Assembly: GCF_040616545.1 (NCBI RefSeq)
Contig: NZ_CP156688.1
Location: forward strand, 558,001-622,000
Length of the DNA: 64,000 nt
Direction: 5' to 3'
DNA from: Akkermansia muciniphila
Lineage (GTDB): Bacteria; Verrucomicrobiota; Verrucomicrobiia; Verrucomicrobiales; Akkermansiaceae
The notes beneath the pieces were generated by a model. That model made no database searches, had not been told where the DNA came from, and saw nothing but the letters and a program-made list of their open reading frames with translations. Made by a program: the position numbers and the translations under genes. Below, piece after piece: positions 1-64,000 of this stretch (within the stretch, counting starts at the first letter, position 1; every line of letters starts with the position of its first letter).

Positions 1-697
1 ACATGATGCCCACCACCTGGTTCATCGCGTTCAGCTCACGCCCATAATGCAGGAGCTGCCCCAGGCCGAACCCGGTCAGAATGGGCACGAAGATTTCCGC
101 CGCCATCAGGGAGCGCCACGCAAAGGCCCAGCCCTGCTTCATGCCGCTCACCACAAACGGGGCGGAAGCGGGCAGAGTCACGTGAATCAGGCAGTAAAAG
201 GGCCCCGCGCCCATCGTGCGCGCCGCCCGGGCGTAAATGGGCGGCACATTCCGCATGCCGTTGGCCGTCGCCAGAATCACGGACCACAGCGTCCCCATGA
301 TCACCACGAACAGCATGGCCCCCTCCGTCTGGCCGAACCACAGGGTAGCCAGCGGAACCCAGCACACGCTGGGAAGGGCCTGAAACCCCAGAGAAACCAG
401 CCCCAGGGTATTTTGAATCAACTGGAAGCGGGAGCACAGCATGCCCAGCGGAATACCCATGACAAGCCCTATTCCGTACCCCATGACCAGCCTCTTCACG
501 GTAATCCAGGAAGACTCTTCCAGAGACCCGTCCATGAAGGAAGAGCGCAAATACTCCCACACCTCAAGCGGAGAGGGAAACAAATAGGGCTTCCACACCT
601 TCTGGTCGCTCAAATACTGCCATACCCAGATCACGAGGATGAAGAATACGAGCGAACATCCATGGGCCGCCCACTTGGACCATTTGTGCCTGTTCAT
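1..697 (-). CDS. ABC transporter permease, SsuC/TauC type (3' end outside window)
   Basis: Inner-membrane permease of a sulfonate/nitrate/taurine-type importer. Reading the minus strand from the ATG at 697 gives a protein starting MNRHKWSKW. A first membrane helix lies near residues 13-28 and further helices follow. A typical EAA loop (AARTMGAG, then LPASAPFVVSG) begins around residue 160, the site where the permease contacts its ATPase. The reading frame is open to the window edge, so the last part is missing. Its start overlaps the stop of the ATPase gene by four bases (ATGA), which suggests translational coupling. The substrate cannot be read from sequence; aliphatic sulfonates are the usual guess for this family. 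Confidence 0.9.
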   Translation of the reverse strand, partial: MNRHKWSKWAAHGCSLVFFILVIWVWQYLSDQKVWKPYLFPSPLEVWEYLRSSFMDGSLEESSWITVKRLVMGYGIGLVMGIPLGMLCSRFQLIQNTLGLVSLGFQALPSVCWVPLATLWFGQTEGAMLFVVIMGTLWSVILATANGMRNVPPIYARAARTMGAGPFYCLIHVTLPASAPFVVSGMKQGWAFAWRSLMAAEIFVPILTGFGLGQLLHYGRELNAMNQVVGIM

Positions 698-1482
698 GCC
701 ATCGCTCCTTTCAAATCCTGGGTGATGCGGGCGGACAACTGCGCCAGGTCCCGGTTATTAATGTCCCTGGGATGGGGGAGGCTCACAAAATACTCTTCCC
801 GGATGCGGCCGGGATGCGGAGTAAACAGCACCACGCGGTCCCCCAGGCAAACGGCCTCGCGCATATTGTGCGTGACGAAGATGATCGTCATGCCGCAGCG
901 GAAATGAATATCCTGAAGATCCTGGTAAAGCTGTTCGCGGGTCATGGCGTCCAGAGCGGCAAACGGCTCGTCCATCAGCAGGATGCGCGGGCTGGTAGCC
1001 AGGGCGCGGGCAAGCGCTACGCGCTGCTTCATTCCTCCGGAAAGCTCATGAATATGGGAGTGCGAACAATCCTTCAGCCCCACCAGCTCCAGATTCTTTT
1101 CCGCAATGGCGAGGCGGTCCCCCCGCGTCAGGCCGGGAGTCAGCTTCAGGCCGAACATCACATTCCCCATCACGTCCAGCCACGGAAACAGAGCGGACTC
1201 CTGGAACATCACGGTGCGGTCCCTGCCCGGCCCCGTCACGGGTTCCCCGTCCAGCTCCACCACCCCGGAAGAGGGGAATTCCAGCCCGGCGATGATATTC
1301 AGCAGGGAAGTCTTTCCACACCCGCTGGCTCCCACCAGGCAAACGAACTCGCCGCCCCTGATATTCAGATTGATCCCCTCCAGGGCCACCACCTTTCCGC
1401 GCCGCCCTTCAAACACCTTGCTCACATCCACAATGCGCAGCTTGCACCCTCCGGGACCGCAATGTTCTTCACCCATCATCAT
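694..1482 (-). CDS. ABC transporter ATP-binding protein, SsuB/TauB type
   Basis: ATPase that powers import through the neighbouring permease. The 262-residue protein has Walker A GASGCGKT at 51-58, the Q-loop glutamine at 94, signature LSGGMKQ at 147-153 and Walker B ILLMDEP at 167-173. Length and motifs match the nitrate/sulfonate/taurine importer ATPases. Both ends overlap neighbours by four bases (ATGA with the binding-protein gene upstream and with the permease downstream). Three ATG codons in a row open the frame, and I took the first. The N-terminal stretch with two Cys before the ATPase core is slightly longer than usual. Confidence 0.93.
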   Translation of the reverse strand: MMMGEEHCGPGGCKLRIVDVSKVFEGRRGKVVALEGINLNIRGGEFVCLVGASGCGKTSLLNIIAGLEFPSSGVVELDGEPVTGPGRDRTVMFQESALFPWLDVMGNVMFGLKLTPGLTRGDRLAIAEKNLELVGLKDCSHSHIHELSGGMKQRVALARALATSPRILLMDEPFAALDAMTREQLYQDLQDIHFRCGMTIIFVTHNMREAVCLGDRVVLFTPHPGRIREEYFVSLPHPRDINNRDLAQLSARITQDLKGAMA

Positions 1483-2543
1483 TTTCCGGCTGCCTCCTTC
1501 ATCATGGTTAGCCGTTCCTCTTCAGCCAGCGGTTCCTCCACCGCTTCCGGAACCACCAGTCCGGCCACGTCCGGCACTTCCTTCATGAACCCCGCGTGAT
1601 GGGCGTCCTGCACAAACTGCTGGAGTTTGGGAAGGGAAACCCTGTCCTTCATGACGATGCTCTTCCAGGCCTGCGCAATCAGCGCAGGATCTATTTTGGA
1701 ATGGGTAAGCTCTTCCAGCTCCCTGACCACGATCGCCTGGGCCTCCTCCGGATTCCGGCGTATCCATTCGTTCAGCTCCTGATGCGCCTGCACCAGGGCC
1801 TTCACCACCTCCGGCTTGTCCTGAAGAAACTCCGCCCCGCACACCAGCACGGTGGCGATGGACTCCCTTTCATCCACCAGCACCTTCCCCCCCGCCGTCA
1901 TCACCAGGCGGCTCACCCACGGCTCCACCGTCCATACGCCGTCCAGTTTGCCCTGCCGGAACAGGCTCAACTGTTCCGGATTGGGAGTAGGCAGAATGGT
2001 CACGTCCCCGCCCCGCTGCGTCACGTGCAGGCCGCCGCGGGAAAACCACGCGCGGGCGGAAACATCCTGCGTATTGCCAAGCTGGGGAGTGGCAATCACC
2101 TTGCCGCGGAAATCCGCAGGCTCCTTCAGCACGGAATCCTTCGGAATCACCAGGGCGGCGCCCCCCTCCACGGCTCCGGCTATCATGCGTATGTCCTCCC
2201 CGCGGGAACGCACAAACGCGTTGATGGCCGGGCTGGGGCCCACGTACGCCAGTTCTATGGACTGGGCGAACACGGCCTCCATGGCGCTGGGCCCCGCATT
2301 ATAAACGTACCAGTTGATCCTGACGTCTTTCCCCGTGGCCTCCTTCAGGCGTTCCTCAAACCACCCCTTCCCCTCCCGGGAAAAATGGTGGGCCACCAGC
2401 CCCTGCACGTGCGTCACATTCGGAAAATGGCCGAAGTTCAATTCAATGACATTCGGATCCTCCTTTCTTTTATCTCCGCAGGAAACAGCCAGCAGGCAGA
2501 AAAACAGGGCCGGTAAAATCGTCAGGAATATGGAATGGGACAT
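1479..2543 (-). CDS. ABC transporter substrate-binding lipoprotein, SsuA/NMT1 type
   Basis: Captures the substrate outside the inner membrane and delivers it to the permease. The chosen start (MSHSIFLTILP) gives a classic lipoprotein signal: a hydrophobic stretch, then LLAVSC with the lipidated Cys, then CGDKRKED. Longer in-frame starts exist upstream but would bury this signal, so I rejected them. The mature part begins with NFGHFPNVTH and contains AYVGPSPAINAF and DGVWTVEPW, all typical of the SsuA/TauA/NrtA fold. First gene of a three-gene minus-strand operon; a dyad near 2665 lies in its upstream region. Substrate unknown: sulfonate, taurine or nitrate-like ligands are possible. Confidence 0.88.
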   Translation of the reverse strand: MSHSIFLTILPALFFCLLAVSCGDKRKEDPNVIELNFGHFPNVTHVQGLVAHHFSREGKGWFEERLKEATGKDVRINWYVYNAGPSAMEAVFAQSIELAYVGPSPAINAFVRSRGEDIRMIAGAVEGGAALVIPKDSVLKEPADFRGKVIATPQLGNTQDVSARAWFSRGGLHVTQRGGDVTILPTPNPEQLSLFRQGKLDGVWTVEPWVSRLVMTAGGKVLVDERESIATVLVCGAEFLQDKPEVVKALVQAHQELNEWIRRNPEEAQAIVVRELEELTHSKIDPALIAQAWKSIVMKDRVSLPKLQQFVQDAHHAGFMKEVPDVAGLVVPEAVEEPLAEEERLTMMKEAAGK

Positions 2544-2653
2544 GAACAAAAGGAAGGGGTTACTGGGCACAGCCGACTTTCCGCGCCCTTTCAGGCACCG
2601 ACTATCAAAATGAACCGCCCGCGGCAAGAAGCCGATGGCAACAACTTTGTCAC

Positions 2654-2676
2654 AATGGACACCTGAAATGTCCATT
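2654..2676. promoter_or_regulatory. Dyad symmetry, possible operator of the ABC importer operon
   Basis: Eight-base inverted repeat AATGGACA / TGTCCATT separated by seven bases, about 110 bp upstream of the binding-protein start and 90 bp upstream of the divergent membrane-protein gene. Size and symmetry suit a dimeric repressor or activator. No regulator gene is adjacent, so the role is inference. Confidence 0.4.
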
Positions 2677-2766
2677 TTGTTGAAAAACAACCCCGCTTTC
2701 CGGACCGGAACCGCGCTTTATTGACAAACCCCTACGTTCCCGTTACAAAAGGCGCCGGTTCCCTCC

Positions 2767-3411
2767 ATGCCTTACTCCACCAATCAGCCGCACCCCGGAG
2801 CATGGCTGGGCCTTCCTCCGGATGAAGAACGCCCCGTGAGCCGCGCCGTCAGATACCGCTGCATCCTCCTGCTGCTCCTGTACTGGGCCATCCTCTCCGC
2901 CATCCCCCAGGGCGCGGACCGCTACGCGGAAACAGGCTCCCTCCTTCCCGCCTGGATGGGCGTGCTGGAGCTGACACCCTTCCTGCTGGTTCCCGCGTTC
3001 CTGCTCCTGGCCGTGCGCACGGCCGCCCAATGGAGAGCGCTGATGATTACCGTTTACGCGGGACTGCTCCTGAACCTGCTGATGAACCTGGCGCTTCCCG
3101 CAGAAACCATGTGGGGGGACCTTCCCGCCTCCGGCTCTTACGGCACGCTTGTCTGGCCCGGCGCGGACCACCGGGAATGGCTGGTCACGCTGCCGCGCTT
3201 CTCCCGGCTCTGGGCCCTCATCATTTACGTCTTCCTCTCCGGGAGCGGCTCTTCCCCCCTTCTGCGCCTGCTGGCCCTGGCATGGTGGTTCCTGCTGTGC
3301 CTGGCCCCCGTCAACACGGGCATGGTGGGGTACGGGGACATCCTTGGGCCGCTCGTGATCATTGCCCTCATCCTGGGGTGCATGCACCTGGCGGCCAAAC
3401 GCGCCTCCTGA
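2767..3411 (+). CDS. Multi-pass membrane protein of unknown function
   Basis: A 214-residue protein with about five hydrophobic segments: near 33-46, 63-83, 87-104, 150-160 and 165-207. Short charged loops separate them. The order (soluble N-terminus rich in Pro, several helices, short basic C-terminus AAKRAS) suggests an inner-membrane protein. The last two helices with the linker APVNTGMVGYGD faintly recall membrane lipid phosphatases, but the diagnostic histidines are missing, so I do not assign a family. It is transcribed away from the ABC importer. The opposite-strand frame over the same bases is low-complexity and was taken as a shadow. Confidence 0.7.
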   Translation: MPYSTNQPHPGAWLGLPPDEERPVSRAVRYRCILLLLLYWAILSAIPQGADRYAETGSLLPAWMGVLELTPFLLVPAFLLLAVRTAAQWRALMITVYAGLLLNLLMNLALPAETMWGDLPASGSYGTLVWPGADHREWLVTLPRFSRLWALIIYVFLSGSGSSPLLRLLALAWWFLLCLAPVNTGMVGYGDILGPLVIIALILGCMHLAAKRAS

Positions 3412-3429
3412 ACCCGGACCCATAAAAAA

Positions 3430-3467
3430 CCGGAGGCGGCCATTCCACGGAGGAAACAGCCGCCCGG
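3430..3467 (-). terminator. Rho-independent terminator of the GH84 gene
   Basis: Read on the minus strand, a GC stem (CCGGGCGGC pairing with GCCGCCTCCGG) is followed by TTTTTT. It lies about 60 bases past the GH84 stop codon. Confidence 0.65.
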
Positions 3468-3525
3468 CGCCAGCGGGCATCAACCCGCGGAAGGCCGCCA
3501 TACCCGGCGGCCCGCCCGGAACCAG

Positions 3526-6519
3526 TTACTTCCAGATCACTTCAAAGATATTGACGGAGCTCCCCTTCTTCCCGGTCAGGCCCAGGGCCTTCACCGGCTT
3601 CTTGACGGATTTCAGGCTGAACGTGCTCACCTTCTTCCCCTTGCCCAGGTTGCCCACAGGCACCCACCGCCCGTCAGCCCCGCAGGCCAGCACGGACGCT
3701 TCCTTCCCGTCCGACAGGACAATGGCGGCATTCGCACGCGGAGCATCACACGGAATCTCCACCTTCTCCGGAGACAATTCTACCGGAAGGAACGTAGCCA
3801 GGTTGAAATCCCCGGCCGCCCCGTTATCCGCAGACTTGCCGCCCTTGTTGGCAAGATTCAGCTTGAACTCTTCCAGGGTCACCTCCTGAGGGGAGGAACC
3901 CGCGTTCACCAGCCGGATGCCCTTGATCACGCCGCCGATCTCCGCGGAACCGTCCGCCTTCAGCGGCACCTCCGTCCAGGACTTCCCGTCCATGGAAATG
4001 TACATCCTGGCCCACTTCAGGTCCGGAGTCTTCAGGTTGACGGAGGCGGACTCCACGGACGCCCCCGCCGGAATTTGAAGCCCCAGGGACTTCTTCGGCG
4101 GCAGGGGATGCACCTCCATGATGCGCTTCAGGGAAATATCCTTGTCCCCGGCTTCCACCACGGCGGTCTTGAACGCCGGCGCGTCCGTCAGCACGGAAGG
4201 GGCGGCGGGGGCATTCACCTTGAAATCCCGGATGGCCGTCCACACGTCAGGCTTTCCTCCCGGAACGCCCTGCACCGTAGCACGGTAGCGCACAAAGCGG
4301 CCTTTCTTGCCGCGGCCCTCGTACTCCACGCGCACCCCGGAGGACTCCGGCATCAGGGGAGACCAGGACTGCCCGTCCATGGACACCTCCAGCTGGCCCT
4401 TGTTCACCGCATCCTTATCGGAATCATTGCGGCCCATCACAATGGAAACGTTGCGGATTTCCCGCGGCGCGCCCAGGTCCACGCCAAAAAAGTCACCCTT
4501 CTTCTGAACCTCCTTGCAGTAATAATAGGACTCGGGATCGTCATCCAGCATCTTCTCAATCCCTCCCTTGGACTTGGTGGAAACATACGGCTTCACACGG
4601 CCCACGGACTGCCCGCTCACGCGGGAAAGCACGGGAGTGGAGCCCATGTCCAGCAGCTCACGCACGGCGGGGGCCATCACCAGTTCAGACGGTTTCACGG
4701 CAGTCTGCCACTGGGAGCTCTTCTTGGTCACCTCCGTCACGTGCTTGTTGATAGCCTTGCTGATCTCCTTGCTGTAGCGCTGCATCTCTGCAAGCAGGCA
4801 CGCGGCCTCCATGGCGTAATTCAGCGCTCCGGAGGCATTGCCCGCCTCCGTGGCCTCAATCATCTGCATGCTGTTCACCCCGGCTTTCCCCAGGGACTCA
4901 AACTGGACAAGCCACGGCTCCACTTCCGCGATGAAGGCGGCATTATTCGCCTTGGCCCGGATCACGTCCGGCGCCTGGGCCATCCTGGCAAACTCCGTCT
5001 TCAGGCGGTCAAAGGCCTTGCTCTCGGACACCTTGCCGCCGCGGCGGCACAGCTCCAGCACCTCTTCCACCACGGGAGCGATCTCCACGGACTCCTCCTT
5101 GCGGTAATTGTGCCCGCTCGGCCCCCCGTCGCTGTTATGGTCGGCAAACGTCTGCATGGCGGAGGCGCAGCCAGGAAACAGGATGCGGATGCTGTCCTTC
5201 CACGTCTTGTCCGAATCGTACGCCTTGGCATTCCAGGTCATGTTCGCCACGCTGAACAGGGAAATCTTGGAGGCCTCCGGCTTGTCCATCGGATTGGAGG
5301 CGAACCCCTGCATGAACGGCATCGCGTCCGCGTCCACGCCATAAGTGCGTCCCAGGAACAGGGCGTGGCGCACGTAATCCGTCACCGGGAAATTCCACCA
5401 GATGAACGCGGGCCTCTGGAGGTACTTGTTGATCCCTTTCAGCGCCGGAGTCTTGATGTCGCTCACGATTCCGGACCCCGTCCACATAATGCCGATGTCC
5501 TTGTCCAGATGTTCCCCCATCACCTCGTGGTAACGTCCCCCGCCGCCGGAATACGCCGTGGGGCACACAATCAGCGGAGTCACGTCCGGCTTCTTGTGAA
5601 TAAACTCCTTGTTCAGGTAATTCAGGAACTCCACCTGGCCCTCCGGCTTGGCTCCCTCCCCGCCGATGTCGTCAAAAAACACCGCAAAGGAACGGAACCC
5701 CAGGTCATACATCATCTCAAACTTCTTCACGGCGGCCTTCCGGTCCGCCTCCCCCCAGTGAATATCCGCGCCGGGGTGCACGGCCCAGACAAAATTCACC
5801 TTGTTTTGCCTGGCGACCTTCACCAGCTCTTTCAGGTCCTTGGCCATGTCTGCGGGATACGGTTCGCGCCAGCGCTTGGAAAAACCGTGGAACACGTCGT
5901 CCTTCGGGCCGTAGATGTACGTATTCATCTTGTACTTCCCGTAAAACTTGAACTGGCTGATGCGCCCTTCCTGCCCCCAGGGCAGCCCGTAAAATCCTTC
6001 AATGGTACCGCGGAAAGGAACGTCCGGCCAGTCCAGGACCTCCACCACAGGCACCGTCACGCCGGAAGGAGTCTTCTCCGCCAGCTGAAGCAGCGTCTGG
6101 GCCGCGTAAAACAGGCCTTCATCATCATACCCCGTCATCCGGATGCCCTGGGGGGTTACGCTCAGGGAATAGGCCCCGGCCTTCTGCGGAACATTTCCGG
6201 CAGGCTTCTTGCCCCCCTTGATGATGGACATCTGCACGGGCAGCCCGTTCGGAGTGATGGAAAACATGCTCTTCAGCGCATTCACGGTAGGCTCGTCCCG
6301 CGCGCCCGACAGCTTCAGGGCCGGAACCGTCACGGAACCGCCGCTCCGGGTCATCTTCTGCGGAATGGGATACACCGGCATCCCGGCCGCCTTTTTGGCG
6401 CGGGAGGCCGCAGGCGCGGCGGAAGAGGCAGGGGAAGAAGACTGGGCGAACACCGGAAGGGCAAGGCTGGCCCCAAGCGCTGTGACCGCCGCCATGGATC
6501 GGAAGGAAATCAGGTTCAT
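3526..6519 (-). CDS. Secreted GH84 beta-N-acetylglucosaminidase with F5/8-type C domain
   Basis: Retaining glycosidase predicted to release terminal beta-N-acetylglucosamine from host glycans, using the substrate acetamido group as nucleophile. The 997-residue protein has a signal peptide (cut after about residue 25, LPVFAQ), then an Ala/Ser linker. An N-terminal GH20b-like domain spans about 45-160. The GH84 barrel begins at PFRGTIEGFYG (about 168-178), and the catalytic pair is in VFFDDIGGEG, Asp283 and Asp284. A helical region follows. An F5/8 type C (CBM32-like) carbohydrate-binding domain lies around 640-770 and a further beta-rich region reaches the end. This fits mucin breakdown. A monocistronic minus-strand gene. 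Confidence 0.95.
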   Translation of the reverse strand: MNLISFRSMAAVTALGASLALPVFAQSSSPASSAAPAASRAKKAAGMPVYPIPQKMTRSGGSVTVPALKLSGARDEPTVNALKSMFSITPNGLPVQMSIIKGGKKPAGNVPQKAGAYSLSVTPQGIRMTGYDDEGLFYAAQTLLQLAEKTPSGVTVPVVEVLDWPDVPFRGTIEGFYGLPWGQEGRISQFKFYGKYKMNTYIYGPKDDVFHGFSKRWREPYPADMAKDLKELVKVARQNKVNFVWAVHPGADIHWGEADRKAAVKKFEMMYDLGFRSFAVFFDDIGGEGAKPEGQVEFLNYLNKEFIHKKPDVTPLIVCPTAYSGGGGRYHEVMGEHLDKDIGIMWTGSGIVSDIKTPALKGINKYLQRPAFIWWNFPVTDYVRHALFLGRTYGVDADAMPFMQGFASNPMDKPEASKISLFSVANMTWNAKAYDSDKTWKDSIRILFPGCASAMQTFADHNSDGGPSGHNYRKEESVEIAPVVEEVLELCRRGGKVSESKAFDRLKTEFARMAQAPDVIRAKANNAAFIAEVEPWLVQFESLGKAGVNSMQMIEATEAGNASGALNYAMEAACLLAEMQRYSKEISKAINKHVTEVTKKSSQWQTAVKPSELVMAPAVRELLDMGSTPVLSRVSGQSVGRVKPYVSTKSKGGIEKMLDDDPESYYYCKEVQKKGDFFGVDLGAPREIRNVSIVMGRNDSDKDAVNKGQLEVSMDGQSWSPLMPESSGVRVEYEGRGKKGRFVRYRATVQGVPGGKPDVWTAIRDFKVNAPAAPSVLTDAPAFKTAVVEAGDKDISLKRIMEVHPLPPKKSLGLQIPAGASVESASVNLKTPDLKWARMYISMDGKSWTEVPLKADGSAEIGGVIKGIRLVNAGSSPQEVTLEEFKLNLANKGGKSADNGAAGDFNLATFLPVELSPEKVEIPCDAPRANAAIVLSDGKEASVLACGADGRWVPVGNLGKGKKVSTFSLKSVKKPVKALGLTGKKGSSVNIFEVIWK

Positions 6520-6839
6520 ATATGCAAAAGTAAAAAGCCTGTGCAGGACAAGTCCACGAAACTACGGACCAATCGCTTCATTTCTAACAGGGCCCCTCCC
6601 ATATGTCAAATTACTTCCCCCGGTTTCTCCCGGCTGATGAACCGTTTGCGCAGGCGTCTGCCCTTCCGGACAGTTCCGGATATCCCGTCTGCCTCTCCCG
6701 TTTTTTATGGGCGCTCCGGTTCCGGACAATAAAACCCGCCGCAGGAAAACTCCATTCCTGAGGCGGGAAAAAAGAACCGGCGGCGTTCCGCGGAACGGAA
6801 AGGCCGGATAAGTAAATAACGGGAATAATATTATTCTCT
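6520..6839. other. Gene-free stretch between GH84 and a small secreted protein
   Basis: Holds the upstream region of the GH84 gene and the terminator of the small secreted protein gene. Base composition is lower in GC than the genes beside it. No further open frame, RNA gene or repeat could be supported. Confidence 0.6.
6735..6767 (-). terminator. Rho-independent terminator of the small secreted protein gene
   Basis: On the minus strand CCCGCC pairs with GGCGGG, with an inner CAGGAA/TTCCTG stem, followed by TTTTATTG. It lies about 70 bases past the stop codon. The plus-strand side also has an A/T-rich flank, so it could act both ways. Confidence 0.65.
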
Positions 6840-7205
6840 TTAATTTTTACTGAAGAAACCGGAAATATCGAAATAGACGACCACTTCCCTGCCTTTTTTC
6901 GTCTTGATCGTAATCACGTCAAAGAACTTGCCTTCATGCTCCATGAGCGCCTGCTTGAGCTTCTCATAATCCCTGTATTTTTTCTCAAGCCATTTCCTCT
7001 CCGCAGGAACTCCATCCATGGAATTCTTTGCGCCAACAATGACGACGGCCTTTTCAAAGCTGGAGCCGTCGCCTCCTTCATAAGTAATGCGGGCACGGGC
7101 CTCTCTTTTTTCCAGCCGCTGGGGCAATTCCGCATCTGCGGCCTGAACAACGGCGCATACGCCGGAACACAATGCAATGGATAGGATGGGCAGCAAGGGT
7201 TTCAT
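6840..7205 (-). CDS. Small secreted protein of unknown function
   Basis: A 121-residue protein. The chosen start, MKPLLPILSIALC, opens a signal peptide ending near VVQAADA; the longer frame upstream has no signal and was rejected. The mature part is about 95 residues, highly charged and probably helical in the middle (ERKWLEKKYRDYEKLKQAL), with a beta-rich end (VITIKTKK, VVVYFDISGFF). I recognise no family. It sits alone between the GH84 gene and the heptose operon, with its own terminator. Confidence 0.65.
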   Translation of the reverse strand: MKPLLPILSIALCSGVCAVVQAADAELPQRLEKREARARITYEGGDGSSFEKAVVIVGAKNSMDGVPAERKWLEKKYRDYEKLKQALMEHEGKFFDVITIKTKKGREVVVYFDISGFFSKN

Positions 7206-7361
7206 ACTGTTTGACCTATAGACGGTATCCGCACCCATGTAAAGCTTTCTTTCAAGAATGAAGCATGGCCGTAACGCTTTGGGAATAAATACGCGGCCAG
7301 CCACGAAAAAAACTGGACGGACCTTCCTTGACGGGTCATGTCCGGAGCAGCCCATCCCCGC

Positions 7362-7868
7362 CTACAGCCATGCAGCCACTTCATCCAGGGTCTTGACGCG
7401 GGCCGTGGCGCCAGTCGGCGCATCCCCGGAGGAAAACAGGAAATTCCGTCCCACCCCGGCGGAAAGGGCCGCCTGGATGTCCCGCTCCCGGTCGCCCACG
7501 GATACGCAGGCTGCCATATCCAGTCCGTATGCAGCGGCAGCTTTCAAAAACAGGCCGGGATTCGGCTTCCGGTCAGGATGGCCGTCATCCACGCTGGGAC
7601 AGTGGAACACACCCGCTATCTCCGCCCCGGCGGCGCTGAACGCGCCTTTCATATGCTCCGTCAGCCGGAAGAAATCCTCTTCCGTAAACATGCCGCGGCC
7701 TATGCCGGACTGGTTGGTCACCACAATGACCAGATACCCCTTTTCCCGCGCCTTCCGGCAAAGGTCCAGAATGCCGGGAACCAGCTGGAAATCCTCCCTG
7801 CGGTGAACGTACCCGCCATCCACGTTCACCACGCCGTCCCGGTCCAGAAACAGAGCTTTAGGCGCCAT
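7362..7868 (-). CDS. gmhB: D-glycero-D-manno-heptose 1,7-bisphosphate 7-phosphatase (HAD family)
   Basis: Removes the 7-phosphate from heptose bisphosphate in ADP-heptose synthesis for the lipopolysaccharide core. The 168-residue HAD protein has the nucleophile motif FLDRDGVVN (Asp9, with Asp11 as acid/base), VTNQSGIGRG at about 50-59 and the late motif VGDRERDIQAA. The RKPNPG element (about 100-105) is in place. The Cys cluster that usually binds zinc just before it is reduced to one Cys (HCPSVDDGHPD). Start chosen at MAPKALFLDRDG, overlapping gmhA by 11 bases; the longer frame upstream is a shadow of gmhA. Last gene of the hldE-gmhA-gmhB operon. Confidence 0.9.
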   Translation of the reverse strand: MAPKALFLDRDGVVNVDGGYVHRREDFQLVPGILDLCRKAREKGYLVIVVTNQSGIGRGMFTEEDFFRLTEHMKGAFSAAGAEIAGVFHCPSVDDGHPDRKPNPGLFLKAAAAYGLDMAACVSVGDRERDIQAALSAGVGRNFLFSSGDAPTGATARVKTLDEVAAWL

Positions 7869-8427
7869 ATATTTCCTGCTCCACCAGCTCGCAAACCAGA
7901 TGGCCCACGGCAATGTGCATCTCCTGAATGTTGTTCGTGGCGTGGGAGGGAACGGCAATGCAGAAATCCGCACAGGCCTTCATCTCCCCGCCGCCCTGGC
8001 CCGTCAGGGCCACGGTCCTGACGCCCATGCGGCGCGCCAGCTCCATCGCCAGGACGATGTTCCGGCTGTTGCCGCTCGTGGAAAGCCCCACCAGCAGATC
8101 ACCGGAACGGCCCACTCCCTCCAGTTGCCTGGAAAAAACCGTTTCATACCCGTAATCATTCCCCACGGCGGTCAGGATGGAAGTATCCACCGTCAGGGCC
8201 AGCGCATTCATGGCGGGACGGTTCAGCTTGTAGCGGCCCACCAGCTCGGCGGCCAGGTGCTGGGAATCCGCCGCGGACCCGCCGTTGCCGCAGAACATGA
8301 TCTTGTTCCCGGCCTTGAGGGTATCCGCGCAGACGCGGGCGACCTGTTCAATCTCCCCGGCCATGGAGGCCAGGGCCTTGAAATTATCCGCTATCCCTAA
8401 AATCTGATTCCTGATGTACTCGCTCAT
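7858..8427 (-). CDS. gmhA: Sedoheptulose-7-phosphate isomerase
   Basis: Converts sedoheptulose 7-phosphate to D-glycero-D-manno-heptose 7-phosphate, the first step of ADP-heptose synthesis, in the cytoplasm. The 189-residue length is normal for GmhA. It has the SIS phosphosugar-binding motif GNGGSAADSQH at 47-57, a second sugar-phosphate loop LSTSGNSRN, and the C-terminal ATNNIQEMHIAVGH typical of the family. Its start overlaps the hldE stop by four bases (ATGA). Confidence 0.95.
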   Translation of the reverse strand: MSEYIRNQILGIADNFKALASMAGEIEQVARVCADTLKAGNKIMFCGNGGSAADSQHLAAELVGRYKLNRPAMNALALTVDTSILTAVGNDYGYETVFSRQLEGVGRSGDLLVGLSTSGNSRNIVLAMELARRMGVRTVALTGQGGGEMKACADFCIAVPSHATNNIQEMHIAVGHLVCELVEQEIYGA

Positions 8428-9914
8428 TCCGGACTGTTCTTCATGCGGTTGATGATATTGGTGGAGGAAAATCCCTCCAGGCGCGGCAATTCAAGCGCCT
8501 GCCCCCCGTAAGACTTCACGTACTGCCCTTCCGGCCAGCGTTCCAGCGGGTAGCCCTCCTTGGCAATCACGTCCGGGCGCAGCTTTTCAATCAGCGGCAG
8601 GGCCGTATCCTCGTCAAACGGCACCACGTAATCAATGAAATCCAGGGAAGCCAGCAGCAGGGAACGCATCTCCTCGTTATTGATGGGCCTGTCCTCCCCC
8701 TTCAGCCGCTTGATGGAAGCATCCGTATTCAGCCCCACAAAAAGCACGTCGCACGCTTCCCGCGCCTTCATGAAGGAATGCAGGTGCCCCAGATGCAGCA
8801 GGTCAAAACAGCCGTTCGTAAAACCCACCACCTTCTTTTCCCGGCGGAAGCGGTCCGCCAGCTCCGCTGCCGCCTCCGGCGTCAGGATATTGTTCCGGTG
8901 GTGCCAGGAGGGAGCCTTCCGGGCTTTCTCCTCCAGGGCCTTTTTCAGTTCCGGTCCGGTCACGCTGGCCGTGCCGAACTTGCCCACCACGATTCCGGCG
9001 GCCACGTTGGACACCACCAGAGCCTCCGGCACGGTGGCCCCGGCGGCCAGCGCCGCGCCCAGGCTGGCCAGGGAGGTATCCCCCGCTCCGGACACGTCAA
9101 ACACCTCGCGGGCCTCCGTGGGAATGCAGACAAAATCGGCGGGATGGGAGGAAGGAATGAAAATCATGCCGTGCTCGCTCAGGGTGACGAGCAGGTTCTC
9201 AATGCCGAACTCCGTGAACAGCCGCTGCGCCCCTTCCATGGCCGCCTGTTCCCAGCCCGGCACGGAGGGATTCAGCGCCACGCCCGTCGCCTCCTGGAAC
9301 TCCTTCATATTCGGCTTCACCAGCGTGGCCCCCCTGTAGCGGGAATAATCCGCCCCCTTCGGGTCCACGATCACGGACTTGCCCGCCGCCCGGCACCGGG
9401 CAATCACGGCGGGGGTGGTTTCCCCGTCAAACAGGCCCTTCCCGTAATCGGACAAAAGGACAAGGTCCGCCTCCGGCAGGCAGGCGTCCACCCGTTCCAG
9501 AAAACGGGCGGCAAGCTCAGGAACCATCCGCAGCGGCTGTTCCTGGTCCGCCCGCAGCAAATGATGCTTGCCCGCCACAAAACGGATCTTCACGGTCGTC
9601 TCATACCCCTCGCACTCCACCAGCTCCGGAACGCAGCACGTCTCTTCCAGAAAACGCCGCACCTGCCGTCCGTGGCCGTCATTGCCCACCACGCTGACAA
9701 AGGTGGTGCCGCACCCCAGCGCGCACAGGTTGCTCACCACGTTGCCCGCACCGCCCAGCATGCGCGTCTCCCGGTCCATCTTCATGATGGGAACCGGAGC
9801 CTCCGGGGAAATCCGGCTGACGCTGCCGTACAGGAATTTGTCCAGCATTACGTCCCCGATGCAGAGAATCCGCACCCGGGGAAATCCGTCAATCAATGTG
9901 TGCAGGCGGTTCAT
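8424..9914 (-). CDS. hldE: Bifunctional heptose 7-phosphate kinase / heptose 1-phosphate adenylyltransferase
   Basis: Carries out the two nucleotide-using steps of ADP-heptose synthesis. The N-terminal ribokinase-like domain (about 1-320) has the glycine-rich entry MLGGAGNVV and the catalytic DVSGAGDT at 273-280. The C-terminal nucleotidyltransferase domain (about 345-496) has GCFDLLHLGH at 368-377. The 496-residue total matches fused HldE/RfaE. First gene of a complete, overlapping hldE-gmhA-gmhB operon, which implies a heptose-containing surface glycan. The final epimerase HldD is not in the window. Confidence 0.95.
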   Translation of the reverse strand: MNRLHTLIDGFPRVRILCIGDVMLDKFLYGSVSRISPEAPVPIMKMDRETRMLGGAGNVVSNLCALGCGTTFVSVVGNDGHGRQVRRFLEETCCVPELVECEGYETTVKIRFVAGKHHLLRADQEQPLRMVPELAARFLERVDACLPEADLVLLSDYGKGLFDGETTPAVIARCRAAGKSVIVDPKGADYSRYRGATLVKPNMKEFQEATGVALNPSVPGWEQAAMEGAQRLFTEFGIENLLVTLSEHGMIFIPSSHPADFVCIPTEAREVFDVSGAGDTSLASLGAALAAGATVPEALVVSNVAAGIVVGKFGTASVTGPELKKALEEKARKAPSWHHRNNILTPEAAAELADRFRREKKVVGFTNGCFDLLHLGHLHSFMKAREACDVLFVGLNTDASIKRLKGEDRPINNEEMRSLLLASLDFIDYVVPFDEDTALPLIEKLRPDVIAKEGYPLERWPEGQYVKSYGGQALELPRLEGFSSTNIINRMKNSPE

Positions 9915-10128
9915 GGGAGACGTTCTTTTCTACCATGCCCCATACCGTAAGGCAAGGACAGTTGAAGCCCGTTCCGGAGCAGGAAAACGCATCATGCGGG
10001 CATCCGCCCCCGCTGCGGACGCCGGAACCCTTCCTTCAGAGACAAAAAATGGGTCAGCCATGATAAAAATCTTGACCTGTAAGCAGGAAAGCACTACGTA
10101 TTGTCTCCCGTTCCCGGACGAATAGAAA

Positions 10129-10133
10129 AAGGA
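10129..10133 (+). promoter_or_regulatory. Shine-Dalgarno sequence of rpsU
   Basis: AAGGA nine bases before the rpsU ATG. It stands out because rpsM, rpsK, rpsD and most other genes here show no comparable motif. Confidence 0.6.
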
Positions 10134-10142
10134 AAACAAATC

Positions 10143-10394
10143 ATGCGTGAAGTTACCGTAAGAAAAGGTGAACCTATCGACCGCGCTCTCAAGCGCCTTA
10201 AAACCAAGCTGGATGTTGAAGGCATTCTGGATGAAATGCGCCGCCGCCGCGCCTTTGAAACCCCGATGGACGAACGCCGCCGCAAGGCCCGTTCCGCCAG
10301 CAAGCGCAACAAAGTAAAGTGGCGTTACAGCAACAGGAGCGAAGAAGCCGCTCCCGAAACTACTGAAACTCCCGTTTCCGCTCCTGAAGCTTAA
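10143..10394 (+). CDS. rpsU: Ribosomal protein bS21
   Basis: Small-subunit protein that sits near the 3' end of 16S rRNA and the anti-Shine-Dalgarno. It is 83 residues. The core matches bS21: MREVTVRKGEPIDRALKRLK, then RRRRAFETP and a basic RRRKARSASKRNK stretch. After the core there is an extra acidic Ser/Glu/Ala/Pro tail of about 19 residues (RSEEAAPETTETPVSAPEA), longer than in E. coli (71 residues). The start is fixed by the MREVTV beginning and by AAGGA just upstream. An intrinsic terminator follows about 35 bases after the stop, so it is probably transcribed alone. Confidence 0.95.
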   Translation: MREVTVRKGEPIDRALKRLKTKLDVEGILDEMRRRRAFETPMDERRRKARSASKRNKVKWRYSNRSEEAAPETTETPVSAPEA

Positions 10395-10430
10395 ATCAGT
10401 ATTGGTTCGGGAATAGAACCCATTTCAATG

Positions 10431-10463
10431 AGGGCAACCCTTTCTCAAGGTTTGCCCTTTTTG
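10431..10463 (+). terminator. Rho-independent terminator of rpsU
   Basis: AGGGCAA..CCTTT / AAGG.TTGCCCT hairpin with a three-base loop, followed directly by a T-rich stretch. Confidence 0.85.
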
Positions 10464-10476
10464 CTTCCCTCAGCAC

Positions 10477-11757
10477 ATGAATCAGTCCGCCCAGCTTTTC
10501 TCCCGCGCGCGCGCCGTCATCCCCGGCGGCGTCAACTCCCCCGTCCGAGCCTTCCGCAATGTGGACGGCGACCCCTTCTTTGTCCAGTCCGCCAAAGGCG
10601 CGTACATCACGGACGCGGACGGACGCCAGCTCATTGACTACATCGGCACGTGGGGCCCGGCCATCCTGGGCCACGCCCCGCAGCCCGTCATGGACGCCGT
10701 CCATGCCGCCGTGGACAGGGGGCTGGGCTACGGCATTCCCGCTCCGGCGGAAGTGGATATGGCAGAAATGATCACGGAAATGGTGCCCTCCGTGGAAAAA
10801 GTGCGCATGGTAAACTCCGGCACGGAAGCCACCATGTCCGCCATCAGGCTGGCGCGCGGCTACACCGGACGCCGCAAAATCATCAAATTCATCGGGTGCT
10901 ACCACGGCCATGTGGACTCCCTGCTGGTGGCGGCAGGCTCCGGCGCGCTCACCTTCGGGGAGCCGGACAGCGCAGGCGTTCCCAGGGAGATGACCCAGCT
11001 CACCATCACCGTTCCCTACAATGACCGGGAAGCAGTGAAGAAAGCCTTCGAGCTCCATGGGAACGACATCGCCGCCGTCATCCTGGAGCCCTTCCCGGCC
11101 AACGCCGGGCTTTACTTCCCGCAGAACGGCTTCCTCCACTTCCTGCGGGAAATCACGCTCCGCTACGACTCCCTGCTCATCTTTGACGAAGTCATGACGG
11201 GCTTCCGCGTCGCGCCCGGCGGCGTACAGCAGCTTTACGGCATCACGCCGGACCTCACCTGCATGGGGAAGGTCATCGGCGGCGGCCTCCCTGTGGGAGC
11301 CTTCGGCGGCAGGGCGGAAATCATGGACTGCCTCTCCCCGCTCGGCCCGGTGTACCAGGCGGGCACCCTCTCCGGCAACCCGGTCGCCATGGCGGCGGGC
11401 CTGGCCCAGCTCCGGGAACTCTTGAACGGGAACGCGTATGACCGCCTGGAACAGCTCGGCGCGCGCCTGGAGGAAGGCATCAGGGAAGCTCTCCGGAGAC
11501 ACGGAAAAAACTACACCTTCCACCGCGCGGGCTCCATGTTCTGCCTCTTCTTCACGGAAGAAGAGGTCTATGACCTGGACACCGCGCAAAAGGCCTCCAA
11601 GGAACTCTTCAAGCCCTTCTTCTGGAACATGCTGGAACAAGGCGTCTACTTCGCCCCCTCCCCATATGAAACGGGCTTCATCTCCACGGCCCATACGGAG
11701 GAAGACATTGACCGTACGGTGGAAGCCGTCCGCGCCAGCCTCTCCAAACTGGGATAA
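10477..11757 (+). CDS. hemL: Glutamate-1-semialdehyde 2,1-aminomutase
   Basis: PLP enzyme that forms 5-aminolevulinate from glutamate-1-semialdehyde, the entry to tetrapyrrole synthesis by the C5 pathway. The 426-residue length is standard. Visible motifs are the start AVIPGGVNSPVRAF, the substrate/PLP region NSGTEATMSAIRLARG (113-128), FDEVMTGFR (about 236-244) and the PLP Schiff-base Lys265 in MGKVIGGGLPVGAFGG. The start lies only some 15 bases after the rpsU terminator, so its promoter probably overlaps the terminator or lies within rpsU. Confidence 0.96.
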   Translation: MNQSAQLFSRARAVIPGGVNSPVRAFRNVDGDPFFVQSAKGAYITDADGRQLIDYIGTWGPAILGHAPQPVMDAVHAAVDRGLGYGIPAPAEVDMAEMITEMVPSVEKVRMVNSGTEATMSAIRLARGYTGRRKIIKFIGCYHGHVDSLLVAAGSGALTFGEPDSAGVPREMTQLTITVPYNDREAVKKAFELHGNDIAAVILEPFPANAGLYFPQNGFLHFLREITLRYDSLLIFDEVMTGFRVAPGGVQQLYGITPDLTCMGKVIGGGLPVGAFGGRAEIMDCLSPLGPVYQAGTLSGNPVAMAAGLAQLRELLNGNAYDRLEQLGARLEEGIREALRRHGKNYTFHRAGSMFCLFFTEEEVYDLDTAQKASKELFKPFFWNMLEQGVYFAPSPYETGFISTAHTEEDIDRTVEAVRASLSKLG

Positions 11758-11807
11758 TGCCCCTGATTTGAAGTGACAGGCCACTTTCCTTGCCCTATAA
11801 GGATGCC

Positions 11808-12869
11808 ATGAGACAAATGACGGGGTCCATGCTGCTTGTATCAGCAGCAGCCATCGCAGCCGCCCCCCTGGCGGAAGCGGAGGAAAGGACCATCCAGCTC
11901 ACGGAGGCTGAAAAACAGGAAATCAAAACGGGGAGTGAAAGCCTGCTGGGCCTCACCCTCCGTTTCCTGCATGACTCCTGGCCCCTGGAAATCATGTACC
12001 CCGGGGAGGCGCAGGAAGAATTCCACTCCATCCTCAACTGCTACCGGATGCTGGAGCAATTCCGGCAGACGGGCAACCTCCTGCTTCAGGCTCCGGACCG
12101 CAACACCCCGCTCCATCTCTGCATTGCCCTGGGATTGAACCCATTAGCCATCCGGATGATAGAAGCCGGGGCCCCCGTCAATGCGCAATCCATCTTCATG
12201 CATGACGGCATGAAGGAACCGGGGGACACTCCCCTCACCTGGGCATGCCTGTCAGGCCTTTACATGAACTCCACGGCGGAAGACAGGCTGCCGCTGGTGC
12301 AGGCCCTGCTCAAGCACGGAGCCAACCCGGACCAGCCGGGACCGTGGGGAGTCACCCCGTTCATGTACTCCGCCGCCCTCAATGACTCCGACCCCGGACA
12401 GGAAAAAATAGCCCTGGCCCTGCTGGACGCAGGTTCCCCTGACCTCAAGCGCAGGCTGAACGCCCAGGCGCGCGGCGTGGGCTTCCTCAGTCTTTCCCCG
12501 GCCATTTATGAACGCCTCATCAAGGCCGGATTTGACGTCAACGAACGTTTCTTTGAAAGCAAGCAGTCTCCCCTGCACCTGGTCTGCACCAAGGAAAAAC
12601 CGGCGGAACGCCTCATTCCCCTCATTGAACTCCTCATTAAGGCGGGAGCGGACCCCAACCAGCCGGATGTGGACGGCCTGACGCCGCTGATGGCCTGCAA
12701 TTCTGCGGAAATAGCCGTCTGCCTCATGGACAACGGCGCCAATCCCGCCCTCCGCAACGATGACGGGCAGACGGCCTATGACTTCCACATGAAAAACGGG
12801 TATCCCCCCATTGCGGAAGCCATTAAAAACTGGCAGGCCAACCGGAAAAAGGCGGACGGCGCACGCTGA
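11808..12869 (+). CDS. Secreted ankyrin-repeat protein
   Basis: A 353-residue protein with a signal peptide (MRQMTGSMLLVSAAAIAAAPLAEA) followed by ankyrin repeats. Recognisable repeat units include RNTPLHLCIALGLNPLAIRM, DTPLTWACLSGL, HGANPDQPGPWGVTPFMYSA, QSPLHLVCT, AGADPNQPDVDGLTPLMAC and NGANPALRNDDGQTAYD. Ankyrin repeats bind partner proteins; the signal peptide places this one in the periplasm or outside. An alternative TTG start 18 bases upstream adds six residues and is less likely. Its partner is unknown, and ankyrin proteins in free-living bacteria are not by themselves evidence of a host effector. Confidence 0.85.
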   Translation: MRQMTGSMLLVSAAAIAAAPLAEAEERTIQLTEAEKQEIKTGSESLLGLTLRFLHDSWPLEIMYPGEAQEEFHSILNCYRMLEQFRQTGNLLLQAPDRNTPLHLCIALGLNPLAIRMIEAGAPVNAQSIFMHDGMKEPGDTPLTWACLSGLYMNSTAEDRLPLVQALLKHGANPDQPGPWGVTPFMYSAALNDSDPGQEKIALALLDAGSPDLKRRLNAQARGVGFLSLSPAIYERLIKAGFDVNERFFESKQSPLHLVCTKEKPAERLIPLIELLIKAGADPNQPDVDGLTPLMACNSAEIAVCLMDNGANPALRNDDGQTAYDFHMKNGYPPIAEAIKNWQANRKKADGAR

Positions 12870-12987
12870 CCGCACTATTCACGTCCCGGACCCGCGCCCT
12901 TCAAAAGGGAAAACGCCAGTTCCCTTACATCAATAATCCGCCAGGGGAAACGCCGGAGACCGGCCGCCATTATCCCGGGACATGAAA

Positions 12988-13018
12988 AAAGCCGCCCCCG
13001 GCCATGGGAGGCGGCTTT
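12988..13018. terminator. Bidirectional terminator between ankyrin and MFS genes
   Basis: AAAAGCCGCC / GGCGGCTTT stem with A/T runs on both sides, placed between two convergent genes, so it can stop transcription from either strand. Confidence 0.8.
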
Positions 13019-13036
13019 GAAAAACACGGGAGGCCG

Positions 13037-14998
13037 TTATTCCTCCGCTTCAATGCCTTCGCCGATCATCTTGAGATCTTCCGGCATCTTGCCTGTCGTG
13101 AAGTAGCCTTCAATCTCTTCCAGGGAGCGCCCCTTGGTTTCAGGCAGGAAGAAGGTCACCGTAATGAAGTACAGCACCGTAATGCCACCCAGCGTGAAGA
13201 ACACGCCGGAGTAGCCGCAGCTTCCCACCCACGGAAGGAAGGAGCCGGCAATGATCGTGGAAACAAGCTGGTTGATCAGCAGCGCAATCGCCATGCCGTT
13301 GGAACGGATGCGGGCGGGCATCAGTTCGGACAGGGCCAGCCAGACGCACACGCCGGGACCGGTAGCGTAAAACGCAATGAAGATAATGAAGAACGCGGTC
13401 ACGCCCCAGCCCATGGTGGTATCCGGCTTTTCACCCAGTTCCGCCTTCAGGATGGAAACAGGCTTCATGGCATAGCCGTCCTTGCCGTTCACCACCATCT
13501 TGTTGGTGGAATCCGGCACGGCCTTGATCAGGGCCAGGGAAGCCTTGTCCTCTTCCTTCTTGATGTCCTTGGCATCCTTGGTCAGCTCGACAAATTCCAC
13601 CACGGAAAGCTGAGTGGAGGACCCCATCAGGAACTGGTACCAGGCGGGATTGGCTTCCGGCTGGTCATAGGTGATGATGAGCTGCATTCTGTTGATGTCC
13701 TTGTCGCCCATGTCGTTCTTGGCGAGCAGGTCCTTGACGAAGGGGGAATCAGGCGTGCGTTCCAGCTGAAGCGTGCGGATGGAGCTCACGTCCTTGCCCT
13801 GTTCAAACTCCTCCTGGACGGAGGGGCTCTGGGCGGCCAGCAGGGCGGCCACGTCCGTGGTCACGTCCTTGCGGGCTTTTTCCACATTATTGAACAGGAA
13901 ACCGGTGCCGAGAAGGCCCACCACAATGCCGGCGGTGCCGATCTTGAGCAGGAACTTGCGGCCCTTGCGGTCCACCAGAACCATGGCGACGATGGTCATC
14001 AGGCAGTTTACCACCTTGATGGTGAAGTCCGCCCAGTTGGCGGTAGTGCCTTCCAGGCCAGCCTGCTGGAACACCTTAACGGAGTAGTTCAGCACGGAGT
14101 TGATACCCGTAGCCTGCGTAAAGGCCAGGACGAGGACTGCCAGAACAAAGGGATAAACATACTTGCGCTGAAGAAGGGATTCACCGGAAGAACTCTGCTT
14201 CTTGAGCTCCTCAGCCTTCTGCTTCTCTTCCTCTTCAATATGGACCATCTCATCAAATACCTCCTTGGCGCGCACATCTCCGTAACTGCGCACCAGCACG
14301 GCCATGGCTTCATCCTTGCGGCCGCGGCGGAACAGGTAACGGGGGGATTCGCTCAAACGGAAGGAACCGAAGAACAGGAAAAGGCCGGGAACGGCGCAAA
14401 CCCAGAAAATGGCCTGCCACGCAAAAATCTTGGCGGAAGTCAGCGTTTCTTCGCTCGCGCCGGAATTTTCCACGCCGCCCACATAACTGGCGGCAAGCAA
14501 GCCGACTACAGCGGCAAACACCAGGCCCACCGTCAGCAGGAACTGGAACATCCCCGTTCCTTTGCCACGGGACTCCGCGCTTAAACACTCAGCCAGGTAC
14601 AGGGGAACCACCACGCCTACAATACCGGCGCTGGCGCCCTGGAGAATACGGCCCAGCAGCATGATGCCGAACACCTCCTGGGACAGGCAGATCACGGGAA
14701 TACTCACCGTGAACAGGGCGGCGGCTACGGTAATCAACGCCTTGCGTCCCATCTTGTCGGCCAGGTACCCGGCAAACAGGGAAGAAAGCACGCTGCCGAA
14801 CAGCACGGCCGCCACCACCTGGGAAAGCTGGGAGGGATTAAAGCCAGCCGTCTGCTCAATGTAGGGGAGCGCCGCAGCAATCACGCCGACGTCCACACCA
14901 TAAAGAAGGCCGCCCAAACCGGCCATGATAAGGAGGTAGCGCATGTATCGCCTGGCCGCATCCGGAACGGCGGCCTTCATGTTTTCTTGGTCTGTCAT
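13037..14998 (-). CDS. MFS sugar-porter family transporter with a large inserted domain
   Basis: Inner-membrane carrier of the sugar porter family (XylE/GLUT-like). Family marks are DKMGRKALIT (81-90) after helix 2, LGRILQGASAGIVGVVVPLYLAE in the helix 4-5 region, ESPRYLFRRGRKDEA (217-231), DRKGRKFLL (343-351), the helix-7 stretch TQATGINSVLNY, and PETKGRSLEEIE near the C-terminus. It is 653 residues against about 450-500 for the family. The surplus is an insertion of roughly 155 residues between predicted helices 9 and 10 (about 372-528), charged and soluble-looking. Substrate not readable; a monosaccharide is likely. Confidence 0.9.
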   Translation of the reverse strand: MTDQENMKAAVPDAARRYMRYLLIMAGLGGLLYGVDVGVIAAALPYIEQTAGFNPSQLSQVVAAVLFGSVLSSLFAGYLADKMGRKALITVAAALFTVSIPVICLSQEVFGIMLLGRILQGASAGIVGVVVPLYLAECLSAESRGKGTGMFQFLLTVGLVFAAVVGLLAASYVGGVENSGASEETLTSAKIFAWQAIFWVCAVPGLFLFFGSFRLSESPRYLFRRGRKDEAMAVLVRSYGDVRAKEVFDEMVHIEEEEKQKAEELKKQSSSGESLLQRKYVYPFVLAVLVLAFTQATGINSVLNYSVKVFQQAGLEGTTANWADFTIKVVNCLMTIVAMVLVDRKGRKFLLKIGTAGIVVGLLGTGFLFNNVEKARKDVTTDVAALLAAQSPSVQEEFEQGKDVSSIRTLQLERTPDSPFVKDLLAKNDMGDKDINRMQLIITYDQPEANPAWYQFLMGSSTQLSVVEFVELTKDAKDIKKEEDKASLALIKAVPDSTNKMVVNGKDGYAMKPVSILKAELGEKPDTTMGWGVTAFFIIFIAFYATGPGVCVWLALSELMPARIRSNGMAIALLINQLVSTIIAGSFLPWVGSCGYSGVFFTLGGITVLYFITVTFFLPETKGRSLEEIEGYFTTGKMPEDLKMIGEGIEAEE

Positions 14999-15332
14999 GG
15001 TCGTTGCATTCTAGTAAATTGGCTTTTCTCCGCAACCAAAAAAGAGACGCTTCCGGGACAAAAACAACTTTCTTCCCGTGAAATGCATTCAAACAGCGGA
15101 AATACCACACGGAAAACCGGCGGGCATGATAAAAAAAGAACGATTATTTAAACCAGTTCCCATCAGCTCTTCTTCCTTTCATGGATAAACAGCGGAAAAA
15201 ACCTTCTTCATCCGCCGCCCACCAAGGGCACACCTAAAAGGCCCGTTTGAGTTTTCCACACACCGGACCGCGCATAAAAAACACGCTGACCCGTATTCAT
15301 CCGGAGAATCCCGGCTTCAGGGAGCAGCTCCC
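14999..15332. other. Gene-free stretch upstream of the MFS gene
   Basis: Contains the presumed promoter region of the MFS gene on the minus strand and the 3' flank of the zinc-ribbon membrane protein gene. An A-rich stretch lies near 15130-15150. I found no convincing terminator, RNA gene or further open frame. Confidence 0.5.
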
Positions 15333-16916
15333 CTATTGGGAGGCCCTGCCGGAAGAATCTATCCCCAGCCGCTTTTCAATCAGGTTCACGGACAGCTCCG
15401 CGCACAGGCGCAATTCATTATCCGTATCCCTGGTGAAGGCCTTGAGCGCGGAAAGGGAAGCTTCCGAACCGATTTCTCCCAAAATGCGGGCGGCGGAGCG
15501 CTTCAGCACAAAATCATCGGACTCATTCATCAGGCGGATGATGTCCGCTTCCCCCGTGGGGCCTGCCGCCTTGCACTCCTCCTCCCACTTCTGCGGGTCC
15601 TTTTTCCACTCATCCAGAAGCAGCGCAAAGTTTTTCTTTTCCGGACCGTGCAGCAAAAACCTGACCAGGGAAGCCGGAATATCACAATCCGCCTTCTTCA
15701 GCTCCGTGGCTACATAATAAACCACACGCTGGGCCTCCGCATCCTCCGGACGGCCCCACACCACCAGGGCGGAGGCCAGCGCGGTCACATACTCCGCATC
15801 ACGGCCCCACGGCTCCCGGAGAAGCTCCACCAGCTTGGCGGAAACTTCAGGGCTCATCCGGTCAGGCTCCACGGACGCCAGGCGCTTGGCCGCGGCAATG
15901 ACGCGCCGGATATCCAGGCAGGACAATTCCTTCAAATTAGCCAGCACGAAATACTGGTGGCGTTCATCCTGCAATGCGGCGGAAGCGGGCCGGGCTTCAA
16001 ACTTGTCCCGGTTCAGCACCACTTCCACAAAAAAGCGTTCCTTGTCCTGCAAGGTCACTTTCCCCATCTTGGAGGCCACATCTACAAACTCCTTGAACGT
16101 AATAGGAGTGGGGGTAATTACGAACAACCCGCCTCCCGTTCCCTTGCGGTCGTAAAAAATAGGTTCGTCCTCGGACTGGGTCATCCTCTTCAAATACGCC
16201 TTCACCATGTCCCGGTTGGCTCCGTTCACCCCGACCACCCACGCGCCCAGCACTCCCTGGTCTTCCTTGCGGTCAATGGCGGCAAACAACGGTTTCAAGT
16301 CCCCTTCCCCATAATTCTGTACGGAAGCGGCCGGACCGGCCGCCTGTTCCCAGCCCATGCCGGTAAAGCCGGAAACATCTTCCTCCTCAGGCTGGGGAAT
16401 ATGTTCCCTGCCGGTACGCAGGGAGGGGTTCAGTTTCACCGGATAAGCGAAAGGCAGGGAAGCGATGCCCCCGGCGACCAGAAAGCCCAGCAGGATGAAA
16501 ACAATCTTGTGCCTCCGCCCGGCACATGCCATCAGCCCCCCGGCCAGACAGGCGAAAAACAGGGCGAACGCCTTCTGCTGGGGCTGCTGCAGCATGGAAA
16601 GGAATGAGGTTCCGTCCATCTCGGAAGACGCATTGTAAAAAAGCCAGAGACAGCCGGCGGCAATGACCAGGGACGCGCAAAGGCACATCAGCTGAATCAG
16701 CCCCGTCTCCATCAACGCGCTCTGAATAACTTCCCGCCGGTCCCTCGGGGTACTGACGGAAATGGCCTTCTTCGCCTTGGCGAAAGGTTTTTTGGGGATC
16801 AGCTTTTCCCTGTCGCAGAGAAACTCATGGCCGCATTTGCTACAATTCACCATCGAACCCTCCGCGGAGGAAGGAACATTGATATGTCGTTTGCACTGTG
16901 GACAATTCAGATTCAC
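15333..16916 (-). CDS. Membrane protein with N-terminal zinc ribbon and HEAT-like C-terminal region
   Basis: About 527 residues from the chosen GTG start. A zinc ribbon opens the protein (LNCPQCKRHINV, then MVNCSKCGHEFLC). A basic linker and three or four membrane helices follow (IQLMCLCASLVIAAGCLWLF; a second near QKAFALFFACLAGGLMA; a third in KIVFILLGFLVAGG), then a long soluble part. Its end (DFVLKRSAARILGEIGSEASLSALKAFT) looks like HEAT repeats. I chose GTG because the upstream frame is AT-rich and lacks the GC-rich third positions seen downstream, and because the zinc ribbon then begins at once. ATG starts at 17066, 17114 or 17144 remain possible. Function unknown. Confidence 0.65.
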   Translation of the reverse strand: MNLNCPQCKRHINVPSSAEGSMVNCSKCGHEFLCDREKLIPKKPFAKAKKAISVSTPRDRREVIQSALMETGLIQLMCLCASLVIAAGCLWLFYNASSEMDGTSFLSMLQQPQQKAFALFFACLAGGLMACAGRRHKIVFILLGFLVAGGIASLPFAYPVKLNPSLRTGREHIPQPEEEDVSGFTGMGWEQAAGPAASVQNYGEGDLKPLFAAIDRKEDQGVLGAWVVGVNGANRDMVKAYLKRMTQSEDEPIFYDRKGTGGGLFVITPTPITFKEFVDVASKMGKVTLQDKERFFVEVVLNRDKFEARPASAALQDERHQYFVLANLKELSCLDIRRVIAAAKRLASVEPDRMSPEVSAKLVELLREPWGRDAEYVTALASALVVWGRPEDAEAQRVVYYVATELKKADCDIPASLVRFLLHGPEKKNFALLLDEWKKDPQKWEEECKAAGPTGEADIIRLMNESDDFVLKRSAARILGEIGSEASLSALKAFTRDTDNELRLCAELSVNLIEKRLGIDSSGRASQ

Positions 16917-17376
16917 GTGAGCCAAATATGCACGTTTTTGATTCTTTTGCAATACCTCTCTTCCAAACTTTCCTTTTGCCGGATAATCTGCATAAATTTT
17001 CAAGGTTGCTCCATTAAACTCCCTTTCAACAGCTTTCTTCCTCCGCAGGGTTTCCGCCGTTTGCATTCTCCACTTTAAATTTCCGCCATGCCGCTTAAAA
17101 ACAATATTTTCCATGCGAGCAAACCGGTCCGCCGCATTCTGCAAACACCCCGCGGAACGGGCTTGCGCCTTTTCCTAGCGAAAGACTGGGGATTTTTTAT
17201 CCATCTTCATGAAAAATGCACATTCCCAAATATACCTGCATGGAAATTATTTAAATTTTATGACCGGAACCCTCCGGCGAAAGATAAAAAACACTTTTTA
17301 TCCGTCCCGTTCCGCCTCATGTCATTCCGAGTGAACACACTTGCAGAAGATGGATTTTGGTAGTAGAATTTTCGCC
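16917..17376. other. AT-rich intergenic region between divergent genes
   Basis: This stretch is clearly lower in GC than its surroundings and should hold the divergent promoters of the zinc-ribbon protein gene and glnS. No RNA gene, terminator or repeat was recognised. Confidence 0.5.
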
Positions 17377-19056
17377 ATGTCATTGCAGCCTGCCGAACGC
17401 CGAGATTTCATCCGCGATATGATTTCTGATGACCTTGCCTCCGGCAAGCATCAGGCACCGGTAACCCGCTTCCCCCCGGAACCCAATGGTTACCTCCATA
17501 TCGGACATGCCAAATCCATCTGCCTCAACTTCGGCATCGCCCAGGAATTCCCGGGCGCGCGCTGCCACCTGCGCTTTGACGACACCAACCCCAGCAAGGA
17601 AGACCAGGAATATGTGGACAGCATCCAGGAAGACATCCGCTGGCTGGGCTTTGACTGGGGGAAGAACCTCTTCTTTGCCAGCAACATGTTCGGCTTCTTC
17701 CATGAATGCGCCGTGGCCCTCATCAACAAGGGACTGGCCTACGTGGATGAACAGACGGTAGAGGAAATACGCGCCCAGCGCGGCAACGTGAACGTGCCCG
17801 GCGTGGAATCCCCCTACCGCAACCGTTCCGTAGAGGAAAACCTGGAACGCTTCCAGGCCATGAAAAACGGGGAAATTCCGGAAGGAAAGGCCATTCTGCG
17901 CGCTAAAATAGACATGGCCTCCAGCAACATGAACATGCGTGACCCCGTGCTGTACCGCATCATGTTTGCGGAACACCACAACACGGGCAACACCTGGTGC
18001 ATCTACCCCATGTACGACTTTGCGCACCCGCTGGAAGACGCCTACGAGCACATCACGCACTCCCTCTGCACGCTGGAATTTGAAAACCACCGCCCCCTGT
18101 ACGACTGGGTGATTGAAAACTGCCCCGTGCCGGCGCGCCCGCGCCAGACGGAATTCGCCCGGCTCAATCTCACCTACACCGTGATGAGCAAGCGCAAGCT
18201 GCTCCAGCTGGTGCAGGAAGGCCACGTCACCGGCTGGGACGATCCCCGGATGCCCACCGTCTCCGGCATGCGCCGCCGGGGCTACACGCCCGCCGCCATC
18301 CGGAACTTCTGCCAGACCATAGGCATCACCAAATTCAACGGCTTCACGGATGTGGCCCTGCTGGAATACAGCGTCAGGGAAGACCTGAACGCCAACGCGC
18401 CGCGCCGCATGGCCGTCCTCAACCCCCTCAAGGTCACTATCACCACCCTGCCGGAAGACGCGGAGGAAATGGCGGAAGTGCTGAACAACCCGGAAAAACC
18501 GGAAGAAGGCAGCCGCCAGATTCCCCTCACCCGGGAAGTCTGGATTGAACGGGACGACTTCATGCTGGACCCTCCCAAGAAATACTTCCGCCTGGCCCCG
18601 GGCCGCACGGTGCGCCTCCGCGGCGGCTACTGCATTACCTGCACGGACTACAGGCAGGATGCGGACGGCAACATCACGGAAATCCTCTGCGAGCACATCC
18701 CCGGCACCATCGGCTCCAACCCTCCGGAAGGAATCCAGTGCCGGGCGGCCATTCACTGGGTAAGCACCAGGGACGCCGTGAACGGTGAAATCCGCATCTA
18801 TGACCGCCTCTTCACGGAGGAAAACCCGGATGCGGCGGAAGAAGGCTTCCTCTCCGTGATGAATCCCGGCTCCCTGACCGTCATCACAAATGCCAAGCTG
18901 GAACCCTCCCTGGGCGCTGCGGAGCCGGAATTCCGCTGCCAGTTTGAACGCCTCGGCTACTTTGTGGCGGACCGCAGGGACCACGTGCCCGGCCAGCGCC
19001 CCGTCTTCAACCGCACGGTGGCCCTCAAGGACTCCTGGGCCAAAAAGCAAAAATAA
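17377..19056 (+). CDS. glnS: Glutaminyl-tRNA synthetase
   Basis: Charges tRNA-Gln with glutamine. The 559-residue class I synthetase has RFPPEPNGYLHIGHAKSI with the HIGH signature, in the form specific to GlnRS rather than GluRS, then FDDTNPSKEDQEYV, and the second signature VMSKRKL. The C-terminal beta-barrel anticodon-binding part follows and the length is normal for GlnRS. I took ATG at 17377 (MSLQPAERRDFI); a TTG 36 bases upstream would add 12 residues. Presence of GlnRS suggests that Gln-tRNA is made directly in this organism, though a GatCAB route elsewhere cannot be excluded. Confidence 0.96.
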   Translation: MSLQPAERRDFIRDMISDDLASGKHQAPVTRFPPEPNGYLHIGHAKSICLNFGIAQEFPGARCHLRFDDTNPSKEDQEYVDSIQEDIRWLGFDWGKNLFFASNMFGFFHECAVALINKGLAYVDEQTVEEIRAQRGNVNVPGVESPYRNRSVEENLERFQAMKNGEIPEGKAILRAKIDMASSNMNMRDPVLYRIMFAEHHNTGNTWCIYPMYDFAHPLEDAYEHITHSLCTLEFENHRPLYDWVIENCPVPARPRQTEFARLNLTYTVMSKRKLLQLVQEGHVTGWDDPRMPTVSGMRRRGYTPAAIRNFCQTIGITKFNGFTDVALLEYSVREDLNANAPRRMAVLNPLKVTITTLPEDAEEMAEVLNNPEKPEEGSRQIPLTREVWIERDDFMLDPPKKYFRLAPGRTVRLRGGYCITCTDYRQDADGNITEILCEHIPGTIGSNPPEGIQCRAAIHWVSTRDAVNGEIRIYDRLFTEENPDAAEEGFLSVMNPGSLTVITNAKLEPSLGAAEPEFRCQFERLGYFVADRRDHVPGQRPVFNRTVALKDSWAKKQK

Positions 19057-19076
19057 CCTCCTTTCTATTCCCTCAT

Positions 19077-20279
19077 ATGGACAATCAACTTCAATTCTGC
19101 ACTGTTGACGAAGCCGTGGAAGAAATCCGGCAGGGACGGATGATCATCGTCACGGACGATCCCGGCCGTGAAAACGAAGCGGACCTCATCATTGCCGCCG
19201 AGTTCGCCACTCCGGAAGCCATCAACTTCATGGTCACCCACGCCAGGGGCCTTGTCTGCGCCCCGCTTTCCCCGGAACGCGCGGACGCTCTCCAGCTCCC
19301 GCTCATGACCTCCGTCAACCGGGAAAACATGTCCACGGCCTTCACCGTCTCCGTAGACGCGGCCCATGACATCACCACGGGCATCAGCGCTGCGGAACGC
19401 TCCCTGACCATCCGCACGCTGGCGGATCCCAGGGCCACCGTCAACGACTTCGTGCAGCCCGGCCACACCTTCCCGCTGCGCGCCGTTCCCGGCGGGGTGC
19501 TGCGCCGCGCCGGCCACACGGAAGCCACCATTGACCTTGTGCGCATGGCGGGCCTCCAGCCTGCCGGCGTGTGCTGTGAAATCATGAAGGAAGACGGCAC
19601 CATGGCCCGGACGGGGGACCTGGGCGGCTTCCAGAAAAAACATGGCCTGAAAGCCTGCACCGTGGCCCAGCTCATTGAATACCGCCGGGCCAAGGAAAAG
19701 CAGATACGCCTGGTGGAAACCGTCAAAATGCCTACGGACTACGGAGAATTCACCTGCCATCTTTACGAATCCCATCTGGACGGAGCCCTTCACCTGGCCC
19801 TGGTGCACGGGGAAATCTCCCCGGACAAGCCCACGCTGGTGCGCGTGCACAGCGAATGCCTTACCGGGGACGTCTTCGGCTCCCGCCGCTGCGACTGCGG
19901 CAGCCAGCTCCATACCGCCATGCGCCGCATTGCGCAGGAAGGCGGCGTGCTGCTCTACCTCCGGCAGGAGGGCCGCGGCATTGGCCTGGCGGCAAAACTC
20001 CATGCCTACAAGCTCCAGGAACAGGGGCTGGACACCGTGGAGGCCAACCTCAAGCTCGGCTACCCGGACGACCTGCGCGACTACGGCATCGGCGCCCAGA
20101 TCCTGCATGACCTGGGAGCGGACCAGCTCCGCCTGCTGACCAACAACCCCCGGAAAATTGTGGGTCTGGAAGGCTTCGGCATTAAAATAACGGAACAGGT
20201 CCCCCTCATCATCCCTCCCAACGAGCAAAACAGCAAATACCTGGCTACCAAGAAATGCAAGCTGGGCCATATCCTGTAA
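19077..20279 (+). CDS. ribBA: Bifunctional 3,4-dihydroxy-2-butanone-4-phosphate synthase / GTP cyclohydrolase II
   Basis: Makes both riboflavin precursors, from ribulose 5-phosphate and from GTP. The N-terminal RibB domain (about 1-205) has DDPGRENEADLI and GHTEATIDL; the C-terminal RibA domain (about 210-400) has the zinc-binding region GDVFGSRRCDCGSQL and YLRQEGRGIGL. Total length of 400 is typical of the fusion. It leads a compact plus-strand run, ribBA-ribH-nusB-ftsY-rlmN, with gaps of 15-31 bases. Only 20 bases separate it from glnS, so there is no room for an FMN riboswitch. Confidence 0.96.
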   Translation: MDNQLQFCTVDEAVEEIRQGRMIIVTDDPGRENEADLIIAAEFATPEAINFMVTHARGLVCAPLSPERADALQLPLMTSVNRENMSTAFTVSVDAAHDITTGISAAERSLTIRTLADPRATVNDFVQPGHTFPLRAVPGGVLRRAGHTEATIDLVRMAGLQPAGVCCEIMKEDGTMARTGDLGGFQKKHGLKACTVAQLIEYRRAKEKQIRLVETVKMPTDYGEFTCHLYESHLDGALHLALVHGEISPDKPTLVRVHSECLTGDVFGSRRCDCGSQLHTAMRRIAQEGGVLLYLRQEGRGIGLAAKLHAYKLQEQGLDTVEANLKLGYPDDLRDYGIGAQILHDLGADQLRLLTNNPRKIVGLEGFGIKITEQVPLIIPPNEQNSKYLATKKCKLGHIL

Positions 20280-20301
20280 CCTTATCCCCGCCCATCCCTT
20301 C

Positions 20302-20790
20302 ATGTCCACGGAACTTCCTCCCCGCCAGCGTCCCACAGGCACGCGCGCCAAAATCTGCATCGTCGCTTCGGAATACAATGAGCAATACACCCAGGCCCTG
20401 GTAAACAACTGCTCGGAAGAGCTGGAAGCCGTGCTCCCGGCCGTGCGGCTGGAAATCATCCGCGTTCCGGGCGCCTTTGAAATCCCGGTGACCATCAAAT
20501 CCGTCCTCTCCCGCTCTCCGGAAAAACGCCCTGACGCCGTCGTGGCCCTGGGGGTCATCCTGCGCGGCAGCACGGACCATGCGGACCTCATCGGCTCCAC
20601 CATCACCCAGGCCCTCATGCAGGTGGCGCTGGAATTTACCACCCCCGTCATTCATGAAGTCCTGCTCCTGAATGATGAAAAGCAGGCCTTTGCCCGCTGC
20701 ATCGCCTCCCAGCTTAACCGCGGGCGGGAAGCGGCCCGCACCGCGGCCCGCATGGCGGAACTCTTCCTCAACTCCCTCTCCCGTCAATAA
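20302..20790 (+). CDS. ribH: 6,7-dimethyl-8-ribityllumazine synthase
   Basis: Condenses the two RibBA-derived precursors into the lumazine that riboflavin synthase uses. The 162-residue protein has the family features IVASEYNE near the N-terminus, RVPGAFEIPV (about 54-63) and GVILRGSTDHADLIGS, with the catalytic His in the DH step. Helix-rich C-terminus. It is 22 bases after ribBA and 31 before nusB, consistent with one transcript. The remaining riboflavin genes (ribD, ribE) are not in the window. Confidence 0.94.
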   Translation: MSTELPPRQRPTGTRAKICIVASEYNEQYTQALVNNCSEELEAVLPAVRLEIIRVPGAFEIPVTIKSVLSRSPEKRPDAVVALGVILRGSTDHADLIGSTITQALMQVALEFTTPVIHEVLLLNDEKQAFARCIASQLNRGREAARTAARMAELFLNSLSRQ

Positions 20791-20821
20791 GGCCCGTTCT
20801 CTCCATCTCTTCTCTACCGCC

Positions 20822-21715
20822 ATGCTCTCACGCAACCAAATCAGACAAGCAGCCATCCAATACCTCTATGCCGCCTCCCAGGCTCCGGAAACGGAGCAGG
20901 AACAGGACGAGGGCATCTGGGACATCCTGATGGAACCCTTCCGGGGGGACTACTGCAAACTCAAGGCCAAGGCCGTCTCCGGCCACCTCACCCGGGACTA
21001 TCCGGACAAACTGCGCCTCTTCGTCACCCGTGCCCGGGAAACGGCAGACAAGCTCCAGCATGACCCCCTCACCCTGCCCGTGCGCGACCAGCTCCAGGAC
21101 CTTCTGGTCAAGGAAGGGGAATTCAACGCCTCCCTGCTCCAGTTGAAAAAGGCCCTGCATGAAGACCCCTCCAATGACAGGGGCACGCTTTCCGCCGCCT
21201 GTGACGCCGCCCAGGAACTTAACACCACCCTCATGCAGATGCGCCGCCGCCTGCTGGACGCCCTCAAGGACTTCCCGGCTTACGGCAGCGTCTGGGGGGC
21301 CCTCATTTCCTCCTGCAACAAGCTCCAGGAAATCAACGACCGCATCAACTGCCTCATCCACCCGGACGGACGCCCCTCCCTGGCGGAAATGAAAAAAGTG
21401 GTGGAAGCCGGACAGGATGCGGACGGGCTCTACCGCGAAGCCAAAACCCTGGGAGAGGAAATCCTGCGCCGCCGGGACGAACTGGACGCCGCCATCAACG
21501 CCACGCTAGAAAACTACACCCCGGAACGCGTCAGCGCCATTGACCGCGCCATCCTGCGGCTGGGAGCCTACGAACTCCTGCACCGCAAGGACCTTCCGGC
21601 GCCCATCGTCATCTCGGAAGCCATCCGGCTGGCGGAACGCTTCTCCTCCGCGGAATCCCCCCGCTTCATCAACGGCGTGCTGGCCGGCATCTCAAAAACG
21701 GAACGCCCGGCGTAA
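20822..21715 (+). CDS. nusB: Transcription antitermination factor NusB, extended form
   Basis: NusB binds boxA RNA with ribosomal protein S10 in rRNA antitermination. The protein starts with a NusB-like helix (LSRNQIRQAAIQYLYAASQ) and ends with a clear NusB core (about 216-292: YTPERVSAIDRAILRLGAYELL, PIVISEAIRLAERFSS, RFINGVLAGI). Between them are about 190 extra residues, mostly helical and charged (roughly 25-215). At 297 residues it is about twice the usual size. Start chosen at MLSRNQIR because it matches the family N-terminus; the longer upstream frame overlaps ribH. Confidence 0.85.
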   Translation: MLSRNQIRQAAIQYLYAASQAPETEQEQDEGIWDILMEPFRGDYCKLKAKAVSGHLTRDYPDKLRLFVTRARETADKLQHDPLTLPVRDQLQDLLVKEGEFNASLLQLKKALHEDPSNDRGTLSAACDAAQELNTTLMQMRRRLLDALKDFPAYGSVWGALISSCNKLQEINDRINCLIHPDGRPSLAEMKKVVEAGQDADGLYREAKTLGEEILRRRDELDAAINATLENYTPERVSAIDRAILRLGAYELLHRKDLPAPIVISEAIRLAERFSSAESPRFINGVLAGISKTERPA

Positions 21716-21730
21716 CCCCACCCCTGCATC

Positions 21731-22579
21731 ATGGCTGGATTCTTCAAAAAACTCTTCACCAAATTCTCCCGCGGCGCCAAGATAGACTGGGACGAACTGG
21801 AAGCGGACCTGGTCACAGCGGACATCGGCATCAGGCGCGCCATGACCATTGCGGACCAACTGAGGGAAAGCAAGGGCCTGGATGCGGAAAACCTGGTGGA
21901 AGCCACCCGTGAAGTTCTCCGCCAGGCCTTTCCGGCCGCCGCTCCGTCCCTGCCCGCCCCTCCGGAAGGAAGGCCGCTGGTCATCCTGGTAGTGGGCGTC
22001 AACGGAACGGGAAAAACCACCTCCGCCGCCAAACTGGCCCACCTGCTCCAAAAACAGGGTTCCCGCGTCCTCCTGGCCGCGGCGGACACCTTCCGCGCCG
22101 CCGCCGTGGAACAGCTCCAGAGCTGGGCGGACAAGCTGGGCATTCCCATCTACAAGGGAGCCCACAACCAGGACCCGGCCTCCGTGTGCTATGAAGCCCA
22201 CACGCAGGCCCTCCGTGAAGGATTCCAATACCTCATCTGCGACACGGCGGGGCGTCTCCACACGCGCCACAACCTCATGGAGGAACTCTCCAAAATCCGC
22301 CGTACCCTTGCCAAGCAGGATGCGTCCGCACCCCACCGCACCCTGCTGGTGGTGGATGCCACCACGGGCGCGAACGCTCTGGCCCAGGCCAGGGAATTCC
22401 ATAAGGCCACCCCTCTGGACTCCGTCATCATCACCAAGATGGACGGCTCCGGAAAAGGCGGCGTGGCCGTAGCCATCATGGATGAAATGCGCATCTCCCC
22501 GGCCTTCCTGGGGACGGGCGAAGGCGCAGAAGACTTTGAACCCTTCAACCGGGACCGCTACGTAGACTCCCTGCTGTAA
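21731..22579 (+). CDS. ftsY: Signal recognition particle receptor FtsY
   Basis: GTPase receptor that docks the signal recognition particle with its ribosome at the inner membrane. The 282-residue protein contains only the NG domains: a helical N domain, then GVNGTGKTTSAAKL (G1, 89-102), DTFRAAAVEQL, DTAGRLHTRHNLM, the TKMDGSGKGG segment and the closing FLGTGEGAEDFEPF. The long acidic A domain of E. coli FtsY is absent; a short basic amphipathic start (MAGFFKKLFTKF) could serve for membrane contact. It lies 15 bases after nusB and 16 before rlmN. Confidence 0.95.
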   Translation: MAGFFKKLFTKFSRGAKIDWDELEADLVTADIGIRRAMTIADQLRESKGLDAENLVEATREVLRQAFPAAAPSLPAPPEGRPLVILVVGVNGTGKTTSAAKLAHLLQKQGSRVLLAAADTFRAAAVEQLQSWADKLGIPIYKGAHNQDPASVCYEAHTQALREGFQYLICDTAGRLHTRHNLMEELSKIRRTLAKQDASAPHRTLLVVDATTGANALAQAREFHKATPLDSVIITKMDGSGKGGVAVAIMDEMRISPAFLGTGEGAEDFEPFNRDRYVDSLL

Positions 22580-22595
22580 CGGGCCCTCCGCTCCC

Positions 22596-23684
22596 ATGCT
22601 CCCGCTCCCCCTCATCACCGCCCAGACGGAGGAAAAGCTGCTCGCGTTCCTGACGGAACACGGCCATACCAAATTCCGCGTCCAGCAGGTCATGGACTGG
22701 GTCTGGCGCAAGCGCGTCACCTCCTTTGACGCCATGACCAACCTTTCCCCGGGGCTCAGAACCCTGCTGGCGGAAAACTTCCGCTTCCACTCTCCTGAAA
22801 TCGTGGAAATCCACGGTTCCGCGGACACCACCCGGAAATTCCTCACCAGAATGGAAGACGGCAGCCTGGTGGAATCCGTCATTATCCCCGCCGCCGCTGC
22901 GGAAGACGGGGAGCAATCGGACCGCATCACCCTGTGCGTCTCCTCCCAGGTAGGCTGCGCCTTCGGCTGCAAATTCTGCGCCTCCGGCCTGCTGGGGCTT
23001 AAACGCAACCTCACTACGGGAGAAATCATCGGCCAGATCCTCTCTGCGGAAACCATCGCCGGGAAACGGGTCAACAACCTCGTCTTCATGGGCATGGGGG
23101 AACCGCTCTCCAACTTTGACAACCTGGAGGACGCCCTGGAAATCATCACCTCCCACCGGGGGCTGGAAATAGGAGCGCGCCACATCACCATCTCCACCTC
23201 CGGATTCGTTCCCGGACTGAAAAAACTGGCTGCCTATCCCCGGCAAATCCGCCTGGCCGTCTCCCTGCACGGAGCCACGGACGAGGTAAGGGACCAGATC
23301 ATGCCGGTCAACAAAAAATGGCCCCTCTCCCAGCTCATTCCCGCGCTGGAGGAATGGGGGCGGGACAGGAACCAGATGCCCACGCTGGAATACATCCTCA
23401 TCAAGGACGTGAACGACTCCCTGAAGGATGCGTCCCACCTTGTCCGCATCGCCAAAAAGCTGCATGCCAAGGTGAACCTCATCCCGTACAACACCGTGGA
23501 GGGGCTTCCCTGGGAACGCCCCTCGGAAGGCCGCTGCCGCGCCTTCCGGGACGCCGTCCACAAAGCGCGTATCCCCGTCACCATGCGGTATGAAAAAGGC
23601 CATGACATCAACGCCGCCTGCGGCCAGTTGAGACTGAGGAAGGAACAGGAAAACAACGAAGGCTCCCCCGGCTGCCGCGCCTGA
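22596..23684 (+). CDS. rlmN: Dual-specificity 23S rRNA/tRNA adenine-C2 methyltransferase
   Basis: Radical SAM enzyme that methylates A2503 of 23S rRNA and A37 of some tRNAs. The iron-sulfur ligands are in the motif CAFGCKFC: Cys121, Cys125 and Cys128. The catalytic Cys near the C-terminus is visible in NAACGQLR (about residue 342). GMGEPLSNFDN is the SAM-binding GGE-like segment. 362 residues, normal for RlmN. Last gene of the ribBA-nusB-ftsY run; a possible weak hairpin lies after it (about 23707-23731) but it lacks a T tract. Confidence 0.95.
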   Translation: MLPLPLITAQTEEKLLAFLTEHGHTKFRVQQVMDWVWRKRVTSFDAMTNLSPGLRTLLAENFRFHSPEIVEIHGSADTTRKFLTRMEDGSLVESVIIPAAAAEDGEQSDRITLCVSSQVGCAFGCKFCASGLLGLKRNLTTGEIIGQILSAETIAGKRVNNLVFMGMGEPLSNFDNLEDALEIITSHRGLEIGARHITISTSGFVPGLKKLAAYPRQIRLAVSLHGATDEVRDQIMPVNKKWPLSQLIPALEEWGRDRNQMPTLEYILIKDVNDSLKDASHLVRIAKKLHAKVNLIPYNTVEGLPWERPSEGRCRAFRDAVHKARIPVTMRYEKGHDINAACGQLRLRKEQENNEGSPGCRA

Positions 23685-23789
23685 ACCTTTCTCCGAATTT
23701 CCTGAACTGCGGGCAGTATTTATTTTGCCCGGAGTCTCCGGTTATGCTATTCCTTTCCCGCCGGATGCCACCCATCCCGCCGCCGCATC

Positions 23790-25241
23790 ATGGACACTAC
23801 GGACACCCTATCCTCCTCCCCACTGGAACTGACCAAGGCCCCCCGCAAAGCCCCGGCCCTGGACCTACGGGACATTCCGCAGGCCCCCGGTCCGGAAAAG
23901 GGCGTGCTGGCCCTCATGGCCATGGACCCCGCCACCTACGTAGGGCAGTGCGTCACCATCGGCATGACGGAAGACTACTTCTATCTGCCCGCCCATAAGC
24001 TGCTGTGGCGCCTCTTCCAGGGGCGCTACAATAAAAACGAACCCATTGACATCGTCTCCATCACCCAGGCCCTGGAAGACATGCACCAGCTGGAAGCCGT
24101 GGGCGGAAGCGCGGGACTGGCGGAAATCTACACCTTCACCACCACCGGAGCGTACTTTGAACACTACCTCAACGTACTGAAGGACAAATTCATCCTCCGC
24201 TCCATCATTGACATCGCCACCCAGTCCACCACGCAAGCCTTTGACAACCCGGATGACGTAGCGGAACTGCTGGACTCCGTGGAAACGCACATCTTCCAGA
24301 TACGGGAGCGGTACAACAGCGCCAAGGACGAACAAAGCCTGGCGAACATCCTCAAGCAAGCCGTCACCAACTTTGAAAAATTCATTGCCAGCAAGGGACA
24401 AATCCAGGGCCTGACCACCGGATTTGAAGAACTGGACAAAAAGAGCAACGGTCTCAAGCCGGGAGACATGTTCATCATCGCCGCCCGCCCCTCCATGGGC
24501 AAAACCTCCTTCCTGCTCAACATCGTGGAGCACATCTCACTGAATGAGAAAAAGCCCACGCTGCTCTTCTCCTGTGAAATGCCCGCCGTCCAGATCGTGG
24601 AGCGCCTTCTCTTCGCCCGCTCCGGGGTCCGCAGCCGGGAAATCATCAAGAGAGGCAACCTTACCCAGCTGGAAATGAAGCACTTCAAGCAGGCGGTCAA
24701 GGAAGTGGGGGCCTCCCAGCTTGTCATTGATGATACGGCGGCCATTTCCATCAACGAGCTCCGGGCCAAGGCCCGCCGCGTCATGCGGGACCAGGGGGGC
24801 CTGGCAGCCATCGGCGTGGACTACCTCCAGCTCATGCGCTCCCATTCCAAACAGGCCGCCAACAGCCGTGAACGAGAAGTTGCGGAAATCTCCGCCGGGC
24901 TCAAGGCCCTGGCCAAGGAACTCAAGGTACCCGTCATCGTCCTGGCCCAGCTCAACCGCGGCCCGGAAAGCCGTACGGGAGCCAGCCTGGGCGTGCCCCG
25001 CATCTCCGACCTTCGTGAATCCGGCTCCATTGAACAGGACGCAGACATGATCGGACTGCTCTACCGCTCCGCCTACTATGCGGAAGATGAGGAAAAACGC
25101 CAGCAGATGGCCGGACGAGCCAACCTTCATCTGGCCAAAAACCGCAACGGCCCCACAGGGGACGTGCCGCTTCACTTTGAAGCAGAGCTCATGCGCTTCT
25201 CCACCCGTGAAGCAGACGAGCACGACCAGGAAAACGAATAG
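23790..25241 (+). CDS. dnaB: Replicative DNA helicase
   Basis: Hexameric helicase that unwinds DNA at the replication fork. It has an N-terminal domain (about 30-135) with PEKGVLALMAMDP and the linker-binding region, and a RecA-like C-terminal domain with Walker A ARPSMGKT at 232-239, Walker B IGVDYLQLM, and the DnaB-specific LRESGSIEQDADM and RNGPTG near the end. 483 residues, standard. The first 30 residues are a Pro/Thr-rich extension. It follows rlmN by 105 bases and probably has its own promoter. Confidence 0.95.
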   Translation: MDTTDTLSSSPLELTKAPRKAPALDLRDIPQAPGPEKGVLALMAMDPATYVGQCVTIGMTEDYFYLPAHKLLWRLFQGRYNKNEPIDIVSITQALEDMHQLEAVGGSAGLAEIYTFTTTGAYFEHYLNVLKDKFILRSIIDIATQSTTQAFDNPDDVAELLDSVETHIFQIRERYNSAKDEQSLANILKQAVTNFEKFIASKGQIQGLTTGFEELDKKSNGLKPGDMFIIAARPSMGKTSFLLNIVEHISLNEKKPTLLFSCEMPAVQIVERLLFARSGVRSREIIKRGNLTQLEMKHFKQAVKEVGASQLVIDDTAAISINELRAKARRVMRDQGGLAAIGVDYLQLMRSHSKQAANSREREVAEISAGLKALAKELKVPVIVLAQLNRGPESRTGASLGVPRISDLRESGSIEQDADMIGLLYRSAYYAEDEEKRQQMAGRANLHLAKNRNGPTGDVPLHFEAELMRFSTREADEHDQENE

Positions 25242-25269
25242 ACTAAAATTTTCCTGGCCGTTTTCTCTG

Positions 25270-25285
25270 CGGATTAACAATCCGG
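25270..25285. repeat. Palindrome, first copy (CGGATT-AAC-AATCCG)
   Basis: Six-base arms around a three-base centre. The 16-base block CGGATTAACAATCCGG recurs as its exact reverse complement at 25437-25452, upstream of the PEP-CTERM gene. Confidence 0.6.
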
Positions 25286-25436
25286 AGTCAATGGTAAAAT
25301 TTGGGTTGCAGAAGTTTATATAAAATACGCATGTCCCGAATGAAGAAAATCTTTGGATATGTGCGGGATAGGAATTTTTCTTTAAACCCCGCAGTTGCTT
25401 GAATTTTACGGCGGGTTCAAGTCAGAGCTATCTTTC

Positions 25437-25452
25437 CCGGATTGTTAATCCG
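25437..25452. repeat. Palindrome, second copy in inverted orientation
   Basis: CCGGATTGTTAATCCG is the exact reverse complement of the block at 25270-25285. It lies about 70 bases before the PEP-CTERM start. The two copies could be paired binding sites for one regulator, or the ends of a small element of about 183 bases. Confidence 0.6.
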
Positions 25453-25520
25453 ATAGGTTCGGAACGATTCCGGCGGTTTCGTCCGGACTCTTTCCAAATA
25501 AAAACTCTCTGTTTTTCAGC

Positions 25521-26348
25521 ATGAAAAAAACCTTATCCATTGCCGCCCTGCTCTGCGGATTGTGCACCGGGCTCCATGCTGCCAGCATGGCCACTACATG
25601 GACTGGCGCAGCCGGTCCTACGGAAGGCAATACCTATGATGTGAACAACGCCGGAAACTGGAGTAACGGCGTTCCAAACCGCAACGGCAATGTCGGACCT
25701 GACGTCATCTTTGCCAACACCGGCACGATCAATGTCAGCGGCAGCCTGGTAGACACCTCCGACGGCGGCAGCATCACCGTTACAGGCAACAGCAACGTTA
25801 CCGTGGGCGGCACCCGCTGGACGGGCAATGTCACCGTGGGCACGGGCTCCACCCTGAACCTGGGGCAGGTGGACTTTAAAAGCAGCCTGATCACCCTGGA
25901 CGGCACTCTTCATCTCAACGTTTGCGGCATTGATTCAGGCGGCGACGGCGCCAGGCTCGTCTTCGGCATCGGCGGCATTCTGAACGTGGACCAGAAAATG
26001 TGGGGCGCGGGCAGTTTTTCCGTCTCCGGGCTTCTCGCAACCACCTCCACGGATATAGCCGCTGGGGAATTTCAGTTTGTCACGCGCACGCTGATCAGTT
26101 CCGGCGGCTTTGACGGGGGCGACGTTTCCCTGGGGGACTTCCTGGCCGCGGACGGCAGTTCCCTGACCAAAGCTTCCGCCAAAATGGAAGGGAACGCCGC
26201 TGACCACCAGGGCCAATACTACGTTTACAAGGATGGAAACACCATCAAGGTGCAATACGTGGTGGGAGGCGCCGTTCCGGAACCCGCCACGGCCACGCTC
26301 AGCCTGCTGGGGCTGGCTGCGCTGATGATGCGCCGCAGGCGCGCCTGA
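25521..26348 (+). CDS. PEP-CTERM sorted surface protein, beta-solenoid-like
   Basis: Secreted protein with an N-terminal signal peptide (MKKTLSIAALLCGLCTGLHA) and a C-terminal PEP-CTERM signal: VPEP, then a hydrophobic stretch, then MMRRRRA. In bacteria with an exosortase this tail directs the protein to the envelope, with later cleavage. The mature body (about 25-245) is rich in Gly, Thr, Ser and Val (NVTVGTGSTLNLG, GGILNVD), which suggests a parallel beta-helix as in autotransporter passengers. Lower GC in the first part than its neighbours. No exosortase in the window. Terminator follows. Confidence 0.85.
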   Translation: MKKTLSIAALLCGLCTGLHAASMATTWTGAAGPTEGNTYDVNNAGNWSNGVPNRNGNVGPDVIFANTGTINVSGSLVDTSDGGSITVTGNSNVTVGGTRWTGNVTVGTGSTLNLGQVDFKSSLITLDGTLHLNVCGIDSGGDGARLVFGIGGILNVDQKMWGAGSFSVSGLLATTSTDIAAGEFQFVTRTLISSGGFDGGDVSLGDFLAADGSSLTKASAKMEGNAADHQGQYYVYKDGNTIKVQYVVGGAVPEPATATLSLLGLAALMMRRRRA

Positions 26349-26375
26349 TCTCTTAACCCTCCTTTACTTTTACTC

Positions 26376-26409
26376 AAGGGCTGTGCGTTCAAGGCGCACG
26401 GCCCTTTTT
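26376..26409 (+). terminator. Rho-independent terminator of the PEP-CTERM gene
   Basis: AGGGCTGTGCG / CGCACGGCCCT stem with loop TTCAAGG, followed by TTTTT. It begins about 28 bases after the stop. Confidence 0.85.
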
Positions 26410-26471
26410 GCATGCCCGTGTGACGGAAGCTTCACGAAAAACAGCTTCATGCCATTTTCCAGGGCCATAGG

Positions 26472-27119
26472 ATGCATCCATTACATTCCTTCAGAATCAT
26501 GGAAGCCCGCGCCAAATCACTCAACGAACGTCTCCGCACGCTCATCTCCCTTTTCTTCGGTCTCGCCATCGGCTGCGCCCTCCTCTTCGGGGAATCCCGC
26601 TGGGAAATGTCCCCGCTCATTGAAGAAAGCCTCATGTTGCTGGCCTGCTTCATGGCCGGCATAGGCGCTTTCGGCCGCATCTGGTGCTCCCTGTACATTG
26701 CAGGGTATAAAAACAACGTCCTGGTCATTGAAGGCCCGTACTCCATGTGCCGCAATCCGCTTTACTTCTTCAGCTTCATCGGCGGCATAGGCGTGGCCTG
26801 CGCCACGGAGACCTTCACCATTCCGCTGCTGACGGCGCTGGCCTTCGGAATCTATTACCCGTCCGTCATTAAAAAGGAACAGGAACGGCTTATCTCCCTG
26901 TTTGGAGACGCTTACCGGAACTACTGCCGGAACGTACCTTCCTTCATTCCCTCCCTCTCACGGTTAAAACCGCCGCCCGCCACCTATTCCGTCAATCCCG
27001 CGACGTTCACGCACAACATCGTGGACGCCCTGTGGTTCATCTGGTTCATCGGCATCTTTGAATTCATCAGCGGCCTGCATGAGGCGGGAATACTCCCCGT
27101 GTGGTTCCTCATTCCGTGA
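26472..27119 (+). CDS. Isoprenylcysteine methyltransferase-like integral membrane protein
   Basis: Membrane protein of the isoprenylcysteine methyltransferase / phospholipid methyltransferase superfamily, which transfers methyl groups from SAM to small lipophilic substrates. Several helices are visible, and the family motif is GPYSMCRNPLYFFSFIGG (about 92-109) followed by IKKEQERL and FGDAYRNYCRNVPSFIPSL. The C-terminal part adds another helix (IVDALWFIWFIGIFEFI). The start could also be the ATG at 26499. The last 11 bases overlap the convergent cinA gene. Bacteria do not prenylate CaaX proteins, so its substrate is unknown. Confidence 0.8.
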   Translation: MHPLHSFRIMEARAKSLNERLRTLISLFFGLAIGCALLFGESRWEMSPLIEESLMLLACFMAGIGAFGRIWCSLYIAGYKNNVLVIEGPYSMCRNPLYFFSFIGGIGVACATETFTIPLLTALAFGIYYPSVIKKEQERLISLFGDAYRNYCRNVPSFIPSLSRLKPPPATYSVNPATFTHNIVDALWFIWFIGIFEFISGLHEAGILPVWFLIP

Positions 27120-28353
27120 CCGTCTCCCTTCTTCTGGCGTCCAGAAGTCCGGCCAGGGCCTTCTGGGAAACCATCTGCCGGAAGGAATCGCGGTCCCGCG
27201 GATAAAGCATCATCTCCGTCCGCGTTTCTCCCCCCCGGAAAGCCCAGGCAAGCCAGACGGTGCCCACGGGTTTCTCCGGCGTGCCTCCTCCCGGTCCCGC
27301 AATGCCACTGACGGCCACAGCCACATCCGCCCCGGAACGGTCCAGGGCGCCCTCCGCCATCGCTTTCACCACGGGTTCGCCCACCGCCCCATGGAGTTTC
27401 AAAACTTCCTCCGGCACGCCCAGCATCTTTTCCTTAGCCCGGTCGGCATAAGTCACCCAGCCGAATTCAAAAACCCCGGAGGACCCCGGCACGTCCGTAA
27501 TCCTCTTGGCAATCAGGCCGCCAGTACAGCTCTCCGCCGTGGCCACCTTCAACCCCTGGGCAGCCAGATGGAGCACGACGGCCTTCTCCAGGGAAGCCCC
27601 CGCGGGCGTCAGCACATACGCCCCGGCCAGGATGCGCAGGCGCGCCTCCCCCTGTTTCAAAGCCGCCTCATCACCCACCAGGCGCACGTCCACTTCTCCG
27701 ATGCGCGCGCAATACGCCACCTCCAGCCCCGGCACCTGGTGCAGGGAACCATCCACCAGCTCCTGAAGATCGCTCTCTCCAATGCCCACCAGGCGGAAAA
27801 CGCGCAAATGGGGAATATCCTTCTCCGCCAAATCTTCCAGCATGGGCATCACGGAATGCTCCACCATCGGCCTTAACTCCCCCGGAGGCCCGGGCAATAA
27901 AATAAACATGGGGAGGGAGCCGCCGGCAGGCATCACCAGGCCGGGAGCCGTGCCGTTGGCATTCTCCAGCACCGCGGCACCGTCCGGAACCATGGCCTGC
28001 CTGAAATTGCACTCCGCAATGGACCCCCCCCTGCGTTCAAAATAGCTCTTCAGCCCTTCCGCCACATGCTCGTCACGGTGCATGTCCACGCCGCACACAT
28101 CGCACAGAGCCTCCCGGGTCACATCGTCGCTCGTCGGTCCCAGGCCGCCGCTCACGATCACGATGTCCGCGCGCCGGGCGCTCTCCCTCATGGCCTCATT
28201 AATGGCATAACCGTCGGGAACCACCGTCTGCCTCTCCACGCGGAACCCTGCTTCAAACAGCCTGTTGCCCAGCCAGGCTGCATTCGTATTCACAACGCTC
28301 CCCAGCAAAATCTCCGTACCGGTGTTGATCAATTCAACCCTGATCTGATTCAT
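27109..28353 (-). CDS. cinA: CinA-like protein / nicotinamide-nucleotide amidase
   Basis: Two-domain protein. The N-terminal molybdopterin-binding-like domain (about 1-170) has INTGTEILLGSVVNTNA and GGLGPTSDDVTREAL; the C-terminal CinA domain (about 250-410) has ATAESCTGGLIAKRIT and AVSGIAGPGG, the region that deamidates NMN to nicotinate mononucleotide in NAD recycling. Full-length CinA has about 414 residues, as here. Start chosen at MNQIRVELINTG; the 20 extra residues upstream overlap the pyk leader and show no homology. Converges with the membrane methyltransferase gene. Confidence 0.92.
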   Translation of the reverse strand: MNQIRVELINTGTEILLGSVVNTNAAWLGNRLFEAGFRVERQTVVPDGYAINEAMRESARRADIVIVSGGLGPTSDDVTREALCDVCGVDMHRDEHVAEGLKSYFERRGGSIAECNFRQAMVPDGAAVLENANGTAPGLVMPAGGSLPMFILLPGPPGELRPMVEHSVMPMLEDLAEKDIPHLRVFRLVGIGESDLQELVDGSLHQVPGLEVAYCARIGEVDVRLVGDEAALKQGEARLRILAGAYVLTPAGASLEKAVVLHLAAQGLKVATAESCTGGLIAKRITDVPGSSGVFEFGWVTYADRAKEKMLGVPEEVLKLHGAVGEPVVKAMAEGALDRSGADVAVAVSGIAGPGGGTPEKPVGTVWLAWAFRGGETRTEMMLYPRDRDSFRQMVSQKALAGLLDARRRETVTE

Positions 28354-28465
28354 GCCGCCAGTATGCTCCCCCACCCGCCCCGTGACATGCAACAATCCTG
28401 CCATGTACCACAAAAAACTTCATTTGAATGCGCCTTGGGATACAGTATGGGCACTGACAAAGACT

Positions 28466-29887
28466 ATGAGCACACCTTCCCGGCCCCGCGCCACCAAAAT
28501 CATCTGCACCATTGGACCAGCAACGGACACTTCCGACATGCTGGGCCAGCTTATTGAAGCCGGAGCCAACGTCTTCCGGCTCAACATGAGCCACTCCAAA
28601 CACGACTGGGTCCGGGAAGTCGTCTTCCGCATCCGCCGGAAAGCCGCTGAACTTCAGGCGAACGTAGCCATCCTCTTTGACCTCCAGGGCCCCTCCATCC
28701 GCACCGGCGACCTGGCTGAACCCTATCACCTGAAAAAGGGGGATACGCTGGAAATCCGCCTGAGCACCGCCAAGCCGGAAATTCCCTTCTCCACCACAGT
28801 GAACTATGACGGGCTCCTGCAGGACGTCCAGGTGGGACACACCATGGTGGTGGACAACGGCGGCATCCTCATGCGCATTGAGGAAGTGCGCCCGGACAGG
28901 CTCATCTGCAAGGTGCTTACGGAAGGCGTCTTCGGCTCCCGCCGCCACATCAACCTCCCCGGCGTGGCGCTACGCCTCCCGGCCCTTACGGAAAAAGACC
29001 TGGCGGACCTGGCCGTAGCCGTAGAATGCGAGACGGACTACGTAGCCATGTCCTTCGTCCGGGACGCCGCCCACATCGCCCAGCTCCGGGAGCACATTGA
29101 CACCCTGGGCGGAAGGGCCCAGATTGTCGCCAAAATCGAAGACCAGCAGGCCATCCGCCATATTGACGACATCATTCTGGCCGCAGACGTCATCATGGTC
29201 GCGCGCGGCGACCTGGGCATTGAAGTCAGCATTGAAGAACTTCCCATCATCCAGCGCCGCATCATCCGCCACTGCCACAGGCTGGGCCGCCGCTGCATCG
29301 TAGCCACGCACATGCTGGAATCCATGATCACCCAGCCCACCCCCACCCGTGCGGAAGTAACGGACGTATCCAACGCCATCTTTGAACAGGCGGACGCCGT
29401 CATGCTCTCCGGCGAAACCTCCGTGGGCAATTATCCCGTGCGCTGCGTGGAAGTGCTGGACTCCATCGCCCACCGCATGGAACGTTCCGGCAATCTCAAC
29501 TTTGCCGCGTCCGCCATCCTGAGCGGGGACCGCCAGAAAGCCACCAAGGCGGCCATCTCCCTGGCGGACTCCGTGGAAAACGCCTGCATGGTCATCTTTA
29601 CCCGCCGCGGCCTGGCCGCCACGCAGGCGGCCGTTCTCAGACCGGAACGGGCGGCAATCTTCGCATTCAGCAATGATCCCGTCGTCGTCCGTCAACTGGC
29701 GCTGGCCCGCGACGTCACCGCCTTTGAATCCCCCTTCCTGAAAGACCCCGCGCGCATGATCTCCACCGCACTGGACCTGCTGAAGGAAAAAGGGCTGATC
29801 ATCTCCGGGCAGCCCGTCGTCATCCAGGGGGACAGCCTCCAGGGGGAACTGCTGGCGGACTCCATCATCTTCATGCGTGCGGAATAA
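28466..29887 (+). CDS. pyk: Pyruvate kinase
   Basis: Final ATP-yielding step of glycolysis, phosphoenolpyruvate to pyruvate. Motifs: TKIICTIGPATDTSDML at the start, ANVFRLNMSHSKHDW, FDLQGPSIRTGDL (the Gln form found in many bacterial isozymes), the metal/substrate segment QIVAKIEDQQAI, MVARGDLGIEV and the ATHMLESMITQPTPTRAEVTDV region. About 473 residues. The frame extends upstream to 28352, but the family N-terminus begins at MSTPSRPRATK, so I chose 28466. The C-terminal allosteric-type domain is complete. Confidence 0.94.
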   Translation: MSTPSRPRATKIICTIGPATDTSDMLGQLIEAGANVFRLNMSHSKHDWVREVVFRIRRKAAELQANVAILFDLQGPSIRTGDLAEPYHLKKGDTLEIRLSTAKPEIPFSTTVNYDGLLQDVQVGHTMVVDNGGILMRIEEVRPDRLICKVLTEGVFGSRRHINLPGVALRLPALTEKDLADLAVAVECETDYVAMSFVRDAAHIAQLREHIDTLGGRAQIVAKIEDQQAIRHIDDIILAADVIMVARGDLGIEVSIEELPIIQRRIIRHCHRLGRRCIVATHMLESMITQPTPTRAEVTDVSNAIFEQADAVMLSGETSVGNYPVRCVEVLDSIAHRMERSGNLNFAASAILSGDRQKATKAAISLADSVENACMVIFTRRGLAATQAAVLRPERAAIFAFSNDPVVVRQLALARDVTAFESPFLKDPARMISTALDLLKEKGLIISGQPVVIQGDSLQGELLADSIIFMRAE

Positions 29888-30058
29888 GAAGAAAGGTCTT
29901 GGCTTCCTGTCCCTTCAGGAGCTGCAGAAGCCTGCGGCATTCCCTGAAGGGTTTCCACTGACCGTGGAAATTGTCCCCCTTCCCGCCTTCCCATGATCCC
30001 CTGCCGGGAAACATCCGGAACTACCTCTCCCTGCGAATTCCATCCAACTGCCCCTTTG

Positions 30059-30565
30059 ATGAAAACATCTCCCCGCTTCCGCGTGGTACAGGAACCAGCC
30101 GCGTGGCCCCTTCCCGCTCCCCTGATGGAACTTCTGCTGGATGCTGATCCGGATGAACGCCAGGTGGCGGACCACCTGGCCCACGGCGAACTATACGTTG
30201 CACGGAACCGCGGCTCTCTCGCCGGAGCCGTCGTCATCCGCCCCACGGCGGATGACACCTGGGAAATCATGAACTGCTCCGTCTCCCCTGAATATAGAAG
30301 GCAGGGCTGCGGAACCGCGCTGGTGCTGCACGCGCTGAACGTCATCAGGGACAAGGGAGCCCGTTACGCGGAACTGGGGACGTCCGATGCCTCCCCCGGC
30401 CCCATGGCCCTGTATGAAAGCTGCGGTTTCCGGATGGCAGGCGTCATCAAAAACCACTTTACGGAGAACTATCCGGAACCCGTGTGGGACAACGGCGTGC
30501 AGTGCATTGACATGATCTGCATGCGTGCGGAGCTGTCCCTGCCCCCTCCTGCTCAGAAGGAATAA
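30059..30565 (+). CDS. GNAT family N-acetyltransferase
   Basis: Acyl-CoA dependent acetyltransferase of about 168 residues. The acetyl-CoA binding loop is CSVSPEYRRQGCGTALVLHAL; the later segments AELGTSDASPGPMALYESCGF and NHFTENYPEPV complete the fold. Substrate unknown; the LYESCGF ending is common to many small-molecule and N-terminal acetyltransferases. Start chosen at MKTSPRF; 22 extra residues upstream are possible but look like leader. It overlaps the 3' end of a convergent outer-membrane protein gene by 13 bases. Confidence 0.85.
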   Translation: MKTSPRFRVVQEPAAWPLPAPLMELLLDADPDERQVADHLAHGELYVARNRGSLAGAVVIRPTADDTWEIMNCSVSPEYRRQGCGTALVLHALNVIRDKGARYAELGTSDASPGPMALYESCGFRMAGVIKNHFTENYPEPVWDNGVQCIDMICMRAELSLPPPAQKE

Positions 30566-31374
30566 ACCAGGCTGACTCCCGTCACCCAGCTATTGCCTTT
30601 CACCAGCGTTCTTCCGTATACCCGGTTCACCCCGTGGGCCCCCTTGCCAAGCCAGTGAAGCCCCACAAACGGCTCCACAAAAACGTTCCCGAACAAACGG
30701 TAATTCGCCGTCACCCGGACGTACAGGGACTGCCAGCCATTGCCGCTGGAAGGCCAGTAGGAGGCACTCAGCACCGCGCCGAACTTGAACCCCATGTAAA
30801 GATTCTCCGTCATCCGGAAATCCGATCCCGTGCACATGTCAAACCACCATCCCGTGATGCCGTAAAAGGAATAAGCCGCGCTGCCCTGCGCATAAAAACC
30901 GGGCAGGAAGCCCAGGTCATGGCGCAGAATCAGAGCTGACTCATACGTCGTCCCGCCGTTGCCGAACAGGCGTTCGGAAGCAAATCCCGCCATCCCGCCG
31001 TCAGTCATGCGCAGGGATAACGCGGCGTAAGTGGCTTTTCCAAACTTCCGCTGGATCCCGAGGTCAGCCACCGTTTCATTCTCCATGTCCACCGCCGGAT
31101 GTCCCAGGAATATTTCCTCCTTCAGGGCCAGAATCAGGGAATACCGGTCATTCAGGTCGCTCCTCCAGTCCAGGCGCAGGGGGGCCGTGGGATTGCACCC
31201 TCCGGGAATCAATCCGCGGAACTCGTAGTTGGTGGAATAACCCGCCTTCAAACTGCCGCTCACGGGTCTCAGGGGTGGATCGGAAGGCGTATCCGGAATG
31301 CGTGACTCCGCCAGGGAAATTGAAATGGAAACGGCCAGAACCGCCCCAAGAGCAGAAAAAAAGGGAAAATGCAT
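30553..31374 (-). CDS. Putative outer-membrane beta-barrel protein (paralogue 1)
   Basis: About 273 residues with a signal peptide (MHFPFFSALGAVLAVSISISLA). The mature part has alternating aromatic/hydrophobic strands and ends in GVSLVYSF, a terminal Phe typical of BAM-inserted barrels. It shares layout and motifs with the next gene: both have an early strand with Y..NY.(S/F)RG and a central GxTGWWF, and both end in VYSF. Start chosen so that the signal peptide is N-terminal; the frame could begin 57 bases earlier. Function unknown; a small porin or channel-like protein is plausible. Confidence 0.7.
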   Translation of the reverse strand: MHFPFFSALGAVLAVSISISLAESRIPDTPSDPPLRPVSGSLKAGYSTNYEFRGLIPGGCNPTAPLRLDWRSDLNDRYSLILALKEEIFLGHPAVDMENETVADLGIQRKFGKATYAALSLRMTDGGMAGFASERLFGNGGTTYESALILRHDLGFLPGFYAQGSAAYSFYGITGWWFDMCTGSDFRMTENLYMGFKFGAVLSASYWPSSGNGWQSLYVRVTANYRLFGNVFVEPFVGLHWLGKGAHGVNRVYGRTLVKGNSWVTGVSLVYSF

Positions 31375-31593
31375 AAACTCGGAACTACGGTGCTGCAACA
31401 TTCTGAATAAAAATGCTCCCGCTGGCAACAAGCAAAAAAAGAAGCGGGAACATTATTCTCCGCATCAGGAACTTCATCCAGCTAAGAGCCATTCATCCCG
31501 GAAGAAATAAACAGGGCCGAACCGGCTGCAACGCCGGAATACCTACAGGATTTGCCTGTATCCTTCCTTGCGGGACCCAACGCAGAACAAAAA

Positions 31594-31617
31594 GAGCGGC
31601 GGATTGCTCCGCCGCTC
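31594..31617 (-). terminator. Rho-independent terminator of the second barrel gene
   Basis: GAGCGGCGGA / TCCGCCGCTC perfect ten-base stem with loop of four, followed on the minus strand by TTTTTG. It lies about 30 bases past the stop. Confidence 0.88.
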
Positions 31618-31649
31618 CTGAAACATGATTCAATCGTAAGCCGGATGGC

Positions 31650-32564
31650 TTAGAAGGAATAAACGAGGTTGGCACCAGCCACCACGCCGAAGTTCTTGTA
31701 AGGCTTGGAACCAGCGTCCACACCCTTATTAGCCTTCAGAGCGCCGCTGCCGGCCCAGTTGCAGCTGATGAAGGGAACGACGGCCAGGTTCTGCACGCCC
31801 AGCTTGATCGGCAATTCAGCCTTCACCCACCAGGCCTGAGCGCCATTGGACATGAAAGCAGACTTGCTGTCAAAGTAACCGGCGGTAGCAGACATGCCGC
31901 CAGTGATCACGATGTCCGTGGCGGGGCAGATGGTAGCCTTCCAGCCAACATACGGCTGGAACCACCATCCGGTCATGCCCTGGAAGCCATAGCTCGTGGT
32001 CACACCGGCGAACCAGCTGTTGCACAAGTCATAGTTCAGGTTCAGATAGAATTCCTGAGCTACGGAATGAGCGTGACGCTGGCCAACGGCGCCATTGGCA
32101 AGAACGTTGCTGTAGTCATACTTGGCAAAGTTGCCGAGCAGGCCTCCATGAATCAGATTCCAGCCAAGGGTGGTGGACAGATTCTTCAGCAGGCCGTCCT
32201 GGTTCTTCCAGCCAAGGTTGAAATTGGTTTCATTGTGGAACGCAATATCCTTGTTGCCAAGCAGCTCGTGACCGGAGGTCAGGGAGGTGTAGGAAGCAGC
32301 GCCGACAATGGAGTTGGCGTCGCTCAGCTTGTAATTCAGATTTACACCGGCAGGGATAACACTATCCCCTCCCACCAAAGCGTGGGAAGCCACGATGCCG
32401 CGGCTGGTGTAATTGGAAGCGTAACCGGCATAGATATCGCCGGACCACGGATTGACAGTCGGCACCGGAGTGGGGGTAACAACCGTAACGGGAGTACCCG
32501 CAAAGGCAGCGCCGGCAAAAGATGCCACAGCTGCTGCTACAGTGATGATGTTCTTGGTTTGCAT
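31650..32564 (-). CDS. Putative outer-membrane beta-barrel protein (paralogue 2)
   Basis: A 304-residue protein with a signal peptide (MQTKNIITVAAAVASFAGAAFA), a short Thr/Pro/Val linker and a barrel-like body ending in GANLVYSF. Motifs YASNYTSRGIV near the N-terminus and GFQGMTGWWFQPYVGW in the middle match paralogue 1. Codon choice is lower in GC and more uniform than in the neighbours, which in this setting suggests high expression. A strong terminator follows. It is likely an abundant outer-membrane protein; substrate or partner unknown. Confidence 0.78.
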   Translation of the reverse strand: MQTKNIITVAAAVASFAGAAFAGTPVTVVTPTPVPTVNPWSGDIYAGYASNYTSRGIVASHALVGGDSVIPAGVNLNYKLSDANSIVGAASYTSLTSGHELLGNKDIAFHNETNFNLGWKNQDGLLKNLSTTLGWNLIHGGLLGNFAKYDYSNVLANGAVGQRHAHSVAQEFYLNLNYDLCNSWFAGVTTSYGFQGMTGWWFQPYVGWKATICPATDIVITGGMSATAGYFDSKSAFMSNGAQAWWVKAELPIKLGVQNLAVVPFISCNWAGSGALKANKGVDAGSKPYKNFGVVAGANLVYSF

Positions 32565-32689
32565 GACTATTACTTGGTTAGGGTATTAATTGTTGATTTG
32601 CTAACAAGGAAAGAAAAATGCCTTTTTCCCCCTTGTTAAGGAAAGTGAAACATTTCCGTCACAAAAGTAAAGCCTTTTCTCCCGCATGT

Positions 32690-33466
32690 TTAGTTATCAC
32701 CTTTATTACAAGCACTTATATTATTCATCCCGATGACAAAAAGAAAGATTTTCCATATCTTGTCACACTTCCCATTCCATGGAGTGGGAGGATAAAGGCA
32801 TTCCGCCCCGGCCAGCCGGGCGTCCCCCTTCAGGGAAGGAGACGGATTCACCAGCACGCGCCGCCCGCAGGAAAGCAGCATGGGCATATCCGCGGAACTG
32901 TCACTGTAGGCGGCAGCGTTTTGCAGCACACCGCGTTCCGGCAGAACGCCCTGCGCACACAAACGCTCCACCTTGACATATCCCTTGTTGTTGCCGTTAG
33001 GCAGTTCCGGCATCGCCGGCATGCGGCCCTCCAGCAGGACATCCGTTCCCAGAACGCCGTCAAATCCCAGCAAATCCCCCAGGGGTTCCGCATAAAACGA
33101 GGGGGAGGCGGAAACCATGAGGCACAGGTCTCCATTCCTCTGATGTTCTTGCAGCCGTTCCTTCAATTCCGGATAAATCCATTCCTGCGCCAGAAGCCCG
33201 AATTCCCTTCCATACTGCGCTACCGTTTCCCCGGGCAGTCCCCACAGGTAAATGAGGTAAGCCCTCTTCATCCGGTTCTCATCCCATATTCCCAGGATGT
33301 AAAGAGGGATACAGGCCAGGAAAAGCAATACCAGCAGGCGACGCCATGGATGGCGCCTTACCACGAAACAGGAAAAAACATACTGCGTATCCCACGGCAG
33401 CAGCGTTCCGTCCATATCAAAGAGGGCCACGCCCCTCCCGTTCAAATCATCCATCATGCCGCCCAT
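32690..33466 (-). CDS. HAD-IB family phosphatase with a membrane segment
   Basis: SerB/CicA-like hydrolase of 258 residues. The nucleophile motif is FDMDGTLLP (Asp17, Asp19); motif II is MVSASPSF, the Lys is in NNKGYVKVE and motif IV is YSDSSADMPML. A hydrophobic stretch (about 43-60, RLLVLLFLACIPLYILGI) after motif I is usual for the HAD-IB subfamily and may contact the membrane. Substrate unknown, possibly a phospho-lipid or small phosphomonoester. Three ATG codons open the frame (33466, 33457, 33454). A 7-base repeat array ends only seven bases upstream of the first. Confidence 0.8.
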   Translation of the reverse strand: MGGMMDDLNGRGVALFDMDGTLLPWDTQYVFSCFVVRRHPWRRLLVLLFLACIPLYILGIWDENRMKRAYLIYLWGLPGETVAQYGREFGLLAQEWIYPELKERLQEHQRNGDLCLMVSASPSFYAEPLGDLLGFDGVLGTDVLLEGRMPAMPELPNGNNKGYVKVERLCAQGVLPERGVLQNAAAYSDSSADMPMLLSCGRRVLVNPSPSLKGDARLAGAECLYPPTPWNGKCDKIWKIFLFVIGMNNISACNKGDN

Positions 33467-33471
33467 CCTAC

Positions 33472-33533
<62 letters not shown>

Positions 33534-33546
33534 CCCTTAAACGCCC

Positions 33547-33580
33547 AAAACCCCGGCCGCCAAAAGGCAACCGGGGTTTT
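33547..33580. terminator. Terminator after rpsD
   Basis: AAAACCCCGG / CCGGGGTTTT stem with flanking A and T runs on both sides. About 25 bases after the rpsD stop on the minus strand, it closes the rpsM-rpsK-rpsD transcript. Confidence 0.85.
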
Positions 33581-33605
33581 GAAGCAAATCCAGAAGGAGA
33601 TAAGA

Positions 33606-34217
33606 TTAACGGGAGTAGAATTCCACGATGAGCTGCTCGTTGACGATAGGAGCAATCTCTTCCTTGGAAGGTACGCGGGCAACCTTGCCCGTGAGCTTGT
33701 CACGGTCGCATTCCAGCCAGTCCGGAACCACCGTGGCCTGGGTCAGGTCAAGGGAACGGGTGGCAAGCTGCTGGGAGGAGGCCTTGCCTCCAACGGCGAT
33801 CACGTCGCCGGGGCGGCAGGAGTAGGAAGCAACGTTCGTCTTCTTGCCGTTCACGGTGATATGACCGTGGGAAACGAGCTGGCGGGCTCCAGCGCGGGTG
33901 TTGCTGAAGCCGAGGCGGTACACAACATTGTCCAGACGGAGTTCAAGGAGCTGAAGCAGGATGTCGCCGGTAATGCCGCGGCGGCGGGCAGCTTCTGCAT
34001 AATACTTGCGGAACTGGCCTTCAAGCACACCGTACTGGAAACGCAGCTTCTGCTTTTCTGCAAGCATCACGCCATAGTCAGACTTCTTCTTGCGGCCGGC
34101 GCGCATGCCATGCTGGCCGGGGGGGAAGGGGCGCTTTTCAAGAGCCTTGGTGGAACCGAAAAGAGCAACGCCAAAACGGCGGGACACTTTATCGCGGGGA
34201 CCGGTATAACGAGCCAT
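33606..34217 (-). CDS. rpsD: Ribosomal protein uS4
   Basis: Primary 16S rRNA-binding protein and assembly initiator. 203 residues, standard. Starts MARYTGPRDKVSRRFG, and the S4 RNA-binding domain is clear: LDNVVYRLGFSNTRAGARQLVSHGHITVNGK. It ends with the conserved VEFYSR. Third gene of the minus-strand rpsM-rpsK-rpsD cluster; 32 bases separate it from rpsK. No Shine-Dalgarno is visible before the ATG. The usual next genes, rpoA and rplQ, do not follow: a terminator, a repeat array and a HAD gene do. Confidence 0.97.
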   Translation of the reverse strand: MARYTGPRDKVSRRFGVALFGSTKALEKRPFPPGQHGMRAGRKKKSDYGVMLAEKQKLRFQYGVLEGQFRKYYAEAARRRGITGDILLQLLELRLDNVVYRLGFSNTRAGARQLVSHGHITVNGKKTNVASYSCRPGDVIAVGGKASSQQLATRSLDLTQATVVPDWLECDRDKLTGKVARVPSKEEIAPIVNEQLIVEFYSR

Positions 34218-34249
34218 GATATATTAGATCTATAGGTAAAAGGATTCAA

Positions 34250-34810
34250 TTAGACGCGGCGGGCCTTCGGAGGACGGCAGCCGTTGTGGGGAATGGGGGT
34301 CACATCCTTGATGGAGGTGATTTCAATGCCAATCGTCTGCACGGCACGCACGGCGGATTCACGACCGGAGCCCGGTCCCTTCACGCGCACTTCAACTTCA
34401 CGCAGGCCATGGCCCATGGCCTGGCGGCAAGCGTCCTGGCAAACCACCTGGCCGGCGTAAGCCGTGCTCTTGCGGGAGCCCTTGAAGCCCATCTTGCCGG
34501 CGGAGGACCAGCCGATCACGTTGCCGCGCTGGTCGGTCACGGTGACGACGGTGTTGTTGAACGTGGAGGAAACATGAACCACGCCGGAGGAAACGTTCTT
34601 GCTGCCCTTGGCCTTCAGGATTTTGGGCTTGTCGTCATCGCCGCCAAGGCCCAGTTCCGCAAAAATGTCCTTGCGGGGTTCAGGCTTCTTGGGGGTTTCT
34701 TCAGGAGCGGAAGCAGCGGCGGCCGGAGCTTCAGCGACCGGGGCGGGAGCGGGAGCTGCCGTTTCCACGGGCTGTTCAGCGGTTTCGTTGGTGATTTCTT
34801 CGCTAGCCAT
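34250..34810 (-). CDS. rpsK: Ribosomal protein uS11 with N-terminal extension
   Basis: Small-subunit platform protein near the mRNA exit/E-site. The conserved core starts near residue 70 ([22 protein letters not shown]) and ends [10 protein letters not shown]. The first 65 or so residues are an Ala/Pro/Glu-rich extension ([19 protein letters not shown]) that ordinary uS11 (about 130 residues) lacks. Total 186. The frame and codon use run smoothly into the core, so the extension looks genuine, though a shorter internal start cannot be fully excluded. No Shine-Dalgarno. Confidence 0.95.
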
Positions 34811-34844
34811 AGTAAAGCTATATAGTAAAATTCAGGTTGGCGGA

Positions 34845-35222
34845 TTACTTCTTCTTGGCCTGCGCGCCAACAGTCTTCTTCTTGCCTTTACGGGTGCGGG
34901 CATTCGTGCGGGTACGCTGTCCACGGACCGGAAGGCCGCGGCGGTGGCGCTGACCGCGATAGCAGTTGATGGAAGTCAGACGCTTGAGAATGGATTGCTT
35001 TTCACGACGAAGGTCACCTTCAATCAGGATGCCGTCGGTGGTGATCACTTGAACAATCTTCGTGAGTTGTTCGTCGGTAAGCTGTCCCGTGCGGATGTCG
35101 GGATTGATGCCTGCTTGTTCCAGGATTCTCTTAGAAGTCGAGCTACCGATCCCGTAAATGTACGGAAGGGAAGCCTCGATGCGCTTCTCGTTGGGTATTT
35201 CTGTACCGAAAAGGCGTGCCAT
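34845..35222 (-). CDS. rpsM: Ribosomal protein uS13
   Basis: Small-subunit head protein that contacts the P-site tRNA and the large subunit. 125 residues with [33 protein letters not shown] and the basic tail [25 protein letters not shown]. First gene of the cluster; a promoter-like sequence lies about 65 bases upstream. No Shine-Dalgarno. Confidence 0.97.
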
Positions 35223-35287
35223 AATGGATTGGATTTGCTAGCTGTTATTTTTCTCTGCCTCGCGCAGAGCTATTGCTTGGGGCAAGA

Positions 35288-35315
35288 TGGATACCATAAA
35301 TTGAGGTTTTGACAA
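35288..35315 (-). promoter_or_regulatory. Candidate promoter of rpsM-rpsK-rpsD
   Basis: On the minus strand TTGTCA, a 16-base spacer, then TATCCA. The -35 matches five of six consensus bases; the -10 is weaker. It sits about 66 bases before the rpsM start. Confidence 0.45.
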
Positions 35316-35340
35316 GAGCAAAACGTCATTTTTTCTATTT

Positions 35341-36450
35341 TTAATCTCTTGCGCCGCTTGATCCTGCGCCCGGCCCATGGCGGCGGAGGATGCGCTCCAC
35401 GGCCCAGGAGGCGTGTTCCGCCACTAGGGGAGACTCCCCGGAAAGCGCCTTTAAAAAATCAATGTCCTCCGGCGTCCCGGTATTCCCCAGCACAATGCAT
35501 CCGTTGCGCAGCAGTCCCTCCCTTTTGATTCTTTTCAGGGGGGAATTCCGGAACAGGGCCGCAAAACCATCGGCATCCAGGGAAAGCAGGTCGCGCAGAG
35601 GTATGGAGGCCAGGCGGCGGGACATGCGGAACCGTTCATCCGCATCCGGCAGGGGCTTTCCGTTCCAGGGGCAGACCGTCACGCAGGTGTCGCATCCGTA
35701 CAGGCGCGAGCCTATCAGGGGGCGCATTTCCTCCGGAATGGAACCCCGGTGTTCGATCGTCCAGTAGGAAAGGCACCTCCCGGCATCCACCTGCCCGTTT
35801 TCCATAATCGCGCCCGCAGGACACAGGTCCGCGCAGCGGCGGCAGCTTCCGCACCCGTGGGAGACCGGAGCGTCCGGCTCCAGTTCCAGCGTGGTCAGCA
35901 CGGTGGCGATAAAAAAACGGGAGCCGCCCTTCCTGCGCACGATGAGGCCGCTTCTCCCGCGCCACCCCACTCCGCAAGCCTCCGCATGGTCCCGTTCCAT
36001 GACCGGGCCCGCGTCCACATACCCCTTGTGCTCCCCGCCGTAAATGGAAAGCAGTTCCAGCAAATCCGCCAGCTTCTCTTCCAGGATGCCGTGGTAATCC
36101 TTTCCGTGCGCGTACAGGCAGATGCTTCCCTGCCCCTCCGGCCGCCCCCGGGGGCTGTCGTAATCATAGGACAGGCAAATGACGGAACGGCAGCCGGAAA
36201 GCACTTCCGCAGGGTCCGCCCGCCTTTCCGGGGAGCGCGCCATCCATTCCATTCCCGCATGCCACCCGCGTTCCAGCCACTGGAATAATTTTTCCGCGTG
36301 AGGGCTCTTTCCGGCACGGGCCACGCGGCAGCCGGAAAACCCCAGCAGCCGGGATACGGCGCACAGGGAATCTTTAATCACGGCGGGTTCCGGCGTCAGC
36401 ACCCCCGCATCATGGACAAGAGCGCCCCTTCCACCAAGAATTTTCTTCAT
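35341..36450 (-). CDS. queG: Epoxyqueuosine reductase
   Basis: Reduces epoxyqueuosine to queuosine in tRNA anticodons, using cobalamin and two [4Fe-4S] clusters. About 369 residues. The clusters' ligands are visible as CGSCRRCADLCPAGAI and CDTCVTVCPW. The N-terminal part carries LERGWHAGMEWMARSPERRADP and VICLSYDYDS. The C-terminal HEAT-like end lines up with QueG. Start chosen at MKKILGG; 14 extra residues are possible. Divergent from the ELM1-like gene, 53 bases away. Confidence 0.93.
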   Translation of the reverse strand: MKKILGGRGALVHDAGVLTPEPAVIKDSLCAVSRLLGFSGCRVARAGKSPHAEKLFQWLERGWHAGMEWMARSPERRADPAEVLSGCRSVICLSYDYDSPRGRPEGQGSICLYAHGKDYHGILEEKLADLLELLSIYGGEHKGYVDAGPVMERDHAEACGVGWRGRSGLIVRRKGGSRFFIATVLTTLELEPDAPVSHGCGSCRRCADLCPAGAIMENGQVDAGRCLSYWTIEHRGSIPEEMRPLIGSRLYGCDTCVTVCPWNGKPLPDADERFRMSRRLASIPLRDLLSLDADGFAALFRNSPLKRIKREGLLRNGCIVLGNTGTPEDIDFLKALSGESPLVAEHASWAVERILRRHGPGAGSSGARD

Positions 36451-36503
36451 CCCGGTGGAAATTGGATTGCCTGCACACTTCCTCCGTCTCATAATAAACC
36501 TAT

Positions 36504-37427
36504 ATGAACATCCGGATTCTGAGCGATGGGAAACAGGGCCACCTCAACCAGTCCCTGGGGCTGGCCCAGGCCCTGATCGCCAAGGCGGGGGGCACCGTGG
36601 AAACGGTGGACCTGCAAGGCCTTTCCCTTCTGGGGAAAATCCGGAAAGCCGTCTCCGGCAGCGACACGCCGCGGCCGGACCTGTTCATCTCCGCCGGGCA
36701 CGGCACGCACATCCCGCTTATCTGCGCCCGCCACCATTTCAAGACACGGGCCGTCCTGTGCATGAAACCCACGCTTCCCTGCACCTTTTTTGACCTCTGC
36801 CTCATTCCGCGCCATGACCTGCGCCCCGGACGCGACTATACGGACACGGGCATCTTCCCTACCCAGGGAGCGCTTCACCCCATGAGGCCGGACCCTTCCA
36901 TCCCGAAGGATATTACGCTGATCCTCATCGGAGGGCCAAGCAAGGATTTTGACTGGGATGACGAGGCCATGCTCAACCAGCTTTCAGACATCAGCATCCG
37001 GACGCCGGGCAACATCGTGCTGACCACCTCGCGTCGGACGCCGGAGGGCTTTGCGGAAAAAATCCAGACGGCCGTTCCGGAAATCACCGTCGTTCCCGTG
37101 GAGGAAACGCAGCCGGGCTGGGTGGCGCGGCATCTGGCGCACGCCTCCGCCACCTGGGTCAGCCAAGATAGCGTCTCCATGGTGTATGAAGCGCTGGGCG
37201 CAGGCGCCCCCGTAGGCGTCCTGGCTGTTCCGCGCCGCAGCGGCAAACGTAAATCCCGCATCCTGTCCGGTCTGGAAATGCTGGAAAAGGAGGGCCTGGT
37301 CACCGGATACCGGGAATGGAAAAAGAACGGCTTCCGCCTGGCAACGCCCGGCGCCCCCCTCCTGGAGGCGGACCGCGCCGCAGACTACATCCTCACCAGA
37401 TTCTTCCCCCAATACCGCGCCTTATGA
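36504..37427 (+). CDS. ELM1/GtrOC1-family putative nucleoside-diphosphate-sugar epimerase or glycosyltransferase
   Basis: Protein of the mitochondrial fission ELM1 family, 307 residues. Family marks: SDGKQGHLNQSLGLAQAL at the start, ISAGHGTHIP (about 64-73), and VSQDSVSMVYEALGAGAPVGVL near the C-terminus, which resembles a GT-B nucleotide-sugar site. In bacteria these genes lie in lipopolysaccharide or lipid A regions, so a role in envelope sugar transfer is likely but not proven. First of three genes joined by four-base overlaps, followed by a glycosyltransferase and dprA. Confidence 0.8.
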   Translation: MNIRILSDGKQGHLNQSLGLAQALIAKAGGTVETVDLQGLSLLGKIRKAVSGSDTPRPDLFISAGHGTHIPLICARHHFKTRAVLCMKPTLPCTFFDLCLIPRHDLRPGRDYTDTGIFPTQGALHPMRPDPSIPKDITLILIGGPSKDFDWDDEAMLNQLSDISIRTPGNIVLTTSRRTPEGFAEKIQTAVPEITVVPVEETQPGWVARHLAHASATWVSQDSVSMVYEALGAGAPVGVLAVPRRSGKRKSRILSGLEMLEKEGLVTGYREWKKNGFRLATPGAPLLEADRAADYILTRFFPQYRAL

Positions 37428-38536
37428 AAATAGTGCATCTCGTCCCCTCCATGGAATCCGGAGGCGTGGAGCAAGTCGTCATGGAACTGGGCAGCGGCCT
37501 CGCCGCGCGGGGCGTGGAAAACATCGTCGTCTCCGCAGGCGGCCGCCTGGTTCCCCAATTGGAAAAGGAAGGCTCCCGCCACATCCTGATGCCCATCGGC
37601 AAAAAAAGCCTCGCCACCTTCTTCCGCATCGGCGCACTCCGCGCCCTGCTCCAGGCCATCAGGCCGGACATCCTGCATCTCCATTCCCGCGTTCCCGCCT
37701 GGGTGGGGTACCTGGCGTGGAAAAAACTGCCGCCGGAAGACCGCCCCGGCCTCGTCACCAGCGTGCATGGCTTCTACTCCGTCAACAGGTATTCCGCCAT
37801 CATGAGCCGCGGGGAACGGGTGATTGCCGTTTCCAACTGCATCAGGGACTATATTCTCACTCACTACCCGTCCACCCCTGAGGACCGTATCAGAATCATC
37901 CCCAACGCCATTTCTCCGGAGCAACACTATCCGGGCTACTCCCCCTCCCGCGAATGGCTCACGGGCTGGTACATGGCTTATCCGGAACTCAAAGGAAAAT
38001 TTACCCTCTGCCTGCCGGGCCGCATCACGCGTCTGAAAGGCCAGCTGGACCTGATTCCCATCATCAGAAAACTTCTGGAACAGGGGATCCCGGCCCACGC
38101 CGTCATCGTGGGAGAAACCAAAAAGGGGAAGGAAGAGTATAAAAACGAGGTTCTCCGGGAAATTGAGCGTGCCGGCGTCTCCCACGCCTTTACGTGGACG
38201 GGACACCGCCAGGATCTGCGGGACATCATTTCCGCCTGCTCCGCCACCCTTTCCCTGACCCAGAGCCCGGAGGCCTTCGGCAAATCAACCCTGGAAGCCC
38301 TCGCCCTGGGAAAACCCGTAGCCGGATACGCCCACGGCGGCGTCAAGGAACAACTGGACGCCTTTCTGCCGGAAGGGAACATCAGCGTGGGGGACACCTC
38401 CGCCATGGCCGGCCTGCTGGCCCGGTGGCATGCCCAGCCCCCGCCCCTGCCCCGGCAAATTCCCTCCCCTTATAATATAGAGGATATGATTCAGGGTCAT
38501 CTTGACGTTTACAAGGAACTGGCTCCCCATTCATGA
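37424..38536 (+). CDS. Glycosyltransferase family 4
   Basis: GT-B transferase of 370 residues. N-terminal domain: MKIVHLVPSMESGGVEQVVMELG. C-terminal domain: FTLCLPGRITRLKGQLDLIPII and the nucleotide-sugar site SPEAFGKSTLEALALGKPVAGYAHGGV. Likely adds a sugar to a lipid carrier, lipopolysaccharide core or polysaccharide from the cytoplasmic face; acceptor unknown. The start overlaps the ELM1-like gene (ATGA), and the stop overlaps dprA in the same way. A longer frame upstream is a shadow. Confidence 0.9.
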   Translation: MKIVHLVPSMESGGVEQVVMELGSGLAARGVENIVVSAGGRLVPQLEKEGSRHILMPIGKKSLATFFRIGALRALLQAIRPDILHLHSRVPAWVGYLAWKKLPPEDRPGLVTSVHGFYSVNRYSAIMSRGERVIAVSNCIRDYILTHYPSTPEDRIRIIPNAISPEQHYPGYSPSREWLTGWYMAYPELKGKFTLCLPGRITRLKGQLDLIPIIRKLLEQGIPAHAVIVGETKKGKEEYKNEVLREIERAGVSHAFTWTGHRQDLRDIISACSATLSLTQSPEAFGKSTLEALALGKPVAGYAHGGVKEQLDAFLPEGNISVGDTSAMAGLLARWHAQPPPLPRQIPSPYNIEDMIQGHLDVYKELAPHS

Positions 38537-39660
38537 CGCCGCAGGAAGCCGCCATCGCCCTGAACCTGATCCCGGGGCTGGGCCCTGTCAGGGTCATGCG
38601 CCTCATGCAGGTATTCGCATCTCCTGAACTGATTCTGGAGGCCCCTGCCTCCATGCTGGAGGGAATTCCCGGGATTGGGCCGCAACTGGCGCGCCTCATT
38701 TCCTCCTGGCGCAGCATGGTCAATCCATACCGGGAACTGGAACTGGCGGACAAAGCGGGAGCCTCTGTCACCACGGTCTTTGACGCCGCCTATCCCTCCG
38801 CCCTGCGCGACCTTCCGGACGCTCCCATTGTCCTTTACTCATGGGGAGCCTGGGCCGGTAAGGACTCGGAGCGTTCCATTGCCGTCGTAGGCTCCCGGAT
38901 GGCTACCCACTACGGCAGGCTATGCGCCAAAACCATCTCCCATGACCTGGCGGAAGCCGGAGTAACTATCATCTCCGGCCTGGCGCGCGGCGTGGATACG
39001 GAGGCCCATTTGGGCGCCCTGGATGCAGGGGGCCGCACCATCGCCGTCATTGGAGCAGGCCTCAACAGGCTCTATCCCCGGGAAAACGGGAACCTGGCAC
39101 GGCGCATCGCGGAAGACCATGGAGCGGTAGTTTCTGAATTCCCCATGGATACGCCCCCCTCCCGCACCACCTTTCCCATGCGCAACCGCATCGTGAGCGG
39201 CTGGAGCCGGGCCACGCTGGTAGTGGAGGCCTCCGGACGCAGCGGAGCCCTGATCACGGCACGGATGGCAGGCGAACAGGGGCGGGACGTCTTCTGCATT
39301 CCCGGCCCGGTGGACCGCCATTCTTCCGACGGCTGCCATGCCCTCATCCGGGACGGCGCCACACTGGCCTCCAACGCCTGCGACATTCTGCATGACATGA
39401 AATGGACCGCTCCGGAACAGGGCCTGCCCCTTTTCTCCCCGCACCCGCCTTCCCCCGCTACACGTCCGTCCCCTCCCACACCGGAGGAAGAGAAAGTCCT
39501 CCATGCCATAAGGCTGGGCTTCAACACCATTGACACCCTCTGCGCCTCCCTGGGGGAACCGGCATGCGCCATCACTCCGCTGCTGGCCAGAATGCAAATT
39601 ACAGGGCAAATCACGCCGGACGCCGGGGGATATTTTTCCATCAACTGCAAGGAACGCTAA
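38533..39660 (+). CDS. dprA: DNA processing protein DprA
   Basis: Binds incoming single-stranded DNA and loads RecA during natural transformation. 375 residues: a helix-hairpin-helix/SAM-like N-terminus (NLIPGLGPVRVMRLMQ, GIPGIGPQLARLI), the Rossmann core with VVGSRMATHYG, ISGLARGVDTEAHLGAL, FPMRNRIVSG and EASGRSGALITARMA, then a Pro-rich linker and a winged-helix end (EEEKVLHAIRLGFNT). Together with cinA in this window it suggests that competence functions exist, but no uptake genes are present here. Four-base overlap with the glycosyltransferase. Confidence 0.94.
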   Translation: MTPQEAAIALNLIPGLGPVRVMRLMQVFASPELILEAPASMLEGIPGIGPQLARLISSWRSMVNPYRELELADKAGASVTTVFDAAYPSALRDLPDAPIVLYSWGAWAGKDSERSIAVVGSRMATHYGRLCAKTISHDLAEAGVTIISGLARGVDTEAHLGALDAGGRTIAVIGAGLNRLYPRENGNLARRIAEDHGAVVSEFPMDTPPSRTTFPMRNRIVSGWSRATLVVEASGRSGALITARMAGEQGRDVFCIPGPVDRHSSDGCHALIRDGATLASNACDILHDMKWTAPEQGLPLFSPHPPSPATRPSPPTPEEEKVLHAIRLGFNTIDTLCASLGEPACAITPLLARMQITGQITPDAGGYFSINCKER

Positions 39661-39665
39661 ACAGC

Positions 39666-39699
39666 ACGCGGGCCATCCCCCTCCGGAGGCGGCCCGCGT
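39666..39699. repeat. Inverted repeat between convergent genes
   Basis: ACGCGGGCC / GGCCCGCGT nine-base stem, just after the dprA stop. It lacks a T tract on the plus side but lies where a terminator is expected between dprA and the convergent secreted protein gene. Confidence 0.55.
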
Positions 39700-39728
39700 T
39701 AAAATAGCCTGAAAACCGTAAGGTTCCC

Positions 39729-40346
39729 CTACTGCTTGACCTCCTTGCGCACGGCGTCAATCCAGGCGGATACCGTCTCCGCCTGCTCCCACTTGATCGG
39801 GGAGGCCACCTTCTTCTTGGACACAGGGTCGGAAACTTCAAAAATCACTCCGTACACAAATTTGATGTCATCCGGATTCCTTTTCTTCTGGAAACGCCCC
39901 TCCTGCTGCGCCTTGAAATCTATCTTCTCATAGGACGCCAGGAAAAGCGCCAGCATCAGGCCATCCTCCCCCTTGAGGGGAGAAACCAGCGGCACCACCG
40001 GGCATTTCACTTCCTTGCCCCTGATGATGGTCTTGACCAGCCTGGGCTCCGCCTTCTTCAGGATATCAAGCTTCTTGGCAATGTTCTCCTTGGCGAACGC
40101 CTTTTCAAAGACAGCCAGGTTGCTGTAATTATTCTTGTCCCGGAAGGGAATCATGATATCCATGCTTTCTTTCCCGTCCGCCAGCTTTACCCCCACGCAC
40201 GTTTCCTTCTGCTCCATGGACAAGGAAGACTTGGCCTTGTCTGCGCATCTCCTGGTATCAAAACACGGCGTACTGAACGGGAGAATTTCGGCGCCGGCCA
40301 CGCAGGCGGCCACCAGAGACAGGAGTAAAACAGGAACTTTCATCAT
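39729..40346 (-). CDS. Secreted protein of unknown function
   Basis: A 205-residue protein with a signal peptide (MMKVPVLLLSLVAACVAGAE). The mature part is mixed alpha/beta and Lys-rich: about 44 residues after the signal are followed by DKNNYSNLAVFEKAFAK, IIRGKEVKCPVVPLVSPL and KFVYGVIFEVSDPV, ending in a helix with WIDAVRKEVKQ. Three Cys could form disulfides. I recognise no family. It converges on dprA and has a long upstream gap that may contain regulatory sequence. Confidence 0.65.
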   Translation of the reverse strand: MMKVPVLLLSLVAACVAGAEILPFSTPCFDTRRCADKAKSSLSMEQKETCVGVKLADGKESMDIMIPFRDKNNYSNLAVFEKAFAKENIAKKLDILKKAEPRLVKTIIRGKEVKCPVVPLVSPLKGEDGLMLALFLASYEKIDFKAQQEGRFQKKRNPDDIKFVYGVIFEVSDPVSKKKVASPIKWEQAETVSAWIDAVRKEVKQ

Positions 40347-40901
40347 GAAGCGAATTTATGGTAAACAATCATAATCACCCATGTTCCGCAATGACTTTTT
40401 TCTTTGGTTCCAGGTTCTTTCCGGCACGGAAAACATTCGGTTCCTGACGCAAAACAAACACCCTTAAACATCGCAAAACAGCCGCTGTTACTATTCCTAA
40501 CAATTATTATTCCAGAAATAAGAAGACCATAAAGGGAAGAAACCGAGCCCTTCCGGGCGCCTTCATGTGCCAAACAGGCAAAACGTCCACAAAGAAAACA
40601 TGTAACATACTTATATTCATACATAAATAACAATACTTCAGAATGCTTCCTAAAAAAATTACTGTTCCCGGACATATTTTGAACGTCTTTTCACGGGAGA
40701 AAGTCTTATCCTTTACAAGATCTATCCGACGGGTGGGAAAAGTAACTCAAAATCCGTCCAGGGTGGTTTTTGGTTCCATAGGTAGTTAATAGAGAGAAAA
40801 GGCCGCGGATCAAACAACCCGCGGCCTTTTTTTGCCCAATCCTCCTTTCAAATGCGGAGTTTGGGCTTGATGAATGAAACTTCTTACTGTAGCAACAAGA
40901 C
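40347..40901. other. Long gene-free stretch with an orphan terminator
   Basis: AT-rich and without a convincing reading frame. It contains a strong intrinsic terminator at 40800-40833 that belongs to no annotated gene, preceded by a block with the pairing GACGG (about 40730) / CCGTC (about 40756). A small RNA ending at this terminator is possible. It also holds the promoter regions of the genes on each side. Confidence 0.5.
40800..40833 (+). terminator. Orphan Rho-independent terminator
   Basis: AGGCCGCGG / CCGCGGCCT stem with loop of about ten bases and TTTTTTT directly after. The opposite strand also carries a TTTT tract (GGCCTTTTC), so it may work both ways. No gene on either strand ends here. 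Confidence 0.85.
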
Positions 40902-41825
40902 ATGCGTTTGTTCGCCCTTCTCGCAGGATTCACCCTTTGCCTGAGCTCAACGAGCTGCCAATCGTATGGGGACTCAAGTGATTACATCCCCCTGGCAACG
41001 CCTGTCCCCCCACAGCTTTCCCAGCCTGTCGCCCACGCTCTTCCCCGCCCCGCCAATTTCCCCACACGCCCCGTGGCCATCCCGCCCAGCGCCCCGCGCA
41101 CACCGCGCTGCGCCAGCGCCTGCGTGATGGATGCCCTTACCGGAAAGGTGCTTTTTTCCCACAACGGCCTCCAGCACCGCCAGGTAGCCAGCACCCAGAA
41201 ACTGGTAACGGCCATGGTCGTACTGGAGCACGGCAGCCTGGACAGCAAAGTGGTCATCCAGCCTTCCGATACCAAGGCAGACCCCACCAAGCTGGGCTTC
41301 CGCGCCGGAGAAGTCTATTCACGCCGGGAACTGCTCAATGCCCTGATGGTCCGCAGTTTCAATGACGTAGCGGTGGCCCTGGCCCGCGACACGGCCGGTT
41401 CCGTCCCGCGTTTTGCCCAGTTGATGAACGCCAAGGCACGCCAGATGGGCATGTACAATTCCCGCTTCGTCAACCCTAACGGCCTTCCCGCAGACCAGTA
41501 CTCCACCGCCATTGACATGGCCCGCTGCGCCTATTACGTCTACCGCAATCCGGAACTTCGCAGCATCATCTGCAAACGCCAGTACGCCTTTACTCGCGCC
41601 AACGGCAAGACGCTTCTCCTGAGGAATACCAACAAACTGCTCTCCCAGCACCCCTGGGTCACCGGCATGAAAACAGGTTACACAAACGCCGCAGGGCGCT
41701 GCCTGGTATCCTCCGCCGGCTTCAATGGGCGCCATGTCATCGTCGTGGTCCTCGGCTGCCATCCATCCCGCATCTGGACGGAATCGGAAAACCTGCTTAA
41801 ATGGGCCCTGGGGGACGCCGCATAA
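40902..41825 (+). CDS. D-alanyl-D-alanine carboxypeptidase (penicillin-binding protein 5/6 class)
   Basis: Trims the terminal D-Ala of peptidoglycan stem peptides in the periplasm. The three serine peptidase motifs are complete: STQK at 97-100 (Ser97, Lys100), SFN at 152-154 and KTG at 257-259. The start MRLFALLAGFTLCLSSTSC looks like a lipoprotein signal with Cys19, an unusual anchor for this class, followed by a Pro-rich linker (about 30-66). It lacks the C-terminal amphipathic anchor domain of E. coli PBP5, which fits a lipid anchor instead. 307 residues. Confidence 0.93.
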   Translation: MRLFALLAGFTLCLSSTSCQSYGDSSDYIPLATPVPPQLSQPVAHALPRPANFPTRPVAIPPSAPRTPRCASACVMDALTGKVLFSHNGLQHRQVASTQKLVTAMVVLEHGSLDSKVVIQPSDTKADPTKLGFRAGEVYSRRELLNALMVRSFNDVAVALARDTAGSVPRFAQLMNAKARQMGMYNSRFVNPNGLPADQYSTAIDMARCAYYVYRNPELRSIICKRQYAFTRANGKTLLLRNTNKLLSQHPWVTGMKTGYTNAAGRCLVSSAGFNGRHVIVVVLGCHPSRIWTESENLLKWALGDAA

Positions 41826-41846
41826 GCACCCGGCGGCAATTGGTAT

Positions 41847-41875
41847 TTGACTTTCACGGCGTGACCCGCTATCAG
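41847..41875 (+). promoter_or_regulatory. Candidate promoter of ychF
   Basis: TTGACT, 17-base spacer, TATCAG. The -10 ends eight bases before the ychF ATG, so transcription would begin at or next to the start codon. Confidence 0.6.
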
Positions 41876-41883
41876 TCCTGCCT

Positions 41884-43005
41884 ATGTTACAGGCAGGTAT
41901 TGTAGGTCTCCCCAACGTCGGCAAATCCACTCTCTTCAATGCGGTCACCAGGACCCGCAAGGCCCAGGCGGCCAATTACCCCTTCTGCACCATTGACCCG
42001 AACGTGGGCATGGTGACCGTGCCGGACGCGCGCCTGCAGGTGCTCTCCAACATGTCCGGCTCTGAAAAGATTATTCCCACGCTCATTGAATTCGTGGACA
42101 TTGCCGGCCTCGTGAAGGGCGCCTCGGAAGGCGCGGGCCTGGGCAACCAGTTCCTGGCGAACATCCGTGAAGTGGACGCTATCGTGCAGGTGGTGCGCTG
42201 CTTTGACAATGACGACATCATCCACGAACTCGGCTCCGTGGATCCCCTGCGCGACATTGAAATCATCAACTCGGAACTCATCCTGGCGGACATCGCCACC
42301 ATGGACAAGAGGCTCTCCTCCCGGGAACGCAAGGCCCGCAGCGGGGACAAGGAGGCCAAGGCGGAAGTAGCCCTCATCACCAAGCTGCTTCCCCACCTGA
42401 ACGAAGGCAATCCGGCCCTCACCTTTGAAACCCAGCTGGATGACGACGAACGCAAGCTTCTCCAGACCTTCCAGCTCCTTTCCGGCAAAAAAAGCATTTT
42501 CGCCTGCAACGTGAATGAAGACGAACTGGCGGACGCCATCAACAACCCGGACGCGCACCCCTACGTCTCCCAGGTGAAAAAATACGTGGCGGAACACCAC
42601 AATGCGGAGGCCATTGTCATCTCCGCCCGGATTGAAGAAGAACTTATCGACGTCTCGGAGGAGGAAGCCCATGAATTCCTGGAATCCCTCGGCGTGCAGG
42701 ACTCCGGCGTTTCCGACCTCATCCGCGCCGTGTACCATTTGCTGGGACTGCGCACGTACCTCACCACCGGCGTCAAGGAAACGCGCGCCTGGACGATCCC
42801 GGCCGGGGCCAAGGCCCCCCAGGCGGCGGGCGTCATCCACACGGACTTTGAACGCGGCTTCATCGCCGCGGAAGTGGTGCATTACGACGACCTGGTAGCC
42901 TGCGGCGGCAAGTCCGGGGCCAGGGAACACGGCAAGCTGCGCATTGAAGGAAAGGAATACGTCGTCAAGGACGGGGACGTGGTCGAATTCCGCTTCAATG
43001 TTTAG
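41884..43005 (+). CDS. ychF: Ribosome-binding ATPase YchF
   Basis: Obg-family P-loop protein that prefers ATP and binds ribosomes and the proteasome-like machinery; it modulates stress responses. 373 residues: G1 GLPNVGKSTLFNAVT at about 7-21, DIAGLVKGASEGAGLGNQFLAN with the G3 region, the altered G4 (NVNEDE, replacing NKxD), and the C-terminal TGS domain (YLTTGVKETRAWTIPAGAKAP...FNV). The family start MLQAGIVGLP fits the ATG chosen. The leader seems to be almost absent (see the promoter entry). Confidence 0.96.
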   Translation: MLQAGIVGLPNVGKSTLFNAVTRTRKAQAANYPFCTIDPNVGMVTVPDARLQVLSNMSGSEKIIPTLIEFVDIAGLVKGASEGAGLGNQFLANIREVDAIVQVVRCFDNDDIIHELGSVDPLRDIEIINSELILADIATMDKRLSSRERKARSGDKEAKAEVALITKLLPHLNEGNPALTFETQLDDDERKLLQTFQLLSGKKSIFACNVNEDELADAINNPDAHPYVSQVKKYVAEHHNAEAIVISARIEEELIDVSEEEAHEFLESLGVQDSGVSDLIRAVYHLLGLRTYLTTGVKETRAWTIPAGAKAPQAAGVIHTDFERGFIAAEVVHYDDLVACGGKSGAREHGKLRIEGKEYVVKDGDVVEFRFNV

Positions 43006-43080
43006 CCCAAAGCTTTCCCGGAATTCCATTGACTTTTCATCATGCAGAGAGCAGATTGCTCATAACCTTCACATCGCCTC

Positions 43081-44166
43081 ATGACTGATTCCGACGTCAA
43101 ATCCACACCTTTGGCCGCCAAGCACGTTGAACTGGGTGCCAGAATGGTCCCCTTCGCCGGCTGGAACATGCCGGTTCAATACACCGGCATCCTGGACGAA
43201 CACAAAGCCGTGCGCGAAGCCTGCGGCATCTTTGACATCTCCCACATGGGACAGTTCACCGTGGCCGGTCCCGCCGCGGCGGCATGGCTGAACTCCATGC
43301 TGACCAATGACATCAACAAGCTGGACATCAGCCAGGGGCAATATTCCATCATGCTCAATGAGCAGGCGGGCGTCATTGATGACCTCATCCTGTACCGGAT
43401 GGAGCCGGAAACCTTCTTCGTGGTGGTGAACGCCTCCAAGATTGATGAAGACTTTGCGTGGCTTTCCGCCCACAAGCCCGCGGACGTGATTCTGGAAAAC
43501 CATTCCGACGAGTTCGTGGGCCTGGCCGTCCAGGGTCCCAAATGCGGGGAAGTCTTCTCCCGCGTCATTCCCGGCGTGGAACTTCCCCCCCGCAACGGCA
43601 TCTCCCGCATCACGGTGGACGGAACGGACCTTATCGTCTGCCGCACCGGCTATACCGGGGAAGACGGCTTTGAATTCTTCTGCCCGGCCAGTGAAGGTGT
43701 CAAATGGTTTGAAGCCTTTCTTGACGCAGGAGCCAAGCCCTGCGGCCTGGGCGCGCGCGACAGCCTGCGCCTGGAAATGTGCTACCCCCTGAACGGTTCC
43801 GACCTCGCTCCGGACAAGACGCCCCTGGAAGCCGGGCTCGGCTTCTTCTGCGCGCTGGATACGGACTTCATCGGCGCCGGCATTCTTCGTGAACAAAAAG
43901 CCAATGGCCTCAGCAAGCGCCTGGTGGCCATTGAATACACCGGCAAGGGAGCCCCCCCCCGCGCCCACTATGCTGTTCACGTTCCCGGAGGAGAAGCCAT
44001 CGGAGAACTTACCAGCGGCGTGCTCTCTCCTTCATTGATGAAGGGCATTGCCCTGGCCTACCTGCCTGTCGCCCATGCCAAGGTCGGCACGGAGCTGGAA
44101 ATTGACGTAAGGGGAAGAAAATTCCCCGCCGTGGTAGTTAAAAAACCCTTCTATAAGAAAGGCTGA
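43081..44166 (+). CDS. gcvT: Glycine cleavage system T protein (aminomethyltransferase)
   Basis: Transfers the methylene group from the lipoylated H protein to tetrahydrofolate, releasing ammonia. 361 residues, normal. Motifs: HVELGARMVPFAGWNMPVQYTG, FDISHMGQFTVAGP, and ARDSLRLEMCYPLNGSDL. It leads the order gcvT-gcvH-gcvP. Only 75 bases separate it from ychF, with no glycine-riboswitch-like structure. No Shine-Dalgarno. Confidence 0.96.
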   Translation: MTDSDVKSTPLAAKHVELGARMVPFAGWNMPVQYTGILDEHKAVREACGIFDISHMGQFTVAGPAAAAWLNSMLTNDINKLDISQGQYSIMLNEQAGVIDDLILYRMEPETFFVVVNASKIDEDFAWLSAHKPADVILENHSDEFVGLAVQGPKCGEVFSRVIPGVELPPRNGISRITVDGTDLIVCRTGYTGEDGFEFFCPASEGVKWFEAFLDAGAKPCGLGARDSLRLEMCYPLNGSDLAPDKTPLEAGLGFFCALDTDFIGAGILREQKANGLSKRLVAIEYTGKGAPPRAHYAVHVPGGEAIGELTSGVLSPSLMKGIALAYLPVAHAKVGTELEIDVRGRKFPAVVVKKPFYKKG

Positions 44167-44236
44167 CACTACTGCGCAGAAATAAACTGACAAACACCGT
44201 ATTTTACTACACTCTCATCTCAAACAATTACATCTT

Positions 44237-44617
44237 ATGCACGACGTACCAGAAAACCTGCTGTATTCCAAAGACCATGAATGGGTTGAAATTGACGGAG
44301 ACATCGGCACCATCGGTATTTCAGACCATGCTCAGGCCGAACTCTCCGATGTAGTCTTTGTAGACCTTCCCGAAGTAGGCGCCACCGTTGCCGCCGGCGA
44401 CCCCGTCGCCGTTGTGGAATCCGTCAAGGCCGCCAGCGACGTATACACTCCCGTCTCCGGTGAGATTCTGGAAGTGAATGAGGAACTCTCCAATGATCCT
44501 TCCCTCATCAACTCCGATCCCTACGGCGCAGGCTGGCTGTACAAAATCCGCCTGGACGTTCCCACGGAAACGGAAGACATGATGAACGCCACGGACTACG
44601 AGGAATACTGCTCCTGA
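44237..44617 (+). CDS. gcvH: Glycine cleavage system H protein
   Basis: Lipoyl carrier shuttling the aminomethyl group between P, T and L proteins. 126 residues with the lipoylation site [10 protein letters not shown]; the modified Lys is residue 64. Complete at both ends ([23 protein letters not shown]). It lies 70 bases after gcvT. A strong terminator-like hairpin follows, before gcvP. Confidence 0.96.
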
Positions 44618-44635
44618 CCCATTCCTCCCTCCCCC

Positions 44636-44665
44636 GCCCCGGTGATTCCATCCCGGGGCATTTTT
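44636..44665 (+). terminator. Terminator or attenuator between gcvH and gcvP
   Basis: GCCCCGG / CCGGGGC seven-base stem with loop of ten, followed by ATTTTTGATTT. A second hairpin (CCCGGCC / GGCCGGG, 44673-44692) follows and its base is 21 bases before the gcvP ATG. Confidence 0.7.
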
Positions 44666-44672
44666 GATTTAA

Positions 44673-44692
44673 CCCGGCCCTCCGCGGCCGGG
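44673..44692 (+). promoter_or_regulatory. Second hairpin in the gcvP leader
   Basis: Seven-base stem CCCGGCC / GGCCGGG with loop CTCCGC. No T tract follows. It would form in the leader of a gcvP transcript and could affect translation or RNA stability. Confidence 0.5.
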
Positions 44693-44713
44693 TCCATACC
44701 TGCCAGACACCAC

Positions 44714-47560
<2,847 letters not shown>

Positions 47561-47580
47561 TCTTCCGCAACCTTAACCTG

Positions 47581-47616
47581 AAAAGGGCTGTTCCATATGA
47601 ATGGAGCAGCCCTTTT
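47581..47616 (+). terminator. Rho-independent terminator of gcvP
   Basis: AAAAGGGCTG.TCCAT / ATGGA.CAGCCCTTTT stem, with T tract contained in the 3' arm. About 20 bases after the stop. Confidence 0.88.
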
Positions 47617-47922
47617 CATTCCCGGAAGCCGGAACGTATGCGCCACAGGCGTACGACCAGTCATCCGTGAATTACTGGATGACAGCAAGGAAACGCCGGT
47701 TAATCAACTCATGCAGTTTCCCCCTTCTCACCCAATCCCACTATGGGTGGTCCCTCCGTCCTGACCGCCCCAATCTGGTTGCAAGTGGAAAACTCAGTCT
47801 GGAAAAATCCGGTGGTGATCCCTTGAGCAAGAATCCACACCAGCAAAAAGTCTGTTTATCCTGATCATGGCGGTAACGGCGTGCAAATACTGTGAATCCC
47901 CGGCGGCAGCCCTGCAGTTCCT
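47617..47922. other. Gene-free stretch
   Basis: Holds a seven-base inverted repeat GTCATCC / GGATGAC (47660-47683) and no convincing frame, RNA gene or promoter. The short open frames here have poor codon use. Confidence 0.5.
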
Positions 47923-48555
47923 TCAATTCCAGGGAGGATCACCATATTGATTCTCTCCCAGCTGGCTCTCCCCGTAGCGTAAATACCACAGCAGCCACCA
48001 CCCCAGGACGGGTACTGCCAGCCACACCAGGCACAGGCCGCTCCTCCCCACATCATGCAGGCGCCGTACCATGGTGACCGCCATGGGAAGAGACAGCACG
48101 ATAAGAGCCACGTAAAATACGGGAGACAACAGATCCACCCATGGAGAGAGGGAAGAAAAAAAGCCGCTTTTCACGAGAGAGGGAAACCCGGCGGCAGCAA
48201 GCCATGCGATACCCACGCTGGCATAAACCTCGCGCATCTCCCCCTTTCCGGCGCGGCCTTTAAAACTGCACCATGCCTTGATGATGCGCATCCAGTACTT
48301 CTTCCTGGTCCAGACAGGCACGGCGCTCGTGAACTCCTCTCCAGGCCCCGGCATCTCAAACGCCTCTCCATCGTCATCCATGACGGTCATGGAGGGAATG
48401 AAGGAAGCCAGCGGCTGCCAGCCCCCGCCGGGAAGCTTCCTCACCAGGGTACGGTTGGACAGCCGCCCATGGTTGCGGGCCTGAATCAGAAGCACCAGGG
48501 AGACGGGTCCCTTGGAGGAACCGTCAATCGCCTGGTACTCGTAAAGATCACTCAT
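47923..48555 (-). CDS. GYF-like domain fused to a DUF805 membrane domain
   Basis: A 210-residue protein. The first 55 residues look like a GYF_2 domain (YEYQAIDGSSKGPVSLVLLIQ, then LVRKLPGGGWQPLASF), which binds Pro-rich peptides. After an acidic linker a DUF805 membrane part follows (about 100-205) with the signature VRRLHDVGRSGLCLVW, several hydrophobic helices and the closing GENQYGDPP. Only nine bases separate its start from the sulfatase stop, so the two may be co-transcribed. Function unknown. Confidence 0.82.
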   Translation of the reverse strand: MSDLYEYQAIDGSSKGPVSLVLLIQARNHGRLSNRTLVRKLPGGGWQPLASFIPSMTVMDDDGEAFEMPGPGEEFTSAVPVWTRKKYWMRIIKAWCSFKGRAGKGEMREVYASVGIAWLAAAGFPSLVKSGFFSSLSPWVDLLSPVFYVALIVLSLPMAVTMVRRLHDVGRSGLCLVWLAVPVLGWWLLWYLRYGESQLGENQYGDPPWN

Positions 48556-48564
48556 CGGAGGCTC

Positions 48565-50724
48565 TTACTTGGCCGCTCCGTCATGGCTGAACGCGGACGC
48601 GGGAATCTCCTGCTTGGGCAGGCCGGGGCCTTCCCACTTCAACGTCAGCCTGGAGGCGGGACCGGCATTACCCACGTAGCTGATGCGGATGGGATGCAGC
48701 CCGGCCTTCAAATAAACGGGATTCTTCCGGTCGCCCAAATCGGAAGAAATTTCGGTGCCCGGCTCGTAAGTCTTGTCCGCGTCAATCAGTTCCATGCCGT
48801 GCAGGCGGACAAACGCCTTGCTCCCCTTGTTCGCGTCCGTGGACAGGTAAAAAGTATACTCTCCGTCAGCCGGAATTTTTACATACCCGGCCAGCTCCAC
48901 CCCACGCTTCCGGGGACCGTTCATCTTGACGGACGGTGACGGAACCACGCCGTGCGCGGCAGGCTGCTTCTTCAGCTGGCGGAAATCCGGAACCCACGGG
49001 AACTCACCTTCATAAACGGACCACTTCAAGCCGGGGGAGGCAGCCCCCGTCACCTCCACTGCCGGGACCAGCTCCGTATCAAACACCGTCTTGGCAGGAA
49101 GGAAGGCACGGCGGTTGGACAGGGCGGCGGCCTTCATGCGGGCCTGGAGCTCCGGCTTGGAGGAAGCAAGGTCCTTGCTCTCCTGCGGGTCATTCAGGGT
49201 ATCAAAAATCATGAAATCCTTGTCAGCATCCTTCACGCCCATGCGCAAGCCTTTCAGACCGTCCACAAAGACAATCTGCTGCTGGCCCCGCTCCGCGCCC
49301 TTGTGTTCTCCCAGGAAATCCTTGTAGCCAGGCGTCTTGCCGGCAACATTGTATTCTGAGTAAATAACTCCCGGCTTCTGCTGGTCCGCATGGCCTGTCA
49401 GCGTCGGCAGCAGGGAAACGCCGTCGCTGCGGGCGGGAACCGGCACTCCGGCGGCATCCGCCAGCGTAGCCAGCCAGTCATGGAACTGGCCGGGGTGCAG
49501 GCTGATCTGCCCCTTGGGAATGCGGGCGGGCCAGCGTACCAGCGTGGGAACGCGCATGCCGCCTTCCCAGCAGTCGCGCTTGATGCCGTCCATCATGCCG
49601 TAACTCTTGAAAAACTGCGGATTCTGCGCTCCATGCCTGTGCTTGGGATCGGCGCCTCCTTCATTGTGTGGGCCATTGTCGGATGTAAAGACAATCATCG
49701 TATCATTGTCGATCTTCAAATCCTTCAGCAGATGGATCAAATCCGCCACAGCGTCGTCCACGCGGCGGATCATCGTGGAATGCCGCTTGGCCACGTCATT
49801 GGGGAAACGGGCATTGTCCGGATGAATATAAGTATCCTTGTCTTTTTCAGCCTTGGCGTCAAAAGCAGTATTTACGGACTCCGTTCCGTTCTTCTTCACC
49901 CATTGCAGGCCTCCCTTCAAACCGCCTCCGGCAGGATAGGGCGTTCCCGGAACCACCAGGTTGCCATGAGGAGCCGGAAAAGCCAGGTACAGGAAAAACG
50001 GCTTGCCGGTCTTGCGGGCGGACTTGCGCTGGTCCACAATCCACTGCTTGGCGCGGGCGGCAAACAAATCCGTGGAATAGGCCGTCTGCGGAACCTGGTC
50101 CTTGATATTCTTCCATTCGGGATTGGGGGCGTAACCGTTATATTCAAAAATATTGCGGGATTCGGAAGGGTAATGGAAATGCCCGGCCAGATGGTCCAGG
50201 ATTCCATAAAAGTAATTGAAGCCGCGCTGGTGGGGGCCGCCCGTCACCGGGCCATGGCTTTCCCCGCCGCCGCCCACGCCCCACTTGCCGATGGCGGCGG
50301 TATCATATCCGGCATCCCGCATCACGGTGCCCAGCGTATGGGAATCTTCAATGGGATAGTCAAAGCGGTTGTTCCTCACCACGCGGGAATGCCCCTGGTG
50401 CACCCCTAGCAGCAGGGAGGCGCGCGCCGGAGCGCAGACCGGAGCGGCGGAATAATGCCGGCGCAGCTGAATCCCCTCCCGGGCCATGGCGGACAGGGCC
50501 GGAGTCTTGAACTCATTCTTCCTGTCCACCGTCCGTCCGTTCAGCTTCTGCTGGCTCCAATTGGCATCCAGGTCCCCCCAGCCCATATCGTCCACCAGAA
50601 TGAAAATAACATTGGGCTTTGCATTCTTGACGGCACTGGCAGCGGGCTTCGCAGCCTGCCCGGAAGCGCTCATGCACGGAACCAGGACAGTCAGAAGAAC
50701 GGATAGGAAAGATACCAATTTCAT
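48565..50724 (-). CDS. Secreted sulfatase with C-terminal PA14 domain
   Basis: Hydrolyses sulfate esters, probably on host glycans. 719 residues: signal peptide (MKLVSFLSVLLTVLVPCMSASG), metal-binding LVDDMGWGD (Asp45, Asp46), and the formylglycine motif CAPAR at 97-101, where Cys97 must be oxidised by a sulfatase-maturing enzyme. Further sulfatase marks are GKWGVGGGG and FTSDNGPHNEGG. The C-terminal region (about 570-715, GLKWSVYEGEFPWVPDF, then IPADGEYTFYLSTDA, LKAGLHPIRISYVG) is a PA14 domain, likely glycan-binding. Fits mucin desulfation with the GH84 and sialate esterase in this window. Confidence 0.95.
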   Translation of the reverse strand: MKLVSFLSVLLTVLVPCMSASGQAAKPAASAVKNAKPNVIFILVDDMGWGDLDANWSQQKLNGRTVDRKNEFKTPALSAMAREGIQLRRHYSAAPVCAPARASLLLGVHQGHSRVVRNNRFDYPIEDSHTLGTVMRDAGYDTAAIGKWGVGGGGESHGPVTGGPHQRGFNYFYGILDHLAGHFHYPSESRNIFEYNGYAPNPEWKNIKDQVPQTAYSTDLFAARAKQWIVDQRKSARKTGKPFFLYLAFPAPHGNLVVPGTPYPAGGGLKGGLQWVKKNGTESVNTAFDAKAEKDKDTYIHPDNARFPNDVAKRHSTMIRRVDDAVADLIHLLKDLKIDNDTMIVFTSDNGPHNEGGADPKHRHGAQNPQFFKSYGMMDGIKRDCWEGGMRVPTLVRWPARIPKGQISLHPGQFHDWLATLADAAGVPVPARSDGVSLLPTLTGHADQQKPGVIYSEYNVAGKTPGYKDFLGEHKGAERGQQQIVFVDGLKGLRMGVKDADKDFMIFDTLNDPQESKDLASSKPELQARMKAAALSNRRAFLPAKTVFDTELVPAVEVTGAASPGLKWSVYEGEFPWVPDFRQLKKQPAAHGVVPSPSVKMNGPRKRGVELAGYVKIPADGEYTFYLSTDANKGSKAFVRLHGMELIDADKTYEPGTEISSDLGDRKNPVYLKAGLHPIRISYVGNAGPASRLTLKWEGPGLPKQEIPASAFSHDGAAK

Positions 50725-50848
50725 GATTCAGGTGAAAATAAACTTTAAAGAGAACGTTAAAACAGAGCGTGATCTTACATGAATTTTCCCATCTCTCAAG
50801 AGAATTAAACGGAAAGGAAATTGACGACTGATTCGTCAGACCTATAGT

Positions 50849-51407
50849 GAAGAAACTATAGAACTGCCCCATATTCTATTGATTGCATGTGCCCTGCTCC
50901 TCCCGTCAGGCACGCTTTACGGGCTGGACGTCCGGATGACAGACCTGAAAAAAGCCGCCGCATAAACTGAAAAGAGAACAAAAATCTGTTCATCATTTAC
51001 AAGGAGAGCGCATGGAATCCGGACGCATACGGCGTGCCGGAACGCCTGCTCGCCTCTGATTTATTTAAAAAGGCGGCACAATCCTGCTTTATCCTGGCGG
51101 AGCAGGAATACCCGGCAGACTATCTCCCGCCGACGTATTTTCCCCCTTTAATATCACAGTCCCCGGAACCGCCAAACCGGAAGAACTCCCTGTCAAGTGG
51201 TCCGGCGAACTCCCGGAAAAAGCTACTTTATGCGTGCTGACAACGCCCTCCGGCGTCATTTACCAAGCTTTCAGAACCACACACGCCACAAAAATGCCAC
51301 GCCGATTCCTTACGCACCCCAGCCCAGACAACCGGGATACATTGCGGAAGCAGTACAAAAATGGCGGCGAGGAAGCGGGAGCCGCCTACCGGAAAGGATC
51401 CTCCTGA
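50849..51407 (+). pseudogene. Decayed gene for a secreted protein
   Basis: Three pieces in different frames read as one former protein. The first (from about 50849) ends in a hydrophobic signal-like stretch, ILLIACALLLPSGTLYGLDV, then DLKKAAA and an in-frame TAA at 50963-50965. The second frame continues KENKNLFIIYKESAWNPDAYG to DLFKK at 51071. The third continues GGTILLYPGGAGIPGRLSP to a stop at 51405-51407. Both frame changes correspond to one missing base in A-rich runs. Codon use is coding-like throughout. No start codon is evident. Family not recognised. Confidence 0.65.
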
Positions 51408-51514
51408 ATCTGAAGCCCATTTCCATGGAGCTAAAACTGCAGTAAAGCTGCTGCTCCCATGGCAAGAGCCATTTCCGGAGCAACGCAAACAACGTGTCCC
51501 GAGCCGCAGAAACG

Positions 51515-53329
51515 TCAGAACCGCTTCTTCCTGTCGTCCCTGCGGGGACGGTCGCCCCAGCGCTCACCGCGGTCACTGCGGAATCCCCCGCGGCTGCCTC
51601 TGAATCCGCCGCGATCGCCGCGGTCCCGGTCTCCACGGTAACCGCCGCGGAATCCTCCGCTGCGGCGGGGCGGACGCGGCCCGTCGGAATATTCCGGCGT
51701 ACCCTTGTCCTCGCGCACATTGACCTCATACCCGCAGACGGTGGCGTTAGCCAGGGCTTCCAGAAGCTGGGGGGCCACGGAAGCGTCCACTTCAATGAGG
51801 GAATGCTTGGGGAAAATCCTGATGTCCCCCACGGCGCCCTTCTCCATTTCCACCGTATTGTAGAACAGTCCGGCGATGTCCTTGGGCCTCAGGCCGATCA
51901 TCCGGCCACCGTTCATGAACAGCGTGACCGTATCACCGTTATGCTGCCAGGAATCCCCCTTCTGCGGGCTTTCCGTTTCTTCTCCGGGCTGGGCCACATG
52001 GCGGGATTTGCGGGCCGGCTTGTCTTCCGGAATGGGCTGCACTTCCCGGTGGGTGCGTTCCCGGAGCAAATCAAACAGGGCGGCGGCCAGGAATTCCGGG
52101 GCAGCCTCCACGTCCTTCAGTTCTTCCGGCAGCACGGCATCCGGCTTGAGGCGTTCCAGAATGTCATCCACCAGGGATTCCGTCCGGAGCTGGTCCACCT
52201 GCACGGCGGTCAGCACGGGTTCCGGAGTCAGCTTGACGCCGATGAAGCGTTCAATGCGGCTCATCAGGGAAAAATCACGGCGGCCTACAAAGGTGATGGC
52301 CTTCCCCTTGCGCCCGGCGCGCGCCGTGCGGCCGATGCGGTGCACGTAATCCTCCGGATCACGGGGCAGTTCAAAGTTAACTACGGCATCCACATCATCC
52401 ACGTCCAGGCCGCGGGCGGCAATATCCGTGGCTACCAGCAGGCGCAGGCTTCCCTTGCGGAAGGAATCCATCACGCGTTCCCGCATGATTTGCGGCATAT
52501 CCCCGTGAAGGCGGTCCACGGGATAGCCCCGGGCCGTCAGGCCGTCCACAACGTCATCCACCACTTTCTTGGTATTGGCGAATACCAGGCCCATCTTGAT
52601 TTTTCCAGTATCCAGCAGGCGGCTGAGCACCTCAATCCGGGAAGAGAACAACACCTCGTAATAAGACTGTTCAATGGTGGGCACCGTCAGCGTAGGCCGC
52701 TCAATGGTGATCTGGACGGGATCCTTCATGAACCGGCTCACCAGGCGGTTGATTTCCGGAGACATGGTGGCGGAGAAAAACAGGGTCTGCTTCGTTTCAG
52801 GCATGGACTCCGCAATGCGCTCAATATCTTCCAGGAAACCCATATCCAGCATCTCGTCCGCTTCATCCAGAATCAGCATGCGGAGATTGTCCAGCTTCAG
52901 CGCTCCGGATTCCATCAGGTCCATGACGCGTCCGGGCGTCCCCACCACAAACTGCACGCCGCGGCGCAGGGCGTCAAGCTGGGGGCGGAAGGAGGAGCCT
53001 CCGTAAATGGGTACCGCGGAAACGCCGTCCATGAACAGGGCCAGCTTGTCCACCTCCCGGCAAATCTGGACGGCCAGTTCCCGTGTGGGGCACAGGGCCA
53101 GCACCTGGACGCTGCGTTCATCCGGATCAATGCATTCCAGGGCCGGAATGGCAAAGGCAAGGGTCTTGCCGGAACCCGTATGGGACAGACCAACGATATC
53201 CGACCCTCCGATGGCGGCGGGAATCGCCTGTTCCTGAATGGCGGAGGGAGTATCGAAGCCGAGCACTTCAACGGCTTCCAGAATCTCCGGCGAAATGCCA
53301 AGGGTCGAAAAAGAAGATGTTTGAGTCAT
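51515..53329 (-). CDS. DEAD-box RNA helicase with RG-rich tail
   Basis: ATP-dependent RNA helicase, DeaD/CsdA-like, for ribosome assembly or mRNA turnover. 604 residues from MTQTSSFSTLGISPE: Q motif region, Walker A SHTGSGKT (49-56), PTRELAVQI, DEAD at 155-158, FFSATM, and a RecA2 domain with ATDIAARGLDVDDVD and HRIGRTARAG. A DbpA-like RNA-binding domain (about 460-540) follows, and the last 45 residues are rich in Arg-Gly repeats (GGFRGGYRGDRDRG). The longer start nine residues upstream is possible. Confidence 0.95.
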   Translation of the reverse strand: MTQTSSFSTLGISPEILEAVEVLGFDTPSAIQEQAIPAAIGGSDIVGLSHTGSGKTLAFAIPALECIDPDERSVQVLALCPTRELAVQICREVDKLALFMDGVSAVPIYGGSSFRPQLDALRRGVQFVVGTPGRVMDLMESGALKLDNLRMLILDEADEMLDMGFLEDIERIAESMPETKQTLFFSATMSPEINRLVSRFMKDPVQITIERPTLTVPTIEQSYYEVLFSSRIEVLSRLLDTGKIKMGLVFANTKKVVDDVVDGLTARGYPVDRLHGDMPQIMRERVMDSFRKGSLRLLVATDIAARGLDVDDVDAVVNFELPRDPEDYVHRIGRTARAGRKGKAITFVGRRDFSLMSRIERFIGVKLTPEPVLTAVQVDQLRTESLVDDILERLKPDAVLPEELKDVEAAPEFLAAALFDLLRERTHREVQPIPEDKPARKSRHVAQPGEETESPQKGDSWQHNGDTVTLFMNGGRMIGLRPKDIAGLFYNTVEMEKGAVGDIRIFPKHSLIEVDASVAPQLLEALANATVCGYEVNVREDKGTPEYSDGPRPPRRSGGFRGGYRGDRDRGDRGGFRGSRGGFRSDRGERWGDRPRRDDRKKRF

Positions 53330-53524
53330 GGGGGAAAAATGATCTGTCAAAGTCACGGGAGAAGCTGAACATTATTCACACCTGTGTCCAGCCAAAAGAA
53401 CAGAAGATGCCGTGGGATGCCACGATTTCCACAGGGCTTGCCGGCGGAGAAAAAAACGCCTCTCTCCTGCTTCTGGTCTTTACATTCACACACGGGGTTG
53501 CAACTTGCGGTGGCATATCCGCGT

Positions 53525-54328
53525 ATGATACAAGTACCTGCCTCCAAATTCATGGACAAGAAGCCAAACACATCACGTTCCTCACTCCTGGGAATTTTCA
53601 TCAACATCCTCCTGCCGGTATTGATTCTGGACTATTGCAGCGCGGGTCCGGCCAATCCCCTGGAACGCCCGGAAGGGGAAAGCTTCTGGCACCTCGGGCC
53701 CGTATGGGCGCTCGTCATCGCCCTTTCCCTGCCTCTTGTCTACGGAGTCCGCTCCCTGATCGTCACCCGGAAATTTGACCTGATGTCCGGCGTGGGCATG
53801 GCCGGCGTGCTGCTTACCGGCGTCATCAGCATCTTCGTCATCGGGCCGGAAGGCCGCATCCACAGCGCCACGCCCTGGCTGTTCGCCGGAAAGGAAGCCC
53901 TCATCCCCCTCATCCTGGCCGCCGCGGTCATCGTCTCCCGTTCCACGGGCTCCCCCCTGCTCAACATGTTCATTTATACGCCGGAGCTGTTTGACATATC
54001 CAGAATAGAGCAGAAGGTGGCCGCCAACGACGCAGAGCAGGCCTACCAGCGGCTGCTGGCCAGCTCATCCTGGGTGCTGGCGGGCACGCTCGTGGCCTCT
54101 TCCATCGGCAACTTTTTCCTGAGCCTCTCCTTCATGTCTTCCGTCATGCGCCAGCCGGAGGCGGAACAGCAGGTGGCTTACAACGTAGCCATCGGCAGCA
54201 TCACCTGGTGGGGCTTCCTGATCATCGGCGTCCCCATCCTGGCAGCCCTGGTCTTCATCATGCTGCGCCTGATCAAACGCCTCGGCCAGCTCACCGGACT
54301 CACCCGGGATGAACTCCTTCTCAGATAA
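53525..54328 (+). CDS. VC0807-like multi-pass membrane protein
   Basis: A 267-residue protein with about six membrane helices (near FINILLPVLILDY, VWALVIALSLPLVYGV, GVGMAGVLLTGVISIFVI, EALIPLILAAAVIV, WVLAGTLVASSIGNFFLSLSF and GFLIIGVPILAALVFIML). The layout agrees with the VC0807 family, whose function is unknown. Starts at 53525 or 53552 are both reasonable; the frame further upstream lacks coding character and overlaps the helicase leader. It lies 12 bases before the sialate esterase gene, so the two may be co-transcribed. Confidence 0.72.
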   Translation: MIQVPASKFMDKKPNTSRSSLLGIFINILLPVLILDYCSAGPANPLERPEGESFWHLGPVWALVIALSLPLVYGVRSLIVTRKFDLMSGVGMAGVLLTGVISIFVIGPEGRIHSATPWLFAGKEALIPLILAAAVIVSRSTGSPLLNMFIYTPELFDISRIEQKVAANDAEQAYQRLLASSSWVLAGTLVASSIGNFFLSLSFMSSVMRQPEAEQQVAYNVAIGSITWWGFLIIGVPILAALVFIMLRLIKRLGQLTGLTRDELLLR

Positions 54329-54340
54329 TCCGCTCAAACC

Positions 54341-55879
54341 ATGCACCTCCATACTCCATTCATCCTGATTGCCGCAGTCGCCCTGAACGCAGCTTGGGCG
54401 GCGGCTCCCCAATTCGACCGAATTTACGGTTCCCACATGGTCCTTCCCCACGGGAAAAACGTGCCCGTCTCCGGAACGGCGGACCCCAACAAGGAGGTAT
54501 CCGTCACCTTCGGAAGCTCTACCCTGAACACCAGGGCAGACGCCAGGGGCAAGTGGCGCGTCATGCTCCCCCCCATGCAGCCCAACGGCACGGGACAGAC
54601 GCTGACGGCCACCCAGAATGGCGATTCCTCCAAGCTGGAAGATGTTCTGGTGGGTGAGGTGTGGCTGGCCTCCGGACAATCCAACATGCTGTTCCGCCTG
54701 AACCAGACCAATACCGCCAGGGAGGACATAGCGGCCTCCGGGGATGAACAGCTGCGCCTGCTCAACAACGTTCCCCAGGCCCACACCAACAACGCCCCCT
54801 ATTCGGACAAGGACTTCACCTCCGTCACCACGGATAATTTCTACAAGGGGCAGTGGCAGGTCAGCTCCCCTTCCACCTCCGGCCCTATGACGGCGGTAGG
54901 CTACTACTTCGGCAAGAAGCTCCGGGAAGGCCTGGACATGCCCGTGGGCATCATCCACTCCTCGCTCGGCGGTTCGGAAATAGCGGCGTGGATACCCCAG
55001 CAGGTCATCAACACCAACAAGAGCTTCAGCTCCCTGCGCGGCAACCGCTGGCTGGATTCCCCCCTCATTTCCGACTGGGTGAGGGGCCGCGCCAAAAAGA
55101 ATATCTCTCCGCGGCTGAACCAGGGCTCCCCCGACCACCCCTACAAACCGGCGTTCCTGTATGAATCCGGCATCGCGTGGATGACGGACCTCCCCATCAC
55201 GGGCGTCCTCTGGTACCAGGGGGAATCCGATGCGGAGATTATTAACAATGAACAGAACGGAATGCAGTTGAAAACCATGATTGCCTCCTGGAGGAAAGCC
55301 TTCCGGAATCCGGACATGCCGTTCGTAATGATTCAGCTCCCCCGCATCAACGATCCTTCCAAAATCCGGGAAGGCTGGCCCGAATTCCGTGAAATGCAGG
55401 ACATGACGGCCAAAACCGTTCCCCATGCCTACAGCGTCAATACGATCGACCTGGGTTCCACGAACTCCAACGTGCACCCGCCGTTCAAGCGTCCCGTGGG
55501 GGAACGGGCGGGCAATACCGCCCTGAACAAGGTCTACGGCAAGAAGGTTCCCTGTGAAGGCCCCGCCTTCAAGGCCTTCAAGCCCTCCGGCTCCGGCCTC
55601 CTGGTCCAGATGGAGCATGCCGCCGGACTGGCCACGACGGACGGCAAGGAACCGGCCCAGTTTGAAATTGCCGGAGCGGACGGGGTTTACCATCCCGCCA
55701 CAGCGGAAATCGTGAACAAAAAAGGGAGCACCGCCGTCATCCGCCTCACCTCCCCGGAGGTCAAATCCCCCAAGAACGCGCGGTACTGCTGGAACCGCTT
55801 CGTGACCCCCAACCTGGTCAACGGAGACCAGCTCCCGGCCCGGCCCTTCCGGACGGATGCGCCCGCTCCTAAAAAATAA
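54341..55879 (+). CDS. Sialate O-acetylesterase
   Basis: SGNH-type esterase that removes O-acetyl groups from sialic acid so that sialidases can act. 512 residues: signal peptide (MHLHTPFILIAAVALNAAWA), an N-terminal beta domain (FDRIYGSHMVLPHG to LTATQNG), then the catalytic domain with WLASGQSNM (nucleophile Ser114), IIHSSLGGSEIAAWIP, LWYQGESDAEI and the C-terminal beta part. Secreted or periplasmic. Its neighbour downstream, 21 bases away, is another SGNH esterase. Confidence 0.93.
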   Translation: MHLHTPFILIAAVALNAAWAAAPQFDRIYGSHMVLPHGKNVPVSGTADPNKEVSVTFGSSTLNTRADARGKWRVMLPPMQPNGTGQTLTATQNGDSSKLEDVLVGEVWLASGQSNMLFRLNQTNTAREDIAASGDEQLRLLNNVPQAHTNNAPYSDKDFTSVTTDNFYKGQWQVSSPSTSGPMTAVGYYFGKKLREGLDMPVGIIHSSLGGSEIAAWIPQQVINTNKSFSSLRGNRWLDSPLISDWVRGRAKKNISPRLNQGSPDHPYKPAFLYESGIAWMTDLPITGVLWYQGESDAEIINNEQNGMQLKTMIASWRKAFRNPDMPFVMIQLPRINDPSKIREGWPEFREMQDMTAKTVPHAYSVNTIDLGSTNSNVHPPFKRPVGERAGNTALNKVYGKKVPCEGPAFKAFKPSGSGLLVQMEHAAGLATTDGKEPAQFEIAGADGVYHPATAEIVNKKGSTAVIRLTSPEVKSPKNARYCWNRFVTPNLVNGDQLPARPFRTDAPAPKK

Positions 55880-55900
55880 CTCTCACCACTCCACCATTCC

Positions 55901-56878
55901 ATGAACCTTCGTCTTCTCTTCGCTTCCCTGGCCGCAACCCTATCCCTGGGCATGGCGGCCCAGGGCGCCCCCGCTAAAATAGCCTGCGTGGGGGACAGCA
56001 TCACCTTCGGCTCCGGGCTCAAACCCGGGGATGCCCGCTATCCCCAGGTGCTTGCCACGCTGATGGGTCCGGACTTTGACGTCAGGGGCTTCGGCAATCC
56101 CGGAAAAACGGCCGGAGACTATCCGGGCCAGGTAGGCCGCTGGTACGGCAGCACCAAGGAATTCAAGCAATCCCTGGACTTCAAGGCAGACGTTTACATC
56201 TGCAACCTGGGCATCAATGATACGGGCCGCTGGTGGGACCCCAAGCTGTTCTTAAAGGGTTATGACGACCTGTTCACCGCCTGGAAATCCGCCAGCCCCA
56301 AGGCCCGGTTCTTCGCCTGGGGCCTGCTGGGCCCCGACTACCGCGGCCCGCTGAACAAAAAGGCATTCCCCGGCAACTGCTACCCGTACGTGCGCAAGTA
56401 CTCGGGCTCCGACAACGGCTCCGCGGCCAACCGCCCGGAAGCGGAAAAGCTGATCGCCACCGTGGCGCGCAAGCACAAGGCAGGCCTTTTTGACGCGCTC
56501 CATCCCCTCTCCGATCATCCGGAATGGTATGTGGACGGCCTGCATCCCACGGAACCGGGAGCCCGCCGCATTGCGGAAATCACCTTCGCCAAGCTGGCAA
56601 AAAGCATGAAGCTCAAGCAGCCTGCTCCCAAGCTGGAACCGGGCACCGGAAACGTGATTATCAACAACACGGGAGAATCCGGCATCCTGCTGGACGGCTG
56701 GAAGCTGACGGACGGGTCCAGCACGCTCGTCTTTGAAAACGCCACCGTCATTCATCCCGGGGACCGGCTTATCATCACCATCGGCACGGAAACCCAAAAG
56801 GACCCGACCAAGCCCCTGGAGATCAAATCCGCCAAATCCCCCGCCGCCTTCCGCCTGATTCCCCCAAGGAACCGTTAG
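55901..56878 (+). CDS. Secreted SGNH/GDSL hydrolase with lamin-tail-like domain
   Basis: 325 residues: signal peptide (MNLRLLFASLAATLSLGMAA), SGNH block I CVGDSITFGSG (nucleophile Ser33), GFGNPGKTAGDY (block II Gly), NLGINDTGRWWD (block III Asn) and the catalytic DGLHPTEPG Asp/His pair. An extra C-terminal domain (about 250-310: NVIINNTGESGILLDGWKLTDG, then IHPGDRLIITIG) has the look of a lamin-tail domain. Likely a deacetylase of polysaccharides. Probably in one transcript with the sialate esterase. Confidence 0.88.
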   Translation: MNLRLLFASLAATLSLGMAAQGAPAKIACVGDSITFGSGLKPGDARYPQVLATLMGPDFDVRGFGNPGKTAGDYPGQVGRWYGSTKEFKQSLDFKADVYICNLGINDTGRWWDPKLFLKGYDDLFTAWKSASPKARFFAWGLLGPDYRGPLNKKAFPGNCYPYVRKYSGSDNGSAANRPEAEKLIATVARKHKAGLFDALHPLSDHPEWYVDGLHPTEPGARRIAEITFAKLAKSMKLKQPAPKLEPGTGNVIINNTGESGILLDGWKLTDGSSTLVFENATVIHPGDRLIITIGTETQKDPTKPLEIKSAKSPAAFRLIPPRNR

Positions 56879-56897
56879 CGCGATTTTTGGATTTTCC

Positions 56898-56930
56898 AAT
56901 TGAAGATATTAGCTTTCAACATCTTCAATT
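56898..56930. repeat. Perfect AT-rich inverted repeat downstream of the SGNH gene
   Basis: AATTGAAGAT / ATCTTCAATT ten-base arms with a 13-base loop, beginning about 20 bases past the stop. It lacks a T tract on the plus strand, so it may be a weak terminator or a protein site. Confidence 0.55.
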
Positions 56931-57098
56931 AAAAAATTCCCCCTCCTTTTCCCACCCTGGACGGCGGCGGCAGACAGCCGGTTCCGGGACTCCGGAAAGC
57001 CTGCCGCTTCCCTTCAGACGGCGGATTCGCCGGACCGTCCAGCCCCCTTCATCCCGGATATTCCAGTTCATCCCATTTTATTTGAGCAATTCCGACGC

Positions 57099-57578
57099 AT
57101 GAACGGTCTACAGTGCATGGAACAGAATAAATGCAAATCACCCGCATGCTGCCTGCTTGGCTCTTTCGCCACCAATACCAGCATGGACTTCGGCGTCCTG
57201 CTGCTGCGCCTGGGCGTAGGCGCAATGATGCTTGTGCACGGCATTCCCAAGCTGAGCATGCTCATCAGCGGAAACTGGGCCGCTTTCCAGGACCCGCTCG
57301 GAATCGGCAACTTTCTGTCCCTGCTCCTGTGCGTGGGCGCGGAATTCGGATGTTCCATCCTGATCTTCCTGGGCCTCTTCACCCGCCTGACCGCCCTCAT
57401 CCTGATCATTAACATGTGCGTGGCGCTCTTCCTCGTCCTGGGCCTCTCCGGCTGGGGCGCCCAGGAACTCGCGTCCATCTACCTGCTGATTTACCTGACC
57501 CTCTTCTACACGGGCCCGGGCAAATTCTCCCTGGATGCCTGGTGGCTCTGGCGCGACTGCAAAATAGAAGTGGAATAA
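57099..57578 (+). CDS. DoxX family membrane protein
   Basis: A 159-residue inner-membrane protein with four helices. Family features: LLLRLGVGAMMLVHGIPKL, EFGCSILIFLGLFTRL and SIYLLIYLTLFYTGPGKFSLDAW. DoxX proteins belong to quinone-linked electron transport or sulfur redox in some bacteria; the role here is unknown. The N-terminal tail has three Cys close together. Start at 57099 or 57117 is undecided. Confidence 0.85.
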   Translation: MNGLQCMEQNKCKSPACCLLGSFATNTSMDFGVLLLRLGVGAMMLVHGIPKLSMLISGNWAAFQDPLGIGNFLSLLLCVGAEFGCSILIFLGLFTRLTALILIINMCVALFLVLGLSGWGAQELASIYLLIYLTLFYTGPGKFSLDAWWLWRDCKIEVE

Positions 57579-57681
57579 AAAGGCCTCCTCCCGCCCGGCC
57601 TATGGCAAAAATACTTCTTTTTTCACTCGCCGCGGCAGGAGCCTTCCTCTAGGATGCTGGCACACCCAGTCCATCCGTTCA

Positions 57682-58683
57682 ATGTCCGGCAAATTAACCT
57701 ACAAGCAATCGGGGGTCGATACCAAAGAAGCAGCCGCTTTCGTATCCGACATCAGCTCTCACGTTAAAAGAACGCAAAAGCAGCGCTCCCTGCACCAGGC
57801 CTTCGGTCTTTTTGCCGCCGCTTATGACCTCAGCTCCTACAAGGAACCGGTTATCGTCACCGGATGCGACGGCGTAGGCACCAAGACGGAAATCCTGTTT
57901 GAACTGGACATGGTGGAAACCGCCGGCAAGGACCTGGTGGCCATGAACGTCAACGACATCCTTACCACGGGCGGGGATCCCCTCCTCTTCCTGGACTACC
58001 TGGGCATCTCCAATCTGGAACAGGAACGCACCCGCATCACCCGCCTGGTGGCCGGCATGTGCGACTATCTGGAATCCTGCAACTGCATTCTGGCAGGCGG
58101 GGAAACGGCTGAAATGCCCGGCGTGGTTCCGGAATCCATCGTGGAGCTTTCCGGCTTCTGCATCGGCTGCTGTGAAAAAAGCAAGCTGATTGATCCCAGG
58201 ACCGTCCGGCCCGGGGACGTATTCATCGGCTACAAATCCGACAGCTTCCATGCCAACGGCTGGAGCCTCATCCGCCGCATTCTGGAGGAAAACCCGGACG
58301 TAGTGGATGAAGAAGAACTCCGTTCCCTGCTGCAGCCCACCCGCCTGTACCATGACGTGGTGGCGGACATGCGCAGCTCCAACGTCATCCCCAAGGCCTA
58401 CGCCCACATCACCGGGGGCGGCCTTCCGGAAAACCTGGAACGTTTCCTGGGCGACTACGGCGCGGACCTCACCATCCCCTTCTGGGATAACCCCGCAGCC
58501 CAGAAAATCCTGAAGCACGCGGACCCCCAGGACCGCTTCAACACTTTCAACATGGGCATCGGCTGGGTAGCCATCGTGAAGCCGGAGGACGTGGAAGCCG
58601 CGTTGAAGGCAGGCCCCGGCGGCACGGTCATCGGCACGCTGAGAGAAGGCCGCGGCATTCATGTCAAGGTACAGGGCGAATAG
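57682..58683 (+). CDS. purM: Phosphoribosylformylglycinamidine cyclo-ligase
   Basis: Closes the imidazole ring of AIR in purine synthesis, using ATP. 333 residues, normal. Motifs: MSGKLTYKQSGVDTKEA, VTGCDGVGTKTEI, AMNVNDILTTGGDPLLFLDYL, CILAGGETAEMPG, SFHANGWSLIR and AHITGGGLPENL. Followed 66 bases later by purF, so these purine genes are neighbours though not overlapping. No Shine-Dalgarno. Confidence 0.96.
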   Translation: MSGKLTYKQSGVDTKEAAAFVSDISSHVKRTQKQRSLHQAFGLFAAAYDLSSYKEPVIVTGCDGVGTKTEILFELDMVETAGKDLVAMNVNDILTTGGDPLLFLDYLGISNLEQERTRITRLVAGMCDYLESCNCILAGGETAEMPGVVPESIVELSGFCIGCCEKSKLIDPRTVRPGDVFIGYKSDSFHANGWSLIRRILEENPDVVDEEELRSLLQPTRLYHDVVADMRSSNVIPKAYAHITGGGLPENLERFLGDYGADLTIPFWDNPAAQKILKHADPQDRFNTFNMGIGWVAIVKPEDVEAALKAGPGGTVIGTLREGRGIHVKVQGE

Positions 58684-58749
58684 AGACGGAGCCATTTCCT
58701 TGCAGCGGATACACCACACTTCACAGGACAATCTTTTCATCACAATCCC

Positions 58750-60669
58750 ATGAGCGATTTTCTTAAACACGAGTGCGGCGTAGCCGCCATTCGTCTGCTT
58801 AAGCCTCTCTCTTATTTTCAGGACAAATACGGCTCCACCCTCTGGGCGTTCAACAAGCTGCTCATCCTGATGGAAAAGCAGTACAACCGCGGGCAGGACG
58901 GCGCGGGTATCGGCTGCGTTAAACTGAACATGCCCCTGGGGCAGCCCTACCTGTTCCGCACCAGGGACGCCAGCAAGGACGCCCTGACTACCATCTTCAA
59001 CGGGCAAATCAAGAAGCTCAACAAAAAAGTCCGCCGCGGCCAGGTCAACCTGAAAGACGCGGAAGACATCAAGAACAATTTTGACTACGGCGGGGAAATC
59101 CTGATGGGCCACCTCCGCTACGGCACCTCCGGCCTCTTTGACGAAGGCTCCTGCCATCCCTACCTGCGCCGCACCAACTGGCCGACGCGCACCCTCATGG
59201 TGCTGGGGAACTTCAACATGACCAACACGCCGGAGCTGAACCAGCGCATGATTGAGCGCGGGCAGCACCCCGTCTTCGGCACGGACACGCAGACCGTCCT
59301 TGAAGAAATAGGCTACCATCTGGATGAAGCCCACACGGACCTTTACCGCGCCCTGCGTGACGGCGGCATGCCCGGACCGGAAATCCCCCACGCCATCTCC
59401 TCCCGGCTCAATGTCCAGGAAATCATTCATAACTCCGCCAAACAATGGGACGGCGGCTACGCCATCATGGGCGCCATCGGCAACGGGGACTACTTCTGCC
59501 TGCGGGACCCCCACGGCATCCGCCCCTGCCACTACCTCATCACGGATGAATACATTGCCGTGGCCTCCGAACGCGTTCCGCTGATGACCGTCTTTGAAGC
59601 GGAAAGCGAACAGGTGCAGGAACTGCCCCCGGCCCACATGCTCTCCATCAAGGCGGACGGCACGCATAACATCACGGAATTCACCACTCCGCTGAAGCCC
59701 ACGCCGTGCTCCTTTGAAAAAATCTACTTCTCCCGCGGGAACGATCCCATCGTGTACCGGGAGCGCAAGACCCTGGGCGCGGCGCTGACCCCGCAAATCG
59801 TGGATTCCCTGGAAGACCGCTTTGACAAATCCGCCATCACCTACATCCCCAACACGGCGGAAACCGCCTACTACGGCCTGCTGGAAGGCCTGCGCGTCTA
59901 CCGCCGCAAGCGCGTGCACGCCCAGCTTCTGGACGCCCTGAGAAACGGAACCCTTGATGAAAAGATGCTGGACAGCGCCATCCTGAAACGGTGGCCGCGC
60001 GGTGAAAAAATCGCCCACAAGGACATCAAGATGCGCACCTTCATCACGCAGGAGAAGAGCCGCGCCCAACTGGTCTCCCACGTGTACGACCTCACCTACG
60101 GCGCCGTGGGTCCGGAAGACGTGCTCGTCGCCATAGATGACTCCATCGTCCGCGGCACCACGCTGAGAAGGTCCATCCTCCGCATCCTGGGACGCACCAA
60201 CCCCCGGAAAATCGTCGTCGCCTCCACCGCTCCGCAAATCCGGTATCCGGACTGCTACGGCATTGACATGTCCGAGCTGGGGAACTTCATTGCCTTCCAG
60301 GCGGCGGTCTCCCTGCTCAAGCAGCACGGACAGGCCCGGCTGCTGGAAGATGTGTACAAGGCATGCAAGGAAGAACTGACCAAGCCCAGGGAAGAACGCC
60401 GCAACTGCGTCAAGGCCATTTACGAGGGTCTCACGGAAGCGGAAATCTCCCGTGAAATCACGCGCCTGGTCACTCCGCACGACGCTCCATGCCCCGTGGA
60501 AGTCATTTTCCAGACCATTGAAAACCTGCACGCCTCCATAGAAGGCCCGTGCGGTGACTGGTATTTCACCGGGGACTACCCGACTCCGGGCGGATACACC
60601 ACAGTTAATGTGGCATACATGCGCTGGTTTGAGGGTAAAGCGGGCCGTGCATACGATTTGCCCTTGTAG
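58750..60669 (+). CDS. purF: Amidophosphoribosyltransferase, long Bacteroides-type form
   Basis: First committed step of purine synthesis. 639 residues, longer than the ~500 of E. coli, as in Bacteroidetes homologues. Glutaminase domain starts HECGVAAIRLL, with the N-terminal nucleophile Cys9 after an eight-residue propeptide that must be removed. Other marks: RGQDGAGIG, GHLRYGTSG, and the PRPP loop AIDDSIVRGTTLRRSIL (about 457-475). The C-terminal extra region (about 500-639) ends RAYDLPL. Upstream of the ECF sigma gene by 33 bases. Confidence 0.94.
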   Translation: MSDFLKHECGVAAIRLLKPLSYFQDKYGSTLWAFNKLLILMEKQYNRGQDGAGIGCVKLNMPLGQPYLFRTRDASKDALTTIFNGQIKKLNKKVRRGQVNLKDAEDIKNNFDYGGEILMGHLRYGTSGLFDEGSCHPYLRRTNWPTRTLMVLGNFNMTNTPELNQRMIERGQHPVFGTDTQTVLEEIGYHLDEAHTDLYRALRDGGMPGPEIPHAISSRLNVQEIIHNSAKQWDGGYAIMGAIGNGDYFCLRDPHGIRPCHYLITDEYIAVASERVPLMTVFEAESEQVQELPPAHMLSIKADGTHNITEFTTPLKPTPCSFEKIYFSRGNDPIVYRERKTLGAALTPQIVDSLEDRFDKSAITYIPNTAETAYYGLLEGLRVYRRKRVHAQLLDALRNGTLDEKMLDSAILKRWPRGEKIAHKDIKMRTFITQEKSRAQLVSHVYDLTYGAVGPEDVLVAIDDSIVRGTTLRRSILRILGRTNPRKIVVASTAPQIRYPDCYGIDMSELGNFIAFQAAVSLLKQHGQARLLEDVYKACKEELTKPREERRNCVKAIYEGLTEAEISREITRLVTPHDAPCPVEVIFQTIENLHASIEGPCGDWYFTGDYPTPGGYTTVNVAYMRWFEGKAGRAYDLPL

Positions 60670-60693
60670 GGGGTACCTATTTTTGGGTATTCT
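60664..60693 (+). promoter_or_regulatory. Candidate promoter of the ECF sigma gene
   Basis: TTGTAG, 18-base spacer, TATTCT, ending nine bases before the ATG. Four of six matches in each box. Overlaps the purF stop. A near-leaderless transcript would result. Confidence 0.4.
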
Positions 60694-60702
60694 GCTACTA
60701 AT

Positions 60703-61302
60703 ATGTCGGGACCCATTGCATATACGACCCTGGAGGACACTGAACTGGTCGCCAGGGCGCGGGAAGGAGATTCGCGTGCTTTTGACGAACTAGTCATTCG
60801 TCACAGCCGCAAACTCCACGCCACCTTATACCAGATGACGGACAACTATGACGATGCTTACGACATCGCTCAGGAAGCGTTTTCCAAAGCCTACCGGGCC
60901 TTGCGCTATTTCAACGGCCAAAGCGCCTTTTATACCTGGCTGCATTCCATCGCCGTCAACCACGCCAGGAACTTCCTGAAAAAGAGGAACCGCAGGATGA
61001 CCTACAGCCTGGACGACGACGAGTACGGCGACCATACGGAAAAGGACATGAACATGGCTGATGAAACGGATGGAGCGGACCCGGAACGCCGCACCCATTT
61101 GAACGAACTTCAGCTCAAGATCAATGAAGCTCTGAAAAAACTTTCCACCAAGCACAGGGAAGTCGTTGTCCTTCATGATGTGAAGGGCCTTAACCATACG
61201 GAAATATCCGCCCTGCTGGGTATCTCCGAAGGAACGCTCAGATCACGTCTGCATTATGCCCACAAAGAACTGCAGGGACTGCTGGCAGAATATCTGAGTT
61301 AA
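60703..61302 (+). CDS. ECF-type RNA polymerase sigma factor
   Basis: Alternative sigma factor of 199 residues in the RpoE/SigW style. Region 2 is at about 20-90 (ARAREGDSRAFDELVIRHSRKLH, YDIAQEAFSKAYRALRYF, FYTWLHSIAVNHARNFLKKR), and region 4 is at about 140-190 (LSTKHREVVVLHDVKGLNHTEISALLGISEGTLRSRLHYA). A long linker with acidic stretch separates them. Followed by a single-pass membrane protein and a PDZ protein, the layout of an envelope-stress sigma module. Confidence 0.94.
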   Translation: MSGPIAYTTLEDTELVARAREGDSRAFDELVIRHSRKLHATLYQMTDNYDDAYDIAQEAFSKAYRALRYFNGQSAFYTWLHSIAVNHARNFLKKRNRRMTYSLDDDEYGDHTEKDMNMADETDGADPERRTHLNELQLKINEALKKLSTKHREVVVLHDVKGLNHTEISALLGISEGTLRSRLHYAHKELQGLLAEYLS

Positions 61303-61351
61303 CGGTGAAAAAAATATTGAACAACGGTTCCCCGGACCATGTCAAAATGCA

Positions 61352-61371
61352 TAGTCCTAGGTTTAGGACTA
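61352..61371. promoter_or_regulatory. Perfect palindrome between sigma and membrane-protein genes
   Basis: TAGTCCTA-GGTT-TAGGACTA: eight-base arms and a four-base centre, 38 bases before the next ATG. Could be an operator or a short RNA hairpin. Confidence 0.5.
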
Positions 61372-61408
61372 AAGCCCCAAACCTTTATTACACTTAAAAT
61401 CAACGACG

Positions 61409-61930
61409 ATGGATAAAAAATCCACAGAACATAATGAGGAAACTCTGGTCGCCATGCTGGCATCTTTTCGCAAGGAAGCCTGTTACCATGACAACTTTGA
61501 GGAAGATTTCCTCCGTAATTTTCATTTAAGAAAGGAAACCGATCCGGCTACCCATTCTGCTTGGAAATTGCTACTCGAACGCCTGGACAACTATCTGCAA
61601 AACTTTCGTGGTTGGCAGTGGGTCTACGCTTCCATGTCCATCGTGACATTGGCTGCGGTGGGCGTTATCATCGCATCCGGGAATATGGACGAACCTGCTG
61701 ATTCTTATGCTTCCTCCATCAAGGAGAAGGAAGAGATTCTCTTGAAGGAAAAAGCCGTTCCCGTAAGTAACGAAATTATTGAACAACCTTCAACCGAAGC
61801 CGTCTCCGCCGGACAACCTGAGTTTACCACCGGAGCGTCTTCACATGAAACATCGGCTAAAGACAATCAGCTGAACACTGATTCCAATACCGATAAAAAA
61901 CCGGTATCCCGCGTTCTCATTGAGATGTAA
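61409..61930 (+). CDS. Single-pass membrane protein, candidate anti-sigma factor
   Basis: A 173-residue protein. The N-terminal 70 residues are charged and helical (LVAMLASFRKEACYHDNFEEDFLRNFHLR), followed by one membrane helix at 71-90 (WVYASMSIVTLAAVGVIIAS) and a Ser/Thr/Glu-rich tail that would lie in the periplasm. The layout fits a membrane anti-sigma factor, and its place directly after an ECF sigma gene supports this. No named anti-sigma domain (zinc finger or RseA) is visible. Assignment is by context. Confidence 0.72.
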   Translation: MDKKSTEHNEETLVAMLASFRKEACYHDNFEEDFLRNFHLRKETDPATHSAWKLLLERLDNYLQNFRGWQWVYASMSIVTLAAVGVIIASGNMDEPADSYASSIKEKEEILLKEKAVPVSNEIIEQPSTEAVSAGQPEFTTGASSHETSAKDNQLNTDSNTDKKPVSRVLIEM

Positions 61931-61936
61931 CAATCC

Positions 61937-62812
61937 ATGATGAACCTGGCTCCGATATTGGCGGGCATAGCCGTTGCAGGCTTGATTTATCAAGCGGCGG
62001 CCGTGCCTGCCCCTTTTAAGGTGGAAGCCATTCCGCAACAGGCGGAAGGAGTGCCGTACACTGCCATGGCGGCACAGGTCGGAAAAGACCTGATCGCCTC
62101 CCTGATTCCGTACAGGGTTTTTAAAAACGGAGAGGTGGCCTACTATCTTGGCGACAAGGACACCCCGCCCCTGCAGGTATGGGCCCAGGAAAAACTCACG
62201 GGCCTGACCATCTTCAAGGTGGACGCCGCCCGGATCAGCGGAGATCCCGCCATCCTGGTGCCCGCCGGCACTCTCAGGCGCGGCGCGCGGCTTGCCTTTA
62301 CCAGCAACCGTAATGAACCCACGCTGGGAATTTATGTGGGCATGGAGCACTCCATAGGAGATACCAGCTTCCCGCTGCGCCTTGTCCGCGCCCAATTCCC
62401 CAAGCTGGCGGCTCCGCCCATCGGCCAGCCCTGCTATGATGCTGAAAACCGCCTGGTCGGCATCGTGCTGGGAGTTTCCCGCAGGGGAACGTGCCACCTG
62501 CTGCCCGCCCAGGCCATCTCCTTCCTGGCGGACCATCCGAAAGCCAAAAGGGTGCGGCTGGGATGCCTTCTGGACATCAATGCCTCCACCCCCGTCATTG
62601 AAGGCCTCATTAGCGGAGGCCCTCTGGCACGGGGAGGCATCCAGACCGGAGACATCCTCATCAGCATCAACGGCTCCCCCATCCGCAACTACGGCGACAT
62701 GCTGGACGCCACCTATTACCTTACGGGAGACAAGCCCCTGACTGTTGAAGTCATCCGCGGCACCCAGGTGGTAAAAAGCAAGGGCATCATCCCCACACAG
62801 GATGCCCGGTGA
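61937..62812 (+). CDS. HtrA-like PDZ protein lacking a protease active site
   Basis: A 291-residue protein with a signal or anchor helix (MMNLAPILAGIAVAGLIYQAAA), a trypsin-like beta region (about 45-195), then one PDZ domain (about 205-285: GCLLDINASTPVIEGLISGGPLARGGIQTGDILISINGSPI). The segment APPIGQPCYDAENRLVGIVLG stands where HtrA proteases have GNSGGPL, so the catalytic Ser is missing. It lies six bases after the candidate anti-sigma gene. It may sense envelope peptides or hold the anti-sigma factor rather than cut it. Confidence 0.82.
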   Translation: MMNLAPILAGIAVAGLIYQAAAVPAPFKVEAIPQQAEGVPYTAMAAQVGKDLIASLIPYRVFKNGEVAYYLGDKDTPPLQVWAQEKLTGLTIFKVDAARISGDPAILVPAGTLRRGARLAFTSNRNEPTLGIYVGMEHSIGDTSFPLRLVRAQFPKLAAPPIGQPCYDAENRLVGIVLGVSRRGTCHLLPAQAISFLADHPKAKRVRLGCLLDINASTPVIEGLISGGPLARGGIQTGDILISINGSPIRNYGDMLDATYYLTGDKPLTVEVIRGTQVVKSKGIIPTQDAR

Positions 62813-62925
62813 TGCGGAAACCCGCCTCCCGGGGAAATGCCGCGGAACCCGCTCGGCCCGGTTCAAAATCGGTCCGTGGCTTGTTTCAGGCTTGAACTCG
62901 GACGCCGGCGCACTTAAAAAAGGGC

Positions 62926-63294
62926 GTGCTTCAAATCGTCTTCAATAAAATCAGCGCTGCGGAAGTATCCAGCATCCCCACTTTGGAACAACTGGACCTG
63001 CTCGGAGACTTCCAGGTTTCCGAATCCACCCTGCAAACCCTGGATGACGCCCGCTTCGGCAAGATGGAAAAAGACGGCAAAATTCTTTACCGTTACGTAG
63101 CCAGGGACTACCGTATTTATTTTGAAGTCATTGAGGGCAAGGTAGTCGTCCACCGAGTCCTGCACGCCAACAGCCTGAATGATTTCCTGTTCCGCACCAA
63201 CATTTCCCCTTCTGCGGGGGAAGACGAAATCCTGAGCCAGTCCAAACACTTCTGGAAACTCATTGACGAAGGCAAAAACGCCTCCAAATCCTGA
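62926..63294 (+). CDS. RelE/ParE-like small protein
   Basis: A 122-residue protein from a GTG start. The middle and end (KMEKDGKILYRYVARDYRIYFEVIEGKVVVHRVLH) have the beta pattern of RelE/ParE-type toxins, where YRIYFEV matches the usual strand before the catalytic or contact residues. No antitoxin gene sits on either side: the PDZ protein is upstream and coaC 13 bases downstream. It may be a lone RelE-fold protein with a housekeeping role instead. GTG was chosen since the next ATG (about residue 47) would cut the first strands. Confidence 0.6.
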   Translation: MLQIVFNKISAAEVSSIPTLEQLDLLGDFQVSESTLQTLDDARFGKMEKDGKILYRYVARDYRIYFEVIEGKVVVHRVLHANSLNDFLFRTNISPSAGEDEILSQSKHFWKLIDEGKNASKS

Positions 63295-63307
63295 CCATTC
63301 CGACCCC

Positions 63308-63847
63308 ATGGCCTGCATCATCCTGGGCATCACCGGCTCCATTGCCGCGTACAAGGCGGCGGACATCGCTTCCGCCCTGGTTAAAGCCGGGCATGAGGTA
63401 CACTGCGTCTGTACGGCCAAGGCCCTGGAATTCGTCACGGCCCTCACGCTGCACACCATCTCCCGCAACCCTGTTTTCTCCTCCTTTGAGGATGAAAAGG
63501 GAGAATGGATCCCCCCCCACATCCAGCTCGCCCAGCGGGCGGACCTCCTGGTGGTGGCTCCCGCCACGGCAAACACCATGGCCAACCTCGCCCGCGGCTT
63601 CGCGCCAGACATGCTCAGTTCCCTTTACCTGGCCTGCCAGGCTCCCGTGCTCATCTGCCCGGCCATGAACGTCCACATGTGGGAACACACGGCCACGCAG
63701 CAGAATGCGGCCATCCTGAAGCAACGGAAAGGCCACCACATCCTGGGCCCCTGTGAGTCCGGCGTTCTGGCCTGCGGCGCGGAAGGAGCGGGAAAACTGA
63801 TGCCGGTGGACCGGATTGTTCAAGAAACGCTCTCCCTCCTGCCGTAA
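63308..63847 (+). CDS. coaC: Phosphopantothenoylcysteine decarboxylase, stand-alone
   Basis: Flavin enzyme that decarboxylates phosphopantothenoylcysteine in coenzyme A synthesis. 179 residues, which matches only the CoaC half of the usual fused CoaBC (about 400). Marks: GITGSIAAYKAADIASALVKAG (FMN site), PPHIQLAQRADLLVVAPATANTMANLA and the loop CPAMNVHMWEH. The CoaB ligase must be encoded elsewhere or outside the window. Start chosen at MACIILGITG; the frame upstream is not needed by the fold. Confidence 0.9.
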   Translation: MACIILGITGSIAAYKAADIASALVKAGHEVHCVCTAKALEFVTALTLHTISRNPVFSSFEDEKGEWIPPHIQLAQRADLLVVAPATANTMANLARGFAPDMLSSLYLACQAPVLICPAMNVHMWEHTATQQNAAILKQRKGHHILGPCESGVLACGAEGAGKLMPVDRIVQETLSLLP

Positions 63848-63913
63848 CGGCTGCGCAAAAATTACCTCCATGCCTGTTTATTGGTTTGCCCCGGGAGAAG
63901 TAAATCTTTTATC

Positions 63914-64000
63914 ATGGACATTATGAAAATGCTCCTCTACTTCCTTGGGACTCTCATGCTCTGTTCCTGCGGGCCGGACAGATACCCCGTCAGCTTCCAC
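63914..64000 (+). CDS. Lipoprotein, 5' fragment (3' end outside window)
   Basis: The first 29 codons read MDIMKMLLYFLGTLMLCSCGPDRYPV: a signal with lipobox LCSC and Cys19. The rest lies beyond the window. An alternative start is ATG at 63923. No family can be inferred from so short a part. Confidence 0.7.
   Translation, partial: MDIMKMLLYFLGTLMLCSCGPDRYPVSFH

Follow-up and report, generated by a model that had tools for sequence, protein, structure and literature searches.

The usual account of regulated anti-sigma factor proteolysis has a living site-1 protease sense stress by means of a PDZ domain. What role, then, would be left to an HtrA-like PDZ protein that lies beside an ECF sigma factor and cannot cut? 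This question is raised by a locus of Akkermansia muciniphila in the 64,000-nucleotide stretch of DNA analyzed here (the window), in which the original prediction described an ECF sigma gene, a single-pass membrane protein gene and an HtrA-like PDZ gene as one module.

A three-gene sigma factor module and its distribution

The module is real, and its gene order recurs in relatives. All three genes lie on the forward strand: the ECF-type sigma factor gene P0001 (61,302 being its last position and 60703 its first; 60703-61302, 199 aa), the gene of a membrane protein and probable anti-sigma factor, P0002 (61409-61930, 173 aa), and, after a gap of 6 bases, the gene of a putatively periplasmic PDZ pseudoprotease, P0003 (61937-62812, 291 aa). 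The start first assigned to the module, 60664, falls within the final bases of the preceding gene, which has its stop ending at 60669. In a profile scan, P0001 exceeded the cut-offs of Sigma70_r2 (55.4 bits), Sigma70_r4_2 (48.2), Sigma70_ECF (28.8) and TIGR02937 (104.2, cut-off 42.9), and stayed under that of the RpoE equivalog TIGR02939 (132.6 bits vs 236.15). Judged by these matches, it is an ECF-type sigma factor, a short protein containing sigma-70 regions 2 and 4. At E<=1e-40 it was found in 71 of the 76 genomes of the genus. By gene names assigned by eye, a purF-like gene adjoins the P0001 homologue in nearly all stretches that carry it, G001 (L191) being an exception.

The survey of relatives took in 90 of 117 places. 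The order sigma/P0002/P0003 was present in 12/12 Akkermansia genomes in which the PDZ protein matched at 80-100% and was kept in 73/78 further examined loci of the same taxonomic order; outside that order, P0002 sat between the sigma and PDZ genes in 20 of the 22 loci examined. The genes thus co-occur far outside the source genome, as the synteny check proposed with the original prediction had asked, and their presence in other lineages of the order and class rules out an invention of Akkermansia only. Departures from the full arrangement included one locus with sigma and P0003 and no P0002 between them (L245), three with P0003 and neither partner in the stretch examined (L217, L237 and L274), and 16 relatives of the order in which sigma and P0002 persist with no P0003 behind. 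No description of the module was found among titles and the beginnings of abstracts, and no described pathway of such kind was found for the group of Akkermansia in the portions of the open-licence literature covered.

P0003 is a predicted pseudoprotease of the HtrA fold

The predicted structure of P0003 was an HtrA fold with a PDZ domain (pLDDT 90.2, pTM 0.84). Its best alignment was to DegQ, with a Z of 23.4 and an rmsd of 2.4 over 257 residues (P0003 residues 16-290). The model thus corresponds to HtrA over nearly its full length, and no intact triad appeared at another position. The architecture of HtrA serine proteases (S1C), a trypsin-like double barrel followed by a PDZ domain, was therefore recovered. 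The PDZ domain spans approximately residues 205-285 (PDZ_6, 34.4 bits, cut-off 27). Trypsin_2 scored over its cut-off in 6 of the 7 P0003 relatives scanned, and P0003 itself gave no Trypsin_2 match over the cut-off. Its placement in the periplasm was read by eye from a signal-peptide-like start.

The His-Asp-Ser triad of the S1C family was absent from P0003 and from its family. The catalytic His column is occupied by Pro58 (62108-62110), the Asp column by Gly89 (62201-62203) and the Ser column by Ile162 (62420-62422), the last because N-S-G-G-P of active HtrAs falls on P-I-G-Q-P. Among 102 relatives, the catalytic His was kept in 0, the Asp in 0 and the Ser in 3. The reading that the PDZ partner seems unable to cut was thus supported by loss of the whole triad; the statement that GNSGG reads GQPCYD was right about the loss of the motif and a few residues off in register. 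With 102 relatives also lacking the triad, chance decay of one gene was rejected. By alignment and model, P0003 is a dead HtrA, that is, a pseudoprotease with a PDZ domain.

P0002 is probably an anti-sigma factor with a conserved tail

The predicted model of P0002, with a mean pLDDT of only 64.0, contained helices at residues 3-20, 30-44, 47-64 and 70-90. These were read as three cytoplasmic helices (3-64) and one predicted transmembrane helix (70-90), followed by an unstructured periplasmic stretch. In proteins of this type the periplasmic stretch has a median of 62 residues, the shortest intact case having 29 (L211). A cytoplasmic helical domain, one transmembrane helix, a periplasmic stretch and a gene beside sigma are features of known anti-sigma factors, and all were found here. 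No curated Pfam or NCBIfam family named as anti-sigma, RseA included, matched P0002 or 41 relatives, so that assignment to a known anti-sigma family was rejected; their commonest weak match was NF038083, the CU044_5270 family (8/42, best E 1e-4). A PDB profile search with P0002 gave two weak matches, both to unrelated proteins, and structure comparison gave no match of Z>=2 among three candidates, a result of little weight given that the model is helical and of low confidence. P0002 is probably an anti-sigma factor that holds the sigma factor and belongs to no named family.

The last eight codons of P0002 (61904-61927, forward strand) encode VSRVLIEM-COOH, a conserved tail and proposed PDZ ligand. 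This tail was identical in 12/12 close relatives, and the stretch preceding it was variable. A conserved hydrophobic C-terminal residue, as in a PDZ ligand, was present in all 105 P0002 homologues with the PDZ gene next to them, the end often being REF, REL, QVF or IEM. Within the order, 85/85 homologues ahead of P0003 ended in F, L, M or Y, with 64 distinct tails over the last eight residues; in the rest of the class 20/20 ended in a hydrophobic residue (19 counted, 1 by eye). As controls from the same loci, 19/73 sigma proteins and 2/73 P0003 proteins had such an end. DegS binds YxF C-termini, and the tails found here are unlike these, being mostly [RQ]-E-[FL].

Sixteen relatives were chosen from the order in which sigma and P0002 have no PDZ gene behind; in these, only 4 of the P0002 proteins ended in a hydrophobic residue, one of them adjoining a weak P0003-like remnant; in the other 12, P0002 stays and the tail is gone. 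The difference between order loci with and without the PDZ gene gave a Fisher p of 8e-12 with relatedness ignored. A phylogeny control used a sigma tree of 151 rows, with 9 changes of PDZ presence and 6 independent supported pairs. Across these pairs the tail moved with PDZ presence 4.5 times on average and never in the opposite direction; the link so controlled is one-directional and, with 6 pairs and a median p of 0.125, not significant alone.

Copies of P0002 that lack P0003 often keep the hydrophobic end, as in 28 of the 55 such rows of the sigma tree (order loci 4/16, Akkermansia 24/39). Unlinked Akkermansia copies without P0003 had it in 30/47 cases, 25 of them aromatic. P0002 of G013, which lacks P0003, also ends in Y. 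The tail can therefore outlive P0003 or serve another partner. In favor of the link, P0002 of the Akkermansia genome G046, in which sigma and P0002 were present and P0003 was not detected, ends in SERSN. Of the 20 genomes counted as lacking P0003, 12 matched the broader P0003 profile at some place (1.7e-22 to 3.8e-28); ordinary HtrA proteases reach this level too, and a P0003 elsewhere in those 12 genomes is possible. Taken together, the tails suggest that the end of P0002 would be a ligand gripped by the PDZ domain of P0003, and the earlier proposal of a binding-based or adaptor signal gains independent support, at the level of sequence, from this conserved tail.

A promoter-like site precedes the P0002/P0003 pair

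An ECF-promoter-like site, TTGAAC-N17-TGTC, lies before the P0002/P0003 pair (61317-61343, forward strand) and was conserved in 12/12 close relatives, all of which have an invariant block ending TATTGAAC, separated from TGTC by a spacer that varies. In 17/84 loci of the order and class, GAAC-N16/17-TGTC occurred ahead of the sigma gene, 16 of these reading TTGAAC. The shuffled mean was 0.62, and spacers of 14, 15, 18 and 19 gave 0. In the gap separating sigma from P0002, 4/73 loci of the order had the motif vs 2.5 in shuffles; with two of the four being the Akkermansia-group loci L207 and L208, the intergenic site looks Akkermansia-specific. A genome-wide motif search gave 18 sites vs 2 in a reversed control, many of them inside genes, and the candidate regulon drawn from these sequence matches serves as a lead.

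The palindrome reported between sigma and its partner does exist just downstream of the promoter-like site, as a small hairpin with arms of 8 and 4 bases between (61352-61371, forward strand). Folding on 12 close relatives predicted 5 pairs, of which 1 had changes on both sides and was broken in 3/12 sequences. With so few pairs, a role as operator or attenuator was rejected. No Rfam match was found at gathering scores within 57000-64000. The palindrome appears less important than the adjoining promoter-like block.

Proposed mechanism and alternative explanations

The reading we favor, and consider fairly probable, is that the pseudoprotease P0003 grips the tail of P0002 and controls its proteolysis by binding, preferably as a removable cap. 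The N-terminal helices of P0002 would keep sigma bound at the inner membrane, and its short unstructured stretch would carry the hydrophobic carboxy-terminal tail into the periplasm and the PDZ groove of P0003. Because P0003 cannot cut, it would decide the access of other proteases to P0002, for example a site-2 protease of the RseP type or an HtrA whose serine motif is intact; the source genome encodes candidates for both, an RseP match that contains HELGH (204.3 bits) and a GNSGGP-containing protein of 508 aa. P0003 would be removed by misfolded outer-membrane proteins whose C-termini resemble the tail, or by some other signal acting on the dead barrel; the Omp85 protein of this genome ends in NYSY. 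P0002 would then be cut, and the released sigma factor would act on its own promoter to raise the levels of P0002 and P0003. A class-wide version, in which PDZ pseudoproteases cap a built-in ligand, outer-membrane protein C-termini compete the cap off, and the short stretch then allows a site-2 cut with no DegS-type first cut, is put forward tentatively and is doubtful.

In known pathways, PDZ domains can serve to present substrates. P0003 might likewise grip the tail so as to pass P0002 on to a protease during stress, as an activator and not a cap. The dead triad, the HtrA fold and the tail fit this equally, and the GNSGGP-containing HtrA and the RseP-type protein could act as recipients. Nevertheless, we regard it as unlikely: sigma and P0002 persist in the 16 relatives with no P0003 behind, whereas loss of an obligate activator should have taken the whole module with it, and the module showed no further protease gene. 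Still less probable is that the tail signals to a different PDZ protease (an active HtrA, a C-terminal processing protease or RseP), with P0003 an unrelated chaperone or sensor of the same operon. Other PDZ proteases are encoded in the genome, and the 30/47 Akkermansia homologues that keep their tails without P0003 are in keeping with it; however, the tail is gone in 12/16 order loci that retain P0002 and never changes against P0003 in the independent pairs.

It is improbable that P0002 is no anti-sigma factor and forms with P0003 an envelope complex of its own, tied to the sigma gene only by a common operon. The lack of a match to any Pfam or NCBIfam model named anti-sigma, and a P0002 homologue apart from the sigma gene in 47 Akkermansia genomes, speak for such a complex. 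Against it stand the position of P0002 behind sigma (73/78 order loci, 20/22 outside, and the 16 loci without P0003), the modeled cytoplasmic helices and single transmembrane helix resembling known anti-sigma factors, and the sigma-type site ahead of the pair in Akkermansia. An unconventional active site using the Cys of GQPCYD, in the loop beside Ile162, is scarcely credible, given the 0/102, 0/102 and 3/102 retention of the catalytic residues and because, of the relatives aligned, none outside Akkermansia has this Cys at that place (it recurs in the window type, L207 and L208).

Comparison with known systems

Control of P0002 by a gripping P0003 would share with the RpoE-RseA-RseB-DegS-RseP pathway of E. 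coli an ECF sigma factor, a single-pass membrane partner, a periplasmic regulator, hydrophobic C-termini recognized by a PDZ domain (proposed here from sequence), and an RseP-type protein and an HtrA in the genome. It differs in that the HtrA-like member is catalytically dead and lies in the operon, and that the membrane partner, which has no RseA-family match, itself carries the proposed PDZ ligand. Likewise, P0003 shares its fold and PDZ domain with the DegQ/DegP/HtrA proteases, whereas their triad is absent from P0003 and its family. The RseB fold differs from the HtrA fold, so P0003, an HtrA fold with a PDZ domain, would be an analogue of RseB; RseB was not among the matches listed for the P0003 model. 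A review describes RseB and MucB as non-cutting periplasmic protectors of RseA and MucA (PMC10202637), and by analogy a non-cutting periplasmic P0003 would shield its anti-sigma factor. In Pseudomonas aeruginosa, the PDZ domain of the HtrA protein AlgW binds the periplasmic tail SVRDELRWVF of MucE and controls an ECF pathway, the tail of a separate activator switching on a living protease (PMC8545111). Here, in contrast, the presumed anti-sigma factor bears the tail, and the protease is a dead one.

In the lineage to which this well-studied gut commensal belongs, the sensor thus appears to have been kept and the blade dropped, with the ligand shifted onto the anti-sigma factor. This suggests a stress alarm run by grip and release, not by cutting. 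With its sigma factor and candidate promoter motif, the module also offers a way into the envelope stress of this group.

A PDZ pseudoprotease behind a sigma factor gene

Within the window, which is part of a complete genome of 3.06 Mb, three genes follow one another on the plus strand. The first (60703-61302) encodes P0001, an ECF sigma factor with regions 2 and 4 above Pfam cut-offs and a score under the RpoE equivalog cut-off. P0002, a membrane protein of 173 residues with one predicted transmembrane helix (61409-61930, from the gene call and helix prediction), matched no named family in domain searches and no family named as anti-sigma. After a gap of six bases comes the gene of P0003 (61937-62812), a 291-residue protein with PDZ_6, PDZ and PDZ_2 above cut-offs and a start that reads, by eye, as signal-peptide-like; no trypsin match was obtained in the domain search of P0003 alone. 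Further 3', a 122-aa ORF (62926-63294) with a ParE-toxin match below threshold (19.1 bits, cut-off 23) was also kept in the genomes G015, G046, G089, G040 and G004.

The original prediction held that the PDZ partner seems unable to cut, and proposed structure prediction as a check. A model built from 46 family members (mean pLDDT 90.2, pTM 0.84) was predicted to adopt an HtrA fold, with DegQ, DegP and other HtrA proteases as the closest structures. The match to DegQ 4ynn had a Z of 23.4 and an rmsd of 2.4 over 257 residues, DegS entries gave Z of 17.5 to 20.7, and Foldseek likewise placed HtrA proteases nearest. Catalytic columns were set by aligning the family with two GNSGGP proteins, L329 from another lineage of the phylum and L335 from the window's genome. 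In this alignment P0003 carries Pro58, Gly89 and Ile162 at the His, Asp and Ser columns, respectively, the Asp column being positioned from L329 only and the His column lying within a loosely aligned region. Across 102 family members, His was retained in 0, Asp in 0 and Ser in 3; these comprised 4 from Akkermansia, 77 of 78 loci from the order Verrucomicrobiales and 21 of 22 loci outside it, with the truncated L284 and the active HtrA L329 dropped. The original prediction on cutting is thus correct, for P0003 and for its family, and P0003 fails the triad test of HtrA membership. Gly209 of its PDZ domain was invariant in both family alignments.

Elsewhere in the window's genome (L334/L019, G000:C1:250110-251119), a GGDSGGP PDZ protein in a 351-aa frame adjoins another PDZ protein, of 395 aa, which lacks a GNSGG-type motif and is at 27% to P0003 over the matched part. 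This is possibly a second living/dead PDZ pair.

Distribution of the module

Among 76 Akkermansia genomes, the sigma gene was found in 71 (E<=1e-40), P0002 in 67 (E<=1, many of the matches weak) and P0003 in 14 (E<=1e-6). Twelve of the P0003 matches were at 80-100%, and those in G015 and G089 were at 38% with the gene order unchanged. A P0003 profile search of the order matched 114/331 genomes from 25/44 genera (E<=1e-12), and neighbourhoods were examined at 90 of 117 listed places, comprising 12 close relatives and 78 others. The synteny on which the original prediction depended was borne out: sigma, P0002 and P0003 genes occurred in this order at 73 of the 78 further loci, and all three were present at 20 of 22 loci outside the order (P0002 of L321 identified by eye). 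The latter loci came from a phylum search, 21 in the class Verrucomicrobiia and one in another class; the phylum profile count itself (292/383) includes ordinary HtrA proteases, so it is not a module count. Three exceptions in the order (L217, L237, L274) had neither sigma nor P0002 within the stretch taken, one genome (L245) had sigma directly followed by P0003 with no anti-sigma-like gene between, and in L279 P0002 was interrupted by in-frame stops. Outside the order, L324 ended at a contig end and L329 was an ordinary active HtrA without sigma. The sigma gene in Akkermansia comes after a purF-like gene; L191 (genome G001) was the only fetched 10-kb stretch with a P0001-type sigma gene not adjoining one.

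A hydrophobic P0002 tail at loci with the P0003 gene

In the 12 close relatives the periplasmic part of P0002 was variable, yet KPVSRVLIEM was terminal in 12/12; P0002 ended in ITRQLADF in G015 and ATRQLIEF in G089. All 85 P0002 homologues of the order with a P0003 gene behind them had a hydrophobic end (F 50, L 21, M 12, Y 2), and E was the penultimate residue in 42 of 64 distinct last-8-residue tails. Outside the order 20/20 had hydrophobic ends, such as PVSYDAPVSF, SSELF and GTSIY. At the 73 order loci with all three genes, hydrophobic ends were found in 19 sigma factors and 2 P0003 proteins.

A comparison set of 20 order genomes outside the 114 profile matches was drawn, non-randomly and from earlier listings; among these, G028 and G036 fell below the completeness limit of that search and had no match in an earlier P0003 search. 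Sigma matched in 19, at orthologue level in 16 (E<=1.8e-80), and P0002 lay behind it in 16/16. Only four of these P0002 ends were hydrophobic (L340, L351, L352, L353), and L351 had a weak remnant of the P0003 gene behind P0002. Fisher's test of tail against P0003 presence, which ignores relatedness, gave 8e-12. Since 12/20 comparison genomes matched a broader P0003 profile elsewhere (1.7e-22 to 3.8e-28, values that ordinary HtrA proteases also attain), absence of P0003 means here none in 1,500 bases behind sigma, and some weight moves, slightly, from binding by P0003 to another partner of the tail. In a sigma-gene tree of 151 rows, all 96 with P0003 had the hydrophobic tail, as did 28 of 55 without, and P0003 presence changed 9 times. 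Over six independent supported pairs the tail followed P0003 in 4.5 on average and did the opposite in 0 (median p 0.125). The link is consistent in direction, with few independent events.

In 47 other Akkermansia genomes, with no P0003 match at E<=1e-6, P0002 lies apart from sigma and adjoins a hemA-like gene in 45/47 stretches (names by eye). Thirty of these 47 P0002 ends were hydrophobic and 25 aromatic. Pairs such as L105/L106 and L107/L108 show this separation, and many copies carry OMP-like tails (VRYAF). Sigma and P0002 adjoin with no P0003 match in G013 and G046, where P0002 ends in Y and SERSN, respectively. In Akkermansia lacking P0003 the tail may serve, or have come to serve, a different partner.

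A promoter-like site

Between sigma and P0002, an A-rich block that ends in TATTGAAC is invariant in 12/12 close relatives and is followed, after a variable spacer, by TGTC. A palindrome at 61352-61371, directly downstream of this promoter-like site, was weakly conserved. GAAC-N16/17-TGTC was found upstream of the sigma gene in 17/84 loci of the order and class (16 as TTGAAC), compared with 0.62 in shuffles and 0 for spacers of 14, 15, 18 and 19. Because this site resembles ECF sigma promoters, the sigma factor probably drives the operon to which it belongs in some relatives, and in Akkermansia the genes of its regulators. TTGAAC-N16/17-TGTC was found at 18 sites in the window's genome, compared with two when the pattern was reversed, and the 18 sites are a possible regulon. 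At L373, the ORF of a thioredoxin-like secreted protein begins 53 bases after the site start, and at L377 the site precedes a rhomboid-like membrane protein (both named by eye).

Proposed mechanism

The P0002 model (mean pLDDT 64.0) has helices at 3-20, 30-44 and 47-64 and a transmembrane helix at 70-90, followed by an unstructured part; the residues after the transmembrane helix number a median of 62 in 85 family members. As modelled, P0002 is laid out like an anti-sigma factor. The PDZ domain of P0003 would grip the P0002 tail, and the bound pseudoprotease would keep the short periplasmic stretch of P0002 away from a site-2 protease. This shielding is proposed by analogy with RseB/RseA and AlgW-MucE. 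The review PMC10202637 describes RseA of E. coli as shielded by RseB and the RseP PDZ domain as a presumed size-exclusion filter, and PMC8545111 describes binding of the MucE C-terminal tail by the AlgW PDZ domain in Pseudomonas. The window's genome encodes an RseP-type protein (204.3 bits, above cut-off, HELGH), a GNSGGP protein of 508 residues, and an Omp85 protein whose C-terminus, NYSY, might compete for the PDZ groove. We infer all three of tail binding, direction of effect and signal.

The module is proposed to work like the RseA-RseB-DegS group. However, it was not filed there because its HtrA member lacks the triad, P0002 matches no anti-sigma-named family and P0001 fell below the RpoE equivalog cut-off. 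No description of the module was found in a literature search beyond whose reach the main ECF classification lay. Sigma and P0002 persist without a P0003 gene behind them, which argues that P0003 is a modulator and not an obligatory activator.
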